Origin: Streptosporangium sandarakinum
GTDB lineage: Bacteria; Actinomycetota; Actinomycetes; Streptosporangiales; Streptosporangiaceae
Length of the DNA stretch: 64,000 bases
Direction: 5' to 3'
Assembly (NCBI RefSeq): GCF_013409935.1
Contig: NZ_JACCCO010000001.1
Coordinates: 3,100,001-3,164,000 of the forward strand
Below are positions 1 through 64,000 of the stretch, piece after piece. How positions within the stretch are numbered: position 1 is the first letter of the stretch; every line of letters starts with the position of its first letter. A model generated the notes under the pieces. The model saw only the letters and a program-made list of their open reading frames with translations. It searched no databases and had not been told where the DNA came from. The translations under genes and the position numbers were made by a program.

Positions 1-113
1 CCTCGGCCCCCGAGGTCACCGCGGACATGAAGAAGCGCGTCGTGGAGTACTGGACCAACATCCACAAGGACCTCGGCCAGAGCGTCGCCCAGGGTCTCGG
101 CGTCGGCGTCTGA
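1..113 (+). CDS. C-terminal end of a gene, possibly catalase (partial)
   Basis: An open frame enters from the left edge and stops at TGA 111-113. Only about 36 residues are visible, ending VAQGLGVGV. The pattern of a short helix followed by a 'D-L-G-x-x-V-A-x-G-L-G' tail resembles the C-terminus of clade 3 monofunctional catalases. No heme-binding or catalytic residue is in view, so the family call rests on the tail alone and is tentative. That this is the 3' end of a real gene is more secure than its identity. A repeat-filled noncoding stretch follows it. Confidence 0.4.
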   Translation, partial: SAPEVTADMKKRVVEYWTNIHKDLGQSVAQGLGVGV

Positions 114-307
114 CCCGGCGCACCGGGAAAAGCCCGGAACCGCCTGATCCGACGTGCCCGGGAAACCCCGGAACCGTCTGATCCGGAATGCCCGGGACGA
201 CCGGCCCGACGCGCCCGGGAAAGCCCGGAACGACCGGTCCGCGCGGCCCGCACCCTCTCACCGGGGTGCGGGCCGCCGCCGTCTCCGGACGTCCGTACGG
301 CAGTGCC

Positions 308-592
308 CATGGCGACACTTCGTGTCGCGGCTCGGGGGCTCAGACCCGGTGCCTTCCCTCGCTGTGCTCATGGCGACACTTCGTGTCGCGGCTCGGGGGC
401 TCAAGCCCGGCGTCTTCCCTCGTCGTTCGCTCGCTGCGCTCGCTCTCTCCTCAGTCCAGACACCGGCGCCCCCTCACGGGCCCATGGCGACACTTCGTGT
501 CGCGGCTCGGGGGCTCAAGCCCGGCGTCTTCCCTCGTCGTTCGCTCGCTGCGCTCGCTCTCTCCTCGGTCCAGACACCGGCGCCCCCTCGCG
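308..592 (+). repeat. three copies of a ~114-bp interspersed repeat with hairpin
   Basis: Two nearly identical units start at 369 and 483 (period 114) and a truncated one starts at 308. Each begins with a perfect hairpin, GCGACAC-TTC-GTGTCGC, then CGGCTCGGGGGCTCA, then a stretch rich in GCTCGCTGCGCTCGC and a tail CCAGACACCGGCGCCCCCTC. The same family lies inverted at 5168-5340. All three forward frames stay open through the repeats, which produces repetitive peptides, but there is no ribosome binding site and the conserved element is the hairpin. The rest of 114-691 holds no gene that I can support. Confidence 0.85.
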
Positions 593-691
593 GTACCCGG
601 ACGGCTGGGACGGTGTGATCCGAGCGTCCGGGGCGGCGCGATCCGATGATCGTTCGGAAAAGCGGGATCCGCGCGCATTAGGCTTACGCGC

Positions 692-1297
692 GTGACCACC
701 CCTCCAGAACAGGACCGTCTGCACGCTCAGCTCGCCTTCGCCATGGAGATCGACAAGCTCAGACGCATCGTGCGCCGCAACACCCTGATGGACGGGTCGC
801 GGCGAGAGAACGACGCCGAGCACTCGTGGTACGTGGGCATGCTGGCGATGGTGCTGGCCGAGCACGCCCCGCCGGGCATCGATCTGGACAGAGTCGTCGC
901 GATGCTGCTCGTCCACGACATCGTCGAGATCGACGCCGGAGACACCTTCGTCTACGACGCCTCCGCCGTGGAGGCCCAGGCCGGCCTGGAGCGCAAGGCC
1001 GCCGACCGGATCTTCGGGTTACTCCCGGACGACCAGGCCACGCGACTGCGGGCGCTGTGGGACGAGTTCGAGGAGCGCGAGACCCCGGAGGCCAGGTTCG
1101 CCAGGGCCCTCGACCGGATCGCCCCGATCCTGGCCAACCACCACAACGAGGGCGGCACCTGGTCGCTGTACAAGGTGACCGCGGAGCAGGTGCTGGAGAA
1201 GGTGAAGATCATCGAGGAGGGCTCGCCCACACTCGGCGCCTACGCCACGGAGATCGTCGAGCTCTCGGTCAGCCGGGGACATTTGGCGCGTGCATAA
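692..1297 (+). CDS. HD-domain 5'-nucleotidase (YfbR/HDDC2-like)
   Basis: A 201-residue HD-superfamily metal-dependent phosphohydrolase, the usual length for the YfbR/HDDC2 group (COG1896), whose members dephosphorylate deoxynucleoside 5'-monophosphates. The metal site is visible: H44 in 'DAEHSWYV', H75-D76 in 'LLVHDIVEIDAGDT', with E79 and D81 following as in YfbR, and a later Asp in 'ALDRIAPIL'. It starts with GTG 692, because no earlier in-frame start has a better context. It stands alone between the repeats and the Rieske gene. Family and fold are secure; the exact substrate is inferred from relatives. Confidence 0.8.
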   Translation: MTTPPEQDRLHAQLAFAMEIDKLRRIVRRNTLMDGSRRENDAEHSWYVGMLAMVLAEHAPPGIDLDRVVAMLLVHDIVEIDAGDTFVYDASAVEAQAGLERKAADRIFGLLPDDQATRLRALWDEFEERETPEARFARALDRIAPILANHHNEGGTWSLYKVTAEQVLEKVKIIEEGSPTLGAYATEIVELSVSRGHLARA

Positions 1298-1341
1298 CAC
1301 CGTTCCCGGGTAGGTCCCTATCGCTTGGAAAGGGGACGATC

Positions 1342-2253
1342 GTGAAGGAAAACGTTAAAACGAATCGCCAGAGCTTCCGCAAGCTCGTTCCGCCCGTCGA
1401 CCTCGTCGGCAACGTGGAGCGCTCGACGAAGCTGGACCGCCCGATCCAGGCGGTGTCCAAGGCGGTACGGCGGCGGCTCGGCCCCGGGTTCCTGCGCGAC
1501 CTGCTGCACGGAGTTCCCACCGGCAAGCCCCTCCACCCGCCGCTCACCGACGTCACCCTGGGCTGCTGGATATCGGCGTCGCTGCTCGACGTGACCGACG
1601 TCGACCCCCGGGCCTCCCGGACGCTGATCGCGGCGGGCCTCGCGGCGTCCGTTCCCACGGCCGCGTCCGGGATCACCGACTGGTCGGCGCTCCACCGCGA
1701 GCAGCAGCGGGTCGGGTTCGTGCACGCGCTGGCCAACGTGGCCGCCCTGACCCTCTACGCCGGCTCCCTGCTGCTGCGTGTGCGGGGCGACGAACGGCGC
1801 GGCCGGATGCTGTCGTTCGCCGGACTGGCCGTCGGCGGCTTGGGCGCCTACCTCGGCGGCCACATGTCGTACCGGCAGGCGGCCGGGGCCAACCACGCCG
1901 TGTCGGTCTCCCACCTGGTCCCGCTGGGCTGGCATGACCTGTGCGAGCTCAAGGACCTGCCGGACGGCCGCCCGGTGACCCGGCGGCTGGGCTACATCGA
2001 CCTGTTCGTGCTGCGCAGGGGCGAGGACGTCACCGTGCTCGCCGACCGCTGCTCGCACCTGGCCGGACCGCTGCACCAGGGGCGCGTGACGTCCGTACAG
2101 GGCGCCGACTGCGTGGTGTGCCCCTGGCACGGCAGCACGTTCCGGCTGTCCGACGGCACGGTCATGCACGGCCCCGCCACCGCCCCGCAGCCGGCCTTCG
2201 AGTCGAGACTGCGCCGCGACGGCGTGCTGCAGGTCCGTCCCGTCCCGGCGTGA
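1342..2253 (+). CDS. DUF2231 membrane protein with C-terminal Rieske domain
   Basis: A 303-residue fusion. The N-terminal two thirds is a DUF2231-like membrane unit with hydrophobic helices (for example near 'HALANVAALTLYAGSLLLRV' and 'MLSFAGLAVGGLGAYLGGHM'). The C-terminal ~100 residues form a Rieske [2Fe-2S] domain with both ligand motifs, 'CSHLAG' (Cys-x-His) and 'CPWHGS' (Cys-x2-His). The start is GTG 1342, preceded by GGAAAGGGG; the frame is open further upstream but there it overlaps the HD gene. It probably passes electrons at the membrane to an unknown partner. No oxygenase or cytochrome gene is adjacent. The domain call is firm, the role is not. Confidence 0.82.
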   Translation: MKENVKTNRQSFRKLVPPVDLVGNVERSTKLDRPIQAVSKAVRRRLGPGFLRDLLHGVPTGKPLHPPLTDVTLGCWISASLLDVTDVDPRASRTLIAAGLAASVPTAASGITDWSALHREQQRVGFVHALANVAALTLYAGSLLLRVRGDERRGRMLSFAGLAVGGLGAYLGGHMSYRQAAGANHAVSVSHLVPLGWHDLCELKDLPDGRPVTRRLGYIDLFVLRRGEDVTVLADRCSHLAGPLHQGRVTSVQGADCVVCPWHGSTFRLSDGTVMHGPATAPQPAFESRLRRDGVLQVRPVPA

Positions 2254-2285
2254 CCTCTCCGTCCGGTCCACCGGTCCGGTTCCGC

Positions 2286-2339
2286 CAGGCGCCGTTCCGC
2301 GGGTCCCCTTCGCGAAGGGGACCCGCGGAACGGCGCCTG
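2286..2339. terminator. 54-bp perfect palindrome, bidirectional terminator
   Basis: Positions 2286-2310 and 2315-2339 are exact reverse complements (25 bp) around a CGCG centre that is itself palindromic, so the whole 54 bp is a perfect palindrome. It lies between the convergent Rieske gene (ends 2253) and the small gene ending at 2372. That placement and the stem stability suggest a shared terminator. No T-run follows on either strand, as is common in actinomycetes. Confidence 0.75.
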
Positions 2340-2371
2340 CGTCTCCCGGCGGCCGGGGCTTCAGGGGGCCG

Positions 2372-2608
2372 TCATTCCTCGTCCTCCGACCGGCCGTCGG
2401 CGGGGTGTTCGACGAGTGCGAGGACCCGGCTGGACATGAACCGCGCGGTGCGAACCGCCGTCCCGCTGCGGGTGACCTCGCTGACTTCGACCACGCCGCC
2501 CCGGCGGTTGGCTATCTCGACCCGGCGGCCCGCCTTGGTCGCGACGACGTCGTAGGTGCGCGAGCTGTCGCCCGCATCGATGACGATCTCTACACGGTCG
2601 CCTTTCAT
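2372..2608 (-). CDS. small DUF-type protein, unknown function
   Basis: A 78-residue protein starting at ATG 2608 (MKGDRVEIVIDAGDSSRTYDV) and ending in an acidic tail (GRSEDEE). It alternates short hydrophobic strands with basic turns, which suggests a small beta-barrel or SH3-like fold, but I do not recognise a family. The frame is open far upstream inside the antisense of the exporter gene. The ATG is preferred because a GCGGGAA element lies about 10 bases before it and the protein begins with a typical strand. It lies 29 bp downstream of the TauE-type gene and may be cotranscribed with it. Confidence 0.55.
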   Translation of the reverse strand: MKGDRVEIVIDAGDSSRTYDVVATKAGRRVEIANRRGGVVEVSEVTRSGTAVRTARFMSSRVLALVEHPADGRSEDEE

Positions 2609-2637
2609 GACCGTATTGTTCCCGCAAGTGAGGGATT

Positions 2638-3411
2638 TTAGCCGTACACCAGTTTGACGATCGCCACGACGCCGATGCACACGATGAAGCCGCGCAGCAC
2701 CGGCGCCGGCAGCCGTCTGCCGACCTTCGCGCCGAGGAACCCGCCGATCGACGCCCCGACCGCGACCAGCGCGACCGCCCGCCAGTCCACCACGTCCCGC
2801 CCCGAGAACAGCGAGAACCCGATGAACAGAAGCGCCGCGGTGCCGTTGACCAGCACCGAGAGCACGTTCTTGGCGGCATTGACGCGCTGCAGGCCGTCGT
2901 CGAGAAAGCTGCCGAGCAGCCCGATGAGCAGCACGCCCTGGGCGGCGCCGAAGTAGCCGCCGTAGGCGCCGGCGGCGAGGACCCCGATCCACAGCAGGGG
3001 CCCGCCGTGCGGATGGGCGTGCTCGCGCCGGGCGGCCAGCCACCGGTTGAGCCTCGGCTGGACCACCACGAGCACACAGGCCAGCCCGATCAGGACCGGC
3101 ACGACCACGTCGAAGGTCTCGGCGGGCAGGAACAGCAGCAGGACGCTTCCGATCAGCGCGCCCAGGGTCGAGGCGACCCCCAGCCGGGCCAGCCGCCCGC
3201 GCTGCCCCACCAACTCGGCGCGGTAGCCGAGCGCGCCGGTCAGCGACCCCGGAACCAGGCCGATGTTGTTGGAGACGTTCGCCACGATCGGCGGCAACCC
3301 GACGGCCACCATGGTCGGAAATGTGATCAGCGATCCCGAGCCGACGACGGCGTTGATGCCGCCCGCCGCGATCCCCGCCGCCAGGACGGCGACTGCCTCC
3401 CACGGTGTCAT
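2638..3411 (-). CDS. TauE/SafE-family (TSUP) membrane exporter
   Basis: A 257-residue polytopic membrane protein of the TSUP family, which moves sulfite, organosulfonates or related anions across the inner membrane. The N-terminus has the family signature 'AAGGINAVVGSGSLITFPTMVAVGLPPIVANVSNNIGL', and a second repeat half holds 'GAYGGYFGAAQGVLLIGLLG' followed by 'NAAKNVLSVLVN'. About seven or eight hydrophobic helices can be counted. ATG 3411 follows GGAGGGGCC. The substrate cannot be read from the sequence, and no sulfur-metabolism gene is adjacent. Confidence 0.85.
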   Translation of the reverse strand: MTPWEAVAVLAAGIAAGGINAVVGSGSLITFPTMVAVGLPPIVANVSNNIGLVPGSLTGALGYRAELVGQRGRLARLGVASTLGALIGSVLLLFLPAETFDVVVPVLIGLACVLVVVQPRLNRWLAARREHAHPHGGPLLWIGVLAAGAYGGYFGAAQGVLLIGLLGSFLDDGLQRVNAAKNVLSVLVNGTAALLFIGFSLFSGRDVVDWRAVALVAVGASIGGFLGAKVGRRLPAPVLRGFIVCIGVVAIVKLVYG

Positions 3412-3585
3412 CTGGCCCCTCCTCGGTCGTACGGCTCGCGCCCGATGATCGGTGCACGGCCTCCACCGGATGCTAGGAGGGGAACGTCGGTGAGCCGTCG
3501 GCGGGGTGGCAGGCCCCGCCGCGCGGCCGGAGCGGGCCGTGGCCCGCGGGCCCGGCCGGAGCGGCCCGGAAACGGTCGGAGAGGC

Positions 3586-4380
3586 TCAGAAGCCGTACGC
3601 GCGGGCGTACCAGCGGCCGTCGCGCCCGCGCTCCAGGTTGAGCGGGATGCCGAAGGTGCGGGAGAGGTTCTCGGCGGTCATCACGTGATCGATCTCACCC
3701 TGCGCGACCACCGAGCCGTGCCGCAGCAGCAGGGCGTGGGTGAACCCGGCGGGAACCTCCTCCACGTGGTGGGTGACCAGCGCCATCGTCGGGGACTTCG
3801 AATCCTGCGCGAGCGCCGACAGGCGGCGGACGAGATCCTCCCTGCCTCCCAGGTCGAGCCCGGCGGCCGGCTCGTCCAGCAGCAGCAGCTCGGGGTCCGG
3901 CATGAGCGCGCGGGCGATCTGCACCCGCTTGCGCTCGCCCTCCGACAGCGTGCCGAACCGGCGCCGGATCAGGTGGGCACAGCCGAGCTGGTCGATCAGC
4001 TCGACGGCGCGGGTGACGTCGCCGGAGTCGTACTCCTCGTTCCAGCGGCCGATGATGGCGTAGGAGGCGGTGAGGACGAGGTCGATGACCTTCTCCTCCG
4101 GCGGCACCTTCTCGGCCAGCGCGGCGCTGGCGAGCCCGATGCGGGGGCGCAGGTCGAACACGTCGGTCTGCCCGAGGCGCTCGCCGAGGATCTCCACCAC
4201 TCCCTCGGAGGGGAACAGCATCGCGCCGACGACCTGGAGCAACGTCGTCTTGCCCGCGCCGTTGGGACCGATGACGACCCATCGCTCGTCTTCGTGAACG
4301 GTCCATTCGATGTCTCGAAGCAGCGCCGCCCCGTCCCTGCGCACGGTGACGTCCTGTAGCCGAAGCACCTGACCGCCCAT
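3586..4380 (-). CDS. ABC transporter ATP-binding protein (COG1119-like, standalone)
   Basis: A 264-residue ABC ATPase with Walker A 'GPNGAGKTT', signature 'LSEGERKRVQ', Walker B 'ELLLLDEPAAGLD' and H-loop 'VTHH'. The sequence 'LSRTFGIPLNLERGRDGRWYARA' at the C-terminus and the overall length match the COG1119 (ModF/PhrA-type) group often found without a permease in actinobacteria. ATG 4380 sits behind GGAGGGG; the frame continues upstream but without a site. No permease or binding-protein gene is nearby, so the partner and substrate are unknown. It is divergent from the next gene across 67 bp. Confidence 0.85.
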   Translation of the reverse strand: MGGQVLRLQDVTVRRDGAALLRDIEWTVHEDERWVVIGPNGAGKTTLLQVVGAMLFPSEGVVEILGERLGQTDVFDLRPRIGLASAALAEKVPPEEKVIDLVLTASYAIIGRWNEEYDSGDVTRAVELIDQLGCAHLIRRRFGTLSEGERKRVQIARALMPDPELLLLDEPAAGLDLGGREDLVRRLSALAQDSKSPTMALVTHHVEEVPAGFTHALLLRHGSVVAQGEIDHVMTAENLSRTFGIPLNLERGRDGRWYARAYGF

Positions 4381-4447
4381 GCCCCTACCCCTCCTAGAGA
4401 ATCGCTGGAACAAAACCTATTGCAGGACAAGCGCATATCGTGGACCG

Positions 4448-5167
4448 GTGCACCCTGATTCACAGATCTCGGCCACCCTGGTCTGCTGGGGCAACGCCTG
4501 GCTGACGGGTCAGGTCGGTCTCGACGAGGCCGTCGACCGCGTCGAGCGCCGCGGCGGCCCCCAGCTCGTCGCCACCGGGACCGGCGACACCGGCCTGCGC
4601 GGTTTCCTCGCCGACCTGCGGATGGACGGCATGAAGTCGCTGCGCTTGGCCCTTCCCGTGCCGGGCGACCCGCTCGGACTCACCGGGCCGCCCCCTTTCA
4701 ACTCCGCGGCCATCGAGGCCGGGCAGGCGGCGATCGCCGTGTTCCCCGACCGGTGCGTCGGGCTTGTGCCCGCGTCCGACCGCCGCGGGTCATCGTACGC
4801 CGGGGTCCGCTGGAGCGCGCTCGCGGCCAGCGCCAACGCCCCGGACGTCCCCTCCCTGGCCGAGGCGGAGCACGCCCTGACCATGGCGATGCGCACGGCC
4901 ACCGACACCCTGCTCGGACTGGGCGGCCCCACCCAGGGGCATCCCCGGCCGAGGGACGCCGACGACGGCCTGGCCCCGGGTTACCCCGCTCGCGCCCACC
5001 GGGTGGCGGCCCTCGCCGCCCGGCTGGCCGCCGTGCTGCGGGTCGCCGACGACCGGGGGCTCACCTCGGGGCAGATCGCCGCCCGCGGCGCCGCGCTGCG
5101 CGACCTCGACCGCGCCGTACGGCGAGCGCGGGTGGCCGCCCACCACGCCATCACCGAACTCGTCTGA
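4448..5167 (+). CDS. conserved actinobacterial hypothetical protein
   Basis: A 239-residue soluble protein from GTG 4448, a start that excludes an upstream extension lying in the divergent promoter region. The first half is beta-rich ('SATLVCWGNAWLTG', 'PQLVATGTGDTGLRGFLADL'); the second half is alanine/arginine-rich helix. I see no catalytic motif, signal peptide or membrane segment. The codon pattern is strongly coding (G/C third positions). It ends seven bases before the inverted repeat copies and is convergent with marR. Function unknown. Confidence 0.7.
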   Translation: MHPDSQISATLVCWGNAWLTGQVGLDEAVDRVERRGGPQLVATGTGDTGLRGFLADLRMDGMKSLRLALPVPGDPLGLTGPPPFNSAAIEAGQAAIAVFPDRCVGLVPASDRRGSSYAGVRWSALAASANAPDVPSLAEAEHALTMAMRTATDTLLGLGGPTQGHPRPRDADDGLAPGYPARAHRVAALAARLAAVLRVADDRGLTSGQIAARGAALRDLDRAVRRARVAAHHAITELV

Positions 5168-5316
5168 CACCGGGCTCAAGCCCCCGAGCCGCGACGCGCA
5201 GCGTCGCCATGAGCCCGCGAGGGGGCGCCGGTGTCTGGACCGAGGAGAGAACGAGCGCAGCGAGCGACCGACGAGGGAAGACACCGGGTCTGAGCCCCCG
5301 AGCCGCGACGCGCAGC
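5168..5316 (-). repeat. inverted-orientation copies of the interspersed repeat
   Basis: Read on the minus strand this stretch reproduces the unit found at 308-592: hairpin, CGGCTCGGGGGCTCA, the GCTCGCTGCGCTCG block and CCAGACACCGGCGCCCCCTCGCGGG, then the hairpin again. Here the hairpin is GCGACGC-TGC-GCGTCGC. Compared with the first locus both arms have changed together (A to G and T to C), so pairing is kept. It lies between two convergent genes. Confidence 0.85.
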
Positions 5317-5384
5317 GTCGCAATGAACACAACGTCGCAATGAACACAACGTCGCAATGAATACAGCGTCGCAATGAACTCAGC
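5317..5384. repeat. four tandem 17-bp units overlapping the marR stop
   Basis: The unit GTCGCAATGAACACAAC begins at 5317, 5334, 5351 and 5368. Units 1 and 2 are identical; units 3 and 4 differ at a few bases. The first six bases of the unit are the end of the neighbouring repeat hairpin, so the array looks like local expansion from the edge of that element. The marR stop codon (5380-5382) lies inside unit 4. Confidence 0.85.
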
Positions 5385-5889
5385 GGGCCTGGCGGGACCG
5401 GCGCACCGGCCCGCCACCCTCCTCGGGCTCGGCGAGGGGGCCGCCGACGAGCCGCATCAGCGCGTTGACGAACGCCTGCCGCTCCCCCTCGGGCAGCGCG
5501 GCGAGCACCTCGGCGTGAACGCGATCGACGATCTTCGCGCCCTCGGCGACGATCCGTATGCCCTCCTCGGTGACCGAGATGATCCGGGCCCGGCGGTCGG
5601 TGCTCGACGGGCGGCGTTCGGCGTATCCGGCCCGCTCCAGTTTGTCGATCGTCACGACCATCGTGGTCTTGTCGAGGTCGGCCAGCTCCGCGAGCTGGAT
5701 CTGGGTGCGCTCGGCCTCGGCCGCGTGCCACAGGACGCACTGGTCGCGCGGGGTGATGCCGATCTCGGCGAGGGCCGCGGTCAACCGGGTCGTCAGCACG
5801 TGGCCGGCGTGCATGAGCATGCCGGTGAGGTCGCGGACGGTTCGCGGGGGCGCGCTCATTGTCATACCGCTCGTCATACCGCTCGTCAT
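5380..5889 (-). CDS. MarR-family transcriptional regulator
   Basis: A 169-residue winged-helix regulator. The MarR core is clear: 'LTTRLTAALAEIGITPRDQCVLWHAAEAERTQIQLAELADLDKTTMVVTIDKLERAGYAERRPSSTDRRARIISVTEEG' contains the recognition helix and the D-R-R-A wing. ATG 5889 is used, but ATGs also occur at codons 5, 9 and 11 because CATACCGCTCGT is tandemly duplicated. The last residues are arginine-rich. It probably binds the dyad just upstream of its own gene. The regulated target may be the divergent region, which here contains no divergent gene, so autoregulation is the simplest reading. Confidence 0.85.
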   Translation of the reverse strand: MTSGMTSGMTMSAPPRTVRDLTGMLMHAGHVLTTRLTAALAEIGITPRDQCVLWHAAEAERTQIQLAELADLDKTTMVVTIDKLERAGYAERRPSSTDRRARIISVTEEGIRIVAEGAKIVDRVHAEVLAALPEGERQAFVNALMRLVGGPLAEPEEGGGPVRRSRQAR

Positions 5890-5905
5890 GGTGCGAGCCT
5901 AACAA

Positions 5906-5936
5906 ATCGTCCCGCTGCGAGATGATCCCGCAGCGA
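5906..5936. promoter_or_regulatory. candidate MarR operator
   Basis: An inverted repeat CGCTGCG (5913-5919) / CGCAGCG (5929-5935) is embedded in two similar 15-bp direct elements, ATCGTCCCGCTGCGA and ATGATCCCGCAGCGA, spaced by 16 bp. It starts 17 bp upstream of the marR start codon, the usual place for autoregulatory MarR sites. This is inferred from position and symmetry only. Confidence 0.4.
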
Positions 5937-6023
5937 AACCAACCGGCGGGTCCGGCCGTCCGGCCTGGGCGGGAACCGGATCGGCGGCCCCGCTCCGGGC
6001 CGAGGCGGACACGGTCCGGTCGC

Positions 6024-6710
6024 TCAGGCCAGGCCGTGGCGGACGGCGTAGAGGGCCGCCTGCGTCCTGTCCTGCACGCCCAGCTTCATCAGCACGTTGG
6101 AGACGTGCGTCTTCACGGTCTTCTCCGCCACCGCCAGCTCGCGGGCGATCTCCCGGTTGGACCGGCCCGAGGCGATCAGCGCGAGCACCTGACTCTCGCG
6201 GCCGGTCAGCGGCGCCACCGGGCCCGCTCCCCGCCGGGGCGGGACGGACGCGGCCGGGTCCGCCGGGGCGACCCCGGCCGGAGCTTCCGGGGCGACCGGA
6301 GCAGCCGACAGCACCGCGCCGGCGGCCTCGGGGGCGAGCAGCACCTGGCCGCCGTGGACGGTCCGGATGGCCTGGACCAGCGTGCCGGGATCGACGTCCT
6401 TGTACAGGAACCCGGCCGCCCCCGCCCGCAGCGCCGGGGCGACGTCCTCCGGGTCGCCGACCGAGGTCAGCACGAGGACCCGCGGGCCGCCCTCCCGGCC
6501 GGCGAGGCGGGCCAGCGTGCCCGGGCCGTCGAGGACCGGCATCCTCAGGTCGAGCAGCAGCACGTCCGGGGCGAGCGACTCCACCAGGGCGAGCGCCTCG
6601 GCGCCGTCGGCGGCCTCGCCCACCACGTCGAGGTCGTCCTGCAGGTCCAGGAACGTGCGCAGGCCCTGCCGTACGACCGGGTGGTCGTCGGCGATCAGGA
6701 CGCGGATCAC
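6024..6710 (-). CDS. NarL/FixJ-family response regulator
   Basis: A 228-residue response regulator. The receiver domain (about 1-120) has the acidic pocket D8-D9, the phosphoacceptor D54 in 'LLLDLRMPVLDG', a Thr/Ser switch in 'VLVLTSVGD' and the conserved Lys in 'GFLYKDVDP'. A proline/alanine-rich linker of about 35 residues leads to a LuxR-type HTH ('LTGRESQVLALIASGRSNREIARELAVAEKTVKTHVSNVLMKLGVQDRTQAALYAVRHGLA'). It overlaps the upstream kinase gene by 4 bp (ATGA), so the two are a translationally coupled pair. Target genes are not evident here. Confidence 0.93.
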   Translation of the reverse strand: MIRVLIADDHPVVRQGLRTFLDLQDDLDVVGEAADGAEALALVESLAPDVLLLDLRMPVLDGPGTLARLAGREGGPRVLVLTSVGDPEDVAPALRAGAAGFLYKDVDPGTLVQAIRTVHGGQVLLAPEAAGAVLSAAPVAPEAPAGVAPADPAASVPPRRGAGPVAPLTGRESQVLALIASGRSNREIARELAVAEKTVKTHVSNVLMKLGVQDRTQAALYAVRHGLA

Positions 6711-7855
6711 GCGGGGACCTCCATCCGCACCAGCGTGCCGGCGCCCGGCCGCGACGTCACGCGCACGTCCCCGCCCAGGGCGCCGGCCCGTTCGCGCATC
6801 GAGGCGACGCCCAGCCCCCGTCCGGTCGCGGCGGCCACGTCGAATCCCCGCCCGTCGTCACGCACCTCCAGGACCAGCCGGTCGCCCTCGCAGCCGAGCC
6901 GTACGGTGACCGTCCGGGCCGCCGCGTGCCGGGCGGCGTTGTGCAGCGCCTCCTGGGCGACGCGCAGCACGGCCGCCCCCGCCGCCGGCTCGAACTCGCA
7001 CACCGGGGCCTCCTCGAAGGAGAAGTCGGCCGGGTGCAGGCGGTCCAGCAGCCGCACGTGCTTGCGCAGCGTCTCGGCGAGGCCGTGGCGGTCGAGGTCG
7101 GCCGGGCGGAGCTCGACGATCACCTCGCGCAGCTCGGCCAGCGCCTCCCCGGCCATCCGCTCCACCCGCTCCAGTTCCCGCCGGGCCCGCCCGGGGTCGC
7201 GGTCCAGCAGGGAGCTCGCGGCCTGGGCGGTGAGGCGGAGCGAGAACAGCTTCTGGGTCACCGCGTCGTGCAGTTCCCTGGCCATCCGGGTGCGCTCCTC
7301 GGCCAGGGCCAGCTCCCGGCCGCGCTCGTACAGGCGGGCGTTGGTCAGCGCGATCGCGGCGTGCGCGGCGAACAGCGTGAGCAGCCTCTGGTCCGCCTCG
7401 GTGAAGCCGCCGGGGGTCCGCTTGTCTGCCAGGAAGACGATGCCGAGCACCCGGTCGCCGTCGCGGATCGGCACCCCGAGGAAGTCCTTGAGCACCGGGT
7501 GGGCGCGCGGCCAGTACTCGAACCGGGGGTCCCTGCGGATGTCGGGCAGCCGGACGGGCGCCCCCTCGCGCAGCATCGCGCCCAGCATGCCGTGCTGGCG
7601 GGGCATCGGCCCGATCGCCTTCCACTGCTCGTCGGTGATGCCGTCGGCGACGAACTCGGCGAACGCCCCGTCGTCGTCGGGCACGCCGAGCGCGGCGTAG
7701 CGGGCGTCCAGCAGCCGGCGCGCCGACCGCACGATCACCTGCAGCACCTCCCGGACCGACAGGTGCCTGGTGACCGCGAGGACGGCGGAGCTCACCGCGT
7801 GCAGGACGTCGTCCCGGTCCTCGTCACCGGAACTCCCGGAGCCCATCGCGTTCAC
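6707..7855 (-). CDS. GAF-domain sensor histidine kinase (HisKA_3 type)
   Basis: A 382-residue cytosolic kinase. The N-terminal ~170 residues form a GAF domain ('VLQVIVRSARRLLDARYAALGV', 'FLGVPIRDGDRVLGIVFLADK'). The HisKA_3 dimerisation helix has the phospho-histidine in 'RMARELHDAVTQKLFSLRL', and the HATPase domain carries the N box 'QEALHNAARHA' and G boxes 'VRDDGRGFD' and 'GLGVASMRERAGALGG'. There are no membrane helices, so the signal is probably intracellular (redox, gas or small ligand at the GAF pocket). The gene is read together with the response regulator that overlaps its end. Confidence 0.92.
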   Translation of the reverse strand: MNAMGSGSSGDEDRDDVLHAVSSAVLAVTRHLSVREVLQVIVRSARRLLDARYAALGVPDDDGAFAEFVADGITDEQWKAIGPMPRQHGMLGAMLREGAPVRLPDIRRDPRFEYWPRAHPVLKDFLGVPIRDGDRVLGIVFLADKRTPGGFTEADQRLLTLFAAHAAIALTNARLYERGRELALAEERTRMARELHDAVTQKLFSLRLTAQAASSLLDRDPGRARRELERVERMAGEALAELREVIVELRPADLDRHGLAETLRKHVRLLDRLHPADFSFEEAPVCEFEPAAGAAVLRVAQEALHNAARHAAARTVTVRLGCEGDRLVLEVRDDGRGFDVAAATGRGLGVASMRERAGALGGDVRVTSRPGAGTLVRMEVPA

Positions 7856-7980
7856 AGATGGAACTCTAGACGTTCTGCCTGGTGGAGCGGCTGGGGCGGC
7901 GGTCCTAGGACCATGGGCCCGCGGGGTCCTGCTGCCGGTGGCCGATGTGCGGCACGGAGCCGGTTCCTAGCGTCGGGGAC

Positions 7981-8646
7981 ATGACGAAGACAGCACTCAT
8001 CACCGGCGCGTCCCGCGGACTCGGGCTGGCACTGGCCCGCTCCCTGACCGTCGACGGCTGGCGCCTCATCCTCACCGCGCGGGGAGAGGAGGCGCTGCGC
8101 TCCGCCGCGGGCGGCCTCGGCGCCCTCGCCCTGGCCGGGGACGTCGCCGACCCGGCCCACCGGGACCGGCTGATCCGGGCCGTGGAGGACCACGGCGGGC
8201 TGGACCTGCTGGTCAACAACGCCTCGGGGCTGGGCACGGTCCCGTTGCCGCCGCTGTCCCACTATCCGCTCGGGGAGCTGGAGGAGCTGCTGCGGACCAA
8301 CGTGCTGGCCCCCCTGGCGCTGATCCAGGCGGCGCTGCCGGGTCTGCGGGAGCGGCGCGGCGCGATCGTCAACGTCACCTCCGACGCGGCCGTGGAGGCG
8401 TACGAGGGCTGGGGCGGCTACGGCGCCACCAAGGCGGCCCTGGAGCAGCTCTCCAACGTCCTGGCCGCCGAGGAGCCGGATGTCGCCGTGTGGTGGGTGG
8501 ACCCGGGCGAGATGAACACGGCCATGCTCGCAGAAGCGGTCGGCGAGCAGGAGGCGGCGACGGCCTCCCCGCCGGAGAAGGTGGTTCCCACGCTGCGGCG
8601 GCTGGTGGCGGAGCGCCCGCCGAGCGGGCGGGTGAGCCACTCATGA
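7981..8646 (+). CDS. short-chain dehydrogenase/reductase
   Basis: A 221-residue classical SDR. The cofactor motif 'TGASRGLG' is at residues 8-15, 'NNAS' near 70, the catalytic serine in 'VNVTSDAA', and Y-x3-K in 'GYGATKAAL'. The residue after the second strand (T-A-R-G) would favour NADP(H). ATG 7981 is chosen over an upstream in-frame ATG (7945) because GGGGAC lies just before it and the protein then begins with the canonical beta-strand. Its last codons overlap the start of the QueA-like gene (ATGA), so the two are coupled. The substrate is unknown. Confidence 0.88.
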   Translation: MTKTALITGASRGLGLALARSLTVDGWRLILTARGEEALRSAAGGLGALALAGDVADPAHRDRLIRAVEDHGGLDLLVNNASGLGTVPLPPLSHYPLGELEELLRTNVLAPLALIQAALPGLRERRGAIVNVTSDAAVEAYEGWGGYGATKAALEQLSNVLAAEEPDVAVWWVDPGEMNTAMLAEAVGEQEAATASPPEKVVPTLRRLVAERPPSGRVSHS

Positions 8647-9851
8647 GCGGCGCGCGCGACTTCACGCTCTCCGGACTCCTCGACGGCATCTCCGACGGCC
8701 TCTCCGGGGACGGGCGGAACCCCGGATCCGCGGAGGGCCTCCCCACCGGCGGCGCGGACGGTCTCCTCACCGGAAGCGCGGGCGGCTTCACCCTCCCGGA
8801 CGACCTGGAGGCCCACGAGCCGCCCGAGGCGCGGGGGCTGGCCCGTGACGGCGTGCGGCTGCTGGTCTCGCGGCGCGGCACCGGGGAGATCGGCCACCAC
8901 AGGTTCACCGACCTGCCCCGGCTGCTGGAACCCGGTGACCTGCTGGTGGTCAACAACTCCGCCACGCTCCCGGCGGCGGTCCGGCTCGACCGGCTCGCGG
9001 TGCACTTCTCCACCGAGTGCGAGGACGGGACCTGGCTGGTGGAGCTGCGCCGCCGCGCGGGACGGCCCACCGGGACGGCGGGCGACGGTACGGGAGCGGC
9101 GGGCGGGGGGACGGCCCGGGTGGACGACGAAGCGGGCACGAGCGAGCCGTACCCGGGCGGCGTGCCCGGCGAGTGGCTGCCGCTGCCCGGCGGAGCCACG
9201 CTGCGCCTCCTGGAGCGGCGGACGCCGCGCCTGTGGCGGGCCCGGCTGGACCGCGAGGTCCTCGGCTACCTGCGCCGGTACGGCGTGCCTATCCGCTACT
9301 CCTACGTGGGCCGGGACTGGCCGCTGACCGACTACCAGACGGTCTTCGCCCTGCGGCCCGGCAGCGCGGAGATGCCGAGCGCCGGGCGGCCGTTCACCGC
9401 CGCCCTGGTGACCGAGCTGGTGTCGCGCGGGATCGGCGTCGCGCCGATCACCCTGCACACCGGGGTCGCCTCGCCCGAGGCGGACGAGCCGCCCTACCCG
9501 GAGAGGTTCGAGGTGCCGGAGACCACCGCGCGGCAGGTGGCGTCCGCGCGCGAGGCCGGGGGCAGGGTGGTCGCGGTGGGCACGACCGTGGTGCGGGCGC
9601 TGGAGACGGCCGCCCTGCCCGGAGGCCGGATCGGGGCCGCGAGCGGCTGGACCACCCACCTCGTCACCCCACGGTCCGGGGTGAGGGTCGTGGACGGCCT
9701 GGTGACCGGGTTGCACGAGCCGCGCTCCAGCCACCTGCTGATGCTGTCGGCGCTGGCCGGTGACGAACTGCTCTCCCGGTCCTACGCGCAGGCCCTCGGG
9801 GAGGGCTACCTGTGGCACGAGTTCGGCGACGTCCACCTGATCATCCGCTGA
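8643..9851 (+). CDS. divergent QueA-family protein (tRNA ribosyltransferase-isomerase-like)
   Basis: A 402-residue protein with the QueA architecture: 'RLLVSRRGTGEIGHHRFTDLPRLLEPGDLLVVNNSATLPAAV' near the N-terminus, 'YQTVFALRPGSAEMPSAGRPFT' in the middle, 'GGRVVAVGTTVVRALE' and 'VVDGLVTGLHEPRSSHLLMLSALAG' at the C-terminus. QueA builds epoxyqueuosine in tRNA using SAM. Here the usual 'AGLHF' is 'AGRPF' and the 'DHxMHSE' segment is replaced by 'EPPYPER', so the catalytic pocket differs. A 45-residue glycine-rich N-terminal extension and a Gly/Ala-rich insert are present. No other queuosine gene is in the window. It is coupled to the SDR by a 4-bp overlap. Confidence 0.75.
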   Translation: MSGARDFTLSGLLDGISDGLSGDGRNPGSAEGLPTGGADGLLTGSAGGFTLPDDLEAHEPPEARGLARDGVRLLVSRRGTGEIGHHRFTDLPRLLEPGDLLVVNNSATLPAAVRLDRLAVHFSTECEDGTWLVELRRRAGRPTGTAGDGTGAAGGGTARVDDEAGTSEPYPGGVPGEWLPLPGGATLRLLERRTPRLWRARLDREVLGYLRRYGVPIRYSYVGRDWPLTDYQTVFALRPGSAEMPSAGRPFTAALVTELVSRGIGVAPITLHTGVASPEADEPPYPERFEVPETTARQVASAREAGGRVVAVGTTVVRALETAALPGGRIGAASGWTTHLVTPRSGVRVVDGLVTGLHEPRSSHLLMLSALAGDELLSRSYAQALGEGYLWHEFGDVHLIIR

Positions 9852-10276
9852 CGTCCGGCCCTTCCGGCCGGCTCCGAAGGGGTCGCGATCCGGTCACCGG
9901 GCACCGGAGGCGCAGCCGGCCGGAAACGAATTCCAGGGGGTGGGGAAATCGCGGACGCCCGATCCGTCACGGCCACCCGCCCGGCGAGCAGGCGCGCCGG
10001 GTGGTTCCGGCCCTGGAACGGTTCAAGTCCAGGCGGAAAACGGCTGGTGAATGAGCCGGGGAATCACCCGGCAGGACCCGGAAGGCCCGGGTTGACAGGG
10101 GTTCCGGCGTCCCCGGCAGGAGTTCCGGCGTTCCGCCGGTTCACCGCCGATACATCAATCGTCTCCCTCGGGAACCCGAATTCCAGTCCCTCTTTCCCGC
10201 CGAATGTGGTAAAAATCTTGAACTTTCACGGGGAACGTGTGATATCCCCGTTCCCCCCTCAACTGGGAGACGTTTA
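9852..10276. other. intergenic region with a dyad before the secreted-protein gene
   Basis: These 425 bp hold no supported gene. An open frame at 10047-10277 is proline-rich, has no ribosome site and runs into the next start. Near the right end an inverted repeat GGGGAACG (10230-10237) / CGTTCCCC (10249-10256) with an 11-base spacer sits 21 bp before the next start codon and could be an operator or an RNA hairpin. A weak TTGAAC (10218) and GATATC (10241), 17 bp apart, overlap it. The rest shows nothing that I recognise. Confidence 0.45.
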
Positions 10277-10870
10277 ATGCGCCACCCGATCTCTAAGATC
10301 GCCACCCTCGCCGTGGCCGCCCCGCTCGCGGGGGCGATGCTGTTCGCCGCCCCGGCCACCGCGGCCCCCATCTCTCCCGCCGCGGCCTCGACGGCCTCCG
10401 CCGCCTCCGCGGCCAAGAAGGCCGACGACCCGTTCTCGGTCTTCGCCGTCAAGGGCACGACCCCGAAGAAGGTCCGCCCCGGCGGGAAGATCACTTACTC
10501 CCTCAAGGCCACGAACACCGGCCCCTACGAGTCCAAGGCCGGGGAGTACTACGTCGTGGTGTACGCCCCCAAGGGCGTCGACGTCGGCGGGAAGTGGTCC
10601 TACTACGGTCCCAAGAAGAGCCAGTGCGTCAGCGACGGCCCGATCGCCGTCTGCGCGGTCGACAAGACCATGAAGGTCGGCGACTCGGTCTCCTTCACCT
10701 TCAGGATGAACGTCAAGAAGAACGCCAAGGGCACGCTGAAGACCACCCTCGGCGTTCTGGCCTACGACGTGCCCAACGGCGCGGAGAACCTGAGCCGCGA
10801 GGAGCTGGAGCGCCTCGGCGTCAAGAGCTGGCTCTACGGCAAGCGGTACAGCACGCGCGTCGTGCGCTGA
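10277..10870 (+). CDS. secreted protein with a DUF11/Ig-like domain
   Basis: A 197-residue exported protein. The signal peptide is clear: a basic start (MRHPISKIATLAVAAPLAG), a hydrophobic core, and A-x-A sites at 'APATAA' around residue 30. After an alanine-rich linker comes a single beta-sandwich of about 130 residues ('KVRPGGKITYSLKATNTGPYESKAGEYYVVVYAPKGV') with two cysteines that could form a disulfide, and a basic C-terminus. The lysine-rich surface is unusual for a GC-rich genome. GGGAGA precedes ATG 10277. A strong terminator follows, so it is a single-gene unit. The role is unknown; it is probably cell-surface or extracellular. Confidence 0.78.
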   Translation: MRHPISKIATLAVAAPLAGAMLFAAPATAAPISPAAASTASAASAAKKADDPFSVFAVKGTTPKKVRPGGKITYSLKATNTGPYESKAGEYYVVVYAPKGVDVGGKWSYYGPKKSQCVSDGPIAVCAVDKTMKVGDSVSFTFRMNVKKNAKGTLKTTLGVLAYDVPNGAENLSREELERLGVKSWLYGKRYSTRVVR

Positions 10871-10901
10871 CCGGGGTTCCCGGGCGGCCGTGAACCGCGC
10901 G

Positions 10902-10929
10902 AAGGCCCCCGCCGGAAGGCGGGGGCCTT
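10902..10929 (+). terminator. intrinsic terminator of the secreted-protein gene
   Basis: AAGGCCCCCGCC (10902-10913), loop GGAA, GGCGGGGGCCTT (10918-10929): a perfect 12-bp stem ending in a short T-run, 32 bp after the stop codon. Confidence 0.88.
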
Positions 10930-11098
10930 TCCGCGTGCCGGGCACGGATCCCACGCGCACCGAACACGAACGCCGCGCCGGACGCGAGCCCCGCGCACCG
11001 GCTTATGAGGGGATGTGCCGGTTGTAAGGCGAGGGCGAACTCCAGGCGTCCGCATGGTGAACCGTATCCACGGCATTTTCCACGGCCAAGTAGCGTAG

Positions 11099-12328
11099 AT
11101 GGCGATGAACCAGCGCACGCTCCTGATCACATTGACCGGGCCGGACCGGCCGGGTGTCACCTCCCGGCTCTTCTCCGTCCTCGCCGGTTTCCCCGTCGTC
11201 GTCGCCGACATCGAGCAGGTCGTCATCCGCAGCCGGCTCACCCTCGGCGTCCTCGTCGCCTACTCCGGAGGTCCGCCGACCGGCACCGGCGGCACCCTCG
11301 GCGCCATGTGGACCGCCGTCGAGCGCATCGCCGAGGACATGGGCCTGCACGTCGAGCTGACCACCGGCACCGACCTGCAGGAGAAGCGGCGGCGCGGGCG
11401 ACTGCACGTCACCGTCCTGGGCTCGCCCCTGCAGCCCGCCGCGATGGCCGGCATCGCGGGCCGGATCGCCGCGGCCGGGGCCAACATCGACCGCATCGAG
11501 CGCCTGTCCAACTACCCCGTGACCAGCATCGAGATGTCCGTCTCCGGCGCCGACCCTGACATGCTGCGGGCCAGCCTCGCCGCCGCCGCGCACGCGCACC
11601 AGGTGGACGTGGCCGTGCAGCGGAGCGGCCTGTACCGCAGGGCCAAGCGACTGATCGTGATGGACGTCGACTCCACGCTCATCCAGGACGAGGTGATCGA
11701 GCTGCTCGCGGCGCACGCGGGCTGCCTGCCCGAGGTCGCCAAGGTCACCGAGGAGGCGATGCGCGGCGAGATCGACTTCGCCGAGTCGCTGCGCCGCCGG
11801 GTCGCCCTGCTGGTGGGCCTGCCCGAGTCGGTCTTCGACACGGTCCGCAAGGAACTGGTGCTCACCCCGGGCGCGCGGACGCTCGTGCGGACGCTCAAGC
11901 GGCTCGACTACCGGTTCGCGATCGTCAGCGGCGGGTTCACCCAGCTCACCGACGCCCTCGTCGAGGACCTCGGGATCGACTACTCCGCGGCCAACACCCT
12001 GGAGGTGGTGGACGGCGTGCTGACCGGCCGGGTGGTCGGCGAGATCCTCGACCGCCCCGGCAAGGCACGGGCGCTGGAGCGCTTCGCCCGGGAGGCGGGC
12101 ATCCCGATCAGCCAGACCGTGGCCATCGGCGACGGCGCCAACGACCTGGACATGATCTCGGCGGCCGGCCTGGGCATCGCGTTCAACGCCAAGCCGGTGG
12201 TGCGCGAGGCCGCCGACACCGCGGTCAACGTGCCCTACCTCGACTCGATCCTCTACCTTCTCGGCATCCCGCGCGCCGAGGTAGAGGCCGCCGACGCCGA
12301 GGACGGTGTCGTTCCGCCGAAGCCGTGA
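11099..12328 (+). CDS. serB: phosphoserine phosphatase SerB
   Basis: A 409-residue two-part enzyme of the last serine biosynthesis step. Residues 1-175 are tandem ACT-like regulatory domains ('LLITLTGPDRPGVTSRLFSVLAG', 'LHVTVLGSPLQPAAMAGIAGRIAAAGANIDRIERLSNYP'). The rest is a HAD phosphatase with 'VMDVDSTLIQDE' (nucleophile Asp), 'VSGGFTQLTD', the conserved Lys in 'GKARALERFA' and 'AIGDGANDLDMI'. ATG 11099 or 11105 could be the start. The ACT domains suggest feedback by serine, as in mycobacterial SerB2. It is convergent with sixA. Confidence 0.92.
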   Translation: MAMNQRTLLITLTGPDRPGVTSRLFSVLAGFPVVVADIEQVVIRSRLTLGVLVAYSGGPPTGTGGTLGAMWTAVERIAEDMGLHVELTTGTDLQEKRRRGRLHVTVLGSPLQPAAMAGIAGRIAAAGANIDRIERLSNYPVTSIEMSVSGADPDMLRASLAAAAHAHQVDVAVQRSGLYRRAKRLIVMDVDSTLIQDEVIELLAAHAGCLPEVAKVTEEAMRGEIDFAESLRRRVALLVGLPESVFDTVRKELVLTPGARTLVRTLKRLDYRFAIVSGGFTQLTDALVEDLGIDYSAANTLEVVDGVLTGRVVGEILDRPGKARALERFAREAGIPISQTVAIGDGANDLDMISAAGLGIAFNAKPVVREAADTAVNVPYLDSILYLLGIPRAEVEAADAEDGVVPPKP

Positions 12329-12403
12329 GCGCGGCCGATCCCGGACGGAGCGGCTCCGCGCGCCGTTCCCTCCGGGAGTCCGCGGGCCGGGGCTGGGGCC
12401 CGT

Positions 12404-12545
12404 CCCGGCCGGTTCACGGGCGGGGCCACTCAGCGCCTTCCCGGCTGGTTCACGGACTGCCCCTCAGCGCCGCCCCGGCTGGTTCACAGGCGGCTCCTCA
12501 GCGCCGTCCCGGCTGATTGGCCCGGGCCCCTCAGCGCCTTCCCGG
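12404..12545. repeat. tandem repeat of ~34 bp between serB and sixA
   Basis: Four degenerate units starting CCCGGCTGGTTCAC and ending CTCAGCGCC begin at 12404, 12440, 12474 and 12508, with a partial one at 12541 (spacing 36, 34, 34, 33). The units vary by several bases each. The stop codon of sixA (12531-12533) lies within unit 4, so the array has grown into the 3' end of that gene. There are no spacers and no cas genes, so it is not CRISPR. Confidence 0.8.
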
Positions 12546-13016
12546 CGCCCAGCGGGCTACCCCGCGGCCCGCGCCGAGCCCGATCCACTCGTCCTCGGTC
12601 TCCAGGACGGTGAACGCGCCGGGCGGGAAGCCGTCGCCGCCGTCCGTGCCGGTGAGACCCAGGACGAGTTCGTGGACACCGGGGTTGTGGCCGACCAGCA
12701 CCAGCGTGCGGACCTCGGGGTCGCTCCGCCTGAGCAGCTCAAGAAGCTCGTCGGGATACGCCTCGTAGATGCCCGCCTCGAATCTGACGTCCGCGTCCGG
12801 CAGGGCCAGCTCCGCCGTCCGCCGGGTGCGCAGCGCGGGTGAGCACAGCACCACCTCGGGGCGCAGCCCCAGACCGGCGAGCGCCTCGCCCGCCCCGCGG
12901 GCGTCGCGCTCGCCGCGCGCCGTCAGCGGACGCTCGCGGTCGGCCAGGCCCGGGACGGTGGCGGCCTCGGCGTGCCTGAGGACGACCAGCGTGCGCGCCG
13001 TCATCCCGACGCCCAT
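12531..13016 (-). CDS. sixA: SixA-type phosphohistidine phosphatase
   Basis: A histidine-phosphatase (phosphoglycerate-mutase superfamily) protein of 161 residues from ATG 13016, or 157 from ATG 13004. The catalytic motif R-H-A is in 'LVVLRHAEA', with the second His in 'VLVGHNPGVHELVL' and Arg in 'SPALRTRRTAELAL'. This is the SixA form that removes phosphate from histidine on HPt or PTS-type proteins. It overlaps the end of the small upstream gene on the same strand. The C-terminal codons lie in a tandem repeat. The family call is firm; the target is unknown. Confidence 0.85.
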   Translation of the reverse strand: MGVGMTARTLVVLRHAEAATVPGLADRERPLTARGERDARGAGEALAGLGLRPEVVLCSPALRTRRTAELALPDADVRFEAGIYEAYPDELLELLRRSDPEVRTLVLVGHNPGVHELVLGLTGTDGGDGFPPGAFTVLETEDEWIGLGAGRGVARWAPGRR

Positions 13017-13105
13017 ATGGCGAGCCCGACGATCACCGCGAACACCACGGCCATCCCCAGCAGGATGAGCAGGAGCGTCTTGCCCCCGGAGGGCTGCTGT
13101 TCCAT
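13001..13105 (-). CDS. small single-span membrane protein
   Basis: From ATG 13105 this encodes 34 residues: a short polar head (MEQQPSGGK) and one strong transmembrane helix (TLLLILLGMAVVFAVIVGLAIWASG). A longer reading from 13255 adds 50 proline/arginine-rich residues without a convincing ribosome site. The stop overlaps the two candidate starts of sixA, so the genes are probably coupled. Small one-helix proteins next to a phosphohistidine phosphatase may anchor or tune it, but this is only contextual. Confidence 0.5.
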   Translation of the reverse strand: MEQQPSGGKTLLLILLGMAVVFAVIVGLAIWASG

Positions 13106-13263
13106 CAGATCCGCCGTTCCGTAGGGTCCGGTGAGAGGGGCGCCGGGCCGGTCCGGCGCGACCGCCTCCCCGGCGCGGTTCGCGGGTCCGGGGCGGAACG
13201 GCCGCTCGCCGCGTGAAGTGGAGAAGTCACGTGGTCCAGTTTCCCACCGCGCCACCCCGCACT

Positions 13264-13302
13264 CGTGAAAGGGGTGCGCCGCTCCGGCACACCCCTTTCA
13301 CG
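13264..13302. terminator. hairpin downstream of hppA
   Basis: CGTGAAAGGGGTG (13264-13276) pairs perfectly with CACCCCTTTCACG (13290-13302) across a 13-base loop. It lies about 130 bp beyond the end of hppA (minus strand) and before the sixA unit on the same strand, so it probably separates those transcripts. Confidence 0.6.
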
Positions 13303-13433
13303 GATTTCACAGACTTCACAGACCTCGCCCGGCCGTACCCGGCCCGGCCTTCGCAGGGCCGTACCTGGTTCCGCCGGCCGTACCGGTCCTCCGGCGCCGC
13401 CCGCCTTCAGGGGGCGGAGCCGGGGGGCGGTCC

Positions 13434-15767
<2,334 letters not shown>

Positions 15768-16226
15768 CCGACTCTCCTCGGCAAGACGGGTTCACGTCCT
15801 GCCCGGAGTGCGCCGCCGTGGATGGTCGGCAGAAGCGGCACACATCCGGGTATTGGCAGTGCCGCTTCCGGTTGCGTCCGCAGACCTCCTCCGGGGAGCC
15901 GGACCCGCTGACGGGCCGGTCCGAAGGACAAACCTTGGCCGGTCCAGGGAGTCTACGCAGCGTCGCTGCGGATATAAAGCCTCCGCGCACGGTGAATTGA
16001 CAGCGTGTTTGGCCGAACCTTGTCAGGAAGCCCGCCGACGAGGCCGATTCGTCTGACACGGTGAGCCCGGAACCAGGTTTCAAGCATTTTTCGGTCTTCA
16101 GTGGCAAAAATTATGCTTTGACCGAAAATGAGGGATCGGGAGCGCGGACGGCCGGGTGCCCCGGTGAGGCACCCGGCTACCGGAATCCATGAACGTCGGA
16201 TCGGGTCCGTCCCGGCCGCCGCCGGG
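15768..16226. other. intergenic region between hppA and the bldG operon
   Basis: These 459 bp contain no supported gene. For hppA (minus strand) a TAGACT element at 15949-15954 fits the actinomycete -10 hexamer and would give a leader of about 180 bases with several short palindromes, for example AAGGACAAACCTT. The right part is locally AT-rich and holds the terminator-like hairpin listed separately. Short frames here lack ribosome sites. Confidence 0.4.
16085..16130 (-). terminator. AT-rich hairpin after the bldG-antisigma operon
   Basis: CATTTTTCGGTC (16085-16096) pairs with GACCGAAAATG (16120-16130) with one bulged T and a 23-base loop. It lies about 100 bp past the stop of the anti-sigma gene and is the most AT-rich stretch nearby. 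It probably ends the bldG operon transcript. Confidence 0.42.
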
Positions 16227-16673
16227 TCAGATCCTGGGCAGGCCGTTGGGAGCCGCGGGCCAGCTCATGCGGATGCGCATGCCCTTGGGGCTCGGATAGA
16301 CCTGGACATCGTCCGCGAGTCCCGCGATGACCGCGATGCCGAAACCGGACATCAGGGTATCGGGGAGCTGCCCGAGCGGATCATCGATCCGCAACATCCC
16401 GCGATCATGCTCCAACTCGTCGCTGGGGGCCGAGTCGGTGACGGTCACCTCGAAACGCCCCAGGTCGTCGGAGAGCTCGATGCGGATCGGCTCCCCCGGA
16501 CAGTGAAGGCGGTGCGCCTCGACGGCCCGGGAGCACGCCTCCCCGACGGCGAGCCTTACCTCGTCCAGCACCGACTCCTCCACCCCGGTTCGCCTGGCGA
16601 TCGCGGTGGCGACCAGGCGTGCCGTTCGGACGTGGGCGGGAAGTGCGCTGAACGTCAGCTCGACGGTGGCCAT
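16227..16673 (-). CDS. RsbW-type anti-sigma factor / serine kinase, partner of BldG
   Basis: A 148-residue GHKL ATPase of the HATPase_c_2 class. It has the N box 'LDEVRLAVGEACSRAVEAH', 'RFEVTVTDSAP' and a G-box-like 'SGFGIAVIAGLADDVQV'. Such proteins bind a sigma factor and phosphorylate a STAS antagonist. It starts 2 bp after the bldG stop, the arrangement known in S. coelicolor where SCO3548 follows bldG (SCO3549). Its asparagine-to-serine change in the N box ('ACSRAV') is worth comparing with relatives for kinase activity. It is followed by hppA, again as in Streptomyces. Confidence 0.85.
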   Translation of the reverse strand: MATVELTFSALPAHVRTARLVATAIARRTGVEESVLDEVRLAVGEACSRAVEAHRLHCPGEPIRIELSDDLGRFEVTVTDSAPSDELEHDRGMLRIDDPLGQLPDTLMSGFGIAVIAGLADDVQVYPSPKGMRIRMSWPAAPNGLPRI

Positions 16674-16675
16674 GA

Positions 16676-17026
16676 CTACTTGTCTCGGCCGTGAGCTTCC
16701 TTGGCCTCATCGACCGAGGCGTAGATCCCGAAGACCTTGGTCAGACCGGTGATCCGGAAGATCTTCAGGATGCGCTCCTGGGTGCAGACCAGCTCCAGCG
16801 AGCCGTCGTGCGCCCGAACTCGCTTGAGCCCGCCGACCAGGACACCAAGGCCCGTGGAGTCGAGGAAGTCGACCTTCTCCATGTTGACCAGGAGGTGGAA
16901 GTTTCCCTTGTTGACCAGGTCGATCAGGAGCTCACGCAATCTGGGCGCGGTGTAGACATCGATCTCACCCTCGACCTCGACGATGGTGAGACGGTCCTCG
17001 GAATGGTGGTCCAACTTCAGATCCAC
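16676..17026 (-). CDS. bldG: anti-sigma factor antagonist BldG
   Basis: A 116-residue STAS-domain protein nearly collinear with streptomycete BldG, the antagonist that, when unphosphorylated, frees sigma factors controlling aerial growth, sporulation and antibiotic production. The phosphorylation site is S57 in '[22 protein letters not shown]', the same position as in BldG, and '[14 protein letters not shown]' completes the fold. GTG 17026 sits behind GGAGG; a longer reading to 17119 runs into the divergent promoter. It forms an operon with the anti-sigma gene and is divergent from the helicase, matching the SCO3548-SCO3550 order. Confidence 0.93.
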
Positions 17027-17180
17027 AGATCCTCCAGCGCCTTGCCTGCGAAAGTACCGATTCAGGCGTGACTCCCCGGGGCCGGGCGGCCCCAGACGAC
17101 AAGCCCTGACGCGCGGCATTCAACCATGCGTACGCTCAGTGTCTATACGAAATCACGATTCCCGGCGACTCTGCCCACAG

Positions 17181-19676
17181 ATGCAAGACTGGAAACCAGT
17201 GACTCCGCTCTCATCTTCGCCGCTTCAGGCGGGCTCCGCGCTCGCCCGTCTGCTCGACGTTCCCGCACGTCGGGCGCGAGTGACCCATGTCGAGCACGTC
17301 CCCGCCCGGCCCGCTGCGCCGGTGAGCTGGCCGGATTGGGTGGACGAACGCCTGGTTACGCGCTGGGCGAACCTGGGCGTCACCGGCCTGTGGCGGCACC
17401 AGATCGAGGTGGCCGAACTGGCCCGCGGCGGGCAAAACGTGATCATTGCCACAGGGACCGCCTCGGGCAAGACCCTCTCCTATCTCGTCCCGGCCGTCTC
17501 CGAGGTGCTCGACGGCGGCACGGTGCTCTACCTGACGCCGACCAAGGCGCTGGCCGCCGACCAGCTGCGCACGCTGACCGAGCTCGACCCGCCGGAGCTG
17601 CGCGCGGCCACCTTCGACGGCGACACCTCCTTCGAGGAACGGGCGTGGGCCCGGCGGCACGCCAACTACCTCCTCACCAACCCCGACATGCTCCATCGCA
17701 CCCTGCTGCCCCGGCACGCCCAGTGGTCGGCCTTCTGGCGGCGGCTGCGGGTGGTCGTGGTCGACGAGTGCCACGGCTACCGGGGCGTGTTCGGCTCGCA
17801 CGTGGCGCAGATCCTGCGCCGGCTGCGACGGGTCTGCACCAGGTACGGCTCCCGCCCGGTCTTCCTGCTCTCCTCGGCCACCGCCAGTGAGCCCGGCGCC
17901 TTCGCGGCGCGCCTGACCGGCCTGCCCGCCGAGGAGGTGGCCGTCGACGCCTCTCCCCGGGGCACGACCACCTTCGCCCTGTGGGAGCCGCCCCTGACCG
18001 AGCTGCGCGGCGAGGGCGGCGCCCCCGTGCGCCGTCCCGCGACGATGGAGAGCGCCGAGCTCCTCGCCGACCTGGTGGCCGGAGGGGTCCGCACCCTGGC
18101 CTTCGTCCGCTCACGCCGCGCCGCCGAGTCCGTGGCCCTCACCACCCGGGCGAGGCTGGAGGACCTGGCCGCCGACATGGGAAGGTCCATCGGCGGCACG
18201 AGGACGGCCTCCGACGGCGCGGAGACGCCCGCCGGTGACACCGGAACATCCCCGGGCGAGGTGGAGACGCCCGCCGGTGACACCGGGACGCCCACGGGTG
18301 GCACCGGGACGGCCACCGGCGGCACCGGGATGCTCGCCGGCCTCCCGGGCAAGGTGGCCGCCTACCGGGCCGGGTATCTCGCCGACGACCGCCGGAGGCT
18401 GGAGCGGGCCTTCCGGTCCGGTGAGCTGCTGGGCCTGGCCACGACCAACGCGCTGGAACTCGGCGTCGACGTGTCCGGGCTGGACGCCGTGCTCATCGCG
18501 GGCTGGCCGGGCACCCGGGCCTCCCTCTGGCAGCAGGCCGGCCGGGCGGGCCGGGAGGGGCAGGACGCCCTGGCCGTGCTCATCGCCAGGGACGACCCCC
18601 TGGACACCTATCTGGTCCACCACCCGGAGGCACTGTTCGGCCGGCCCGTCGAGGCGATCGTGCTGGACCCCGGGAACCCCTACGTGCTGGGCCCGCACCT
18701 GTGCGCCGCCGCGTCCGAGATCCCGCTCACCCCCGACGACCTGGAGATCTTCGGCCCGTCCGCCAAGGAGGTGCTCGCCGGCCTCGTCGAGGACGGGCTG
18801 CTCCGGCAGCGCGCCACCGGATGGTTCTGGACCAAGCGGGAACGGGCCACCGACCTCGCCGACATCCGGGGAGCCGGTGGCTCGCCGATCCAGGTCGTGG
18901 AGGCGTCCACCGGGCGGCTGCTCGGCACCGTGGACGAGCCCTCGGCCCACACGACCGTGCACGCCGGGGCCGTGTACGTCCATCAGGGGGAGACGTTCCT
19001 GGTGGACGAGCTCGACCTGGACGCCGGAGTGGCCCTCGTGGAGGCCGGTACACCGGACTACACGACGTTCGCCCGGGACGTCACCGAGATCTCCATCCTC
19101 GAATCACTGCGCTCGCGGCCCCTGGGCCCGGGTGAGCTCCACTTCGGCTCGGTGGAGGTCACCCGCCAGGTCGTGTCGTATCTCAAACGCCGCACCCAGA
19201 GCGGCGAACTCCTCGGGGACGAGGACCTCGACCTGCCTCCACGCACCCTGCGCACCCGGGCGGTCTGGTGGACCCTGCCCGTCTCCGTGATCACCCCTCT
19301 CGCCGAGGAGGGCCTGGACCTGGGCGGGGCCGCACACGCGGCGGAACACGCCTCCATCGGCCTGCTGCCGCTCTTCGCCACCTGCGACCGCTGGGACATC
19401 GGCGGCGTCTCCACCGAACTGCACCCCGACACCGGCCTGCTCACGGTCTTCGTCTACGACGGCCACGAGGGCGGCGCCGGCTTCGCCGAGCGCGGCTACG
19501 CCCGGGCCCTCGACTGGCTCACGGCCACCCGCGAGGCCATCGCCTCCTGCGAGTGCGACCACGGCTGCCCCTCGTGCATCCAGTCACCCAAGTGCGGCAA
19601 CGGAAACGAACCCCTGGACAAGGCCGGAGCACTCCGGCTCCTCGCCGTTCTGCTCTCCCTCGGGGCACGTTCCTAG
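17181..19676 (+). CDS. DEAH-type helicase with DUF1998 C-terminus (MrfA-like)
   Basis: An 831-residue superfamily 2 helicase: Walker A 'ATGTASGKTLSYL', 'TPTKALAADQL', DEAH-type box 'VVDECHGYRG', 'LSSATAS', helicase-C motifs 'LELGVDVSGLDAVLIAGWPGTRASLWQQAGRAGREG'. The C-terminus is DUF1998 with the zinc-type cysteines 'CECDHGCPSCIQSPKCGNGNEPLDK'. Relatives include B. subtilis MrfA (mitomycin repair) and M. tuberculosis Rv3649. A low-complexity insert of Thr/Gly/Pro repeats (about residues 345-390) lies between the two RecA-like lobes. ATG 17181 avoids an extension into the bldG promoter. A role in DNA repair is inferred. Confidence 0.88.
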   Translation: MQDWKPVTPLSSSPLQAGSALARLLDVPARRARVTHVEHVPARPAAPVSWPDWVDERLVTRWANLGVTGLWRHQIEVAELARGGQNVIIATGTASGKTLSYLVPAVSEVLDGGTVLYLTPTKALAADQLRTLTELDPPELRAATFDGDTSFEERAWARRHANYLLTNPDMLHRTLLPRHAQWSAFWRRLRVVVVDECHGYRGVFGSHVAQILRRLRRVCTRYGSRPVFLLSSATASEPGAFAARLTGLPAEEVAVDASPRGTTTFALWEPPLTELRGEGGAPVRRPATMESAELLADLVAGGVRTLAFVRSRRAAESVALTTRARLEDLAADMGRSIGGTRTASDGAETPAGDTGTSPGEVETPAGDTGTPTGGTGTATGGTGMLAGLPGKVAAYRAGYLADDRRRLERAFRSGELLGLATTNALELGVDVSGLDAVLIAGWPGTRASLWQQAGRAGREGQDALAVLIARDDPLDTYLVHHPEALFGRPVEAIVLDPGNPYVLGPHLCAAASEIPLTPDDLEIFGPSAKEVLAGLVEDGLLRQRATGWFWTKRERATDLADIRGAGGSPIQVVEASTGRLLGTVDEPSAHTTVHAGAVYVHQGETFLVDELDLDAGVALVEAGTPDYTTFARDVTEISILESLRSRPLGPGELHFGSVEVTRQVVSYLKRRTQSGELLGDEDLDLPPRTLRTRAVWWTLPVSVITPLAEEGLDLGGAAHAAEHASIGLLPLFATCDRWDIGGVSTELHPDTGLLTVFVYDGHEGGAGFAERGYARALDWLTATREAIASCECDHGCPSCIQSPKCGNGNEPLDKAGALRLLAVLLSLGARS

Positions 19677-19707
19677 CACGGCTCGGGAGGCCCCCGGGCA
19701 CGGCTGT

Positions 19708-19828
19708 GAGCTCGCGCGCTTCGGGAAAGCCCCTGACGCGACGCGAAGCCGCGCGGCAGGGGGATCCGACGGGAAACCCCCTGACGCGGCTCACGAGCTC
19801 GTGCACTTCGGGAAAGCCCTCCGGCGTG
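19708..19828. repeat. degenerate direct repeats after the helicase gene
   Basis: GAGCTCGCGCGCTTCGGGAAAGCCC (from 19708) recurs as GAGCTCGTGCACTTCGGGAAAGCCC (from 19795), with a shorter copy of the GGGAAACCCCCTGACGCGG part in between (about 19771-19789). The two long copies are 87 bp apart. There is no coding support. This occupies most of the 226-bp gap between the helicase and the pilus genes. Confidence 0.65.
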
Positions 19829-19902
19829 GCGCGAAACGCGCTTCCGCGTGGCTGCCGAGCCGTACTCCCATGAACGGCTCCGCCGGACGGCCGGCAGCCG
19901 CC

Positions 19903-20358
19903 TCAGGGGCCTGCCGACGGCTCCGCCGGGGACTCGGCGATGTACACCGGCCCGGCCCGGGCGAGTGCGGTGATCGGCCGAGGACCGAGAACGGGCAGCG
20001 ACAGCCGTACGGTCACCTGGATGTCGGCGATGCCGTCCTGACCGACGGCGCATCCGGTGACCTCCGCGCCGTTGGCCCGGGCCAGCGCCTCGGCGCGCGC
20101 GCATCCGCGGTCGGGAACGACGAAGGCCAGCCGGGCGGCGGCGAGCGCGCTCAGGTCGGCGGCGCTCTGCGCGCGATGTCTTCCCACCCTGGCCGCGCCG
20201 ACGGCCATGAGCGCCGCCGCCACGGCCCATACCGCCGCCACCACGGCAACCGCCCAGATCGTCGCCGACCCTCGCTCTCGCCAGGCCCGGCTCCGCACCG
20301 CCGCCCCGCCCTCGTGCCCATGGTCACGAACCGTGCTCGCTTCCGTCACCGTATCCAC
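19903..20358 (-). CDS. TadG-like / Rv3654c-like pilus-associated membrane protein
   Basis: A 151-residue protein with the hallmark of this group, 'RGSATIWAVAVVAAVWAVAAALMAVGAARVGRHRAQSAADLSALAAA': one N-terminal membrane helix followed by the 'RHRAQSAADLSALAAA' signature found in TadE/TadG-like proteins encoded after TadE in actinobacteria. Two cysteines (in 'DRGCARAE' and 'VTGCAVG') may pair outside the membrane. GTG 20358 behind AGGAG is preferred; the frame continues to 20427. It is last in the pilin-TadE-TadG unit. Confidence 0.7.
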   Translation of the reverse strand: MDTVTEASTVRDHGHEGGAAVRSRAWRERGSATIWAVAVVAAVWAVAAALMAVGAARVGRHRAQSAADLSALAAARLAFVVPDRGCARAEALARANGAEVTGCAVGQDGIADIQVTVRLSLPVLGPRPITALARAGPVYIAESPAEPSAGP

Positions 20359-20576
20359 TGCCGCTCCTCGGTCGTTCGCCGACCGCGCCCCCGGGCGCCG
20401 ACCGCCCCTCGTCTGCGCTTCCGGCATCGGCCGCTCCTCGTCTGCGCCCTCCCGGTGCCGACCGCTTCTTGTCCCCGTTGCCGGGCGTCGGCCGCTCCTC
20501 GCTCCGCCTCATCCGTTCGCCGCTCCGTCCTCGTGCTGAAGCGGCCCGTCAGGTTGTTCGCACCTCTCCGGCTCAT
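20346..20576 (-). CDS. possible small basic linker gene between TadE and TadG
   Basis: ATG 20576 overlaps the TadE stop as ATGA and opens a 76-residue frame very rich in Arg, Gly and Glu (MSRRGANNLTGRF...) that ends just inside the TadG start. The DNA is made of degenerate GCCGCTCCTCG repeats, so the composition may simply reflect the repeats. The 4-bp coupling is its only positive evidence. It could be untranslated spacer. Confidence 0.22.
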   Translation of the reverse strand: MSRRGANNLTGRFSTRTERRTDEAERGAADARQRGQEAVGTGRAQTRSGRCRKRRRGAVGARGRGRRTTEERQWIR

Positions 20577-21205
20577 GGCTCCCCCTCGGACCCACCGGGC
20601 GCTTCCGGCGCACCGGACGCTTCCGGCGCACCGGACGCTTCCGGCGCACCGGGCGCTTCCGGCACTCCGGGAACTCCGGGCTCCGGCGCGGCGACGGCGG
20701 ACGCGCCGACCTCGACGGCCGGAAGCGTGGAACCCCAGCGAGGCCGGACACGCGCGGCGACCTCGACTCGGACGGCCTCCGCGGTCACGTCCACCCTGAC
20801 CGACGCCCCCGCCGGGGCGAGGGCGAGGACATCGGCACGCACCCGCTCCGCGGGCTCACCCCGGGCCGCGGCCCGGGCACCGGCCCGGGCCGCGTCGACG
20901 CATTGAAGCTGTGCCCCGACCGCCGCCACCGCCCACAGAGCGGCGGCCAGCACCACCACGACGGCGGGCAGCACCACGGCTGTCTCGGCGGTCACCGACC
21001 CCTCGGAACGGCGCGGGCGGGCGAGGGCGCCGACCTGCCTCCCGAACCGGTCAACCGGCCTCCCGAGCCGGTGGAACCCGACAGGCCGTCGGGACCGAGC
21101 GAACCGGCATAGCCTGGCGGACCGATGAGCTGGGGCACCCGGCCGCGGACGGATACGGACGCGAGATCTCGAATGTGGAGAGGCGAATGCGTTCGCCGGG
21201 CTCAT
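20573..21205 (-). CDS. TadE-like pseudopilin (Rv3655c-like)
   Basis: From ATG 21205 the protein has 210 residues. The TadE core is 'RSEGSVTAETAVVLPAVVVVLAAALWAVAAVGAQLQCVDAARAGARAAARGE', with the invariant Glu after the charged start of the single membrane helix. The 65 residues before it are Arg/Pro-rich and unlike the family, so an internal start is possible, but ATG 21205 overlaps the pilin stop (ATGA), which favours coupling. The C-terminus holds about three 18-bp repeats encoding the six-residue unit SGAPEA. It probably assembles with the Flp-type pilin. Confidence 0.72.
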   Translation of the reverse strand: MSPANAFASPHSRSRVRIRPRPGAPAHRSARLCRFARSRRPVGFHRLGRPVDRFGRQVGALARPRRSEGSVTAETAVVLPAVVVVLAAALWAVAAVGAQLQCVDAARAGARAAARGEPAERVRADVLALAPAGASVRVDVTAEAVRVEVAARVRPRWGSTLPAVEVGASAVAAPEPGVPGVPEAPGAPEASGAPEASGAPEAPGGSEGEP

Positions 21206-21540
21206 CCGGCCACGTTCAGAGCTCGTTTGATCAGCTTGGAGATCATCTCCTGAACCTCCGGACTCGTGACCACTTTGAAGAGCAGTGCGGCGAACGCGCA
21301 GGCGGCGATCGTGCCGACGGCGTACTCGGCGGTGGACATGCCCCGGTCACGGTCCGGACCGGTGAGGGCGGCCGTCCGGCGCGCCAGAGCCTCGCGCGCC
21401 CGCGAGGACAACCTCCCCGCCCAGCGCCGCGACCGTACGTGCCACCCGTTCGGCGAGAGCGTCGGCACGCTGCGCAGCGGCCCCCTCCGGACACCGCCGG
21501 AGAACGAGCCGGCGGCGGGTGAACTCGGCGAACGAACCAT
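21202..21540 (-). CDS. DUF4244 Flp-type pilin (Rv3656c-like)
   Basis: A 112-residue protein with a long basic, processed-type N-terminus and a C-terminal pilin core 'RGMSTAEYAVGTIAACAFAALLFKVVTSPEVQEMISKLIKRALNVAG'. The Gly-Met-Ser-Thr-Ala-Glu-Tyr context, with Glu at +5 after the putative prepilin cleavage site, is typical of Flp/DUF4244 pilins. ATG 21540 follows a perfect AGGAGGAG. It heads the pilin-TadE-TadG unit, separated from tadABC by a terminator and a pseudogene. The whole N-terminal segment (about 65 residues) would be removed if cleavage is at the Gly. Confidence 0.8.
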   Translation of the reverse strand: MVRSPSSPAAGSFSGGVRRGPLRSVPTLSPNGWHVRSRRWAGRLSSRAREALARRTAALTGPDRDRGMSTAEYAVGTIAACAFAALLFKVVTSPEVQEMISKLIKRALNVAG

Positions 21541-21789
21541 GTCTCCTCCTGAATGCCGCGACCGGACCCCATGCCCGGTGCCTGCGAAGCCAGGGTCCCC
21601 GATGCGGGTATGCGCCAAGGGAGGCGAACGACGTTCTGGGGATAACCCGGAGACCAGGAGAGCTCCCTGTGGAAAAGCTCGCTCCCGGTCCGAAGCGCGG
21701 GATGAGCGATGGCGAGATCTGTGGGAGGCGTCCGAAATCGTCATCGACGAGGTCGGGAACCTTTCGGGACCCGCCTGACCGGCTTGGTG

Positions 21790-21824
21790 ACGAGACGGAC
21801 CGCGGCGTCCGCGGTCCGTCTCGT
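21790..21824 (-). terminator. 16-bp perfect stem separating tadABC from the pilin unit
   Basis: ACGAGACGGACCGCGG (21790-21805), loop CGT, CCGCGGTCCGTCTCGT (21809-21824). A perfect stem lying just past the TetR remnant on the minus strand. It would stop transcripts from tadC, so the pilin genes need their own promoter within 21541-21789; I see no clear hexamers there. Confidence 0.75.
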
Positions 21825-21848
21825 GAACCCCCGGATCTCCGGATGGGC

Positions 21849-22179
21849 TCATGGGATCGCCCACATGAGCCCATCGGTGATCTGAGAGGTGAGCCGGATG
21901 AGCGCGTCGTGGTCGGCCCCCGAACGCGGTTCGCCGACGGACTCGGCATGGCCGAAGACCCTGCCGATATCGTCGCGGGCCTCCCGATCCGGTTTCCCGA
22001 TCCGGTTTCCCGATCAACGCGGCGAACTCGGGACGGACGACGGCTCTGGCATAGAAAGCGACCCTCACCGCACGTGGGAGAGCCGCCGCCGTACCGAACG
22101 CCATGGAAACGGAGTCAACCCGGCACGAAGCTCCGCCGGCGGGGCGCAGGACACGCCGCAGAGCCCCTTCTCCCACCAC
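21849..22179 (-). pseudogene. TetR-family C-terminal fragment with a 13-bp duplication frameshift
   Basis: On the minus strand one frame reads 'MAFGTAAALPRAVRVAFYARAVVRPEFAALIGKPDRE' and, after a shift, another reads 'REARDDIGRVFGHAESVGEPRSGADHDALIRLTSQITDGLMWAIP' and stops at 21851. The two join exactly if one copy of the 13-bp tandem duplication CGATCCGGTTTCC (21985-21997 and 21998-22010) is removed. The joined sequence resembles a TetR ligand-binding domain. No DNA-binding HTH is found upstream; tadC ends at 22194. It is therefore a truncated, frameshifted relic sitting inside the Tad locus. Confidence 0.7.
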
Positions 22180-22193
22180 GCCCTGACCGGGCG

Positions 22194-23078
22194 TCAGGGA
22201 AGGAGCACCTCGCCGGCGAGACCGGCGACGACGGGGACGATCCCGAGGAGGACGAAGGCGGGCAGGAAACAGAGTCCGAGGGGGGCGACGGCCTGAACTC
22301 CGACTCGACGGGCCGCGGCGGAGGACGCGGCCCGTGCCTCGTGCCGGGAGTCGTCGGCCAACCGGGTGAGGACATCGGCCACCGGGGCACCGCTCAGAGC
22401 CGTCCTGCTCATCGTCCGCGCGAGAGGAGCCAGCGGGCGGTCGGCCGCGAGGGCCCGCCAGGCGCTCTCCGGTGCCGCGCCCAGCCTCAACTGCCCGCCC
22501 ACCCAGGCCAGCCGGTCCGCGATCGGCCCGCCGATCGCCTCGGCCGTGATGTCGACGGCCCCGGTGACCGGTTGCCCGGCGCGAAGGCAGGCGACCATGA
22601 GGTCCGCCGCCAGCGGCAGGTCGGCCGCCACACGGTCGTGCTCACGGCGCGGGCCGGGAGGCTCTCGCCTGCGGAGCATCGCCCACGTGACAACGGCGCC
22701 GAGCGCTCCCGCGGCGAGCCCCGGAGCGTCCTCGACGAGGAGGAACACCGTGACGCCCACGGCGGCGCAGAGCATCGTCTCTTTCCGGCCCAGCCGTCGC
22801 CTCGCGGCCGGGACGCCGTTCGCCTCGGGTGGACGGAACGGGAGCGCCTCAGCTCCCGCCTGCGGCGTTCCCGGGCTCCCCGGTCTCTTCGACCTCCCCA
22901 GCCTCGCCGACCTCTCCGGGATTCCCGGGCCCGCCGGAGCCGCCGGGCCCGGGAATCCCGGTGGGCCCGGAGCCGGCCCGGCCCGGTGAATCCGATGGAC
23001 GCGCCGGGCCGGGTCGTCGGGTGGTATCCACAACCAGCCCGCGAGCGCGGTGAGCATGACGGTGAGCAGTCCGATCAT
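22194..23078 (-). CDS. TadC-like type II secretion F membrane protein
   Basis: A 294-residue membrane protein of the T2SF family. The conserved part is 'RVAADLPLAADLMVACLRAGQPVTGAVDITAEAIGGPIADRLAWVGGQLRLG' and 'LSGAPVADVLTRLADDSRHEARAASSAAARRVGVQAVAPLGLCFLPAFVLLGIVPVVAGLAGEVL'. An N-terminal helix is followed by about 45 Pro/Gly-rich residues with collagen-like G-x-P triplets, absent from typical TadC. ATG 23078 follows GGGGAGAG. With TadB it forms the inner-membrane platform of the Tad pilus machine. Confidence 0.8.
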   Translation of the reverse strand: MIGLLTVMLTALAGWLWIPPDDPARRVHRIHRAGPAPGPPGFPGPAAPAGPGIPERSARLGRSKRPGSPGTPQAGAEALPFRPPEANGVPAARRRLGRKETMLCAAVGVTVFLLVEDAPGLAAGALGAVVTWAMLRRREPPGPRREHDRVAADLPLAADLMVACLRAGQPVTGAVDITAEAIGGPIADRLAWVGGQLRLGAAPESAWRALAADRPLAPLARTMSRTALSGAPVADVLTRLADDSRHEARAASSAAARRVGVQAVAPLGLCFLPAFVLLGIVPVVAGLAGEVLLP

Positions 23079-23293
23079 CTGTCTCTCCCCGAGTCGTTCC
23101 TCACGCTTTCCGGGCCCCACGCTTTCCGGGCCTCGCACCTCTTCAGGCCTCGCACCTCTTCGGCTTTCGTGCCTTCGCGTGCTCACCGTTCTAGAGCGCG
23201 CCACCTCCGGGGCCCGGAGGCACCTGGACCCACCGCCTCCCGGCCCGGGGCCGCCCTTCCTCCGGGTTTCCGGCGCCGGCTTCCGCCCCACGG

Positions 23294-24001
23294 TCAGGAC
23301 CGTTCCGCACGGGCCGCCAGGCGGTGGGTCCACCACAGGCCGCAGCCGTCGAGCGCCAGCCCGGCGAGCAGACAGCCGAACCCCGCCGGGCCGCCGAACA
23401 GGAAGTGCAGCGGCCGCATGCCGAGACCGGTGGCCATGACCAGGCCGAGGGCCGGGAGGACCGCCAGCAGGCGTGCGGTGGCACGCGGACCGGCGAGCTG
23501 GGCGGCGACCTCCTGGCGATGCGCCTGGGTCTCCCGCAGCGAGGCGGTCACCCGATCGACGAGGACCGACAGCCCCGCCCCGGCGGTCGCGCTCACCCGC
23601 CAGCAGGCGGCCAGCCCGCGGAACGCCTCTCCCCCGTGCTGCGGTGCCGCGGCCAGCAGGGCGGCGGGAACGTCTCCCCCGTCTCTCGCCGCCGCCACCA
23701 GCGGCCGGACCGCCACCGGGTCGGGGAACTCCACGACCGCCGCGGCCCGGGCCAGCGCCTCACCGGGTGCCCGCCCCGCGGCCAGCTCGGCCGCCAGCCC
23801 CTGGCAAAGCTCCAGGGAGGCGGCCCGCCAGGCCGCGGCGCGCCTGGCGGGCCTGGAACGGCGGGTGATCCTCTCCTTCAGGGGCGGAAGCCGGCGGAAA
23901 GGACGGCGGCCCATCCGGAGGAGACGCGCCGTCCCCGGATCCGGCCCGGTCCACAGCCAGGCGGCCAGGGTCGCGAGGAACACGGCCGCCGTCATGACCA
24001 T
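23294..24001 (-). CDS. TadB-like type II secretion F membrane protein
   Basis: A 235-residue platform protein: N-terminal helix ('AAVFLATLAAWLWTG'), a basic stretch, the cytoplasmic helical domain 'LELCQGLAAELAAGRAPGEALARAAAVV...LAACWRVSATAGAGLSVLVDRVTASLRETQAHRQEVAAQLAGPRATARLLAVLPALGL' and a C-terminal hydrophobic pair. It is shorter than the classical TadB because the N-terminal region is reduced, as in mycobacterial Rv3658c. ATG 24001 overlaps the TadA stop by 10 bp. The 215-bp gap to tadC is GC-rich and without a feature I can name. Confidence 0.8.
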   Translation of the reverse strand: MVMTAAVFLATLAAWLWTGPDPGTARLLRMGRRPFRRLPPLKERITRRSRPARRAAAWRAASLELCQGLAAELAAGRAPGEALARAAAVVEFPDPVAVRPLVAAARDGGDVPAALLAAAPQHGGEAFRGLAACWRVSATAGAGLSVLVDRVTASLRETQAHRQEVAAQLAGPRATARLLAVLPALGLVMATGLGMRPLHFLFGGPAGFGCLLAGLALDGCGLWWTHRLAARAERS

Positions 24002-25251
24002 GCTTCCGGGGCACCGGAGTCCGGGCGGGCCGCTACGGCGGTGATGCCCGGGATCCGCTCCCTGAGGGCCGCGAAGCCGGGGCCGGGGATCGCCTCACCT
24101 CCGGCCGGGAAGGTGAGGGCCGGCTCGGCGTCCACCAGGCCCGAGGAGCGGCGGATCATCATACAGATCTCGGCCACCCTGCGGCGGCCGCCGACGTGCC
24201 CGCGCACAAGGTGGATGACCACGTCCAGAGCGGCGGCGATCTGGCTGTGGACGGCCTCACGGCTGAGACCCGCGGCGCACGCCAGAGCCTCCAGCCGGGG
24301 CGGCACGTCGGTCGCGGTGTTGGCGTGGAGGGTGCCGCAGCCGCCCTCGTGCCCGGTGTTCAGCGCGGCGAGGAGGTCGACGACCTCGGCGCCCCGCACC
24401 TCGCCGACGACAAGGCGGTCCGGACGCATCCGGAGGGCCTGGCGGACGAGGTCGCGCAGGCGGACGCCGCCCACTCCCTCCAGGTTGGCCGGACGGGACT
24501 CCAGGCGCACCACGTGCGGGTGCTCCGGCCTCAACTCCGCGGAGTCCTCCACCAGGAGCAGCCGGTCACCGGGGTCGGCGAGGGACAGCAGGCTCGACAG
24601 CAGTGTGGTCTTGCCCGTGCCTGTGCCGCCGGTGACGAGGAAGGCGAGCCTGGACTCGACCACCGCGGTGAGCACCGGGACGGTGCCGGCTCCGATCATG
24701 CCCGCCTCGACGAGGTCGGTGAGGGTGAAGGCACGCCGGGGCGGGAGCCGCAGGGACAGGCAGGTCCCTCCGGGCGCCACCGGCGGCAGGACGGCGTGGA
24801 GCCGGACGCCCCCGGGAAGCCTGGCGTCGACATAGGGACAGGCGTCGTCGAGGCGCCGCCCCGCCGCCGCGGCGAGGCGCTGGGCGAGCCGCCGGACCGC
24901 GTCCTCGCCGGGGAAGACGACCGGTGTCCGGCGTAGACCGCATCCGTCGTCGACCCACACCTCGCGCGGGCCGTTCACCAGCACGTCGGTGACCTCGGCC
25001 TCGGCGAGGAGGGGCTCCAGCGGGCCCGCTCCGATCAGGTCCGCGCACAGGGCGCGGGCGACCGCCAGGATCTCGGCGTCGCCGAGCACCGCGCGCTCGG
25101 CTCTGAGCGCGGCGGCGACGTGCGCGGCGCTGGGCTCGACGCCGGCCCTGGCCAGCCGTACGCGGACCGCCTCCACCAGGTCGGGTGAGACGGCGGCGGC
25201 CGTGCCGGTGGGGCGGTCGCCGGCACGGCCCGCGGCCGGCTCCCGGTTCAT
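23992..25251 (-). CDS. TadA-type secretion ATPase
   Basis: A 419-residue VirB11/TadA ATPase that powers Tad pilus assembly. Visible are 'VTDVLVNGPREVWVDDG', Walker A 'VTGGTGTGKTTLLSSLLSLADPGDRLLLVEDSAEL', 'MRPDRLVVGEVRGAEVVDLLAALNTGHEGGCGTLHANTATDVPPRLEALA' (Asp and His boxes) and 'DVVIHLVRGHVGGRRRVAEI'. It is Rv3659c-like. It overlaps ssd by 4 bp and tadB by 10 bp, so ssd-tadA-tadB-tadC form one unit reading leftward. Confidence 0.92.
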   Translation of the reverse strand: MNREPAAGRAGDRPTGTAAAVSPDLVEAVRVRLARAGVEPSAAHVAAALRAERAVLGDAEILAVARALCADLIGAGPLEPLLAEAEVTDVLVNGPREVWVDDGCGLRRTPVVFPGEDAVRRLAQRLAAAAGRRLDDACPYVDARLPGGVRLHAVLPPVAPGGTCLSLRLPPRRAFTLTDLVEAGMIGAGTVPVLTAVVESRLAFLVTGGTGTGKTTLLSSLLSLADPGDRLLLVEDSAELRPEHPHVVRLESRPANLEGVGGVRLRDLVRQALRMRPDRLVVGEVRGAEVVDLLAALNTGHEGGCGTLHANTATDVPPRLEALACAAGLSREAVHSQIAAALDVVIHLVRGHVGGRRRVAEICMMIRRSSGLVDAEPALTFPAGGEAIPGPGFAALRERIPGITAVAARPDSGAPEAWS

Positions 25252-26306
25252 GCCCTGGCTCCGTTCTCGGCTCCGTACAGCGAGACCAGGAACGAGGAGC
25301 AGAAACGGCCGAGGGAGGTGCGGCGGCCGACCGGCGGGGCGTCGCCGCGGTTGAGCGCGGCGGCGAGCCGGGGCTGGTCGGGCAGGGCGCCCGCGGAGGG
25401 GACGTCCAGTGAGGCGGTGACCACGCTCTCTTCGAGGACCCCGCCGCGCACGACGGCGCGCACCTCGCCCGTGTGCTCGCGCAGCCCGGTCAGGACCTGG
25501 GCGGCGGCCAGCACGCCGCGCACGTCGGCCGCGACCACGAGCAGGGTGACGGCGGACCGGCCGAGTGCCTCCGCCGCGGCCGGGTCGAGGCGGCGGGGAA
25601 GATCGGCGATCACCAGGTCGAAGCCGCGCGTGCCCGATTCGAGGACCGAGCGCATCGCCTCGGCGGGGATGGCCTGGACCTCCCCGCGGTGGAAGGAGAG
25701 CAGGGTCAGCTCGGCGAAGGAGGGCAGGGCGGCCTGGAGGGCGGTGAAGCTGATCCTTCCCTCACGGGCGACCAGGTCGGGCCAGCGGGCCCCTTCGGCC
25801 TCCTCCTGACCGAGCAGCAGGTCGAGGCCCCCACCGAGCGGGTCGGCGTCCACGAGAAGGGTGCGGAGGCGGCGGCGGGAGGCGCTCAGCGCCAGCGACG
25901 CGGCCAGGACGCTGGCCCCCGCCCCGCCGCTCCCGCCCACGACGCAGACCACGTGCCCCGCCCGCTCGGCCGGCTCCACGACGTCGGCGAACTCGTCGAC
26001 CAGCCGCCGCTCGGCCGACGGCAGTTCGAGGACGGACTGGGCGCCGACCGCGACGCACCTGCGCCAGGTGTCGGGCTCGTCCGGAGCGCGCGTGACCAGC
26101 AGGACGCGGGGCCTGGGCGGCGGCCCGGTGGCGGCCAGGGCATCGGCCAGGTCGCTGCCGACCACGACCAGCGGGGCGCGGTTCCAGTAGGGCCGGGCGT
26201 GTGCCGGGGCGTGCGCGACGTCGAGCTCGGCCCCGGCGGCGGCCGCGACGCGGAGCAGGTCGTCGAGCAGGTCGGGGTCTTCGGTGATGACCAGCGGGCG
26301 GTCCAT
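25248..26306 (-). CDS. ssd: septum-site determining protein Ssd (CpaE-like)
   Basis: A 352-residue MinD/ParA-type protein equivalent to mycobacterial Ssd (Rv3660c). An N-terminal receiver-like half ('PLVITEDPDLLDDLLRVAAAAGAELDV...PLVVVGSDLADAL') is followed by a deviant Walker A 'VVGGSGGAGASVLAASLA', in which the lysines of 'KGGxGK' are lacking, then 'LLVDADPLGGGLDLLLG' and 'FDLVIADLPRRLD'. ATG 26306 is preceded by GGAGG. In relatives it affects septum placement and pilus polarity. It is the first gene of the tad unit and lies next to the 6C RNA, the same neighbourhood as in mycobacteria. Confidence 0.87.
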   Translation of the reverse strand: MDRPLVITEDPDLLDDLLRVAAAAGAELDVAHAPAHARPYWNRAPLVVVGSDLADALAATGPPPRPRVLLVTRAPDEPDTWRRCVAVGAQSVLELPSAERRLVDEFADVVEPAERAGHVVCVVGGSGGAGASVLAASLALSASRRRLRTLLVDADPLGGGLDLLLGQEEAEGARWPDLVAREGRISFTALQAALPSFAELTLLSFHRGEVQAIPAEAMRSVLESGTRGFDLVIADLPRRLDPAAAEALGRSAVTLLVVAADVRGVLAAAQVLTGLREHTGEVRAVVRGGVLEESVVTASLDVPSAGALPDQPRLAAALNRGDAPPVGRRTSLGRFCSSFLVSLYGAENGARA

Positions 26307-26528
26307 GGGTGCCTCCCTGAAATACGGAAGGCCACTTTCCGGGGAAGGCCCCCGTCCCCGAGGCACCGAACACCGCTCTGTGGAAAACCTCGCCGCCGTG
26401 GCCGCCCCCTGTGGACGGCCGAGCCGTCGCACCGGCGCGCCGTGTGGACGGAGCCGAGGCCGGGATCGGGGTCGAGGTCGGGCCGGAGAGGCGGACGGGA
26501 GCGCGCCGGGCGCGAGGTGGGACCCCGG

Positions 26529-26622
26529 AAAAAGTGGCGACCCCCGCAGGGGGGAGAGCGGGGGTCGCCGACCGGTCCGGCTCTGGGGGGGTAGAGCCGG
26601 TCCCGTTTCAGAAGAAAGCCTT
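26529..26622 (-). ncRNA. 6C small RNA
   Basis: Read on the minus strand there are two hairpins, each with a cytosine-rich loop: CCGGCTCT-[ACCCCCCC]-AGAGCCGG (26593-26600 with 26577-26584) and GGCGACCCCCGC-[TCTCCCCCCT]-GCGGGGGTCGCC (26558-26569 with 26536-26547), followed by ACTTTTT (26529-26535). Two stem-loops with six or more C in the loop plus a terminator tail define the actinobacterial 6C RNA. In M. tuberculosis the 6C RNA (B11) lies between Rv3660c (ssd) and Rv3661; here it is upstream of ssd on the same strand. The 5' end is not defined by the sequence. Confidence 0.87.
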
Positions 26623-26639
26623 CACCGGTATCGGAGGCA

Positions 26640-27392
26640 GGACAGGAACGCTGTCGAACGAACTCGTCCACGGCCACCCCGGTACGGGGATACGCCCCAA
26701 TGCTGCCCGATCAACTTGAGTTTCGTCGAGGAGTAAACGGTGATTTCTTATGGTTTTTCTAAGGTAACGATTCAGTCGCGAGGAACTTCTCATTCACCGC
26801 CCCCTCGCCGGGACTTCGCGGACACGAAGGGTGACCAGTCGACCACAATGCCGCTTTTGGCAGTACACGTCCCCTATGTCCCGCAAGCGGGACTAGTCCA
26901 TGAATGTCCCTCGGTCTGTAAAGGTCTTGGTCTCAGGGGTTCCCATCGGCCTCGATCCGGCATAGAAAGGGTTCAACGGACCACTTGTCCGGGGCATGGC
27001 CATCGGGCACCCACGTGCCGCCGAGCCGCGGGAGGCATGTCGGAGCGGGCTCCAACCCGCTCAGTGACATCAGGGTGCACGCCTGGTAACCCGGCTGGAC
27101 GTGCCAGCGACGGCGCTCCACACCAGGAGCGCCGTCTGCTATGTCCGCGGGTACGGCCAAGCCGTGCCCACGGGGCCCACGGGCCCACGGACAGGGCGGA
27201 CACCCACCGGCGCCCCGGGCACTCCACCGGCATGACGGGCGCCACACCGGAACACCGGACACCGGCATGACGAGCAGCCACCGCCGCACCGGCCCGCACC
27301 GGCATGACGGGCTTCCCACCGGCGCATCAGGGCGCCGCACCCGCACGCCGCCCGCTCCGGACGCGGGAGACCCCACCGCGTCCGGGACCCGG
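26640..27392. other. long intergenic region, unidentified content
   Basis: No supported gene in about 750 bp. Positions 26700-26990 are markedly less GC-rich than the surroundings and include short palindromes (GTCCCGC-AA-GCGGGAC at 26878-26893, GGACTAGTCC). A GAGCGGG/CCCGCTC hairpin is at 27043-27062 and a strong GACGGCGCTCC/GGAGCGCCGTC hairpin at 27109-27136 without a T-run. On the minus strand a 45-codon frame from ATG 27070 (MSLSGLEPAPTCLPRLGG) has a weak start context. The 6C promoter should lie in the left part. It may hold a further RNA or a small gene. Confidence 0.4.
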
Positions 27393-28163
27393 TCAGCGCT
27401 GCATGGACTCGCAGATCGCCGTGGCCTCCCGTACCCCGAGGGTCACCGCCGAGGCGCAGTGCCGCACCCAGGCCGCCACCCCTTCCGGGGTGCCGAGCAG
27501 GTAGGAGCGCAGGGCCTCCGGATAGCCGGAACCGAGTTCGGCGTGGCCCACCTCGACGGCCACCAGTGACTTGGGGTCGAGACCGAACTCCACCAGGGTC
27601 AGCCGTTCCGCGGCCCGGGCGACCACGCCGTCCGCCGACCCGAACGGCCGCAGCACCGCCAGTTCCGCGTGCACGATGGCGGCGAGGACCAGGGCGGGCG
27701 CCGTGGACGTCCCCGTGAGGAGGTCAACCAGCCCGTCCACCCGGGCCACGGTCTCCTCCGGGCCGGGCGCGGGGCCCGACCCCAGGGGATCGGGCGCCTC
27801 CGCGGTGGTCCGGGGCCGTCCGAGGTCCTCGGTCAGGCCCGCCGCGGCGAGAGTGTGCAGCCTGGCCAGCACCTGGCGCGGCGCCGTACGCCACGTGGGG
27901 CTGAGCCGGCCGAGCTCCGCCGAGACGCGCAGCGCGCCCTGGACGACCGGGTCGGTGACCTCGGGGATGGCTTCGAGCGGGATGTCCACGCCGTCCAGCG
28001 CGGCGGACGCGCGCGCCCCGTGCAGCGCCGACATGGCCGACACCTGCGGGCTCTTGCGCCGCAGCACGCGATGGCGGTAGAGCCGGTCCACGGCCCCGCG
28101 CGCCTCGGCGACGGCCTCGGGCACCCCGGGGAGCTCGGCGATGGCAGCCAATGGGTCGTTCAC
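27393..28163 (-). CDS. Fic/DOC-like protein (SCO3558-type), probably not catalytic
   Basis: A 256-residue helical protein conserved next to ssd in actinobacteria and often labelled oxidoreductase. Its layout resembles a Fic-domain protein ('ALHGARASAALDGVDIPLEAIPEV...VLAAIVHAELAVLRPFGSADGVVARAAERLTLVEFGLDPKSLVAVEVGHAELGSGYPEALRSYL'): 'IVHAELAVLRPFGSADGVVARA' aligns with the Fic loop H-x-F-x-D/E-G-N-G-R but lacks the motif His and the final Gly-Asn-Gly-Arg. AMPylation is therefore unlikely. ATG/GTG at 28163. Function unknown. Confidence 0.6.
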   Translation of the reverse strand: MNDPLAAIAELPGVPEAVAEARGAVDRLYRHRVLRRKSPQVSAMSALHGARASAALDGVDIPLEAIPEVTDPVVQGALRVSAELGRLSPTWRTAPRQVLARLHTLAAAGLTEDLGRPRTTAEAPDPLGSGPAPGPEETVARVDGLVDLLTGTSTAPALVLAAIVHAELAVLRPFGSADGVVARAAERLTLVEFGLDPKSLVAVEVGHAELGSGYPEALRSYLLGTPEGVAAWVRHCASAVTLGVREATAICESMQR

Positions 28164-28862
28164 GCCCCCGACCCTACCGGCCGGTCAACAAAGGGCCGCC
28201 CCCGCCCGCCGAAGGCTGGCCGGACGCCCGCCGAACACTCACCGGACACCCGCCGGACCGGTCCGACCTGGGACCCGAGGCATGACGGCCTCGCAGACGC
28301 ACGTCCTCGCGGGGCGCGGCCCCGGGTCCGGCGTGGCGGACCCGGGGCCGCGCGTCTCCGCCCGCCGAGCCTCCGGCCGCGCATCCGGCCGCGCATCCGG
28401 GCGGCAAAACCCGGCCCTCGCCCGGCAAAGCGGCCGGCAAAACGCCCGATCCGTACTCCGGACGGCATCGAACCGGCCTCCCCGCGGCTCTCGCCTCCGC
28501 CCCCGGTACGGCGCCGCCTGCTTCCGGCCGGGTCCGGACCGGCCACCGTGGCGATTTGGGCCCGTCGCCGAAACGTTCGGTACGTGCGGCGGGAAACGCG
28601 CGGCGCGCCGTTCGGCGAACGCATACCACCGCCCACCGCAAGCCCCTATAAAACCATGGGAATAACGCTTCATCCATTCTTATGGTGTCGAAAGCACAAC
28701 GTTTTCCCGACGTCCGTCACCGAGCGTCAAGACCGTTGTGAACCGCGCTGAACCCCTATCACCGGTTGGTACAGACCTGTCTAGACCTCTTGTGGCGGGC
28801 ACCGCTGGCCTGGTGAAGTGGGACACGACCAGTCCGACCGGCCCGTACGTAAGGAGTGCGCA
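28164..28862. other. intergenic region upstream of acsA
   Basis: About 700 bp. The left 400 bp are very GC-rich with short repeats (GCGCATCCGGCC) and keep several frames open on both strands without ribosome sites; I judge them noncoding. From 28560 the GC content falls (ATAAAACCATGGGAATAACG), as expected for a promoter region. The acsA leader begins somewhere after 28700. A GntR-like site is listed separately. Confidence 0.45.
28765..28780. promoter_or_regulatory. GntR/DasR-like operator before acsA
   Basis: GTTGGTACAGACCTGT matches 11 of 16 positions of the DasR consensus ACTGGTCTAGACCAGT, and an overlapping TGTCTAGACC adds a further half-site. It lies about 85 bp upstream of the acsA start. 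The consensus is from Streptomyces; binding here is inferred. Confidence 0.28.
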
Positions 28863-30848
28863 GTGACCCCGGAGACCCCTGGTTCCGAGTCGCGTGAGAC
28901 CCAGGAGACCTTGTCGAACCTGCTGCAGGAGACCCGGCGGTTCGCGCCTCCCGCCGACCTCGCCGCGGCCGCCAACGTGACGGCCGACGCCTACACGGAG
29001 GCCGAGGCGGACCGCCTGGCGTTCTGGGAGAAGCAGGCCGACCGGCTCGCCTGGTCCAGGCGCTGGGACACCACGCTGGAGTGGAACCCGCCCTTCGCCA
29101 AGTGGTTCGTCGGCGGAGAGCTCAACGTCGCCTACAACTGCGTCGACCGCCACGTCGAGGCGGGCCGCGGCGACAAGGTCGCCTACCACTGGGAGGGCGA
29201 GCCCGAGGGCGACAGCCGTACCCTCACCTACGCCGACCTGCAGCGCGAGGTCGCAAAGACGGCCAACGCGCTGCAGGAGCTGGGCGTGGGCAAGGGCGAC
29301 CGGGTCGCCGTCTACATGCCCATGATCCCCGAGCTGCCGATCACGATGCTGGCCTGCGCCCGTATCGGCGCGATCCACTCGGTGGTGTTCGGCGGCTTCT
29401 CCGCGAGCGCGCTCAGCGGCCGGATCAAGGACGCCGACGCCAAGCTCGTGGTGACCGCCGACGGCGGCTACCGCAGGGGCGCCCCCAGCGCCCTCAAGCC
29501 GACCGTGGACGAGGCGGTCAAGGAGTGCCCGGACATCGAGCACGTCCTGGTCGTGCGGCGGACCGGCCAGGAGGTGGCCTGGACCGAGAAGGACATCTGG
29601 TGGCACGACCTGGTGGACCGGCAGCCCGAGACCCACGAGGTCCAGGCCAACGGTGCCGAGGACCCGCTGTTCATCCTCTACACCAGCGGGACGACCGGCA
29701 GGCCCAAGGGCATCCTGCACACCACCGGCGGCTACCTCACCCAGATCGCCTACACCCATGACGCGGTGTTCGACCTCAAGCCCGACACCGACGTCTACTG
29801 GTGCACCGCCGACATCGGCTGGGTGACCGGCCACTCCTACATCGTGTACGGCCCGCTGGCCAACGGCGCGACCAGCGTCATCTACGAGGGCACCCCGGAC
29901 ACCCCGCACCGCGGCCGGTTCTGGGAGATCGTGCAGAAGTACGGGGTCACGATCCTCTACACCGCTCCCACGGCGATCCGCACCTTCATGAAGTGGGGCG
30001 ACGACATCCCCGCCAAGTACGACATGTCGTCCCTGCGCATCCTGGGCAGCGTCGGCGAGCCGATCAACCCCGAGGCGTACGTCTGGTACCGCGAGCACAT
30101 CGGCGGCGAGCGCTGCCCGGTGGTGGACACCTGGTGGCAGACCGAGACCGGCGGCGTCATGATCAGCCCGCTGCCGGGCGTCACCGCGGCCAAGCCCGGC
30201 GCGGCCATGCGCCCGCTGCCCGGCATCAGCGCCGACGTGGTCGACGACCAGGGCAACTCGGTGCCCAACGGCGGTGGCGGCTACCTCGCGATCCGCGACC
30301 CATGGCCGTCCATGCTCCGCACGATCTGGGGTGACGACCAGCGCTACATCGACACCTACTGGTCGCGCTTCGAGGGCATGTACTTCGCGGGCGACGGCGC
30401 CAAGAAGGACGAGGACGGCGACATCTGGCTGCTGGGCCGGGTCGACGACGTCATGCTCGTCTCCGGTCACAACATCTCCACCACCGAGGTGGAGTCGGCC
30501 CTGGTCTCCCACCCGAAGGTCGCCGAGGCCGCGGTGGTCGGCGCCACCGACCCGCTCACCGGCCAGGCCATCGTGGCGTTCGTGATCCTGCGCGGCAGCG
30601 CCGAGGAGAGCGACGACATCGCCGCCGAGCTGCGGAGCCACGTGGCGAAGACGCTGGGCCCGATCGCCAAGCCGCGGCAGATCATGGTGGTCCCCGAGCT
30701 GCCGAAGACCCGCTCCGGCAAGATCATGCGGCGTCTCCTGCGTGACGTGGCCGAGAACCGCAGCATCGGCGACGTCACCACGCTCGCCGACAGCACGGTG
30801 ATGAACCTCATCTCCGAGAAGCTCCCCAGCGCCAAGAGCGACGACTGA
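28863..30848 (+). CDS. acsA: acetyl-CoA synthetase AcsA
   Basis: A 661-residue AMP-forming acetate-CoA ligase. Motifs: P-loop '[19 protein letters not shown]', '[21 protein letters not shown]', '[18 protein letters not shown]' (acetate pocket Trp), '[34 protein letters not shown]' and the acetylation-site lysine in '[16 protein letters not shown]'. GTG 28863 follows AAGGAG; an upstream in-frame start at 28818 has none. It is the Rv3667 equivalent in the conserved block. It could be linked with the acetate-type permease at 50.1 kb, though that is only a metabolic match. Confidence 0.95.
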
Positions 30849-30867
30849 CCGGCGCGCACGGCTGAAG

Positions 30868-30919
30868 GAAGCGCGGCCCCGGCCGGTCCTCACCGAAGGA
30901 CCGGCCGGGGCCGCGCTTC
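30868..30919 (+). terminator. strong terminator after acsA
   Basis: A 23-bp perfect stem (30868-30890 and 30897-30919) with loop CACCGA, beginning GAAGCGCGGCC and ending GGCCGCGCTTC, followed by TTT. It starts 20 bp after the acsA stop codon. Confidence 0.9.
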
Positions 30920-31018
30920 TTTCGCGGGCCCATGTCCACGGCCATGTCTCCTCAAATCCCGCCATCCGTCCATTAATCCCGGCAAACAGGGATTTTTCCG
31001 GCCCCTGTAGGCTGACAG

Positions 31019-31081
31019 GCAGGTGTGCCGGGAAGTCTGGTCGGCCGGCGGGGGAACGACCTCCGCCGCGTTGCCAGGAGG
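31019..31081 (+). promoter_or_regulatory. structured leader of nhaA, candidate cation riboswitch
   Basis: An extended -10 (TGTAGGCT, 31006-31013) would start a leader of about 65 bases. It contains GGTGTGCCGGGAAGTCTGG, then a CGGCGG...CCGCCG hairpin, and a GGCA/TGCC closing pair that brings the fold next to the AGGAGG of nhaA. The short G-rich motif resembles leaders of cation-antiporter genes (nhaA-type motifs linked to Li+/Na+ sensing). That resemblance is from memory and has not been checked against a covariance model. Confidence 0.4.
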
Positions 31082-31085
31082 TCCC

Positions 31086-32336
31086 ATGCGCCGTTCCACG
31101 CGCCGTCCCGCCGAGATCTGGCCCTTCGGGCCCACCATCCGGTACGGCCGCCAGGTCGCCGAGGCGCTGCGCACCGAGACCGTCGGCGGCGTCGTCATGC
31201 TGCTGGCCGCCGTCGCCGCGCTGGTCTGGGCCAACGTCTCCCACGACTCCTACGAGGCGCTGCGCGCCGCCTCCTTCGGCCCGGGGGCCCTGCACCTGGA
31301 CCTGGAGCTGTACCGGTGGGCCCAGCACGGCCTGCTCGCGATCTTCTTCTTCGTCGCCGGCGTCGAGGTCAAGGAGGAGTTCGTCCACGGCGAGCTCGCC
31401 AACCTCCGCAAGGCCGCGCTGCCCGTCATCGCGGCGATCGCCGGGATGATCGTGCCGGCCCTGGTGTACCTCGTGGTGAGCCGGGGCGCACCGGACGCGG
31501 GCCGCGGCTGGGCCATCCCCACCGCCACCGACATCGCCTTCGCCCTCGCCGTGCTCGCCGTGACGGCGAGCGCGATGCCCGCCGCGCTCCGGGCGTTCCT
31601 TCTGACCTGCGCCGTCGTGGACGACCTCGGCGCGATCGCCGTCATCGCCGTCTTCTTCAGCCACAACCTGAACCTCCTCGCCCTGCTGGCCGGGGCGTTG
31701 ATCATCGCCCTGTACGGCCTGCTCCAGGCCCGCCGGGTCCGCAGCCTGTGGATCTACCTCCCGCTCGCCCTGGCCGCCTGGTACGCCGTGGAGATCAGCG
31801 GTGTTCACCCGACCGTCGCCGGGGTAGCGCTGGGACTGATGACGCGAGTGCACGCCGCGCCGGGCGAGACGGGCTCCCCCGCCGAACGGGCCGACCACCG
31901 GATCCGCCCGCTCTCGGCGGGTCTCGCGGTGCCCGTGTTCGCGCTGCTGTCCGCCGGGGTCCCGCTCGACCCGGCCGGGCTGGGCGACGCGGCCGGTGAC
32001 CGGGTGGTGCTCGGTGTGGTCGCGGGCCTGGTCGTCGGCAAGTTCCTCGGTGTCTTCGGGGGCGCCTGGCTGGCCGTACGGCTCGGCCTGGCGAGGCTCG
32101 CGGAGGAGCTGAGCTGGCGGGACATGGCGGCCGTGTCCACCCTGGCGGGAATCGGGTTCACCGTCTCCCTGCTCATCGGTGACCTGGCCTACGGTGACGA
32201 CCCGGGGCGGGCGAACGCCGTGACCGTCGGCGTGCTGACGGCGAGCCTCGCCGCCTCGGTCCTGGCGGCGATCCTGCTCAGGGTGCGCGTGCGCGAACAC
32301 TCCGCACGCAGGATGATGGTCGACACCGGCGCTTGA
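31086..32336 (+). CDS. nhaA: Na+/H+ antiporter NhaA
   Basis: A 416-residue NhaA-type antiporter with about 12 membrane helices. The family markers are 'IFFFVAGVEVKEEFVHGEL', 'ATDIAFALAVLAV' and 'LTCAVVDDLGAIAVIAVFF' (the two essential Asp, D163/D164 in E. coli), and 'SGVHPTVAGVALGLM'. ATG 31086 has a perfect AGGAGG; upstream in-frame codons lie in the leader. It exchanges cytosolic Na+ for protons at the membrane. It lies between acsA and a holin-like gene, as in streptomycetes. Confidence 0.93.
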   Translation: MRRSTRRPAEIWPFGPTIRYGRQVAEALRTETVGGVVMLLAAVAALVWANVSHDSYEALRAASFGPGALHLDLELYRWAQHGLLAIFFFVAGVEVKEEFVHGELANLRKAALPVIAAIAGMIVPALVYLVVSRGAPDAGRGWAIPTATDIAFALAVLAVTASAMPAALRAFLLTCAVVDDLGAIAVIAVFFSHNLNLLALLAGALIIALYGLLQARRVRSLWIYLPLALAAWYAVEISGVHPTVAGVALGLMTRVHAAPGETGSPAERADHRIRPLSAGLAVPVFALLSAGVPLDPAGLGDAAGDRVVLGVVAGLVVGKFLGVFGGAWLAVRLGLARLAEELSWRDMAAVSTLAGIGFTVSLLIGDLAYGDDPGRANAVTVGVLTASLAASVLAAILLRVRVREHSARRMMVDTGA

Positions 32337-32350
32337 TTGGAGACCCCTAG

Positions 32351-32824
32351 ATGACACAGATCCCACCCGCGGAACCACAGGAGGAGTCGCTGGGCTCGTT
32401 GGTCGCCGCGGCCACCGACCAGATCTCCACCCTGGTCCGCGCCGAGATCGAGCTGGCCAAGTCCGAGCTCAAGTTCGACGCCAAGCGGGCCGGCGTGGCG
32501 GGCGGCCTGTTCGGCGCCGCCGCGTTCATGGCCCACCTGTGCCTGATCCTGGCCTCGTTCGCCATCGCCTACGGCCTGGTCGCCCTCGGCGTCTGGACGT
32601 GGCTGGCGTTCGCGATCGTCACGGTGTTCTACCTGCTGGTGGCGGCCCTGTTCGTCTACCTCGGCATCCGCCGGCTCAAGGGCCTGACCGGGATGAAACG
32701 GACACTGCACTCGCTGAAGACGCTCAAGGGCGGCGAGAGCGACCTCCCGGTCGCCGCCGCGCCCGCCCCTCCGACCGCGGGCCAGGTCGGATCGCACCGT
32801 GAGCCGGTGAGCCGGGACCTGTGA
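32351..32824 (+). CDS. holin-X family membrane protein
   Basis: A 157-residue protein of the actinobacterial holin-X (holin superfamily III, DUF1469-like) group. An amphipathic N-terminus with 'AATDQISTLVRAEIELAKSELKFDAKRAGVAGGLFG' leads to two long hydrophobic helices with a short turn, then a charged and proline-rich tail. The name comes from the fold; no lysis role is implied, since there are no phage genes nearby. It is coupled to the next gene by an overlapping GTGA and starts 15 bp after nhaA. Confidence 0.75.
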   Translation: MTQIPPAEPQEESLGSLVAAATDQISTLVRAEIELAKSELKFDAKRAGVAGGLFGAAAFMAHLCLILASFAIAYGLVALGVWTWLAFAIVTVFYLLVAALFVYLGIRRLKGLTGMKRTLHSLKTLKGGESDLPVAAAPAPPTAGQVGSHREPVSRDL

Positions 32825-33744
32825 GCGCCCCCGACGAGTCCCTCGTACAGGTCGAAGGCCCCTGGACCCACCGGTCGGTGCACGCCGGCGGGACCCGCTT
32901 CCACGTGGTGGAGGCCGGCGAGGGGCCGCTCGTGCTGCTGCTGCACGGATTCCCGCAGTTCTGGTGGACCTGGCGCAACCAGCTCGTCTCGCTGCCCGCG
33001 GCGGGATACCGCGCCGTCGCCGTCGACCTGCGCGGTTACGGCGGCAGCGACAAACCGCCGCGCGGCTACGACCTGCCCACCCTGGCCGGTGACGCGGCCG
33101 GGCTGATCCGGGCGCTGGGCGAGAGCGGCGCCGTCGTGGTCGGCCACGACTGGGGCGGCCTGCTGGCCTGGACGATGGCGGTGTGCGACCCCAAGGCGGT
33201 CCTGCGGCTGGTCACGGTGTCGGCCCCGCACCCGCGCAGGCTCCGCGCGGCCCTGTTCGGCGAGCCGTTCGGCCAGCTGCGGGCGGCCTCCTACGCGCTG
33301 GGCTTCCAGCTTCCGTTCCTGCCCGAGCGCCGCCTGGTGGCCAGGGGCGGGGCGAAGGTGGGCCGGATGCTCGACGAGTGGTCGGGGCCGGGCTGGCCGG
33401 AGGAGGACGTGGCGAGGACCTACCGCGAGGTGTTCCGCATCCCCACGGTCTCCCACTGCGCGGTGGAGTACCACCGCTGGTTCGCCCGCTCCCAGCTCCG
33501 CCCCGACGGGCTGCGGTACGCCAGGATGATGCGGAAGAGGATCGACGCGCCCACGCTGCAGTTGCACGGCGCGCTGGACCCCCACGCCCTGCCGCGCACC
33601 GCCCACGGCTCCGGCCGCTACGTGACCGGGCCGTACCGGTGGCGGATGATCGACGGCGCCGGGCACTTCCCGCACGAGGAGCGCCCGGAGGAGTTCGACG
33701 CCGAGGTCATCCCGTGGCTGGCCGACCCGGAGCCCGGCCGGTGA
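32821..33744 (+). CDS. alpha/beta hydrolase, epoxide hydrolase-like (EphE/Rv3670-like)
   Basis: A 307-residue alpha/beta hydrolase. The oxyanion motif 'LLHGFPQFWWTW' (H-G-F-P), nucleophile D110 in 'VVGHDWGGLLAW' and 'GAGHFPHEERPEEF' with the catalytic His fit soluble epoxide hydrolases. The cap region (about 130-220) contains tyrosines ('YREVFRIP', 'YHRW') that could polarise the epoxide. In M. tuberculosis ephE (Rv3670) holds the same place between acs and marP. The physiological substrate is unknown. Confidence 0.85.
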   Translation: MSAPDESLVQVEGPWTHRSVHAGGTRFHVVEAGEGPLVLLLHGFPQFWWTWRNQLVSLPAAGYRAVAVDLRGYGGSDKPPRGYDLPTLAGDAAGLIRALGESGAVVVGHDWGGLLAWTMAVCDPKAVLRLVTVSAPHPRRLRAALFGEPFGQLRAASYALGFQLPFLPERRLVARGGAKVGRMLDEWSGPGWPEEDVARTYREVFRIPTVSHCAVEYHRWFARSQLRPDGLRYARMMRKRIDAPTLQLHGALDPHALPRTAHGSGRYVTGPYRWRMIDGAGHFPHEERPEEFDAEVIPWLADPEPGR

Positions 33745-33866
33745 CCCGGCGCGACCGCGCCCCCGGGGCGTCCCCGGCCCGCCGTACGGCGAAGGCGTCC
33801 CCGGCCCGCCGTGCACCGGGGGCGTCTCCGGCCCGGCCCGCTCCGGCGAAGGGGCCGCGCCGGTGA
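33741..33866 (+). CDS. possible 41-residue basic repeat peptide
   Basis: A frame starts at GTG 33741, overlapping the hydrolase stop by 4 bp, and ends at 33866, overlapping the next gene start by 4 bp. It is composed of repeats of the nine-residue unit APGASPARR and its variant AKASPARR, so the DNA is an 18-bp-based tandem repeat. The peptide is strongly basic and resembles histone-tail-like segments. The double coupling suggests that ribosomes may read through it, but it could also be a repeat expansion kept in frame by chance. Confidence 0.35.
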   Translation: MTRRDRAPGASPARRTAKASPARRAPGASPARPAPAKGPRR

Positions 33867-34318
33867 TCCCCAGAGACCGCGACCCGGAGGGACGGCCGCG
33901 CAACCGGCGGCCCCGGGACGCCTTCGGCAGGCCGCTGCCGCACGGCGCCGAGGGCGTCGAGCGGATCCCCGACGACTACGCGCCGAGCGCCGCCGAAGCC
34001 CTGTCCGAGGCGCGGCGGCTGCTCGGCGAGGGCCGGCCGTTCCACGCCCACGAGGTGTTCGAGGGCCGGTGGAAGAACTCCCCGGCCGGGGAGCGGGAGC
34101 TGTGGCAGGGACTGGCGCAGATCTGCGTCGGTCTCACCCACCTCCAGCGCGGCAACCGGCGCGGGGCCGCGGCGCTGCTCGCCCGGGGGGCCGACCGGAT
34201 CGAGGGGTACGGCGCGCCGTACGGGGAGATCGCCCGGACCGCCCGGACCCTGGGGGACGCGGACGCCGGGGCGGCCGTCGCCGCGGTCCGGGACCTCCTC
34301 GAAGCACCCGGGCGCTGA
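33863..34318 (+). CDS. DUF309 family protein
   Basis: A 151-residue protein. The DUF309 core is 'LSEARRLLGEGRPFHAHEVFEGRWKNSPAGERELWQGLAQICVGLTHLQRGNRRGAAALLARG', with the conserved H-A-H-E-x-F-E. It starts at GTG 33863. The helical-bundle family has no known biochemical activity. The first 40 residues are charged and disordered. The C-terminus ends in 'LLEAPGR'. It closes the nhaA-holin-hydrolase run. Confidence 0.82.
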   Translation: MIPRDRDPEGRPRNRRPRDAFGRPLPHGAEGVERIPDDYAPSAAEALSEARRLLGEGRPFHAHEVFEGRWKNSPAGERELWQGLAQICVGLTHLQRGNRRGAAALLARGADRIEGYGAPYGEIARTARTLGDADAGAAVAAVRDLLEAPGR

Positions 34319-34425
34319 GAGGCCGGGGACCTCCGAGGCCCGGTGGTCCAGGGACCCTCCGCGGAAGACGGCGACCCGGCCGGGCGGCCCGCCTTCGGGT
34401 GGCCGCCGGGAGCCGGGTTCCGGGA

Positions 34426-35628
34426 TCAGCCGCCGCTCTGGTCGCACTCCTGGGTGCTGACCCGGTTGACCAGCCGCGAGCCGTCCTGGGCGTCCGGCGT
34501 GACCTCGGCGGCGGTGAGGACGTATCCGGTCTCGCGCTGGTCGAGGGCCGCGGCGAAGACGACGCCGTAGACCTTGCCCTCGGGGGAGAGCAGCGGACCG
34601 CCGGAGTTGCCCTGCCGTACCAGGCCGCGGATCGCGTAGACGTCGCGGAAGACGGTCTTGCGGTCGTAGATGTCGGGGCCCTTGGCCTTCTGCTGGCCCC
34701 GGATGCGGGCGACGTTGGGCGTGAAGCCGTGGCCGTGCGGGAAGCCCGCGACGATGGCGTCGTCGCCCTTCTCGGCGGTGCCGTCGAAGCGCAGGACCGG
34801 CAGGTTCAGGCCGGGGACGTAGAGGATCGCGATGTCCCGGTCGGGGTTGTAGAGCACGACCCTGGCGTCGTGGACGTTGTTGAGGTAGTCGGTGACCTGC
34901 AGGCCCTGGTCGACGCCCGCGACCACGTGGGCGTTGGTCATGATCCGGTTCTGGGAGTAGACGAAGCCGGTGCCCTCGATGTGCCTGCGGCAGCTCGTGG
35001 CGATGCCCTGGACCTTGACGATGCCCCGGCGGGCCCGCGAGAGCTGCGAGCCCTTCAGCACACCCTGGTCGGGCGGCGGCACCTCGACGAACTGACCCGC
35101 CCCTATGGCGTCGAAGACCTTGGGGAAGCCGGAGGTGTCGATGAAGTTCTTGAACGGCTTCTGGAGGTCCTTCGCCGCGGTCGGCAGCGCCTGGTCGACG
35201 GTGCTGATCAGCAGCGACTTGTTGACCTGCTCGCTGAGCAGCGTGAACTGCGAGGAGGTCAGCAGTGACCCGATCAGCCAGGCGGTGACCAGCACCGAGA
35301 ACGCGCTGGCGAAGGTGCCGCCCACCGCGTCGACGACCTTCGCCGGCTCCCAGGTGACGTGGCTGCGGACCACCGCGCCGATCGTCGAGGAGGCGAACTG
35401 CCCGATGGTCGCGCTGAGGAACACGATGACGATGGCGAGCAGCGCCCGCTCGGTGTCCCCGTCGACCACGGCGGCCGCGATCGGCGGGGCGATGAACATG
35501 CCCAGCAGCCCTCCGCCGACGAATCCGACGAAGCTCAGCGCCCCGATGATGAACCCCTGCCGGTATCCCGACACCGCGAAGGCCACCATCAGTGCGATCA
35601 GGATAAGGTCGAGGAGATCACCACTCAC
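34426..35628 (-). CDS. marP: MarP-like membrane serine protease (CvpA fused to trypsin-like domain)
   Basis: A 400-residue protein. Four N-terminal membrane helices form a CvpA-like unit ('DLLDLILIALMVAFAVSGYRQGFIIGALSFVGFVGGGLLG'). The C-terminal half is a chymotrypsin-fold protease with His in 'IMTNAHVVAG', Asp in 'NPDRDIAILYV' and Ser in 'VRQGNSGGPLL'. Cysteines in 'TSCRRH' and near the C-terminus ('TQECDQ') match the MarP disulfide pattern. M. tuberculosis MarP (Rv3671c) preserves pH balance in acid and lies beside the NUDIX and nth genes, as here. GTG 35628 is inferred from the position of the first helix; its Shine-Dalgarno spacing is short. Confidence 0.87.
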   Translation of the reverse strand: MSGDLLDLILIALMVAFAVSGYRQGFIIGALSFVGFVGGGLLGMFIAPPIAAAVVDGDTERALLAIVIVFLSATIGQFASSTIGAVVRSHVTWEPAKVVDAVGGTFASAFSVLVTAWLIGSLLTSSQFTLLSEQVNKSLLISTVDQALPTAAKDLQKPFKNFIDTSGFPKVFDAIGAGQFVEVPPPDQGVLKGSQLSRARRGIVKVQGIATSCRRHIEGTGFVYSQNRIMTNAHVVAGVDQGLQVTDYLNNVHDARVVLYNPDRDIAILYVPGLNLPVLRFDGTAEKGDDAIVAGFPHGHGFTPNVARIRGQQKAKGPDIYDRKTVFRDVYAIRGLVRQGNSGGPLLSPEGKVYGVVFAAALDQRETGYVLTAAEVTPDAQDGSRLVNRVSTQECDQSGG

Positions 35629-35700
35629 CCCTTTACGGTATCCACCGACCGGCCCGCGCGTGCACTCCTTCGGTGACGTGCGGCCCGTTATCGTGGCCGT

Positions 35701-36243
35701 ATGGCAACGATCGGGGGGTCGGCGCCCGTGGCGGCACTGATAGAGACCGCGCTGCGGGACCAGGACGACGGCGAGGTCCGCTGGCACGTGATCGGGCTGC
35801 TGGGCGAGCGGCACGACCTGGAGACCCTCGCCGCGGCGCGGCGGCTGTGCGACGGCGGGACGGTGGCCGAGCGGACGCTCGGAGCCGACATCCTCGGCCG
35901 CCTGGGCCTCACCGACCGCAGCCTGCCCATCCTGCGCGCGCTGGCCGCCCGCGAGGAGGACCGGACGGTCCTGTACTCGGTGCTGATCGCCTTCGGCCAT
36001 CTCCACGACCGCCGCGCGCTGCCGTCGGTGATCCGCCTGAGCGAGCACCCCGATTCCAGGGTGCGGTACGGCGCGGCCTACGCGCTGCCGAACATCGTGG
36101 GCAGGCCGCCGGACCCCACGGGTCTGACGGCCCTGCGGCGGCTGGCCGCCGACCCCGACGACGACGTGGCCGAGTGGGCCTGCCTGGGCCTGGCGCTGTC
36201 GACGGGCGGCGCGGTCGACGACGTCCGGCCGCCGGCCGGCTGA
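35701..36243 (+). CDS. HEAT-repeat protein
   Basis: A 180-residue all-helical protein with four or five HEAT/PBS-lyase type repeats ('DGEVRWHVIGLLGER', 'TLGADILGRLGL', 'PDSRVRYGAAYALPNI', 'DDDVAEWACLGLALS'). There are no catalytic residues; a protein-binding scaffold is likely. ATG 35701 lies in a divergent promoter region shared with marP (72 bp apart). I know of no role for it at this locus. Confidence 0.75.
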   Translation: MATIGGSAPVAALIETALRDQDDGEVRWHVIGLLGERHDLETLAAARRLCDGGTVAERTLGADILGRLGLTDRSLPILRALAAREEDRTVLYSVLIAFGHLHDRRALPSVIRLSEHPDSRVRYGAAYALPNIVGRPPDPTGLTALRRLAADPDDDVAEWACLGLALSTGGAVDDVRPPAG

Positions 36244-36324
36244 ACCGGGAACGGGCGGCCGGCGACGAGGGTGGCGGGCGGACGGCCGTCAGGCGGTGGG
36301 TGACGACCAGGCGGTGGGCGGCGG

Positions 36325-36966
36325 TCAGCGGGCGGCGAGGTTGACGACGTCCGGGGGGATGTCCTCGATCCGTGAGCGGTCCCAGGGCAGCTCGAATCCC
36401 GACCCGGCGAGCACGCCGTCGAGCACTCCCGCGGTGAAGCCCCACACCAGCAGCCCGCGCACCCGGAACGCCGGGCCGCTGTAGCCGCTCGGGTGGCGCA
36501 GCCTGAGGCGGTTGACCGGGTCGACCAGCTCGGCCACCGGGACCCGCTCCACCGACTCCACCTCGTCGGGCGAGGCCGCGTGGACCGCGCACGGGGTGTG
36601 CCACCAGCCCAGCACCGGGGTCACCCGGTTGTGGCTGTGCCAGACGTACAGCTCCGGCATCGTGCCGACCACGTGCACACCCGCCGGGTCCAGGCCGGTC
36701 TCCTCCCGCGCCTCGCGCAGCGCGGCGGCGACCGGGCCGCCGTCGACGGGATCGACCCCGCCGCCGGGGAAGGCGGGCTGGCCGGCGTGCAGACGCCCGC
36801 GCCGGCTGCGCTGGATCAGCAGCACGTCGGGGCCGAGGGGACCCTCACCGAACAGCAGCAGAACCGCGGCGGCGCGCCCTCCGGAGGCGGGCGGGCGCAG
36901 CGTCGGGGGAACGGGCGCCTTGGCGGCTTTCTGGGCGAGGGTTTCCAACCATCCGGGAACTTCCAC
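36325..36966 (-). CDS. NUDIX hydrolase, CoA pyrophosphatase type
   Basis: A 213-residue NUDIX protein with both signatures of the CoA-pyrophosphatase group: the upstream 'LIQRSRRGRLHAGQPAFPGGGVDPVDGG' and the NUDIX box 'PVAAALREAREETGLDP'. GTG 36966 follows GGAGG, which excludes a longer extension. It is the Rv3672c equivalent, between marP and nth, and probably hydrolyses CoA or its derivatives to 3',5'-ADP and 4'-phosphopantetheine. Confidence 0.85.
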   Translation of the reverse strand: MEVPGWLETLAQKAAKAPVPPTLRPPASGGRAAAVLLLFGEGPLGPDVLLIQRSRRGRLHAGQPAFPGGGVDPVDGGPVAAALREAREETGLDPAGVHVVGTMPELYVWHSHNRVTPVLGWWHTPCAVHAASPDEVESVERVPVAELVDPVNRLRLRHPSGYSGPAFRVRGLLVWGFTAGVLDGVLAGSGFELPWDRSRIEDIPPDVVNLAAR

Positions 36967-37040
36967 GGGTACACCTCCGATCTTCTGCAACACCTCGGCC
37001 CGGCCCGCTGCTTCCCGGGTCCCGGTGGCTTCCCGGCGGA

Positions 37041-37760
37041 TCAGGAGAACGGCCCCGGTCGCACCAGCTTTCCGGCCTGGGCGGGGTCGATCGGGCCGAT
37101 GCCGTACGAGGGGCAGAGGGTGGCGAGGGGGCAGGCGCCGCAGGCGGGCTTGCGCGCGTGGCACATGCGGCGGCCGTGCCAGATCAGGCGGTGGGACATC
37201 ATCGTCCAGTCGCGCCTGGGGATCAGCTCCGCCACGACTTTCTCGATCTTCACCGGGTCGGTCTCCGCGGTCCAGCCGAACCGGCCGACCAGGCGCTGGA
37301 AGTGGGTGTCCACGGTGATGCCGGGCACGCCGTACGCGTTGCCCAGCACGACGTTCGCGGTCTTGCGGCCCACGCCGGGCAACTTGACGAGGTCGGCGAG
37401 CCTGCGGGGGACCTCGCCGCCGTGGCGTTCGCAGACGGCCTGGGCCATGCCGATGATGCTGGCGGCCTTGGCGCGGAAGAAGCCGGTGGACCGGATCATC
37501 TCCTCCAGCTCGGCCCGATCGGCGGCGGCGTAGTCCTCCGCTGTCCTATATTTCACAAAAAGGGTAGGAGTGACTAGATTGACCCTTTTGTCAGTACACT
37601 GCGCGGACAGGATCGTCGCGACCAGCAGTTCGAGCGGGTCGCGGAAGTCGAGTTCACAGTGTGCGTCGGGGTAGGTCTCCGCCAGGATCCGGTCCATTCG
37701 CCGGGCACGACGGACCAGAGCGAGCCGGGTCTCACCAGCGGGGATGACGTTGCGGGCCAC
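37041..37760 (-). CDS. nth: endonuclease III
   Basis: A 239-residue base-excision DNA glycosylase/AP lyase. The helix-hairpin-helix with the Schiff-base lysine is '[21 protein letters not shown]', the catalytic Asp is in '[14 protein letters not shown]', and the 4Fe-4S ligands are at the C-terminus ('[17 protein letters not shown]'). The first 25 residues extend beyond E. coli Nth. ATG 37760 is divergent from crp. It removes oxidised pyrimidines. The same nth-crp pair occurs in mycobacteria and streptomycetes. Confidence 0.95.
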
Positions 37761-37799
37761 CCCGACAGCCTACGCGTACGGCCCCCTTTGGGGCCGCGC

Positions 37800-37815
37800 G
37801 GTGGGATACGTCACA
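37800..37815. promoter_or_regulatory. CRP-like site upstream of crp
   Basis: GGTGG-GATACG-TCACA fits the TGTGA-N6-TCACA consensus at 8 of 10 positions, with the right half perfect. It lies 33 bp before the crp start and 40 bp before the nth start, so it could serve autoregulation or both genes. Confidence 0.45.
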
Positions 37816-37847
37816 ATGACTGCGTGAGCCGTGAAACAGGAGGCACT

Positions 37848-38528
37848 GTGAACACCGACGACGTGCTGGGCAAGGCACCTCTGTTCGCGGCGCTCGACCG
37901 TGAGAGCGCCGCGGCGCTGCGCACGAGCATCTCCGAGGTCACCCTGTCCAAGGGACAGACGCTCTTCAGTGAGAACGAGACGGGCGACCGTCTCTACGTG
38001 GTGCTCGAAGGCAAGATCAAGCTGTCCAGGACCGCGCCGGACGGCCGGGAGAACCTGCTGAGCGTGCTGGGCCCGGGTGAGATGTTCGGCGAGCTGTCGC
38101 TGTTCGACCCCCGCCCCCGCACCGCCTCCGCCATCGCCCTGACCGACGTCCGGCTGGCCGGCCTCGGGCACGACGACCTGCGTCCCTGGCTGACGGGCCG
38201 TCCCGAGGTCGCCCTGCACCTGCTGCGGGCCCTGGCCCAGCGGCTGCGCCGTACCAACGACGTGCTGGCCGACCTGGTCTTCACCGACGTCCCGGGGCGG
38301 GTCGCCAAGGCGCTGCTCGACCTGGCCGACCGCTTCGGCCAGCGGATCGACGACGGCATCCGCGTCCACCACGACCTCACCCAGGAGGAGCTGGCCCAGC
38401 TCGTCGGCGCCTCCCGGGAGACGGTGAACAAGGCCCTCGCCGACTTCGCCCAGCGCGGCTGGCTGCGGATCGAGGCCAAGGCCGTGGTCATCCTCGACCT
38501 GGAGCGCCTGCACAACCGTTCCCGCTAG
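37848..38528 (+). CDS. crp: cAMP-receptor-protein-family regulator Crp
   Basis: A 226-residue CRP/FNR regulator. The cyclic nucleotide domain includes 'GDRLYVVLEGKIKLSRTAPDGRENLLSVLGPGEMFGELSLFDPRPRTASAIAL' with the phosphate-binding Glu and Arg. The HTH is 'LTQEELAQLVGASRETVNKALADFAQRGWL', almost identical to S. coelicolor Crp and M. tuberculosis Rv3676. GTG 37848 follows AGGAGG. In Streptomyces Crp controls germination and antibiotic genes. Which genes it controls here cannot be read, except for the site just upstream. Confidence 0.94.
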   Translation: MNTDDVLGKAPLFAALDRESAAALRTSISEVTLSKGQTLFSENETGDRLYVVLEGKIKLSRTAPDGRENLLSVLGPGEMFGELSLFDPRPRTASAIALTDVRLAGLGHDDLRPWLTGRPEVALHLLRALAQRLRRTNDVLADLVFTDVPGRVAKALLDLADRFGQRIDDGIRVHHDLTQEELAQLVGASRETVNKALADFAQRGWLRIEAKAVVILDLERLHNRSR

Positions 38529-38570
38529 AACCCGCCGGAGCCGTTGGGACCGTTCCCGTATCCGGCCCGG

Positions 38571-39359
38571 TCAGCCCGCCAGGTAGTCGAGCTGGGCGCG
38601 GACCGACATCTCGGCGGCCGGCCAGAGCGACGGGTCGACGTCCGCGTAGACGATCTCGACGATCTCCCGCGGCGTCGCCGCGCCCCGGGCACGGGCCGCC
38701 CGGATCTGGTCCAGCCGCCGCCTGCGGTGCGCGACGTAGCCGTCCAGCGCGCCGATCGGATCGGCCAGCACCGGACCGTGGCCCGGCAGCAGGACCTCGG
38801 CCCCGACCCGCTCGGCCGTCGCCCGCAGCCGGTCCAGCGACCGCAGGTAGTCGGCCAGGTCTCCGTCCGGGGCGATCACGGTGGTGCCCCGGCCGAGCAC
38901 GGTGTCGCCGGTCAGCATCGCCCGGTCCTCGGGCAGCCAGAAGCACAGCGAGTCGAACGAGTGGCCCGGCGTGCCCACGACGTGCAGCTCCAGCCCGTCG
39001 GCGGTGACCACGTCGCCGTCGGCGAGTCCCTCCTCGCCGAGGCGGTGCCGGGGGTCCAGCGCCCTGACCGGCGCGCCCACCAGCCCGGCGAACCTCCGCG
39101 CGCCGCCGCTGTGGTCGTCGTGGCCGTGGGTCAGCAGGATCGCCGCCACCCTGCGCCCGGCCAGGCGGGCGGCGACCCGGGCGAGGTGCGCCTCGTCGTC
39201 CGGCCCGGGGTCGACGACGAGCACGTCCTCCTCGCGGCCGATCAGCCACGTGTTCGTGCCGTCCAGCGTCATCGGGGAGGGGTTGGGCGCCAGCAGCGCC
39301 AGGGTGTGGGCCGTGCCGGACCCGTCCGGTCCGCCCAGGGGTATCCGCAGCCCGCTCAC
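38571..39359 (-). CDS. metallo-beta-lactamase-fold hydrolase (LACTB2-like)
   Basis: A 262-residue MBL protein: 'THGHDDHSGG' (H-x-H-x-D-H), 'GTPGHSFDSLCFWL', 'MLTGDTVLGRGTTVI' and 'LLPGHGPVL' supply the two-metal site; a C-terminal winged-helix of the BLACT_WH type ('ATPREIVEIVYADVDPSLWPAAEMSVRAQLDYL') is typical of LACTB2-like nucleases. GTG 39359 overlaps the stop of the NUDIX gene by 4 bp. It corresponds to Rv3677c. It probably hydrolyses RNA or a thioester; the sequence does not decide. Confidence 0.87.
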   Translation of the reverse strand: MSGLRIPLGGPDGSGTAHTLALLAPNPSPMTLDGTNTWLIGREEDVLVVDPGPDDEAHLARVAARLAGRRVAAILLTHGHDDHSGGARRFAGLVGAPVRALDPRHRLGEEGLADGDVVTADGLELHVVGTPGHSFDSLCFWLPEDRAMLTGDTVLGRGTTVIAPDGDLADYLRSLDRLRATAERVGAEVLLPGHGPVLADPIGALDGYVAHRRRRLDQIRAARARGAATPREIVEIVYADVDPSLWPAAEMSVRAQLDYLAG

Positions 39360-40282
39360 GGGCGGCCCTGCCTGAAGTACTCGCCGTCGAGTACCAGGCA
39401 CAGCTCCCCGTCCACCTCGGCGACCTCGGGCATGAGCGTGACGATCTCCCGCCGTACGGCGAGCACGTCGGCCATGGTCGCGTACCCGGCGAGCTCGCCG
39501 AGCGTGCGGTAGGTCGGGGGCATCAGGAAGATCCGCCCGTCCCGGGCACCGGCGAGCGCGTCGGCGGGCCGGGCCCAGGTCACCTGGTCGGCCTCGCCGC
39601 CGACGTCGCGGGTGCGCTGGCCGGCCGGGAGGGCGGCGACGAAGAACCGGGTGTCGAAGCGCCGGGGCTCGACCACCGGGGTGATCCAGTGGGCCCAGGG
39701 CCGCAGCAGGTCGGAGCGGAGGACCAGCCCGCGCCCGGCGAGGAAGTCGGCGAACGACAGGCTCCGGTCGATCAGGGCCAGCCGGTCGGCCTCCCAGTCG
39801 TCACCGGTGGTGTCGGCCACGACGGACGCCGCGGACGAGCCGGCGAGCAGGACCCCCGACTCCTCGAACGTCTCGCGCACCGCGGCGCACACCAGGCCGC
39901 GGGCGAGCTTCTCGTCCACGCCGAAGACCTCGCCCCACTCGGCGGGCGACGGCCCGGCCCAGGCGACCGCGTGGTCGGCGTCCCGGGGGTCCACCGACCC
40001 GCCGGGGAAGACGTAGGCGCCCGCCGCGAAGGCCATCGCGGCCTTGCGCCGGAGCAGGTAGACCTCGACGCCCCCGCTCTCGGGACCGCCGGCGCCCTCG
40101 GGACCGCCCGCGCCCCCTGGACCGCCGGCGCTCCCGGCGTCCTCGCCGCCCTCGCAACCCTCGGCGCCCTCGCGCAGGAGGACCACCGTGGCGGCGTCCC
40201 GGGTCGGAGCGGGCCGCGCCCGGCCGGCCAGGATGTCGCGCGCGCGCTCGCCGTCCGCGCCGGAAAGCGGGAACCCACCCAT
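39356..40282 (-). CDS. NUDIX hydrolase with glycine-rich insert
   Basis: A 308-residue NUDIX-superfamily protein. The box is split by an insertion as in the family of long actinobacterial NUDIX proteins: 'YVFPGGSVDPRDADHAVAW...CAAVRETFEESGVLLAG'. Between the first strand and the box lies a Gly/Pro-rich linker of about 25 residues ('GSAGGPGGAGGPEGAGG') that looks like a recent repeat expansion. ATG 40282 follows GGAGG. It is translationally coupled to the MBL gene. The substrate is unknown. Confidence 0.8.
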   Translation of the reverse strand: MGGFPLSGADGERARDILAGRARPAPTRDAATVVLLREGAEGCEGGEDAGSAGGPGGAGGPEGAGGPESGGVEVYLLRRKAAMAFAAGAYVFPGGSVDPRDADHAVAWAGPSPAEWGEVFGVDEKLARGLVCAAVRETFEESGVLLAGSSAASVVADTTGDDWEADRLALIDRSLSFADFLAGRGLVLRSDLLRPWAHWITPVVEPRRFDTRFFVAALPAGQRTRDVGGEADQVTWARPADALAGARDGRIFLMPPTYRTLGELAGYATMADVLAVRREIVTLMPEVAEVDGELCLVLDGEYFRQGRP

Positions 40283-40413
40283 TCAGATCCTCCACCAGAA
40301 CAACAGTCGGTCTCGGGAACCATCATGTGGCAGGTCCGCCGCCCCGGACAATCGCGGGCGGCCCCGGCGACCGGGCCGGGCCAGGGCCGGCTCCGGTCTC
40401 CGGTGAGCCGCCG

Positions 40414-40872
40414 TCAGCGGACCTCGGCGATCAGCTCGACCTCCACCGGCGCGTCCAGCGGGAGGACCGCCACGCCCACCGCGCTGCGGGCGTGCCCGCC
40501 GGTCTCGGCGAACACCTTGCCGAGCAGGTCGCTCGCGCCGTTGATCACCTGCGGCTGCCCGGTGAAGTCGGGGGCGCTGGCCACGAAACCGACGACCTTG
40601 ACGATCCGCACGATGTTGTCCACGCCGCCCGCCGCCGCCGCCACGGCGGCCAGGGCGTTCAGCGCGCAGATCCCGGCGAGGCCGGCGGCCTCCTCCGCGG
40701 TCAGCCTCTCGCCCACCTTGCCCGTCGCCGCGAGCTTGCCGTCCACCATCGGGAGCTGGCCCGAGGTGTAGACGTGGTCACCCGTCCGGACGGCCGGGAC
40801 GTAGGAGGCCAGCGGCACCGCGACCTCGGGCAGCTCGATGCCCAGCTCGTCCAACCTCTGCCGCGGCGTCAC
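40414..40872 (-). CDS. RidA-family protein (Rv3678c-like)
   Basis: A 152-residue YjgF/RidA-like protein: 'YVPAVRTGDHVYTSGQLPMVDGKL', 'AAGLAGICALNALAAVAAAAGGVDNIVRIVKVVGFVASAPDF', 'VFAETGGHARSAVGVAVLPLDAPVEVELIAEV'. The C-terminal Arg-Ser-x-x-G-V context matches the imine-deaminase pocket arginine of RidA. GTG 40872 overlaps the stop of the small upstream gene. It likely hydrolyses reactive enamines/imines; trimer formation is expected from the family. Confidence 0.87.
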   Translation of the reverse strand: MTPRQRLDELGIELPEVAVPLASYVPAVRTGDHVYTSGQLPMVDGKLAATGKVGERLTAEEAAGLAGICALNALAAVAAAAGGVDNIVRIVKVVGFVASAPDFTGQPQVINGASDLLGKVFAETGGHARSAVGVAVLPLDAPVEVELIAEVR

Positions 40873-41024
40873 TGCTTGGGCCGCTTCAGGTAGGCGACCA
40901 GCTGCTCGGGGTTCGGCCCCGGCACGACCTGGACGAGCTCCCAGCCGTCTTCGCCCCAGTTATCGAGAATCTGCTTGGTCGCGTGGACCAGCAGTGGCAC
41001 CGTCGAGTACTCCCATTTCGTCAT
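40869..41024 (-). CDS. DUF4177-type small protein
   Basis: A 51-residue protein, MTKWEYSTVPLLVHATKQILDNWGEDGWELVQVVPGP... with the 'W-G-x-x-G-W-E-L-V' pattern of DUF4177. It starts at ATG 41024 with little leader, and an in-frame GTG at 41033 is possible. Its end overlaps the RidA start (GTGA), so the pair is coupled. The family has no known function; it is conserved at this position in actinobacteria. Confidence 0.78.
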   Translation of the reverse strand: MTKWEYSTVPLLVHATKQILDNWGEDGWELVQVVPGPNPEQLVAYLKRPKQ

Positions 41025-41166
41025 GGGGGACACATTAGCGAGGCGGGCCCGGCCGGCGGTCGCCCTACGCCGCTCCGGCACACCAGTGAGCGGGATCACC
41101 AAGGTGGGCCCCGGAGCCGGACGGTCCGGGCGAATCGTAAGGTGACGGTTGGGTAGCCTTCGAGAC

Positions 41167-42171
41167 GTGAGAGCTCGCGACACCGATTGGGACGGCGTAC
41201 GCCTCCACGTCGTCACCGGTAAGGGCGGCACCGGCAAGACCACGGTGGCCGCCGCGCTCGCCCTTGCCCTCGCCGCGGGCGGGCGCAAGGTCCTGCTGGT
41301 CGAGGTCGAGGGCCGGCAGGGCATCGCGCAGGTCTTCGACCTGCCACCGCTGCCGTACGAGGAGCGGCGGATCGCCGTCGCGCCCGGCGGCGGGGACGTC
41401 CACGCCCTGTCCATAGACCCCGAAGAGGCCATGCTCGACTACCTCGAGATGTTCTACGGCATGCGCCGGGCGGGCAAGGCCCTGACCAAGATGGGCATCG
41501 TCGACTTCGCCACCACCATCGCCCCCGGCTTCCGCGACGTCCTGGTGACCGGCAAGACCACCGAGGCGGTCCGCCGCAAGAGCAAGGACGGCAGGCGGAT
41601 CTACGACGCGGTCGTGCTCGACGCGCCCCCGACCGGGCGGATCACCCGCTTCCTCAACGTCACCAACGAGGTGGCGGGCCTGGCCAGGGTCGGCCCCATC
41701 AAGAACCACGCCGACCTGGTGAACGGCGTGGTGGCCTCCCCGGAGACCGCCGTGCACTTCGTCACACTCCTGGAGGAGATGCCGGTCCAGGAGACCCTCG
41801 ACGGGCTCGCCGAGCTGACCGCCGCCGGGCTCCCGCCCGGCGGGATCTTCACGAACATGGTCAGGGAGTCGCTGCTCCCCGACTCCGTGCTGGACGCCGC
41901 GGCCGGCGGCCGGTTCGACCCGGCCGAGCTGGCGCTCGGCCTCAAGGCCGCGGGGCTCGCCGACGGCGCCTCCGACGCCACCGCGGTGGCCGAGGCCCTC
42001 GCCGAGGAGATCGTCGAGCACGCCCGCCGTACCGCGCTGGAGCAGCGGGAGCGGGAGTCTCTCGACGCGTCCGGCCGCCCCCGCTACGAGCTGCCGCTGC
42101 TGGCCGACGGGGTCGACCTCGCCGGGCTGTACGAGCTGGCCGAATCGATCCGCAACCAGGGAGCAGCATGA
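41167..42171 (+). CDS. Get3/ArsA-like ATPase, first subunit (BagA/Rv3679-like)
   Basis: A 334-residue deviant P-loop ATPase: 'VTGKGGTGKTTVAAALALALA', 'LLVEVEGRQGIAQVFD', and 'VVLDAPPTGRITRFLNV'. Paired ArsA-like genes next to whiB4/wblA are conserved in actinobacteria; in M. tuberculosis the Rv3679-Rv3680 pair forms a bacterial Get3-like complex. GTG 41167 is used, because the upstream TTG (41149) overlaps what looks like a TAGCCT -10 element. It overlaps the second subunit by 4 bp. The cargo or stress role cannot be told from the sequence. Confidence 0.87.
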   Translation: MRARDTDWDGVRLHVVTGKGGTGKTTVAAALALALAAGGRKVLLVEVEGRQGIAQVFDLPPLPYEERRIAVAPGGGDVHALSIDPEEAMLDYLEMFYGMRRAGKALTKMGIVDFATTIAPGFRDVLVTGKTTEAVRRKSKDGRRIYDAVVLDAPPTGRITRFLNVTNEVAGLARVGPIKNHADLVNGVVASPETAVHFVTLLEEMPVQETLDGLAELTAAGLPPGGIFTNMVRESLLPDSVLDAAAGGRFDPAELALGLKAAGLADGASDATAVAEALAEEIVEHARRTALEQRERESLDASGRPRYELPLLADGVDLAGLYELAESIRNQGAA

Positions 42172-43316
42172 GCGAGCGATCCGGCGGGCACCGGGACGTC
42201 CCGGTCCTCGACCTCGACGCGATCATCGATGACCCGGGCACCCGGATCATCGTCTGCTGCGGCTCCGGCGGCGTCGGCAAGACCACCACCGCGGCCGCTC
42301 TGGGGCTGCGCGCGGCCGAGCGCGGCCGGGCGGCCGTGGTGCTCACCGTCGATCCGGCGCGGCGGCTCGCGCAGTCGATGGGCCTCACCGAGCTGGACAA
42401 CGTCCCGCGGCCGGTCGAGGACGTGACGGGCGACGGCACGCTGCACGCCATGATGCTCGACATGAAGCGGACCTTCGACGAGATCATCGAGGCCCACGCC
42501 GACCCGGAGCGGGCCCGGCAGATCCTGACGAACCCCTTCTACCAGTCGCTGTCGTCCAGCTTCTCCGGCACCCAGGAGTACATGGCGATGGAGAAGCTCG
42601 GCCAGCTGCGCCGGTCGGGCGAGTGGGACCTCATCATCGTGGACACCCCGCCCTCCCGGTCCGCGCTCGACTTCCTGGACGCGCCGGAACGGCTCGGCCG
42701 CTTCCTGGACGGCCGGCTGATCCGCGTGCTGACCGCCCCCGCCAAGGCGGGCGGGCGGAGCGCGTTCAAGCTGTTCAACGCGGGCTTCGGCCTGATCGCC
42801 GGAGCCATGACCAAGCTGCTGGGCGCGCAGGTGCTCAAGGACCTGCAGACGTTCGTCTCCGCGCTGGACGCCGTCTTCGGCGGCTTCCGGGCGCGCGCCG
42901 AGCAGACCTACCGGCTGCTGCAGGCCCCCGGGACCGCGTTCGTCGTCGTGGCCGCGCCGGAGCGCGACGCGATGCGCGAGGCGTCGTACTTCGTGGAACG
43001 GCTCGCCGAGGAGCGCATGCCCCTGGCGGGCGTCGTGATCAACCGGGTGCACCGCTCGCCCGCGGAGGGCCTGTCGGCCGCGCGCAGCGCCGCCGCCGCC
43101 GAGGAGCTGGAGTCGCGGGGCGGGCACGACCTGGCCGCCGCCGTGCTCCGGCTGCACACCGGACGGATGCAGCTCGCCGCCCGCGAGCACCGCGAGCGCG
43201 AGCACTTCGTCACCGCCCACCCCACGGTGCCCGTCGCGGAGGTGCCGGCCATGTGGGAGGACGTGCACGACCTGGAGGGCCTCCGCCAGATCGGCAAGCT
43301 CCTGGCCACGCAGTAG
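42168..43316 (+). CDS. Get3/ArsA-like ATPase, second subunit (BagB/Rv3680-like)
   Basis: A 382-residue partner ATPase: 'VCCGSGGVGKTTTAAALGL', 'VVLTVDPARRLAQSMGL', 'DLIIVDTPPSRSALDFLDAPERLGRFLDGR', plus a hydrophobic helical insert ('AFKLFNAGFGLIAGAMTKLLGAQVLKDLQTFV') that in Get3-like proteins forms the client groove. ATG 42168 overlaps the first gene (ATGA). The two are presumed to act as a heterodimer. A terminator follows. Confidence 0.87.
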   Translation: MSERSGGHRDVPVLDLDAIIDDPGTRIIVCCGSGGVGKTTTAAALGLRAAERGRAAVVLTVDPARRLAQSMGLTELDNVPRPVEDVTGDGTLHAMMLDMKRTFDEIIEAHADPERARQILTNPFYQSLSSSFSGTQEYMAMEKLGQLRRSGEWDLIIVDTPPSRSALDFLDAPERLGRFLDGRLIRVLTAPAKAGGRSAFKLFNAGFGLIAGAMTKLLGAQVLKDLQTFVSALDAVFGGFRARAEQTYRLLQAPGTAFVVVAAPERDAMREASYFVERLAEERMPLAGVVINRVHRSPAEGLSAARSAAAAEELESRGGHDLAAAVLRLHTGRMQLAAREHREREHFVTAHPTVPVAEVPAMWEDVHDLEGLRQIGKLLATQ

Positions 43317-43453
43317 GCGACCGCCGGGAGCCCGGCACGGCCGCGCGGCGGTCGTCCGGAGCCCGGCATGGCGGACTCCCCGCCGCCCGGTGGGCGACGG
43401 GGAGCACAGGGTGTCACGGGGCCGGGGTTCCCGGCCCTCCCCGGAACACGCGA

Positions 43454-43483
43454 GTACGGCCGGCGCCGAGGCGCCGGCCGTAC
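43454..43483. terminator. bidirectional terminator between the ATPase pair and wblA
   Basis: GTACGGCCGGCGCC (43454-43467) and GGCGCCGGCCGTAC (43470-43483) are perfect complements with a 2-base centre. The hairpin lies between convergent genes, 138 bp after one and 17 bp after the other. Confidence 0.82.
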
Positions 43484-43499
43484 GGGATCAGGGCGGACG

Positions 43500-43796
43500 T
43501 CAGCCGGCGATCAGCTCGTTCGTCCGCTCGTACTCCTCCTTGGCCATCTCCAGCAGATCGCGCCAGGAGTCGACGTCAGGTCGCCGGCGCAGCAACGCGC
43601 GGCGCTCGCGCTCGGTCATTCCGCCCCACACCCCGAACTCGATGCGGTTGTCCAGTGCATCGGCGAGGCACTCGGTACGGACCGGGCATCCCCGGCAGAT
43701 CAGCTTCGCCCGGTTCTGGGCAGCGCCCTGAACGAACAGCGCGTCAGGATCCGCACCCTTACAGGCCGCACGGGAGGTCCAATCCGTGATCCACAT
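43500..43796 (-). CDS. wblA: WhiB-family regulator WblA
   Basis: A 98-residue WhiB-like protein. The iron-sulfur cysteines are C12, C34, C37 and C43 ('RAACKG', 'ICRGCPVRTECLADAL'), the turn is 'EFGVWGGMTERERRALLRRR', and 'FVQGAAQNRAK' is nearly identical to S. coelicolor WblA. WblA represses antibiotic production and promotes sporulation in Streptomyces; its mycobacterial counterpart is WhiB4. ATG 43796. The C-terminus is shorter than that of streptomycete WblA. Gene order (ATPase pair - wblA - PBP) is as in both groups. Confidence 0.94.
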   Translation of the reverse strand: MWITDWTSRAACKGADPDALFVQGAAQNRAKLICRGCPVRTECLADALDNRIEFGVWGGMTERERRALLRRRPDVDSWRDLLEMAKEEYERTNELIAG

Positions 43797-44083
43797 TCGA
43801 CCCCACTCCCCTTAGGTGGTCAGTCGTGACTTGGGGCCGACGGGCGCGGGCGTCGGGCCTCCGTATTCAGTTGCCGCAGAAAGAGAACGTACGCAATCAG
43901 ACGTTCGAGCCGACAGACCCCGGCGGGACCAATTTCCCGCATGGTCATCAGCGGCCACGTGGCCGGGAATGACTAGTCACCTGACTCGGCAGGCGGCCGC
44001 CGCCTGACTCGAGACAAGACCGAGTCAAGTCGAATTGGCGATCCGTTACCGTTTGGGACATCCGTCCGACGTACTCTTGACGT

Positions 44084-46372
44084 GTGCAAGCTCAGGGCAA
44101 AGATCATGTATCGGCGATAGGCGCGGTCGGGAAGGTTCTGCGGCTGGTCGCCGCGGGCGCCGCCGCGGGTCTTCTGGCGGCCGGAGTCGCGTTCCCGGCG
44201 GTCGGCGGGGCGGGGCTCGGCGTGAACTCCGTCACAGAGGAGCTGAACCTACGCCCTGAGGAGCTCAAGGAACCCGCGCTGCCGGAGAGAACCATCCTGC
44301 TGGACGCCGACGGCAAGCAGTTCGCGCAGTTCTACTACGAGAACCGCGAGTCGGTGAAGCTCGACGAGATCGCCGACGTCATGAAGACCGCGATCATCTC
44401 GATCGAGGACTTCCGGTTCTACGAGCACGGCGCCATCGACATCGAGGGCACCCTCCGCGCGGCCGTGCGGAACGCGGGCGGCGGCTCCACGCAGGGCGGC
44501 TCCTCGATCACCCAGCAGTACGTCAAGCAGGTGCTCTTCAACAGCGCCGAGACCCCCGAGGAGAAGCAGGCCGCGATCGCGCCGACCCTCTCCCGGAAGC
44601 TCAACGAGCTGCGCTACGCCCTGGCGGTCGAGGAGAAGTACACCAAGTCGGAGATCCTGGAGAAATACCTCAACATCTCCTACTTCGGTGCCGGCGCCCA
44701 CGGCATCCAGGCGGCGGCCAAGCGGTTCTTCGACAAGCCGGCGGCCAAGCTGGACCTGTGGGAGGCCGCCACGCTGGCCGGCGCCGTACAGGACCCCAAC
44801 GGCACCGACCCGGCCCGGCACAAGGGCGAGTCCTCCAAGAGCTGGAAGAAGCGCCAGAAGCTCCTGCTGGACCGGCGCAACATCGTCCTGCAGCGGATGC
44901 AGGAGCTCGGCAAGATCACGCCGCAGGAGGCGGCGGAGGCCAAGGCCAAGAAGCTCGGCTTCAAGGACATCTCGGCCCCGGGTGGCTGCGAGACCAGCAA
45001 GTACCCCTTCTTCTGCGTCTACGTGCGCGAGGAGATCCGCAGCAACAAGGCGTTCGGCAAGACCGCCGAGGCGCGCGAGAAGCTGCTCCAGCGCGGCGGT
45101 CTGACGATCAAGACGACGCTCGACCCGCAGGCGCAGAAGGCCTCGGAGAAGGCCATCAAGCAGATGGTCAACGCGAGCGACAAGCCGGTCGCCGCGCAGG
45201 CGATGGTCGTCCCGGGCACCGGTGCCATCAGGGCGATGGCCACCAGCCGGAAGTTCGGCACGAGCAGGAAGAAGAACGAGACCAGCATCAACTTCGCCGC
45301 CGACGCCCAGCACGGCGGTGGCATCGGCTTCCAGGCGGGCTCGACGTTCAAGGCGTTCACCCTGCTCACCGCGCTTGACCAGGGGATGAAGCTCAACGAC
45401 GGCAACAGCACCGGCAAGACCTACCAGGCGCCGAGCCACAGCGCGTTCCGCGACTGCAAGGGCAACGCGGTCGGCGAGCCCAGCCACCAGGTCTTCAACT
45501 CCAGCGAGGGCGGCGGCGGCTTCAAGTCGCTGACCACCGGCACGCTCGGCTCGGTGAACACCTTCTTCATGAAGCTGGAGGAGAAGGTCGGCCTCTGCAA
45601 GGTCGTCGAGATGGCCAAGAAGCTCGGCATCAAGCGGTCCGACGGCGGCCTGCTGCGGGAGGTCGAGACCTTCACCCTGGGCGTCAACGAGATGGACCCG
45701 GTGACGGTGTCCGCCGCCTACGCGACCATCGCGGCCCGCGGCACCTACTGCGAGCCGATGGCCATCACCGAGGTCCGCGACCGCTCCGGCAAGGTCACGC
45801 CGTACAAGCCGAAGTGCGAGCAGGTCCTCGACGAGGGGGTCGCCGACGCGGCCACCCACATCATGTCCGGGGTGTTCACCAAGGGCACGATGAGCGAGAT
45901 CGGCGGCATCGGCCGGCCGGCGGCGGGCAAGACCGGCACCACCGACGCCTACACCGCCGCCTGGTTCGCCGGGTTCACCCCGGACCTCGCCTCCGCGGTC
46001 AGCCTCGGCGACCCGCGCGGCGCCTTCGGCCACGACCTGACGGGCGTGACGATCGGCGGCCGCTACTACGGCTACGTCTACGGCGCCACCATCTCCGGCA
46101 AGATCTGGAAGCTGTCCATGCCCGGCGCGCTCAAGGGCGTCGAGCCGACGTCCTTCCACGCGGTCGACATGGACCGCTTCGGCGGCTGCTCCGGCAACTG
46201 CGCGCCCAAGCCGCCGCCCAGGAAGCCGGGTGACGTCGGCGGCGACCACGGCGGCGGGGACGGCGACGGCAACACGGTCGTCAACGACGGCGGCACCTTC
46301 GGGCCCGGGGTCGGCCGGGGCCACGGGCGGGGCCGGGGCAACGGCGGCGTCGTCAACGACGGCACCCCCTGA
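44084..46372 (+). CDS. bifunctional penicillin-binding protein (PonA2-like)
   Basis: A 762-residue class A PBP. A short cytosolic start and one membrane helix lead to the GT51 transglycosylase ('IISIEDFRFYEHGAIDIEGTLRAAV', 'STQGGSSITQQYVKQVLF', 'EKYLNISYFGAGAHGIQAAA'). The transpeptidase has 'GSTFKAFT' (S-x-x-K), 'SVNTFF' (S-x-N) and 'AGKTGTTDAY' (K-T-G). The C-terminal tail is Gly/Asp-rich with two copies of 'VVNDGG/VVNDGT'. GTG 44084. It matches Rv3682 (PonA2) in position. It builds peptidoglycan at the outer face of the membrane. No PASTA domain is present. Confidence 0.93.
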   Translation: MQAQGKDHVSAIGAVGKVLRLVAAGAAAGLLAAGVAFPAVGGAGLGVNSVTEELNLRPEELKEPALPERTILLDADGKQFAQFYYENRESVKLDEIADVMKTAIISIEDFRFYEHGAIDIEGTLRAAVRNAGGGSTQGGSSITQQYVKQVLFNSAETPEEKQAAIAPTLSRKLNELRYALAVEEKYTKSEILEKYLNISYFGAGAHGIQAAAKRFFDKPAAKLDLWEAATLAGAVQDPNGTDPARHKGESSKSWKKRQKLLLDRRNIVLQRMQELGKITPQEAAEAKAKKLGFKDISAPGGCETSKYPFFCVYVREEIRSNKAFGKTAEAREKLLQRGGLTIKTTLDPQAQKASEKAIKQMVNASDKPVAAQAMVVPGTGAIRAMATSRKFGTSRKKNETSINFAADAQHGGGIGFQAGSTFKAFTLLTALDQGMKLNDGNSTGKTYQAPSHSAFRDCKGNAVGEPSHQVFNSSEGGGGFKSLTTGTLGSVNTFFMKLEEKVGLCKVVEMAKKLGIKRSDGGLLREVETFTLGVNEMDPVTVSAAYATIAARGTYCEPMAITEVRDRSGKVTPYKPKCEQVLDEGVADAATHIMSGVFTKGTMSEIGGIGRPAAGKTGTTDAYTAAWFAGFTPDLASAVSLGDPRGAFGHDLTGVTIGGRYYGYVYGATISGKIWKLSMPGALKGVEPTSFHAVDMDRFGGCSGNCAPKPPPRKPGDVGGDHGGGDGDGNTVVNDGGTFGPGVGRGHGRGRGNGGVVNDGTP

Positions 46373-46428
46373 GCCCCGGATGACTCCGTAACCCCCGCCG
46401 GTCCTTCACGACCGGTCACCGAGCCACC

Positions 46429-46459
46429 GGAGCCCTCCCCGCGTCGCGGGGAGGGCTCC
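46429..46459 (+). terminator. terminator after the PBP gene
   Basis: GGAGCCCTCCCCGC (46429-46442), loop GTC, GCGGGGAGGGCTCC (46446-46459). A perfect 14-bp stem 57 bp after the PBP stop, between convergent genes. Confidence 0.82.
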
Positions 46460-46470
46460 CGGCGTCTCCG

Positions 46471-46560
46471 GAGCGGACTCAGGCGCTCAAGCGGGTCCGG
46501 CGGCGTCGGCCGGCCGCTCCCGCAGCACCGGGAGCGGGCTCAGGCGCTCAGGCGGGCCCG
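46471..46560. repeat. 29-bp direct repeat containing the yqeY stop
   Basis: The sequence beginning GAGCGGACTCAGGCGCTCAA at 46471-46499 recurs at 46532-46560 with four differences. The second copy spans the stop codon and last codons of the yqeY-like gene. The first copy, 61 bp away, therefore looks like a duplicated 3' end of that gene. Confidence 0.7.
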
Positions 46561-46995
46561 CACGATCTGCGCCACCCGGCCGCCCTCGGCCCGCCCGGCG
46601 ACCTTGGGGTTCAGGACCTTCATGACCTGGCCCATCGCCTTGGGCCCGGATGCTCCGCTCTCGGCGATGGCCTCGTCCACCAGCCCGGCGATCTCGTCGT
46701 CGGAGAGCTGGGCGGGGAGGTACTCCTCCAGCACCGCCTGCTCGTCCAGCTCGGCCTGCGCCTGCTCGGCGCGGCCCGCGCCGCTGAACGCCTCCGCCGC
46801 CTCCCGGCGCTTCTTGGCCTCCTTGGTCAGCACCTTGACGATCTCGTCGTCGGAGAGCTCGCGCGCCTCCTTGCCGGCCACCTCCTCGACGTTCACGGCC
46901 GCCAGGGCCATGCGGATGGTCCGGGTGCGGACCTCGTCGCGGCCCTTCATCGCGGCCGTGAGGTCGGCCTTCAGCTTGTCCTTCAATGTGCTCAT
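46540..46995 (-). CDS. GatB/YqeY domain protein
   Basis: A 151-residue protein from ATG 46995 (or 154 from 47004): 'MSTLKDKLKADLTAAMKGRDEVRTRTIRMALAAVNVEEVAGKEARELSDDEIVKVLTKEAKKRREAAEAF...' then 'YLPAQLSDDEIAGLVDEAIAESGASGPKAMGQVMKVLNPKVAGRAEGGRVAQIVRARL'. This is the full YqeY fold, related to the tRNA-binding tail of GatB. It may bind tRNA, but its own role is unknown. It is convergent with the PBP gene and divergent from the metallophosphoesterase. Confidence 0.9.
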   Translation of the reverse strand: MSTLKDKLKADLTAAMKGRDEVRTRTIRMALAAVNVEEVAGKEARELSDDEIVKVLTKEAKKRREAAEAFSGAGRAEQAQAELDEQAVLEEYLPAQLSDDEIAGLVDEAIAESGASGPKAMGQVMKVLNPKVAGRAEGGRVAQIVRARLSA

Positions 46996-47075
46996 GCGGT
47001 CCATCTTGCCGTCTCACCGGTCCCGGTGTATCCAGGGTTTCTCCCTGGGCACCGGGTGTCGGGCATGATGAGGGT

Positions 47076-47999
47076 GTGAGGAAAGCAGCCGCGGTGCCCC
47101 TGTCCCTGCTCGGCGTCGGCCTTACCGGCCTCGCCTACGCCTCGGTCGTCGAGCGCAACGCGTTCCGCCTACGGCGTTTCGACGTGCCCGTGCTGCCGCC
47201 CGGCCGGCGTCCGGTGCGCATCCTGCACCTGTCCGACCTGCATCTCACCCCGGGCAGGCGGATGCTGATCAACTGGGTCCGCTCGCTGGGCGAGCTCCAG
47301 CCCGACCTGGTGGTCAACACCGGTGACTCCATCGCGCACCCCGACGCGGTCGCCCCGCTCATGCACGCCCTGGAGCCGCTGCTGACCCGCCCCGGCCTGT
47401 TCGTCTACGGCTCCAACGACATGTACGCGCCGCGCCCCAAGAACCCGGCCCGCTACCTGTGGCGCACCTCCAAGGGCGACCACGTCCAGAAGATCCCCTC
47501 GCTTCCCTGGGAGGAGCTGGGCGCCGCCATGTCGGCCGAGGGCTGGCTGGACATGAACAACACCACGGCCCGTCTCAAGGTCGGCGATCTCGACGTGGCC
47601 GTGGGCGGCATCCACGACTCCCACATCAACCGCGACCGCTACGACCTGATCGCCGGGCCCGCCCCCGAGGAGGCGGACCTCCGCCTGGGCGTGATGCACT
47701 CCCCCGAGCCGCGCAACATGACCCGCTTCGCCGCCGACGGCTACCAGCTGCTGCTGGCCGGCCACACCCACGGCGGCCAGCTCTGCGTCCCGTTCTACGG
47801 CGCGCTGGTCACCAACTGCGGCATCGACCGCGCCCGGGTCAAGGGCCTGAGCCGCCACGACTCGGCGTTCCTCCACGTCTCGGCCGGCCTGGGCACCAGC
47901 CCCTACGCTCCGGCCCGGTTCGCCTGCTTCCCCGAGGCGAGCCTGCTGACCCTGGTGCCGCGGCGCCGGAATGGCGCAAGCACCCGCGAAGTCCGCTAG
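47076..47999 (+). CDS. metallophosphoesterase (Rv3683-like)
   Basis: A 307-residue calcineurin-type phosphoesterase with an N-terminal hydrophobic anchor ('[21 protein letters not shown]'). Metal motifs: '[12 protein letters not shown]', 'VVNTGDSI', 'YGSNDMY' (in place of the usual G-N-H-E/D), 'GVMHSPEP' and '[15 protein letters not shown]'. The His missing from G-N-H may change the catalysis. GTG 47076. It is the last gene of the block shared with mycobacteria and streptomycetes and lies 33 bp before tRNA-Pro. Confidence 0.87.
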
Positions 48000-48032
48000 A
48001 CTTTCTCAAGCACGAGCAAGACCGTCGTGTGC

Positions 48033-48107
<75 letters not shown>

Positions 48108-48123
48108 GTTATTTCCCGAGGCC

Positions 48124-48156
48124 AAAGGCCATCTGTGAGAATCACAGATGGCCTTT
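48124..48156 (+). terminator. terminator of tRNA-Pro
   Basis: AAAGGCCATCTGTGA (48124-48138), loop GAA, TCACAGATGGCCTTT (48142-48156): a perfect 15-bp stem ending in TTT, 18 bp after the tRNA. Confidence 0.93.
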
Positions 48157-48161
48157 CGTCA

Positions 48162-48299
48162 TTTCATGAGCCGCCTGCGCACCTCGTACGGCGAATGCTC
48201 ACGCATCTCGGCGTGGAACCATCGAATGCCGTCTTGGCCGGCGATTCGGTGACGGACATGGCCGCGACCGTGCGCACCACCGGCCGGGCATGCCGGTGA
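48162..48299 (+). pseudogene. HAD-superfamily phosphatase C-terminal fragment
   Basis: One frame reads 'FHEPPAHLVRRMLTHLGVEPSNAVLAGDSVTDMAATVRTTGRACR' and stops at 48299. 'LGVEPSNAVLAGDSVTDMAAxRxxG' is the motif IV region of HAD phosphatases (G-D-S-x-x-D). Nothing N-terminal is found upstream, where the tRNA and its terminator lie, and the frame ends early. It is a truncated relic, possibly left by insertion or deletion at the tRNA. A 34-codon gene from ATG 48195 is formally possible. Confidence 0.6.
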
Positions 48300-48423
48300 C
48301 CTGCCGCGTGACATCCGATTACTCATTGAATCACCCGGGCGACAGGGTGCCATGAGTCGTGCCGCCGCGGAACCGGCGCCGTCGCGTCGCCGGCCGCGCG
48401 GGGCAGGGCGAAGAGGGCCGTGA

Positions 48424-49320
48424 TCATCGCCGCCTCCTTCCCGGACGCCGTTGGGCGCCCTGCTCGGACTTGGCCAGGTACGGCGAGCGGCCGAGGATGA
48501 CGATGCCCGCCACCAGCGCGATCAGCCCCGCGACCTCGCCCGCGAGAGCCGGGGGGTCGGCGCGCAGGCGCTCGCCGAGGATCACCACCCCGAGCATGAT
48601 CCCGATGACGGGTTCGGCCGCGGTGGTGGCCGGCAGCGAGATGCGCAGCGGCGCGGCGTCGAAGGCGCTCTGGTTGAGCAGGATGCCCAGCACCGCGATC
48701 ACGAGCAGCGTGTACGGCTGCCAGATCGTCAGCAACGCGCCCGGCCCGCGCCCCGCCTGCTCCAGCGTGACCAGTGAGGCTCGGGTGAGCACGTCCTGGA
48801 TCCCGTACAGCATGCCTGCGGACGCCGCCAGCAGCATGGCCTTGGTCGGCAGCGTGACCCGTACCGCCACCAGCACCAGCACGGCCGCCACCATCAGCGT
48901 GGCCAGTATCGCCACCCAGACCACCGAGACCGGGCCGGGCACGCCGCCGTCGTGCGGCTGGCCGGCCAGCAGGAACATCGCCACTCCTCCGCTGACCAGT
49001 ACCGCCCCCAGCCACTCGCATCGGCCCAGGCGCTCCCGGTACACGGCCGCCGCCACGGCCAGGGCGAAGATGAGGTTGGTCGCCAGGAGCGGCTCGACCT
49101 GGGCGACGTCGGCACGCCGCAGGGCCAGCGCGCCGAGCACCTGGCCGCCTACCATCGTGGCGACACCGCACAGCCACAGCGGTTTGCGGACCAGGTCCAG
49201 CAGCAGGTGCAGATGCAGCATCTCCCCCAGCGGCTCGGTGTAGGCCGCGTGCTGCTGGGCCACGAATCCCAGCCCGAGCAGGCACGCGGCCGCCAGCCCC
49301 AGCAGCACGGTGACGATCAC
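48424..49320 (-). CDS. DMT-family (EamA) membrane transporter
   Basis: A 298-residue protein of about ten helices in two EamA-like halves ('VIVTVLLGLAAACLLGLGFVAQQHAAY...', 'TMVGGQVLGALALRRADVAQVEPLLATNLIFALAVAAAVYRERLG', 'PATTAAEPVIGIMLGVVILGERLR'). The conserved Glu after 'AAxVYRERL' and 'GVVILGERL' fits the family. GTG 49320; the long upstream frame is Ser/Gly/Pro-rich and noncoding in appearance. The C-terminus is arginine-rich. The substrate is unknown. The 120 bp between the HAD fragment and this gene show nothing recognised. Confidence 0.82.
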   Translation of the reverse strand: MIVTVLLGLAAACLLGLGFVAQQHAAYTEPLGEMLHLHLLLDLVRKPLWLCGVATMVGGQVLGALALRRADVAQVEPLLATNLIFALAVAAAVYRERLGRCEWLGAVLVSGGVAMFLLAGQPHDGGVPGPVSVVWVAILATLMVAAVLVLVAVRVTLPTKAMLLAASAGMLYGIQDVLTRASLVTLEQAGRGPGALLTIWQPYTLLVIAVLGILLNQSAFDAAPLRISLPATTAAEPVIGIMLGVVILGERLRADPPALAGEVAGLIALVAGIVILGRSPYLAKSEQGAQRRPGRRRR

Positions 49321-50052
49321 AGGACTGACCTCTGCCAGGCGCCTCCCTGCCAGTCCCGCATCGCTCCCCTCCTCGGATCCGCCACATGAACCCAGTGAGG
49401 TATTTACCCATTCGCCCGGGAGCGCGGCGCTATCTGCGGGTAGCTCATCTTGGAGCGACCTCCCCGGCTCAGCAGACGAGGAAACAGCACCGACTCCGGC
49501 GAGAAGTGAACCGGGTGCTCGATGAGCGTTTCCCCGCGATGGAGGAAACGCTCGGCACGGGCCGTTCATGCGCGACCCTCGGCAGATCCCGGGCCACGCC
49601 GCACCCTGGCCCATCCCGGGCGGTTCCGCGGCCGAGTCCGCCTCCGTTGCCGTCCCGGGTGTGGATCGACCGGCCGCCGGCGGATCCCGAAGCCGACGAA
49701 ACCGAGACCTCAGCACGGACACCGAACGCAGCTCGGCGTCTCAGCAGGTTCGACAGGTCCCGGCCCGGCGGCGCGCCGCGAACGCCTCGATCACCTCTCG
49801 AACAGATCTGCGCCGTCCACAGAACGGGGTCAGCCGCGGCATCGGCATGCGACGTCGGCCAACGGCCTGAAATTCTCCAAAAGACAGTGATACCGGAGTT
49901 TGACATATCTCATGATTTTCCCAAACGCTTGCCTTCGCCGCCGAGGCATGGTTCCCGTTTCAGGAATATATGATCCGAAACGGGGCGAGTGAAAATGTAT
50001 TTCCGAGGTCAGAGGGTAGAGGAACAGTAAACCCGTTCGGAAGGAGAACGCC
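49321..50052. other. intergenic region before the acetate-type permease
   Basis: These 732 bp hold no supported gene. Frames on both strands (for example 49469-49906 minus) are Arg/Ser/Gly-rich and lack ribosome sites. The last 180 bp become AT-rich. The DMT gene promoter should lie in the left part; I see no clear hexamers. The dyad in the right part is listed separately. Confidence 0.4.
49954..49984. promoter_or_regulatory. operator-like dyad upstream of the acetate-type permease
   Basis: CCCGTTTC (49954-49961) and GAAACGGG (49977-49984) are perfect inverted repeats separated by 15 AT-rich bases containing TATGAT. The dyad overlaps the best -10-like hexamer (49969-49974), so a bound repressor would block it. 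It lies about 70 bp upstream of the start codon. Confidence 0.45.
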
Positions 50053-50832
50053 ATGTCCGGACCAAGAGGCCCCTATTCGTACGGCGGCTCCACCAGCCCC
50101 CCGGCACCGCGGTCATCCGCGGACGACCGCGCCGAATGGGAGGGCAGAACCCGAGTCTTCCTGCAACCCATCGCCGCGCCGTCCATCCTCGGGCTGTTCG
50201 GGCTCGCCGGCGCGACGCTGATCGTCGGGGCCTGGCTGGCCCGATGGTACGGCACCGCGGCCACGCCGCTCATCATCTTCCCGTTCGTGATGGCCTTCGG
50301 CGGCCTCGCGCAACTCCTGGCCGGGATGTGGTCCTACCGGGCGCGCGACGGCCTGGCGACGGCGGTGCACGGGCTGTGGGGGACGTTCTGGCTGGCGTTC
50401 GGCCTGCTGTTCACCCTCGTCGCCCTGGGCGCCTTTCCCACCGCGCTCGTGCCGATCATCGGGATCGGCAACCCCGGCTTCGGGTTCTGGTTCCTGGTGC
50501 TGTGCCTGATCACCGGGCTGACGGCGATCGCGGCGTTCGCGGAGAACCTCGTCCTGGGCCTGCTGCTGACGGTCCTGGCCGCGGGAGCGGGTTTCAACGC
50601 CGCCGGATTCTTCGCCGGCTCGTCATGGGCGGTCATCGTCGGCGGCTGGCTGTTCGTCGCGGGTGCCTGCATCGCCCTCTACACGGCCACCGCGCTGATG
50701 TGCGAGTCCAGCTTCGGCCGGATGATACTGCCGACCGGCAGGTACAGCCACGAGGCCGACATCCCCGGGAGGCGGGCCATCCGGCCGCTGGAATACGTCC
50801 ATGGGCAGCCGGGTGTGAAGATCGGGCAGTGA
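50053..50832 (+). CDS. GPR1/FUN34/YaaH-family (acetate transporter-like) membrane protein
   Basis: A 259-residue membrane protein with six helices after a 35-residue polar N-terminus. 'VFLQPIAAPSILGLFGLAGATLIVGAWL' matches the family start (N-P-A-P-L-G-L-x-G-F), here with A-P-S in place of N-P-A, 'PFVMAFGGLAQLLAGMWSYRARDGLATAVHGLWGTFWLAFGL' the central region. Relatives (SatP/YaaH) carry acetate and succinate with protons. The changed N-P-A motif leaves the substrate open. ATG 50053 follows AAGGAG. Confidence 0.78.
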   Translation: MSGPRGPYSYGGSTSPPAPRSSADDRAEWEGRTRVFLQPIAAPSILGLFGLAGATLIVGAWLARWYGTAATPLIIFPFVMAFGGLAQLLAGMWSYRARDGLATAVHGLWGTFWLAFGLLFTLVALGAFPTALVPIIGIGNPGFGFWFLVLCLITGLTAIAAFAENLVLGLLLTVLAAGAGFNAAGFFAGSSWAVIVGGWLFVAGACIALYTATALMCESSFGRMILPTGRYSHEADIPGRRAIRPLEYVHGQPGVKIGQ

Positions 50833-50986
50833 ACTCCACCTGAGCGCAGCGCCGAGGGCGGACCACGTTCCTTCCCGGAGGGCCGGCCGATGCCGTGCCG
50901 AGGGACGGCCGGCCGGACCTGACCGGGGATCTCGGGGCTGCGTCCCCGGGCATCCCTTACGCGCAGGGCAGGAAGCGCCAGGATGA

Positions 50987-52480
50987 ATGACTGGTAGCTC
51001 TACGCGCAACACCGCCTCCCGGCGGATGCGGCAACTGCTAGGGCGGCTCGCGGCCCAGGTGGGAGGTTCCGCCCGGCTTCAGGTGATCGCCATCCTGGCC
51101 TGCGTGCTCGCCCTGGACGCGGCGGACAAGGGCACCATCGGCGCAGTCGCTCCGGACCTCAGACGGGACCTCGGCATTGACGACACGGGGATCGGAGCCC
51201 TGGTCGCGGTCTCGTCCGGAGCCAGCGCACTGGCGGCGATCCCGGTGGGCTGGCTGACCGACCGGGTGAACCGCGTCCGGCTGCTGGCCGGGAGCATCCT
51301 GCTGTGGAGCATGGCCATGGCGATCAGCGCCCTGGCCGACTCCTTCCAGGTGCTGTTGTTCTCCCGGATGGCCATGGGGGCCGTCACCGCGACCACCGGA
51401 CCGACGCTGGCCTCCCTGGTCGGAGACTACTTCCCGCTCTCCGAGCGAGGACGCATGTACGGTTTCATCCTCGCCGGGGAGATGCTGGGCTCGGGCCTCG
51501 GCTTGATCGTGCTCGGCGATCTGGCTTCCTGGACGTCCTGGCGCACCTCCCTCTGGGTTCTCGCGCTCATCGGGCTCGGGCTGCTCTACGTGGTGGCGCG
51601 CCGGCTTCCCGAACCGGAGCGCGGTGGTGGAAGCCGGACGCGCACGGCCGGGGAGCGGCACGAGCGCCGAGAGCACGACGGCGGCGAGGCGGGGACGGCG
51701 GGCGAGGAGCCTCCCCAGCGGAACGACCTGGTCTACGAGACGATCCGGCGGCGGGCGATCGAACCCCAGACCGCGCTGATCCTCAAGCACGATCCCGCCC
51801 GCATGTCCCTGCGGCAGGCGGTGGTCTACGTCCTGCGTGTCCCCACCAACCGGATCATGATCGTCGCCTCCGCCGTCGGCTACTTCTTCTTCTCGGGCCT
51901 GCGCACCTTCACCGTCGAGTTCGTCACCCGGCACTACGGACTGAGCAGGGTCGCGGTGAGCGGGCTGATCCCGATCATCGGCATCGGCGCCCTCGCCGGC
52001 GTGCTGAGCGCGGGGCCGCTGTCCGACCGGCTGACGGAACGCGGCCATCTCAGCGGCCGGGTGCGCATGCCCGCGGCCGCCTACATCGTCTCGGCCGCGC
52101 TGTTCCTTCCCGCGATAACGACCACGACCGTGGCGATGGCGATCCCCCTGTACACGGCGGCGGCGTTCTGCCTGGCCGCGACGAACCCCCCTCTGGACGC
52201 CGCCCGCCTGGATGTGATGCATTTCCGGCTCTGGGGACGCGCGGAAAGCGTCCGCACGTTCCTGCGCATGAGCTCCGAGGCGAGCGCCCCCGTGCTGTTC
52301 GGCGCGGTGACCGATGCGCTCGGCGGTGGCGCGGGCCGGGCCGATGGCCTGAAGTACACCTTCCTCATCATGCTGGTCCCGCTGGTCGCCAACGGACTCA
52401 TCCTCTTCACCGCGGGACGAACCTACCCCCGGGACGTCGCGACCGCCATGGCCTCGGAGGCGCGCACGCGTACGGGTTAG
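50987..52480 (+). CDS. MFS transporter
   Basis: A 497-residue MFS protein of twelve helices. The first half has the MFS motif A 'GWLTDRVNRVRLL' between helices 2 and 3, 'LFSRMAMGAVTATTGPTLASLVGDYFPLSERGRMYGF' follows, and a 50-residue Arg/Glu-rich loop separates the halves. The second half begins 'LRVPTNRIMIVASAVGYFFFSGLRTFTVEFVTRHYGL', and motif A recurs as 'GPLSDRLTERGHLSGRVRM'. ATG 50987. The end overlaps a TTAGACT that may be the -10 of the next transcript. The substrate is unknown. Confidence 0.83.
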   Translation: MTGSSTRNTASRRMRQLLGRLAAQVGGSARLQVIAILACVLALDAADKGTIGAVAPDLRRDLGIDDTGIGALVAVSSGASALAAIPVGWLTDRVNRVRLLAGSILLWSMAMAISALADSFQVLLFSRMAMGAVTATTGPTLASLVGDYFPLSERGRMYGFILAGEMLGSGLGLIVLGDLASWTSWRTSLWVLALIGLGLLYVVARRLPEPERGGGSRTRTAGERHERREHDGGEAGTAGEEPPQRNDLVYETIRRRAIEPQTALILKHDPARMSLRQAVVYVLRVPTNRIMIVASAVGYFFFSGLRTFTVEFVTRHYGLSRVAVSGLIPIIGIGALAGVLSAGPLSDRLTERGHLSGRVRMPAAAYIVSAALFLPAITTTTVAMAIPLYTAAAFCLAATNPPLDAARLDVMHFRLWGRAESVRTFLRMSSEASAPVLFGAVTDALGGGAGRADGLKYTFLIMLVPLVANGLILFTAGRTYPRDVATAMASEARTRTG

Positions 52481-52488
52481 ACTGGGCG

Positions 52489-52753
52489 CAACGCGATGAC
52501 GGAGACGAGTAGTCCCGGGATCACGCGGGTCAGAGAGCCGCCGGTAGCTGCGAAGGCGGTCCCGCGCCCCGGGGTGAAGACCCTCCCGAGTGCGGGGAGG
52601 AACGGCGATCCCGCCCAATGCCCCGCCGGCCGGCCCCCGTGATCGGGCCGCGATGAGGCCGCCGCCCAGGCGGCGGCGAAAGTGCGGTGGCACCGGGAGC
52701 ACCCTTCTCCCCCGCACTCCCAAGGGATCCGCTCATATTCCACAAGGAGTGTG
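52489..52753 (+). promoter_or_regulatory. translational T-box riboswitch, specifier GAC (Asp)
   Basis: A complete T-box leader. Stem I: lower helix GGAG (52501-52504)/CTCC (52583-52586), AGTA of the specifier loop at 52508-52511, CCCGGG (52514-52519)/CCCGGG (52568-52573), GCGGG (52525-52529)/CCCGC (52561-52565), AGAGAG (52532-52537), CCGCC/GGCGG and apical GGTAGCTGCGAA. The specifier after TGAA is GAC (52579-52581). Antisequestrator: AGTGCGG (52681-52687), bulge TGGCACC (52688-52694), GGGAG/CTCCC, CCGCACT (52712-52718). Alternative sequestrator: CGCACTCC (52713-52720) pairs with GGAGTGTG (52746-52753), hiding the Shine-Dalgarno and start. Uncharged tRNA-Asp would therefore switch translation on. 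Confidence 0.85.
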
Positions 52754-54040
52754 ATGATCTCTTGTATCCTCGCCGCCGACCTGCCCGCGCACGTCGGCCG
52801 CACCGTACGGATCGCCAGCTGGCTGCACCGCCGCCGCGAGCTGAAATCCGTGTCGTTCCTGGTGGTCAGGGACCGTTCCGGCCTCGCCCAGGTCGTGCTG
52901 CGCGAGCCGGTCCACCTGGCCGAGGAGACCGTCGTCGAGGTCACCGGGACCGTCGCCGCCAGCCCGCAGGCCCCCGGCGGGGCCGAGCTGGCCGACCCGG
53001 TGATCGACGTGCTCTCCGCGCCGGTCGAGCCGCCTCCCTTCGACCTGTACCGGCCCGTCGTCTCCGGCACGCTGCCCACGGTCCTCGACCACGCGCCGGT
53101 GGCGCTGCGGCACCCTCGGCTGCGGGCGCCGTTCGAGATCGCCGCCGCCGGGGTCGCCGGATTCCGGGCCACCCTGGACGGGCTCGGGTTCGTCGAGACG
53201 TCGACCCCGAAGATCGTGGCCTCGGCCACGGAGTCGGGCGCCAACGTCTTCGGCATCGACTACTTCGGCCGGCCCGCCTTCCTGGCCCAGTCCCCGCAGT
53301 TCTTCAAGCAGGCCCTGGTCGGGGTGTTCGAGCGGGTCTACGAGGTCGGGCCGGTCTTCCGGGCCGAGCCGCACGACACCGCCCGGCACCTGGCGCAGTA
53401 CACGAGCCTGGACGCCGAACTGGGCTTCGTCCGCGACCACCGCGACGTCATGGCGGTGCTCACCCGCGCGCTCGGCGGCATGCACGCGGCCGTCGCCGAA
53501 CGCGCCGGGGCCGCCGTCGCCCTGCTGGGGATCGAGGTGCCGAAGGTCCCGGAGGAGATCCCGGCGATCGACTTCGCCGAGGCGCAGGAGCTCCTCGCCC
53601 GGCACACCGAGGAGGACCCGCGCGGCGAACCCGACCTGGCCCCCGCGCACGAGCGGTGGCTCGGCGAGTGGGCGCTGCGCGAGCACGGCTCGGAGTTCCT
53701 GTTCGTCACGGGCTACCCGATGGTCAAGCGGCCCTTCTACACCCACCCCGACCCGGCCGTGCCGGAGCGCTCACGCAGCTTCGACCTGCTCTTCCGGGGG
53801 CTGGAGCTGGTGACGGGCGGCCAGCGGCTGCACCTGCACGCCGACTACCTGGCCGCGCTCGCCGCCCGGGGCGAGGACCCGGCGGCGTACGAGGGGTACC
53901 TCGCGGCCTTCGCGCACGGCATGCCGCCGCACGGCGGCTTCGCCATCGGCCTGGAACGCTGGACCTCCCGCCTGACGGGCGCCGCCAACGTCCGCCAGAC
54001 CACCCTCTTCCCGCGCGACCTGCACCGCCTCAACCCGTGA
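52754..54040 (+). CDS. aspS: archaeal-type aspartyl-tRNA synthetase (possibly non-discriminating)
   Basis: A 428-residue class IIb synthetase. An N-terminal OB fold ('HVGRTVRIASWLHRRRELKSVSFLVVRDRSGLAQVVL') precedes the catalytic core: motif 1 'GFVETSTPKIVASATESGANVFGI', motif 2 'VFRAEPHDTARHLAQYTSLDAELGF', motif 3 'GGFAIGLERWTSRLTGAANVRQTTLFPRD'. The short length, without the bacterial GAD insert, marks the archaeal/eukaryal type. Such enzymes often charge both tRNA-Asp and tRNA-Asn. GTG 52751 or ATG 52754 is the start, both inside the sequestrator. The T-box specifier GAC supports AspRS over AsnRS. Confidence 0.85.
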   Translation: MISCILAADLPAHVGRTVRIASWLHRRRELKSVSFLVVRDRSGLAQVVLREPVHLAEETVVEVTGTVAASPQAPGGAELADPVIDVLSAPVEPPPFDLYRPVVSGTLPTVLDHAPVALRHPRLRAPFEIAAAGVAGFRATLDGLGFVETSTPKIVASATESGANVFGIDYFGRPAFLAQSPQFFKQALVGVFERVYEVGPVFRAEPHDTARHLAQYTSLDAELGFVRDHRDVMAVLTRALGGMHAAVAERAGAAVALLGIEVPKVPEEIPAIDFAEAQELLARHTEEDPRGEPDLAPAHERWLGEWALREHGSEFLFVTGYPMVKRPFYTHPDPAVPERSRSFDLLFRGLELVTGGQRLHLHADYLAALAARGEDPAAYEGYLAAFAHGMPPHGGFAIGLERWTSRLTGAANVRQTTLFPRDLHRLNP

Positions 54041-54209
54041 CGTCGTGACCGGCCGACCCGCGCCCCGCGGGCCGGCCGGTCCACGCGGTCCGCTCGGTCC
54101 ACGGCCGGAACCGTACGGCCCGGTCAGGACGACGGGGTGGTGGCGGTTCGAGGTCGCCGGTGGCGTTCCCTGCCGTACGGCCGGCCGCGGAGTGGGCGCC
54201 GCGGCAGGG

Positions 54210-55280
54210 TCAGCCGCGGGCTGAGGCGAAGGAGTAGTCGGTGTAGCCGTGCCCGCCGCCGCCGTAGTAGGTCGCGGGATCGGGGCGGTTCAGCGGCGCG
54301 CCGGTGCGCAGCCGTTCCACCAGGTCGGGATTGGCGAGGAAGGCCCGGCCGAAGGCGATGAGGTCGGCCCCGGCGGCGAGCCATCCCTCGGCGGCGGCCC
54401 GGCCGCCGTCGTCGGGGAACTCGCCCCCCGACCGCGGCGCCACCACCAGGGCGCCGGGCCAGGCAGCCCGGATCCGGGCGGCGAGCGGCGTGCCCGCCGC
54501 GACGCCCGCGAGGTGGAAATACGCCAGGCCGAGCGGGGCGAGGGCGGCGGCCAGCGCCGGGTAGACCAGTTCGAGGTCGTCCTCGGCGATGTCGTTGTGC
54601 GGGTCGCCCGGGGTGACGCGCAGCCCCACCCGGTCTCCGCCGACCGCCTCCGCCACGGCCGCGGCGAGTTCGACGGCGAAGCGGAGGCGGTCGCGCCCGT
54701 AGACGTCGCCGCGGTGGTTGGTGCCCGAGGCGAGGAACTGGTGGATCAGGTAGCCGTTGCCGCCGTGCAGCTCGACCCCGTCGAATCCGGCGTCGAGGGC
54801 CAGCCGGGCGGCGCGGGCGAAGTCGCCGATCGTCGCCCGCGTCTCGGCGGTGCTCAGCTCCCGGGGGACGGGCAGGTCCCGGTGCCCGCCGAGGGTGAAG
54901 ATCCGCCCGGCGGCCCGTACCGGCGACGGCGCCACGGGCCGCAGCCCGTTGACGCTCTCGTGGCCGATGCGGCCGGCGTGCATGAGCTGGGCGAAGATCC
55001 GGCCGCCGGCCGCGTGCACCGCGTCGGTCACCGCCCGCCACGCCCTGACCTGCTCGGCGGTGTGCAGGCCCGGGGTCCCCGGGTGACCCTGTCCGGCCTG
55101 GCTCGGCTGGGCGCCCTCGGAGACGATCAGTCCCGCGGTGGCCCGCTGCGCGTAGTACACGGCCGTCTCCGCCGCGGGCACCCCGCGGTGGTCGGCGCGG
55201 CTGCGGGTCATCGGTGACATCACCAGCCGGTTGGGCAGGCGGAGCCGTCCCAGCCGCGCGGGCTCGAACAGGTCTGGCAT
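54210..55280 (-). CDS. Old Yellow Enzyme-family NADH:flavin oxidoreductase
   Basis: A 356-residue FMN-dependent TIM-barrel ene-reductase: 'LPNRLVMSPMTRSRAD', 'GLIVSEGAQPSQAGQGHPGTPGLH', 'FAQLMHAGRIGHESVNG', 'AGFDGVELHGGNGYLIHQFLASGTNHRGDVYGRDRLRFAVELAAAV' (with H-x-x-N and the Y-G-G/R-D-R region) and 'GADLIAFGRAFLANPDLVERLRTG'. It is the YqjM/classical OYE type that reduces activated C=C bonds. ATG 55280 follows GGAAGGG. It lies 80 bp after the TPR gene on the same strand, so it may belong to the peptide operon; it could equally be a separate detoxification enzyme. Confidence 0.88.
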   Translation of the reverse strand: MPDLFEPARLGRLRLPNRLVMSPMTRSRADHRGVPAAETAVYYAQRATAGLIVSEGAQPSQAGQGHPGTPGLHTAEQVRAWRAVTDAVHAAGGRIFAQLMHAGRIGHESVNGLRPVAPSPVRAAGRIFTLGGHRDLPVPRELSTAETRATIGDFARAARLALDAGFDGVELHGGNGYLIHQFLASGTNHRGDVYGRDRLRFAVELAAAVAEAVGGDRVGLRVTPGDPHNDIAEDDLELVYPALAAALAPLGLAYFHLAGVAAGTPLAARIRAAWPGALVVAPRSGGEFPDDGGRAAAEGWLAAGADLIAFGRAFLANPDLVERLRTGAPLNRPDPATYYGGGGHGYTDYSFASARG

Positions 55281-55360
55281 GGCGCGTCCCTTCCGCGGGT
55301 CGTTCTCGGGGCCCACGCCGGCCGTGGGTCGTTCCCGGGCCGGCGCGTCGGCACGTCGGC

Positions 55361-57493
55361 TCAGGCCGGCACGTCGGCCGCGGCGGGCTCGCCCAGCGCC
55401 GCCCGGCAGGCGCCCAGCCGTTCCCGGCTGTCCTCGTCGCCGGTCGCGGCCAGCACGATCTCGTAGTCGGCGGCGGCCTCGGCGTAGCGGCCCGACTCCT
55501 GGTGGACGACGGCCCGGTTGAACCGCATCTCGGGCGTGCCGCCCAGCTCGACCGCCCGGTCCAGGTCGTGGGCGGCTCCGGCGAGGTCCCCGGCCGCGTA
55601 GGCGAGTTCGCCGCGCAGCGCCCACGCCTCGGCGAGCCGCTCGTCGCGGCCGATCGCGGCCGACAGCGCCTCGCGGGCCGCGTCGGGGTCGTCCCGCTCG
55701 GCGAGCAGCCGGCCCTTCAGGCACAGCAGGTGGGCGTTGTCCGGCGCGAGCTCCAGCCCCTCGGTGACGTCCCGCCAGGCGGCGTCGGTCTCCCCCAGGT
55801 CGCACAGCAGCCCGGCGCGGTTCACCCGGGCGTCGAGGTGGGCGGGGTCGAGTTCGAGGGTGTAGCCGAAGTCGGCCAGCGCCCCGCGCACGTCGCCGAG
55901 TTCGAGGCGGGCGTCGCCGAGGTTGTAGTACGCCTCGGGGAACGGCGGCGACAGGCGCAGCGCGCGCTCGTAGGCGGCGATGGCCTCCTCGTCGCGGCCG
56001 AGGCGCCGCAGGATGTTGCCGACGTTGAAGTGGTGCTCGGGGAAGTCGGGGTCGAGCTCGACGACCGCGAGGTAGTCGCTCAGCGACTCCTCCAGCCTGC
56101 CCATCATGCCGAGGACCTGCGCGCGGTTGTAGCGCAGCACCGCGCGGTGCAGGGCGTGCTCGCCGGGTTCCAGCTCCCGGTCCAGCCGGGCCATGCCGTC
56201 CTCCAGCATCCGCAGCGCCTCGTCCGCCCGCTTCTGGCGCACCTCGACCAGCGCGAGCCCGTTGTGGCCGAAGACCGAGTGGAAGGCCCGCTTCTTCGGG
56301 TCCTCCACCAGGGAGGCGATCGCGATGGACATGTTCATCCATATCCGCGCCCGCTGGTAGTCGCGCCGCGGCTCGGGGTAGTGCCGGGCGTACAGCATGG
56401 CGGTGCTGTAGGCCAGCTCCATGTGGACGATGGGGTCGGTGCTGACGGCCCGCGCCTCGTCGTAGATGGTCATCGCCTCGTCGGCCCGGCCGAGGGAGGC
56501 GAGCGTGGTGCTGGTGGCGTTGGTGAAGTGCCACCACAGCTCCTCCTGCGTCGACCGGTCCACCAGCGCCCTGCCGCGCAGTCCCAGGTCGGCGGCGGCC
56601 TGGTAGAGGCCGATGCCCCGGCAGTGGTCCATCGCCAGGCGCAGGGCGGCCAGCCCGGCGCCGGACGGGTCGGTGCCGTGCTCGGCGTGGTACGGGATCG
56701 CGCCCAGCGACAGGGAGAACTCGCCCCGGCCGGCCAGCGCCGCCGCCCGCTCGTCGTGCAGCCGCGCACGCTCGGCGGCGGGCAGCGCCTCGTAGGCGGC
56801 GAGCAGCAGCGGGTCGTCGTCGGTGCAGTCGCCCTCGACGTAGGCGCGCGCGGCGGCCGGCGCGTCCACGGCCCCGGCGTCCGGAGCGGCGGAGGTCAGG
56901 GCGGTGGCGGGAGCGTCCACCGGTACGGCGTGGCGCGCGAGGACGCGCGCCAGTGAGATCGTGACCTCGCCCGGCGGGTCGGGGACCGGCTCGGGCCCGG
57001 TGCCGACGACGACGGTCAGCCCGTCCAGGTCGCCGCGGCGCAGCAGCACGGCGACGAGCTCCTGGTCGGTCGGGTCGGCGTGGTGCACGTTCTCGAAGAC
57101 GAGGGTGCGGGGCCCTCCGCCGAGTGCCGCCAGGTGGTCGCGCAGCAGCTCGGCCAGGCCGTTGGAGATGTTCAGGGTGTGCAGCCGGGAGTAGAAGCGG
57201 GTGCGCTCCCCCTTGCCGGCCTGCCACTCCAGCGAGGTCCACGCGGGCGGCACCAGGCGGGCCAGCTCCGGGGTGCTGGTCAGGATCTCGATGTTGTGCG
57301 CGGGCCCCAGCTCGGGCCAGCGCTCCAGCGCCTCCGGCGCGATCGCCCGCATCAGCGTGCCGGCCGCCGTGTACGGCCCGCGCAGCCGCCGGTGGGCGTC
57401 GAGCACCATCAGCACCGGCGGCAGGTCGAGTCCTTCCCGCAGCAGGTCGCGGTCGCGGCGCCGGGCGGCCCGGATCCAGTGGTGGTTACCCAT
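55361..57493 (-). CDS. TPR protein with degenerate STAND/AAA-like N-terminus
   Basis: A 710-residue cytosolic protein. The first ~190 residues resemble the ATPase part of LuxR/MalT-type STAND regulators ('TLVFENVHHADPTDQELVAVLLRRGDLDGLTVVVGTG', a Walker B-like strand with ENVHHADP), but there is no G-x4-G-K-S/T loop, so ATP use is doubtful. Residues from about 260 form at least ten TPR-like repeats ('PEHHFNVGNILRRLGRDEEAIAAYERALRLSPPFPEAYYNLGDARLELGD...'). It starts 12 bp after the metalloprotease stop, GAAAGGG before ATG 57493, so it is in the peptide operon. There is no HTH. It may bind the peptide or a partner protein. Confidence 0.78.
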   Translation of the reverse strand: MGNHHWIRAARRRDRDLLREGLDLPPVLMVLDAHRRLRGPYTAAGTLMRAIAPEALERWPELGPAHNIEILTSTPELARLVPPAWTSLEWQAGKGERTRFYSRLHTLNISNGLAELLRDHLAALGGGPRTLVFENVHHADPTDQELVAVLLRRGDLDGLTVVVGTGPEPVPDPPGEVTISLARVLARHAVPVDAPATALTSAAPDAGAVDAPAAARAYVEGDCTDDDPLLLAAYEALPAAERARLHDERAAALAGRGEFSLSLGAIPYHAEHGTDPSGAGLAALRLAMDHCRGIGLYQAAADLGLRGRALVDRSTQEELWWHFTNATSTTLASLGRADEAMTIYDEARAVSTDPIVHMELAYSTAMLYARHYPEPRRDYQRARIWMNMSIAIASLVEDPKKRAFHSVFGHNGLALVEVRQKRADEALRMLEDGMARLDRELEPGEHALHRAVLRYNRAQVLGMMGRLEESLSDYLAVVELDPDFPEHHFNVGNILRRLGRDEEAIAAYERALRLSPPFPEAYYNLGDARLELGDVRGALADFGYTLELDPAHLDARVNRAGLLCDLGETDAAWRDVTEGLELAPDNAHLLCLKGRLLAERDDPDAAREALSAAIGRDERLAEAWALRGELAYAAGDLAGAAHDLDRAVELGGTPEMRFNRAVVHQESGRYAEAAADYEIVLAATGDEDSRERLGACRAALGEPAAADVPA

Positions 57494-57505
57494 GGTGCGT
57501 CCCTT

Positions 57506-58801
57506 TCAGGTGATGACGTGTTCGAGCCGCTGTCTCCGGTCGCGGTATCGCTCCCGGGCCGCCACCCAGGCGAGAACGACGAGCTGCGCGAGGATGAATC
57601 CGCAGAAGACGAGCGAGTCCAGCAGCTCCGGCCAGGACGCGCCGTGGCCGGTGAACCGGCCGAGGATCCCGGTGAACATCTGGTAGACGATCGGGGCGAC
57701 CGCGACGAGGAACGTGGTCAGGCTCACCGTGTAGCCGGCGACGATCAGCCAGGAGTACCACCGGGCGACGCGCCGGTCCGTGGGGTGCCAGTCGGACTCC
57801 TCGACGAGCCGGTCGCGCCGGCCGAGCAGCCGGTTCACCCGGTTGGCCAGCATCTGCCGGGCCGTGGTGTGCAGGTCGACGCAGCCGAGCGCGGTGGAGA
57901 CGAGGACGTAGAGGTCGGTGCGGAGGTACAGGGAGAACTGCCAGAGGATGCGGAGCAGTACGGCGAACGCGAACGCCAGGCAGAACCTCCCGGCGAAGGA
58001 GAGCGCGCCCCCCGGCTGCCTGGTGAGGTCGGCCGCGATCGTCAGGGCCGCCATCACGACCACGTCCGCCAGCATCCCGGCCACGATCGGCAGGTACCGT
58101 TTCCGCCGGGGCACCGCGACCAGCCCGTCCAGCGACGTCTCCAGCACGACGAAGTAGAACCTGCGGGAGATCCGCAGGCTGGAGCGCAGGCCCAGCCGCC
58201 GCCCGGCGAGCGCGTGGAAACTCTCGTGCAGCAGCAGCTGCGGGATGGCCACGACGAACAGCGCCGCCTGGATGACGGTGTAGTAGTCGGTGAAGAAGAC
58301 GTTGCGGTAGCTCGGCACCAGGTCGGGCCGGCGCGCCATCGCGACCAGCGCCCATCCGACGACGGCCGCGTAGCAGGTCCAGGCGGGGACGGAGAAGAGG
58401 GCCGCGCCGAGCCGCCGCCAGCGAACCGGCCGGTCCGCGGTGTACGGCGCGCCGGGATCGTCGACCGCGCCGGGTTCACGGGCCTCGCCGGCCTCGCCGG
58501 TCTCGCCGGCCTCGCGGACGAATCCGAGCTCGCCGAGCGCCGCGACCAGGTCGTCGATGTCGGGGTCCTCGTGGTAGCGCTCGGCGTACCAGGCGGCCGC
58601 CTCGCGCGGCGGAAGTCCCTCCTGGAGCCTGCGCAGCAGTTCGGCGCCGTCCGCCGGGAAGATCGCGTAGGAGTCGGTGTCCGGTCTGCCGACCGTCACC
58701 TCCTCGCCGTCCTCCAGGTAGACCAGGTGGTGCAGCGGGAGCGGCCGGTCGGGGTCGTAACGGGTCGCCGGGCCGCCGGTCACGGCCTCTGCGTCGGTCA
58801 A
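57506..58801 (-). CDS. PqqD-like domain fused to HExxH membrane metalloprotease
   Basis: A 431-residue protein from TTG 58801, preceded by GGGAGGG; the frame extends 32 residues further without a site. Residues 1-95 resemble a PqqD/RRE peptide-binding fold ('YLEDGEEVTVGRPDTDSYAIFPADGAELLRRLQEGLPPREAAAWYAERY...DIDDLVAALGELGFV'). Then come six or more membrane helices with 'AIPQLLLHESFHALAGRRLGLRS' (H-E-x-x-H) and a later 'IVAGMLADVVVMAAL' Asp, the layout of M50/YydH-like intramembrane proteases. It follows the 26-codon peptide gene and is the obvious candidate to cleave or export it. Confidence 0.82.
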   Translation of the reverse strand: MTDAEAVTGGPATRYDPDRPLPLHHLVYLEDGEEVTVGRPDTDSYAIFPADGAELLRRLQEGLPPREAAAWYAERYHEDPDIDDLVAALGELGFVREAGETGEAGEAREPGAVDDPGAPYTADRPVRWRRLGAALFSVPAWTCYAAVVGWALVAMARRPDLVPSYRNVFFTDYYTVIQAALFVVAIPQLLLHESFHALAGRRLGLRSSLRISRRFYFVVLETSLDGLVAVPRRKRYLPIVAGMLADVVVMAALTIAADLTRQPGGALSFAGRFCLAFAFAVLLRILWQFSLYLRTDLYVLVSTALGCVDLHTTARQMLANRVNRLLGRRDRLVEESDWHPTDRRVARWYSWLIVAGYTVSLTTFLVAVAPIVYQMFTGILGRFTGHGASWPELLDSLVFCGFILAQLVVLAWVAARERYRDRRQRLEHVIT

Positions 58802-58940
58802 CGGGCAGCCCTCCCAGGTGGCGTCGCGTGAGGGTGGTGTGCGAGGTCGTGCGGTGGGCGGGGCAGCGGGGCGGTGTGTCCCGCGACGGGATTCCACGGT
58901 GGCGGGTCCCGTGCGGTGGGGTTCCGCGGCGTGGGGCGGA

Positions 58941-58971
58941 GCGCCGGGTGCGGGCGTGCCGTACCCGGCGC
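58941..58971 (-). terminator. hairpin downstream of the peptide gene (attenuator)
   Basis: GCGCCGGGT (58941-58949) and ACCCGGCGC (58963-58971) pair perfectly around a 13-base loop. On the minus strand the hairpin begins 17 bases after the peptide stop codon and ends about 140 bases before the protease start. A read-through terminator here would keep the peptide mRNA in excess over the downstream genes, as in many peptide operons. Confidence 0.5.
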
Positions 58972-58988
58972 ACCGCCGGGAGCCGACG

Positions 58989-59069
58989 TCAGCTCACGTT
59001 CTTGTAGATCGAGCAGGCGGCGGCGGTCAGGCGGACCGGGCCGGCCTTACGGATCTTGATCTTCTTCAT
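58989..59069 (-). CDS. 26-residue peptide, candidate RiPP or signal precursor
   Basis: A short gene encodes a strongly basic head, MKKIKIRKAGPVRL, then TAAACSIYKNVS. ATG 59069 lies five bases after AGGAGGTG, the best ribosome site in the window, and the codons use G/C third positions. The tail has one Cys, two Ser, one Thr and one Tyr. It is followed by a hairpin and the PqqD-like/HExxH protease gene. These facts make it a likely precursor of a processed peptide. I do not recognise the family, and no lanthionine, radical-SAM, YcaO or P450 gene is in the window. Confidence 0.75.
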   Translation of the reverse strand: MKKIKIRKAGPVRLTAAACSIYKNVS

Positions 59070-59177
59070 CGTGCACCTCCTCCCGAGGTCCGAAGGTCGA
59101 TGTCAACGATGGCCGCCGCCGCTGGAGCGGCGTCGCCGCGGCACTGAACCCGGCGCGGGCACGGGCGGGCGGCGCGG

Positions 59178-59210
59178 CCAGTGAACCGCCAGTGAACCGC
59201 CAGTGGACCC
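59178..59210. promoter_or_regulatory. three contiguous 11-bp direct repeats, SARP/PHO-box type
   Basis: CCAGTGAACCG (59178-59188), CCAGTGAACCG (59189-59199) and CCAGTGGACCC (59200-59210). On the minus strand, toward the peptide gene, each reads GGTTCACTGG, one helical turn apart. SARP activators and PhoP bind direct repeats with exactly this 11-bp period, and GTTCAC is typical of PHO and AfsR boxes. The repeats lie 109 bp upstream of the peptide start and 298 bp from the SARP gene start. A more degenerate GGGTTCAGTGC is at 59141-59151, out of phase. Confidence 0.65.
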
Positions 59211-59234
59211 GGCGCGACCGGCCGTACGACGCGT

Positions 59235-59305
59235 CCGTACGGCGGAGCGGACCCGCGCCGTGCCGGCCGTACGGCAGGGCGGATCGCGCCGTACGGCGGA
59301 GCGGA
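59235..59305. repeat. 17-bp repeated element in the divergent promoter region
   Basis: CCGTACGGCGGAGCGGA occurs at 59235-59251 and identically at 59289-59305 (54 bp apart). The intervening DNA carries further GCCGTACGGC palindromes (around 59265 and 59340). The region 59070-59507 separates the divergent peptide operon and SARP gene and holds no other gene. Confidence 0.6.
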
Positions 59306-59417
59306 AAGCACGGTGCCGGCCGCGTCGCCGGGGCCGGTGCCGTACGGCGCGGTCCTGGGGTGGAGCGGCCATCCGGCGACGGGAAAGAGGAGGAAGTGAC
59401 AGCGGTGATGGCCGGGA

Positions 59418-59446
59418 TTGGACACATCACAATCTCGCTTTACATT
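59418..59446 (+). promoter_or_regulatory. candidate promoter of the SARP gene
   Basis: TTGGAC (59418-59423), a 17-bp spacer, TACATT (59441-59446), in a locally AT-rich stretch. The transcript would start near 59453, about 55 bases before ATG 59508. Confidence 0.45.
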
Positions 59447-59507
59447 CCGTCAAAACATATGATTCTCCAGATTTCCGGCACTGACCGTGGGCTTTTTCAG
59501 GAGAGAA

Positions 59508-61859
59508 ATGGCGGATATACGGTTCAGCCTGCTCGGTTCACTACGGGTATGGCGAGGAAATACCGAGGTCGCGATCAGCTCGGACAAACAACGGACCGTT
59601 CTCGCTCTGCTGCTGCTGAAGGCGGGGACGCCCGTCCACCGCCAGGAGATCATCGACGCCGTGTGGAGCGACGGCGCCCCGGACTCCGTGGTCAACCTCG
59701 TCCAGACCTACGTGGGGCGGCTGCGCCGCCGCGTCGATCCGTCCCACGTGGCCCGGTCCGGCGTCTCCTGGCTCGCCGGGCTGGGACCCGCGTACGCGAT
59801 CCGGCTCGACCGGTGCGACACCGACCTGGTCCGCTTCCGGACGGCGGTGGCGCGGGCCGGGCGGGCCGGCTCCCCCAGGGAGACCCTGGAGCTGCTGCTG
59901 CGGGCACTGCAGCTCTGGCAGGGCCCCTGTCTGTCCGATCTCGGCCACGCGGTCCGGGGGCACCCCTGGGTCCGCGCGGCCGACCAGGAACGCGTGGACG
60001 GCCTGCTCGAGGCCGCCAAGCTCGCCCTCCAGCTCGGCCTGACCTGCGAGGTCATCCCGCAGTTGCGGGCCGTCGCCGCGGCCGAGCCGCTGAACGAGGC
60101 GGTGCACTCCTGGCTCGTGCTCGCCCTCGCGGGCGCCGGGGCGCAGGCCGAGGCGCTGTCCGAGTACGAGGCGACCCGCAGGAGGCTGGCGGACGAGCTC
60201 GGCATCGACCCCGGCCCGCAGCTACGCGCGGCGCACCTGCAGGTGCTGCGGCAGGAGACGGGCCCGTCCTCCTCCTACGAGCCCTACGAGTCCTACGACT
60301 CCTGCGAGTCATGCGAGTCCGCGCCCTCCGGTGGAACGTTCCGCCCGTCCCTCCTGCCTCCCGACGTCGCCGACTTCACCGGGCGGGAGAAGACGGTCGG
60401 CCGGCTCCGCGGCGCGCTGACCGCCCGCGGCACCGGGTCCGTCGCCGTGGGGCTCGTCACCGGGCAGGGCGGCGTCGGCAAGACCGCCACGGCCCTGCAC
60501 GTGGCCCACCGGCTGGGCGAGGCGTTCCCGGACGGCCAGCTCTACGCCGACATGCACGGCTCCAGCGCGTGCCCCGCGGACCCGTCGCGGGTGCTGGCCC
60601 GGTTCCTGCGCGCCCTCGGCGTCCACGCCTCCGCCGTCCCCCAGGACCTGGAGGAACGGATCGACCTGTACCGCAGCCGGCTCGCCGGCCGCCGGATGCT
60701 CGTGGTGCTCGACGACGTCGCCGACCACGCGCAGGCCAGGCCGCTGTTACCCGGCTCGCCCACCTGCTCGGTCATCGTGACCAGCCGCTCCCGGCTGCCG
60801 GGCTGGCCGGGCGCCGCCCGCGTCGAGCTGGAGCCGCTGGAGCCGGGGGAGGCCGCGGACATGCTGGCGAACGTCCTCGGCCGCGAGCGCGTCGCCGCGG
60901 AGCCCGGGGCCGCCGCCGAGGTCACCCGGCTGTGCGGGTGTCTGCCGCTGGCGCTGCGCGCCGCCGGGACGCGGCTCGCCGGCCGTACGCACTGGACGCT
61001 CGCGCGGTTCGCCGAGCGGCTGGACCGCGACGGCCTCGACGAGCTCGCCCTCGGTGACCCGGACGTCAGGGGAGGCATCGCCGCCGACTACCACCGGCTG
61101 GACGAGGCGGCGCGGCGGGCCGTCCGCCTCCTCGGCGTCCTGGACCTCCCCTCCTTCGCCACGTGGACCATCGCGATGGTGCTGGAAACATCCCAGGAGG
61201 CGGCGGAGGAGCTCGCCGACTCCCTCGCCGACGCGCGCATGCTGGAGATCACCGAGCCGGACGCCGCCGGCCAGACCCGCTACCGGTTCCACGAGCTCGT
61301 CCGCCGCTACGCCCGCGAGCAGGCCGCGCAGGAGGAGAGCGGCACCGTCGTCGACGTGGTGATCACCCGCACCCTCGCGGCCTTCCTCACCCTGGCGCAG
61401 GAGGCCGACGAGCGCCTGCCGTCGGCCCGGTACACCCCGGTGCGGGGCAGGGCGCCGCGCTGGCCGCCTCCGGCGCGGGTCCGCGAGACGCTGCTCGCCG
61501 ACCCCATCGCCTGGTTCGAGAGCGAGCGGGCCTCCCTGGTCGCCGCCGTGCTGCAGGCGTCGGCCCTCGGCCTGGACGAGCTGTGCTGGGAGCTGACCGC
61601 CGCGATGCTGAACGACGCGGCGCTGCGGTCCTCCTGGACCGGTGTGGAGCGAGCCCTCCGGGCCGCCCTGGCGGCCTGCCGCCGGTCCGGGGACCGGCTC
61701 GGCGAGACCGTGGCGCTGCGCGGGCTGGCCGAAGCGCGACTGGGACGCGAGCACCGCCTGGAAGGGGATGAGGCCCTGGTACCGGCCCGTGGCGGGACGG
61801 TTCGCTCGCCGGAGCCTGCGGAGAATGACCCGCCGATGGCACGATCTACCTATGCCTGA
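59508..61859 (+). CDS. SARP-family activator with NB-ARC domain (AfsR-like, no TPR)
   Basis: A 783-residue regulator: N-terminal OmpR-type winged helix ('RFSLLGSLRVWRGNTEVAISSDKQRTVLALLLLKAGTPVHRQEIIDAVW'), BTAD helical domain ('DTDLVRFRTAVARAGRAG...LSEYEATRRRLADELGIDPGPQLRAAHLQVL'), a Tyr/Ser/Cys-rich linker, then NB-ARC with Walker A 'VTGQGGVGKTATALHVAHRL', Walker B 'MLVVLDDVADHAQ', 'VIVTSRSRLPG' and 'GCLPLALRAAG'. The TPR array of AfsR is missing: only a short helical tail follows. ATG 59508 has AGGAG. It is divergent from the peptide operon and probably acts on the 11-bp repeats. Confidence 0.88.
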   Translation: MADIRFSLLGSLRVWRGNTEVAISSDKQRTVLALLLLKAGTPVHRQEIIDAVWSDGAPDSVVNLVQTYVGRLRRRVDPSHVARSGVSWLAGLGPAYAIRLDRCDTDLVRFRTAVARAGRAGSPRETLELLLRALQLWQGPCLSDLGHAVRGHPWVRAADQERVDGLLEAAKLALQLGLTCEVIPQLRAVAAAEPLNEAVHSWLVLALAGAGAQAEALSEYEATRRRLADELGIDPGPQLRAAHLQVLRQETGPSSSYEPYESYDSCESCESAPSGGTFRPSLLPPDVADFTGREKTVGRLRGALTARGTGSVAVGLVTGQGGVGKTATALHVAHRLGEAFPDGQLYADMHGSSACPADPSRVLARFLRALGVHASAVPQDLEERIDLYRSRLAGRRMLVVLDDVADHAQARPLLPGSPTCSVIVTSRSRLPGWPGAARVELEPLEPGEAADMLANVLGRERVAAEPGAAAEVTRLCGCLPLALRAAGTRLAGRTHWTLARFAERLDRDGLDELALGDPDVRGGIAADYHRLDEAARRAVRLLGVLDLPSFATWTIAMVLETSQEAAEELADSLADARMLEITEPDAAGQTRYRFHELVRRYAREQAAQEESGTVVDVVITRTLAAFLTLAQEADERLPSARYTPVRGRAPRWPPPARVRETLLADPIAWFESERASLVAAVLQASALGLDELCWELTAAMLNDAALRSSWTGVERALRAALAACRRSGDRLGETVALRGLAEARLGREHRLEGDEALVPARGGTVRSPEPAENDPPMARSTYA

Positions 61860-62442
61860 CCCATCTGTCGTCACGACGGTGATATCGACGGTAGGCACGC
61901 TTCTGGGGGCTCTGGGAGGAGTGGCGCTGACCCAGGGGACCACCGCCCGGCGCGAGAGACGCCAGGCGGAGCGCGACCGGCGCGACCGGCGGCGTGACGA
62001 GCTCCGGCAGGCGTGCGCGAACCTGTCCGAGTCGGCCGCTCAGCTCAGGATGACGATCGAGATCGCGGCCCAGCGTCACTGGCGGGACATGGACGTCAGG
62101 CTCGGCGCCGTCCAGGAGCACGCGACGGCCACGGGTCTGCACGCCGCGCAGGTGTCTCTGACGGCTCCCGAGGAGGTGGCGTCCGCCGCGCTGGCCCTGG
62201 CCGAGTCGGCCGGCCGGAGCGCCGCCGCCGCGGTGAAGTCCATCGACCTGGCCTTCCAGGACGGCGTCTGCCTGGGCGGCCAGATGAGGAGTGCCCCGGA
62301 CCTGCGCGACCTCGACGCCCGTCTCGCCGCCTTCCAGCTCGCCGCCAGGCGCGAGGTGACCGGCGGCCCGGAGGCGGGGAGCACGCCGGACCCCGGCACG
62401 GGACGCCGCCGGGACGGGGAGGTGACGCGCCGCACGGAGTGA
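61852..62442 (+). CDS. membrane-anchored hypothetical protein
   Basis: A 196-residue protein whose ATG overlaps the end of the SARP gene by 8 bp. One hydrophobic segment at the N-terminus ('VVTTVISTVGTLLGALGGVALTQG') is followed by a very basic stretch (ARRERRQAERDRRDRRRDEL) and helices likely to form a coiled coil. The orientation rule predicts a cytosolic bulk. I recognise no family. The overlap suggests joint expression with the regulator, perhaps tying its activity to the membrane. Confidence 0.65.
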   Translation: MPDPSVVTTVISTVGTLLGALGGVALTQGTTARRERRQAERDRRDRRRDELRQACANLSESAAQLRMTIEIAAQRHWRDMDVRLGAVQEHATATGLHAAQVSLTAPEEVASAALALAESAGRSAAAAVKSIDLAFQDGVCLGGQMRSAPDLRDLDARLAAFQLAARREVTGGPEAGSTPDPGTGRRRDGEVTRRTE

Positions 62443-62479
62443 GGGCGGCACGGAGTGATCGCCGTGCGACTCCGCGTCG

Positions 62480-64000
62480 TCACCGCCCCGGATCGTCATG
62501 GTACGGCTCACCCGGCTCCGAGGCCGCCAGCAGTCCCAGGGCGACCTCGCGCCGGTGGGGTGGCAGCGGCGCACCAGCGGCCGTCAGCGCCCGGCCCGCG
62601 AGGTCGGCGGCGCCGACCCGGTCTCCCTCCGCCGCCCGTGCCCGCGCGCCGTACAGCAGTACGGAACCCTCGTGCGGCGCGTCGGCGAGCACGGCGGCCA
62701 ACTCGCCGTCGGCGGCCCCGAAGTCGTGCAGCGTGGCCAGCGCGAAGGCGCGGGCCGCCCGGGTGACGGGCTCCGCGCGGTGCGGCACCCGGTCCAGATC
62801 GCGTAGCGCCTCCTCGGCCTCGCCGAGGTCGGCGAGGATCTCCCCGCGCACGCGCAGGGCGTCCGGCGTGTTCCCGTCGACGGCCAGCACCCCGTTGAGC
62901 ACCGCCACGGCCGCCCGTGGGCGACCCAGCTCCCCGAGCGCCCACCCGAGCTGGGTCTGCACCGTCAGGTCGTTGGGCACCCGCTCGACGGCCGCACGCA
63001 GCAGGGTGAGGGCGAGCGCCCCGTCCCCCTGCCGTAGGTGTAGCCGACCGGCCGCCGCCAGCAGCCGCCCCACCGCGGAGGTGTCTCCCAGGGCCTCGAA
63101 CATGGTCGTGGCCGTGTCGTAGGACCGGACGGCCTCCTCCAGGTCGCCCTCCTCGCAGGCGATGTTGCCGAGCAGGGACCACGCCTCGGCGCGCGGGCGC
63201 AGATCGTCGTCACCGGCTTCCAGGATCCTCCGGACGTGCCCGCGCGCGAGCGCGGCCTCCCCCTCGGCGAGGGCTTGGACCGCGGCGTGCAGCAGCGCCG
63301 CGGAGGACGTCGGCGCCGGAGGAACCGCCGGAACCGGGCCGCCGACGACGAGCCCGCGGACGACCGCGGCGAGACGGTCGTCGTACAGCGCGTACTCCCG
63401 CGAGCCGGACGCCCCTCCCTCGGACCGGAGGAGGTGGAGGGCGGCCAGTGCCCGCAGCACGGAACCGGGCACGCCGGCTGCCTCCGCCTCCCGTTCGCCG
63501 ACCCGCGCGCGTCCGGGGAAGCCTGCGGTGAGTGTCCGTCCCAGCCAGTTGAGCAGCCGTTCGGGGTACAGGTCATGGTCGGTGGCGATCCCGGAGACGA
63601 CGCGCCGCCAGGTGTCGCCGAGGAACCGCTCGGCGCCGCCCTCCCGGCGCAGGTGTGGTCCGGTGACGACGTCGGCGCCGGAGAACGTCTCCCACAGCGA
63701 GGAACACGCCGTCTGGACCAGCGCCGGGTGCACCGTGTCGGTCGGAGAGGCGACCGGTCTTCCCATGTCGTCGAGGAGCGTCACCGAGCGGAGGTCGTCG
63801 ACCAGTTCCTCCGCCGCGCCGGGCGCGAAGGGACGGCCCCGGGTCTCCGAGGGGCCGCGGACCGCCCGCGTCGCCGCGTCGCGATCCAAGGGCGCCAGGA
63901 CGACCTTCGAGCCCGCGGCCGTCCCGAACCGGGCACGGTAGGGCTCGAAGAGATCGGTGAACTCCTCTCGGCCCGCGAGCAGCAGGTGCAGTCCCGGATG
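62480..64000 (-). CDS. STAND-type ATPase with TPR-like repeats (5' end beyond window)
   Basis: The frame is open to the right edge, so the visible 506 residues are the C-terminal part. They begin 'HPGLHLLLAGREEFTDLFEPYRARFGTAAGSKVVLAPLDRDAATRAVRGPS', which is the sensor-like end of a STAND/AAA ATPase core, continue with a winged-helix-like region ('ELVDDLRSVTLLDDMGRPVAS...GSVLRALAALHLL') and finish with TPR-like repeats ('RAEAWSLLGNIACEEGDLEEAVRSYDTATTMFEALGD...'). The nucleotide-binding loop lies outside the window. It is convergent with the membrane-anchored gene. A regulatory or defence role is possible; neither can be shown. Confidence 0.72.
   Translation of the reverse strand, partial: HPGLHLLLAGREEFTDLFEPYRARFGTAAGSKVVLAPLDRDAATRAVRGPSETRGRPFAPGAAEELVDDLRSVTLLDDMGRPVASPTDTVHPALVQTACSSLWETFSGADVVTGPHLRREGGAERFLGDTWRRVVSGIATDHDLYPERLLNWLGRTLTAGFPGRARVGEREAEAAGVPGSVLRALAALHLLRSEGGASGSREYALYDDRLAAVVRGLVVGGPVPAVPPAPTSSAALLHAAVQALAEGEAALARGHVRRILEAGDDDLRPRAEAWSLLGNIACEEGDLEEAVRSYDTATTMFEALGDTSAVGRLLAAAGRLHLRQGDGALALTLLRAAVERVPNDLTVQTQLGWALGELGRPRAAVAVLNGVLAVDGNTPDALRVRGEILADLGEAEEALRDLDRVPHRAEPVTRAARAFALATLHDFGAADGELAAVLADAPHEGSVLLYGARARAAEGDRVGAADLAGRALTAAGAPLPPHRREVALGLLAASEPGEPYHDDPGR

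Follow-up and report, generated by a model that had tools for sequence, protein, structure and literature searches.

In the window (i.e., the whole stretch of 64,000 nucleotides analyzed), a gene of 26 codons is located on the minus strand between positions 58989 and 59069 and reads MKKIKIRKAGPVRLTAAACSIYKNVS-stop. Its ATG is immediately flanked on the 5' side by GGGAGGAGG and is served by a strong Shine-Dalgarno sequence (GGAGGAGG, 59075..59084, minus strand); the coordinates that the initial annotation had proposed for this gene were correct. The predicted product consists of a leader part, MKKIKIRKAGPVRLT (59025..59069, minus strand), and of a core, AAACSIYKNVS, which together with the stop codon occupies positions 58989..59024 of the same strand. 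Following the order of the minus strand, the peptide gene is separated by 187 bp from a gene (57506..58801) coding for a protein of 431 residues, which combines an N-terminal RRE domain with a membrane metalloprotease of the site-2 (M50-like) type; 12 bp further lies a gene (55361..57493) coding for a TPR protein of 710 residues and, after another 80 bp, a gene (54210..55280) coding for an oxidoreductase of the Old Yellow Enzyme (OYE) family (PF00724, E 2.1e-65). The operon headed by the peptide gene, as initially described, was thus recovered, with its protease carrying an RRE and its closely spaced TPR gene. An AfsR/SARP-like regulator, harboring BTAD and NB-ARC domains, is divergently encoded on the plus strand (59508..61859); a candidate site for this regulator is provided by three direct repeats of 11 bp (59177..59209), which on the strand of the operon read GGTTCACTGGC or similar. 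Neither feature was mentioned in the initial annotation. All genes were predicted with a simple caller of our own, which picked a TTG as the start of the protease, and the families of neighboring genes discussed below are single-linkage BLAST clusters, mostly without annotation. The RNA of the peptide–protease intergenic region is unremarkable (z -1.74; 13/200 shuffles). The peptide had been presented as uncatalogued and, indeed, it did not retrieve any match from either NCBIfam or Pfam; the same is true of four relatives searched against NCBIfam and of one searched against Pfam.

The phylogenetic distribution of the peptide gene was checked starting from the protease, whose relatives were searched in 297 genomes of the same taxonomic family by scoring five first-look candidates per genome; the resulting counts are therefore lower bounds. 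At least 96 of these genomes harbor a relative of the protease. Among these proteins, 25 are nearly full-length and share at least 45% identity with that of the window, and a peptide gene starts 161–377 bp upstream of each of them; a scan based only on a short ORF with a Shine-Dalgarno sequence, hence free of any motif, retrieved it at 24 out of the 24 fetched orthologues, and a scan for the leader motif recovered that of the 25th. A protease fragment of 105 residues with a stop and 49% identity (G251) was excluded from this set. The protease of S. pseudovulgare is 97% identical to that of the window, in line with a Streptosporangium-like genome. A more distant group (about 33% identity) includes eight loci with no peptide within 900 bp. 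The reverse search, performed on the same 297 genomes with a profile built on 36 peptides (27 first-look candidates scored per genome, which again gives a lower bound), retrieved 26 strong matches (E <= 1.7e-11), all of which start 161–377 bp from the 25 protease matches. The initial annotation had made its reading depend on finding a homologous short gene beside related proteases, and such a gene is present at 25/25 close relatives.

A set of 87 loci was then available for the analysis of gene organization, including 80 named loci (the best 80 of 101 relatives) and seven others judged to be non-duplicate, i.e., the window, L034, L040, L043, L046, L052, and L064. These loci were collected via the protease, so that its presence in them is by construction, and their peptides were mostly located by means of the leader motif. 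A peptide gene was found in 85 of them, in 83 cases by motif and, for L077 and L086, by inspection of the reading frames, and the peptide, the protease, and the TPR protein are encoded together in 85/87 loci, from about 28 named genera. As for the remaining two, L132 ends at a contig edge, and neither the motif scan nor frame reading revealed an intact peptide upstream of the L122 protease; this locus harbors the protease, the TPR, and a flavin reductase gene, and a peptide-like end in another frame, upstream of position 1239. The 80 named loci are all actinobacterial and belong, among others, to Streptosporangium, Planobispora, Amycolatopsis, Actinokineospora, Kitasatospora, Streptomyces, Micromonospora, Actinoplanes, Nonomuraea, and Nocardia. 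Some loci possess more than one precursor: two in L078, L080, and L098, three in L083, and six in both L124 and L133. In these last two loci, the six genes are arranged in tandem upstream of the protease, with nearly identical leaders and different Cys/Tyr cores, which is typical of precursor families.

The comparison of the peptide sequences revealed a constrained leader, with the pattern KKIx[VI]RKxGxVRLT, followed by a variable core, that is, the organization of a ribosomal precursor of the RiPP type. Among the 86 distinct peptides, no variation was seen at three positions of the leader (Arg, Leu, and Thr), and some other positions are nearly invariant, although this is partly by construction since the leader motif was used to collect them. 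The ratio between synonymous and non-synonymous codon differences in the leader is 0.85, versus a crude single-change expectation of 0.38, and in the core it is 0.29 versus 0.33, i.e., a roughly free change (all pairs of 98 ORFs, with kinship uncorrected). Two residues escape the variability of the core: each of the 83 distinct cores contains Cys as well as Tyr, neither of which the search motif includes, versus the 3.0 cores expected from composition. Counting from VRLT, the first Tyr stands at position 7 in 68/86 peptides; position 1 is occupied by a small residue, and position 3 by Ala in 77/86 and by Thr in 6/86. Judging from these positions, the cut likely falls after a small-x-Ala motif (AAA in the window), which would release CSIYKNVS. 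According to all these data, the 26-codon ORF is confirmed as a real conserved gene. The idea that it might be a chance ORF, or a leader ORF with a regulatory role that yields no peptide, could be raised on account of its short length; however, the conservation of the protein sequence across many genera, the tandem copies, and the constant presence of Cys and Tyr in the variable part reduce its probability to a negligible level.

The protease carries its RRE (PqqD-like) domain at residues 19–97 (58511..58747, minus strand) and an HExxH motif, the presumed zinc site, at residues 192–196 (58214..58228, minus strand). No Pfam M50 or PqqD match was obtained for the window protein; among its relatives, M50 was matched in one out of 18 (E 4.2e-4) and PqqD in L124 (E 0.015). 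In the structure model, the RRE and S2P folds were both recovered by VIA, the S2P matches being moderate (Z 6.5–7.9), and Foldseek did not retrieve any match for the whole model at E <= 0.001. Furthermore, H192, E193, H196, and D296 are invariant in 57 protease sequences; by analogy with the family, Asp296 is presumed to be the third metal ligand. The protein thus shows the features of M50/site-2 proteases (an HExxH in a membrane helix, a distal Asp, and the S2P fold), and the terms “PqqD-like” and “HExxH membrane protease” used in the initial annotation find their support in the structure model, Pfam being barely supportive. The fold and the gene context would therefore provide the cluster with both the RRE and the leader protease of a RiPP system. 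Among solved structures, the lasso peptide B1 proteins TbiB1 and TfuB1 are those most closely related to the RRE domain. Proteins of the B1 type bind the leader as an extended strand; clustering of the mostly unannotated neighbors of the loci analyzed here showed no recurrent B2 protease or C cyclase of the kind present in lasso peptide clusters.

The TPR gene is present in 87/87 loci, on the same strand as the protease. The structure model of the window protein (pLDDT 94.2) comprises a degenerate P-loop-like alpha/beta domain (residues 1 to about 235) and a long TPR superhelix (239–700). In 50 TPR sequences, Asn 411, 456, 524, and 659 are invariant, and Asn 387 and Asn 558 are conserved in 98% and 84% of them, respectively; moreover, Asn 456, 524, 558, and 659 occupy a common register of the TPR repeat, and Asn ladders of this kind are known from peptide-binding TPRs. 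The fold matches are with TPRs in general, ranked among a crowd of unrelated ones, and the matches listed barely cover the N-terminal domain, which is not in itself a sign of novelty. This domain did not retrieve any PDB sequence at E <= 1, and it matched AAA_16 (E 0.0024) together with weak hits to large ORFs. The P-loop position is occupied by a near-invariant RxRGPYT and the P-loop lysine is absent, and the domain might represent a degraded STAND NTPase. The comparison of 26 sequences, three of which belong to the sister family described below, showed no variation in GPY and RR (152–153) and very little in RxRGPYT; the TPR proteins that accompany a protease also carry an ERTR motif, which the sister ones have not kept.

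This sister family emerged from the peptide profile, which also gave 81 weaker matches in the 297 family genomes, 20 of which (mostly the best ones) were fetched; some of the others look like chance matches within long frames. A TPR homologue was found within the stretch in 19 out of the 20 fetched loci, directly downstream of the peptide in 18 of them, and the protease is absent from all 20 stretches. The peptides read MKKIIVRKPGTVRLTGTASVIHKG or similar, with a His near the end and no Tyr; among those read, Cys occurs only in L166 and L191. Loci L155–L174 and L182–L204 include units of two genes without a protease, formed by a peptide whose core ends in HKG, HVG, HAA, or similar and by a TPR homologue, embedded in diverse neighborhoods. 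The exceptions among the fetched loci are L166, whose TPR homologue lies 2.6 kb away on the other strand, and L171, which has none. The latter (G000:C2:317225-317281, minus strand) is an orphan sister peptide, MKKIIVHKPGTVRLSGTASAIHEG, from the genome of the window, and the 16 kb read there contain no TPR homologue; the same genome harbors an extra TPR homologue (L197, G000:C3:904680-905126, minus strand) with no recognizable leader peptide within 500 bp upstream. In seven genomes of one genus, the peptide match adjoins the TPR match in each case (most candidates scored), and a profile search with all candidates scored did not retrieve any relative of the protease from the same seven genomes, two control genomes being positive. 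A class-wide search, in which seven first-look candidates per genome were scored, found the TPR N-terminal domain in at least 19 out of 394 genomes; the 30 loci fetched from it include eight of the protease type, 17 with a sister peptide just upstream, and five without one.

Similar leaders are therefore found beside a TPR homologue in loci with no protease, which makes the leader and the TPR protein the common denominator of these systems, the protease going with the Cys/Tyr family. The TPR protein, present in all 87 loci and in the protease-free family, is more central than the initial annotation supposed. The peptide plus the TPR protein looks like the minimal unit and, since a similar leader is conserved where no RRE protease exists, binding to the TPR protein alone might explain the conservation of the leader. 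We may tentatively depict, as a serious possibility, a broader class based on a leader–TPR partnership, in which a pseudo-STAND TPR protein would be the universal leader-binding partner, and possibly the maturase, of two families, i.e., Cys/Tyr peptides matured by an RRE-site-2 protease and bare peptide–TPR pairs with a His core and no protease. That the TPR protein is itself an unrecognized maturase whose alpha/beta domain, with its near-invariant RGPYT, modifies the core (at Cys/Tyr and perhaps at the His of the sister peptides) while the TPR part holds the leader, appears improbable. It is the only protein to accompany both peptide families, and the invariant residues of its N-terminal domain seemingly exceed the needs of a dead pseudo-NTPase; nevertheless, that domain resembles a degraded STAND/AAA NTPase without the P-loop lysine, it shows no known catalytic set and no PDB sequence match at the threshold given above, and ERTR is not kept in the sister proteins.

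The downstream same-strand neighbors of the 87 loci form, by clustering, only two recurrent families, i.e., the TPR proteins and the flavoenzymes, and the absence of a standard maturase from the operon, already remarked upon in the initial annotation, was corroborated. The OYE, which had been put forward as a possible modifying enzyme, did not stand up in this role: it is confined to 10/87 loci of the window's clade, which rules it out as a core enzyme and makes it a clade-specific accessory. A flavin reductase occurs in 31 other loci (28 on the same strand), which likewise excludes it as a universal core enzyme, and 46 loci harbor neither cluster. A RiPP whose Tyr/Cys core is acted upon by the OYE or by the flavin reductase seems quite improbable to us. 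On the one hand, flavoenzymes are more common with cores having a Cys before the Tyr than with those having it only after (31/46 vs. 9/39; Fisher p 7e-5, kinship uncorrected), and two flavin reductases that were tested resemble the reductase partners of phenol hydroxylases. On the other hand, 45 of the 85 core-bearing loci have neither cluster, no recurrent hydroxylase cluster exists among the 87 loci, and an identical core, AAACSIYKNAN, is found in L067, which has the OYE, and in L070, which lacks it. Transporters do not form a recurrent cluster in the 87 loci either, a point against the reading favored below as far as export is concerned.

Concerning regulation, the protein encoded divergently in the window matched the AfsR model (E 7.4e-137, below the model cut-off) and BTAD (E 4.6e-29); its identification as HaaT was discarded, the match being far below the cut-off. 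Its cluster is represented in 22/87 loci. Overall, 45/87 loci have within 3 kb a gene from one of five recurrent clusters, regulator-like or of unknown kind, and 29 have one of the AfsR/SARP type; one member from each of four clusters gave, respectively, BTAD, a response regulator with a LuxR HTH, a weak HTH_31, and no Pfam match. In two clusters, D9 and D8 (nine loci each: L082, L089, L092, L093, L100, L101, L103, L105, and L141), a small gene that matches HTH_31 weakly is paired with a gene of 136–211 residues without a Pfam match (one member each tested), near the operon and on the strand opposite to it. The score of the window repeats was not reached by any of 100 shuffles and, among the 23 loci scanned, L065 has identical repeats. 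Weaker 11-bp CTGG-type repeats were found near -133 to -138 in L072 and L073 (0/100 shuffles) and in L069 (1/100); in L034 and L074 (6/100 each) and in L046 (19/100) the score was also reached by shuffles, and most of the other scanned loci have no such pattern.

The co-occurrence of an M50 protease, a short peptide, and a TPR protein is also known from RRNPP signaling with Eep. One might imagine an unmodified pheromone: an Eep-like protease would free a linear peptide with Cys and Tyr, which, once taken back into the cell, would be sensed by the TPR protein, the NB-ARC regulator, or both. The regulator clusters near 45/87 loci lend this slight help, and the TPR fold is shared, although it is generic, the matches sitting within a crowd of unrelated TPRs. 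However, the TPR proteins tested matched only TPR models and a few weak ones such as AAA_16, with no DNA-binding model and no HTH; a linear signal has no obvious need for an obligate Cys and Tyr; and the leader is of the RRE type, unlike that of Sec-exported pheromone precursors. Hence, we consider a pheromone unlikely; together with the TPR protein as maturase, it is the principal alternative to the reading that we favor.

The reading that we favor, and hold as probable, is that of a RiPP-like precursor whose leader is captured by the RRE and which is cleaved by the site-2 protease, so that a short peptide with Cys and Tyr is freed, the TPR protein being its binding partner. In the window's clade, the divergent SARP/AfsR-type activator would turn on the operon, as suggested by the 11-bp repeats; clusters of this type being present in 29/87 loci, the step would not be general. 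The leader strand KKIxVRKxGxVRLT of the 26-residue precursor would then be captured by the N-terminal RRE of the protease, a domain recognized by its structure match. The site-2-type protease would cut at or near the small-x-Ala motif, yielding a core such as CSIYKNVS, and might let this core pass through the membrane, a role that has been proposed for EpeP, the M50 protease of the epipeptides (PMC10885120). The TPR protein, whose pairing with similar leaders is shown by gene context, would bind the precursor or the leader in the groove lined by invariant Asn residues and act as a holder, a scaffold, or a receptor. The Cys and Tyr, given their conservation, would be functional or modified residues, and the flavoenzymes optional tailoring or redox partners.

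YydH is an M50-type protease of epipeptide maturation. In the epipeptides (EpeX/EpeP) and in the 3-thia-amino acid pearlins (TglG), a ribosomal peptide depends for its maturation on an M50 membrane protease, as in the present reading (PMC10885120); the peptides studied here differ by their Cys/Tyr core, and clustering of the neighbors of their loci showed no recurrent radical SAM enzyme or PEARL. In the daptides (MpaA/MpaP), RRE-S2P fusions remove the leaders and, as here, a short precursor, possibly in several copies, is encoded beside an RRE fused at the N-terminus of a site-2 protease; however, on the definition given in the same source (PMC10036551), they differ in that ELExMEAP occurs in 0/86 of our peptides, whose C-termini vary with no invariant C-terminal Thr. 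No recurrent MpaB/C/D/M-type cluster was seen among the 87 loci, whose neighbors are mostly unannotated, and a constant TPR protein is found instead. TPR proteins are also described in RiPP clusters for ammosamide (AmmC2) and for the biphenomycin type (PbsE, described as arginase-like), which carry PEARLs or MNIO/radical SAM enzymes (PMC12424672 and PMC12257519); their likeness to the window protein is one of description. TMcin (PMC13252029) is a different S2P-matured peptide. A literature search, which reached few subscription journals, did not retrieve any description of the peptide-RRE/S2P-TPR set; STAND conflict systems (PMC7159879) were considered as a source and rejected, the text containing none of PqqD, M50, FxsA, RiPP, signaling peptide, or HExxH.

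Because the operons share no recurrent modifying enzyme of any known type, these peptides may represent a new, RiPP-like class of ribosomally made small peptides; for the same reason, and since no modification is evident from the sequence, the label “RiPP” itself may not apply. Mining by known maturases would miss this family, as none recurs in it. At least 86 distinct precursors are added across Actinomycetota, and the obligate Cys/Tyr and the constant TPR protein offer two direct handles on an unknown chemistry or peptide signal in antibiotic-producing bacteria. The data also suggest that leader recognition is shared between the RRE and the TPR protein.

Lastly, a paralogous system was observed twice in the genome of the window (L056, G000:C1:2796001-2816000, and L057, G000:C2:1-12000) and also in L059–L063. 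Its genes are ordered as a tiny peptide (MEIKVKKVESVKATQNPAT or MKIEVRKVEAVKATQFMT), a ThiF/E1-like protein, and an RRE-S2P-like protease. The ThiF/E1-like protein of L057 matched PF00899 (E 2e-48), and its N-terminal part appears PqqD-like. The E1 and the peptide, whose leader resembles the KKIx[VI]RKxGxVRLT family, occur together in seven out of the eight loci read, and the system can be regarded as a candidate E1-type RiPP.
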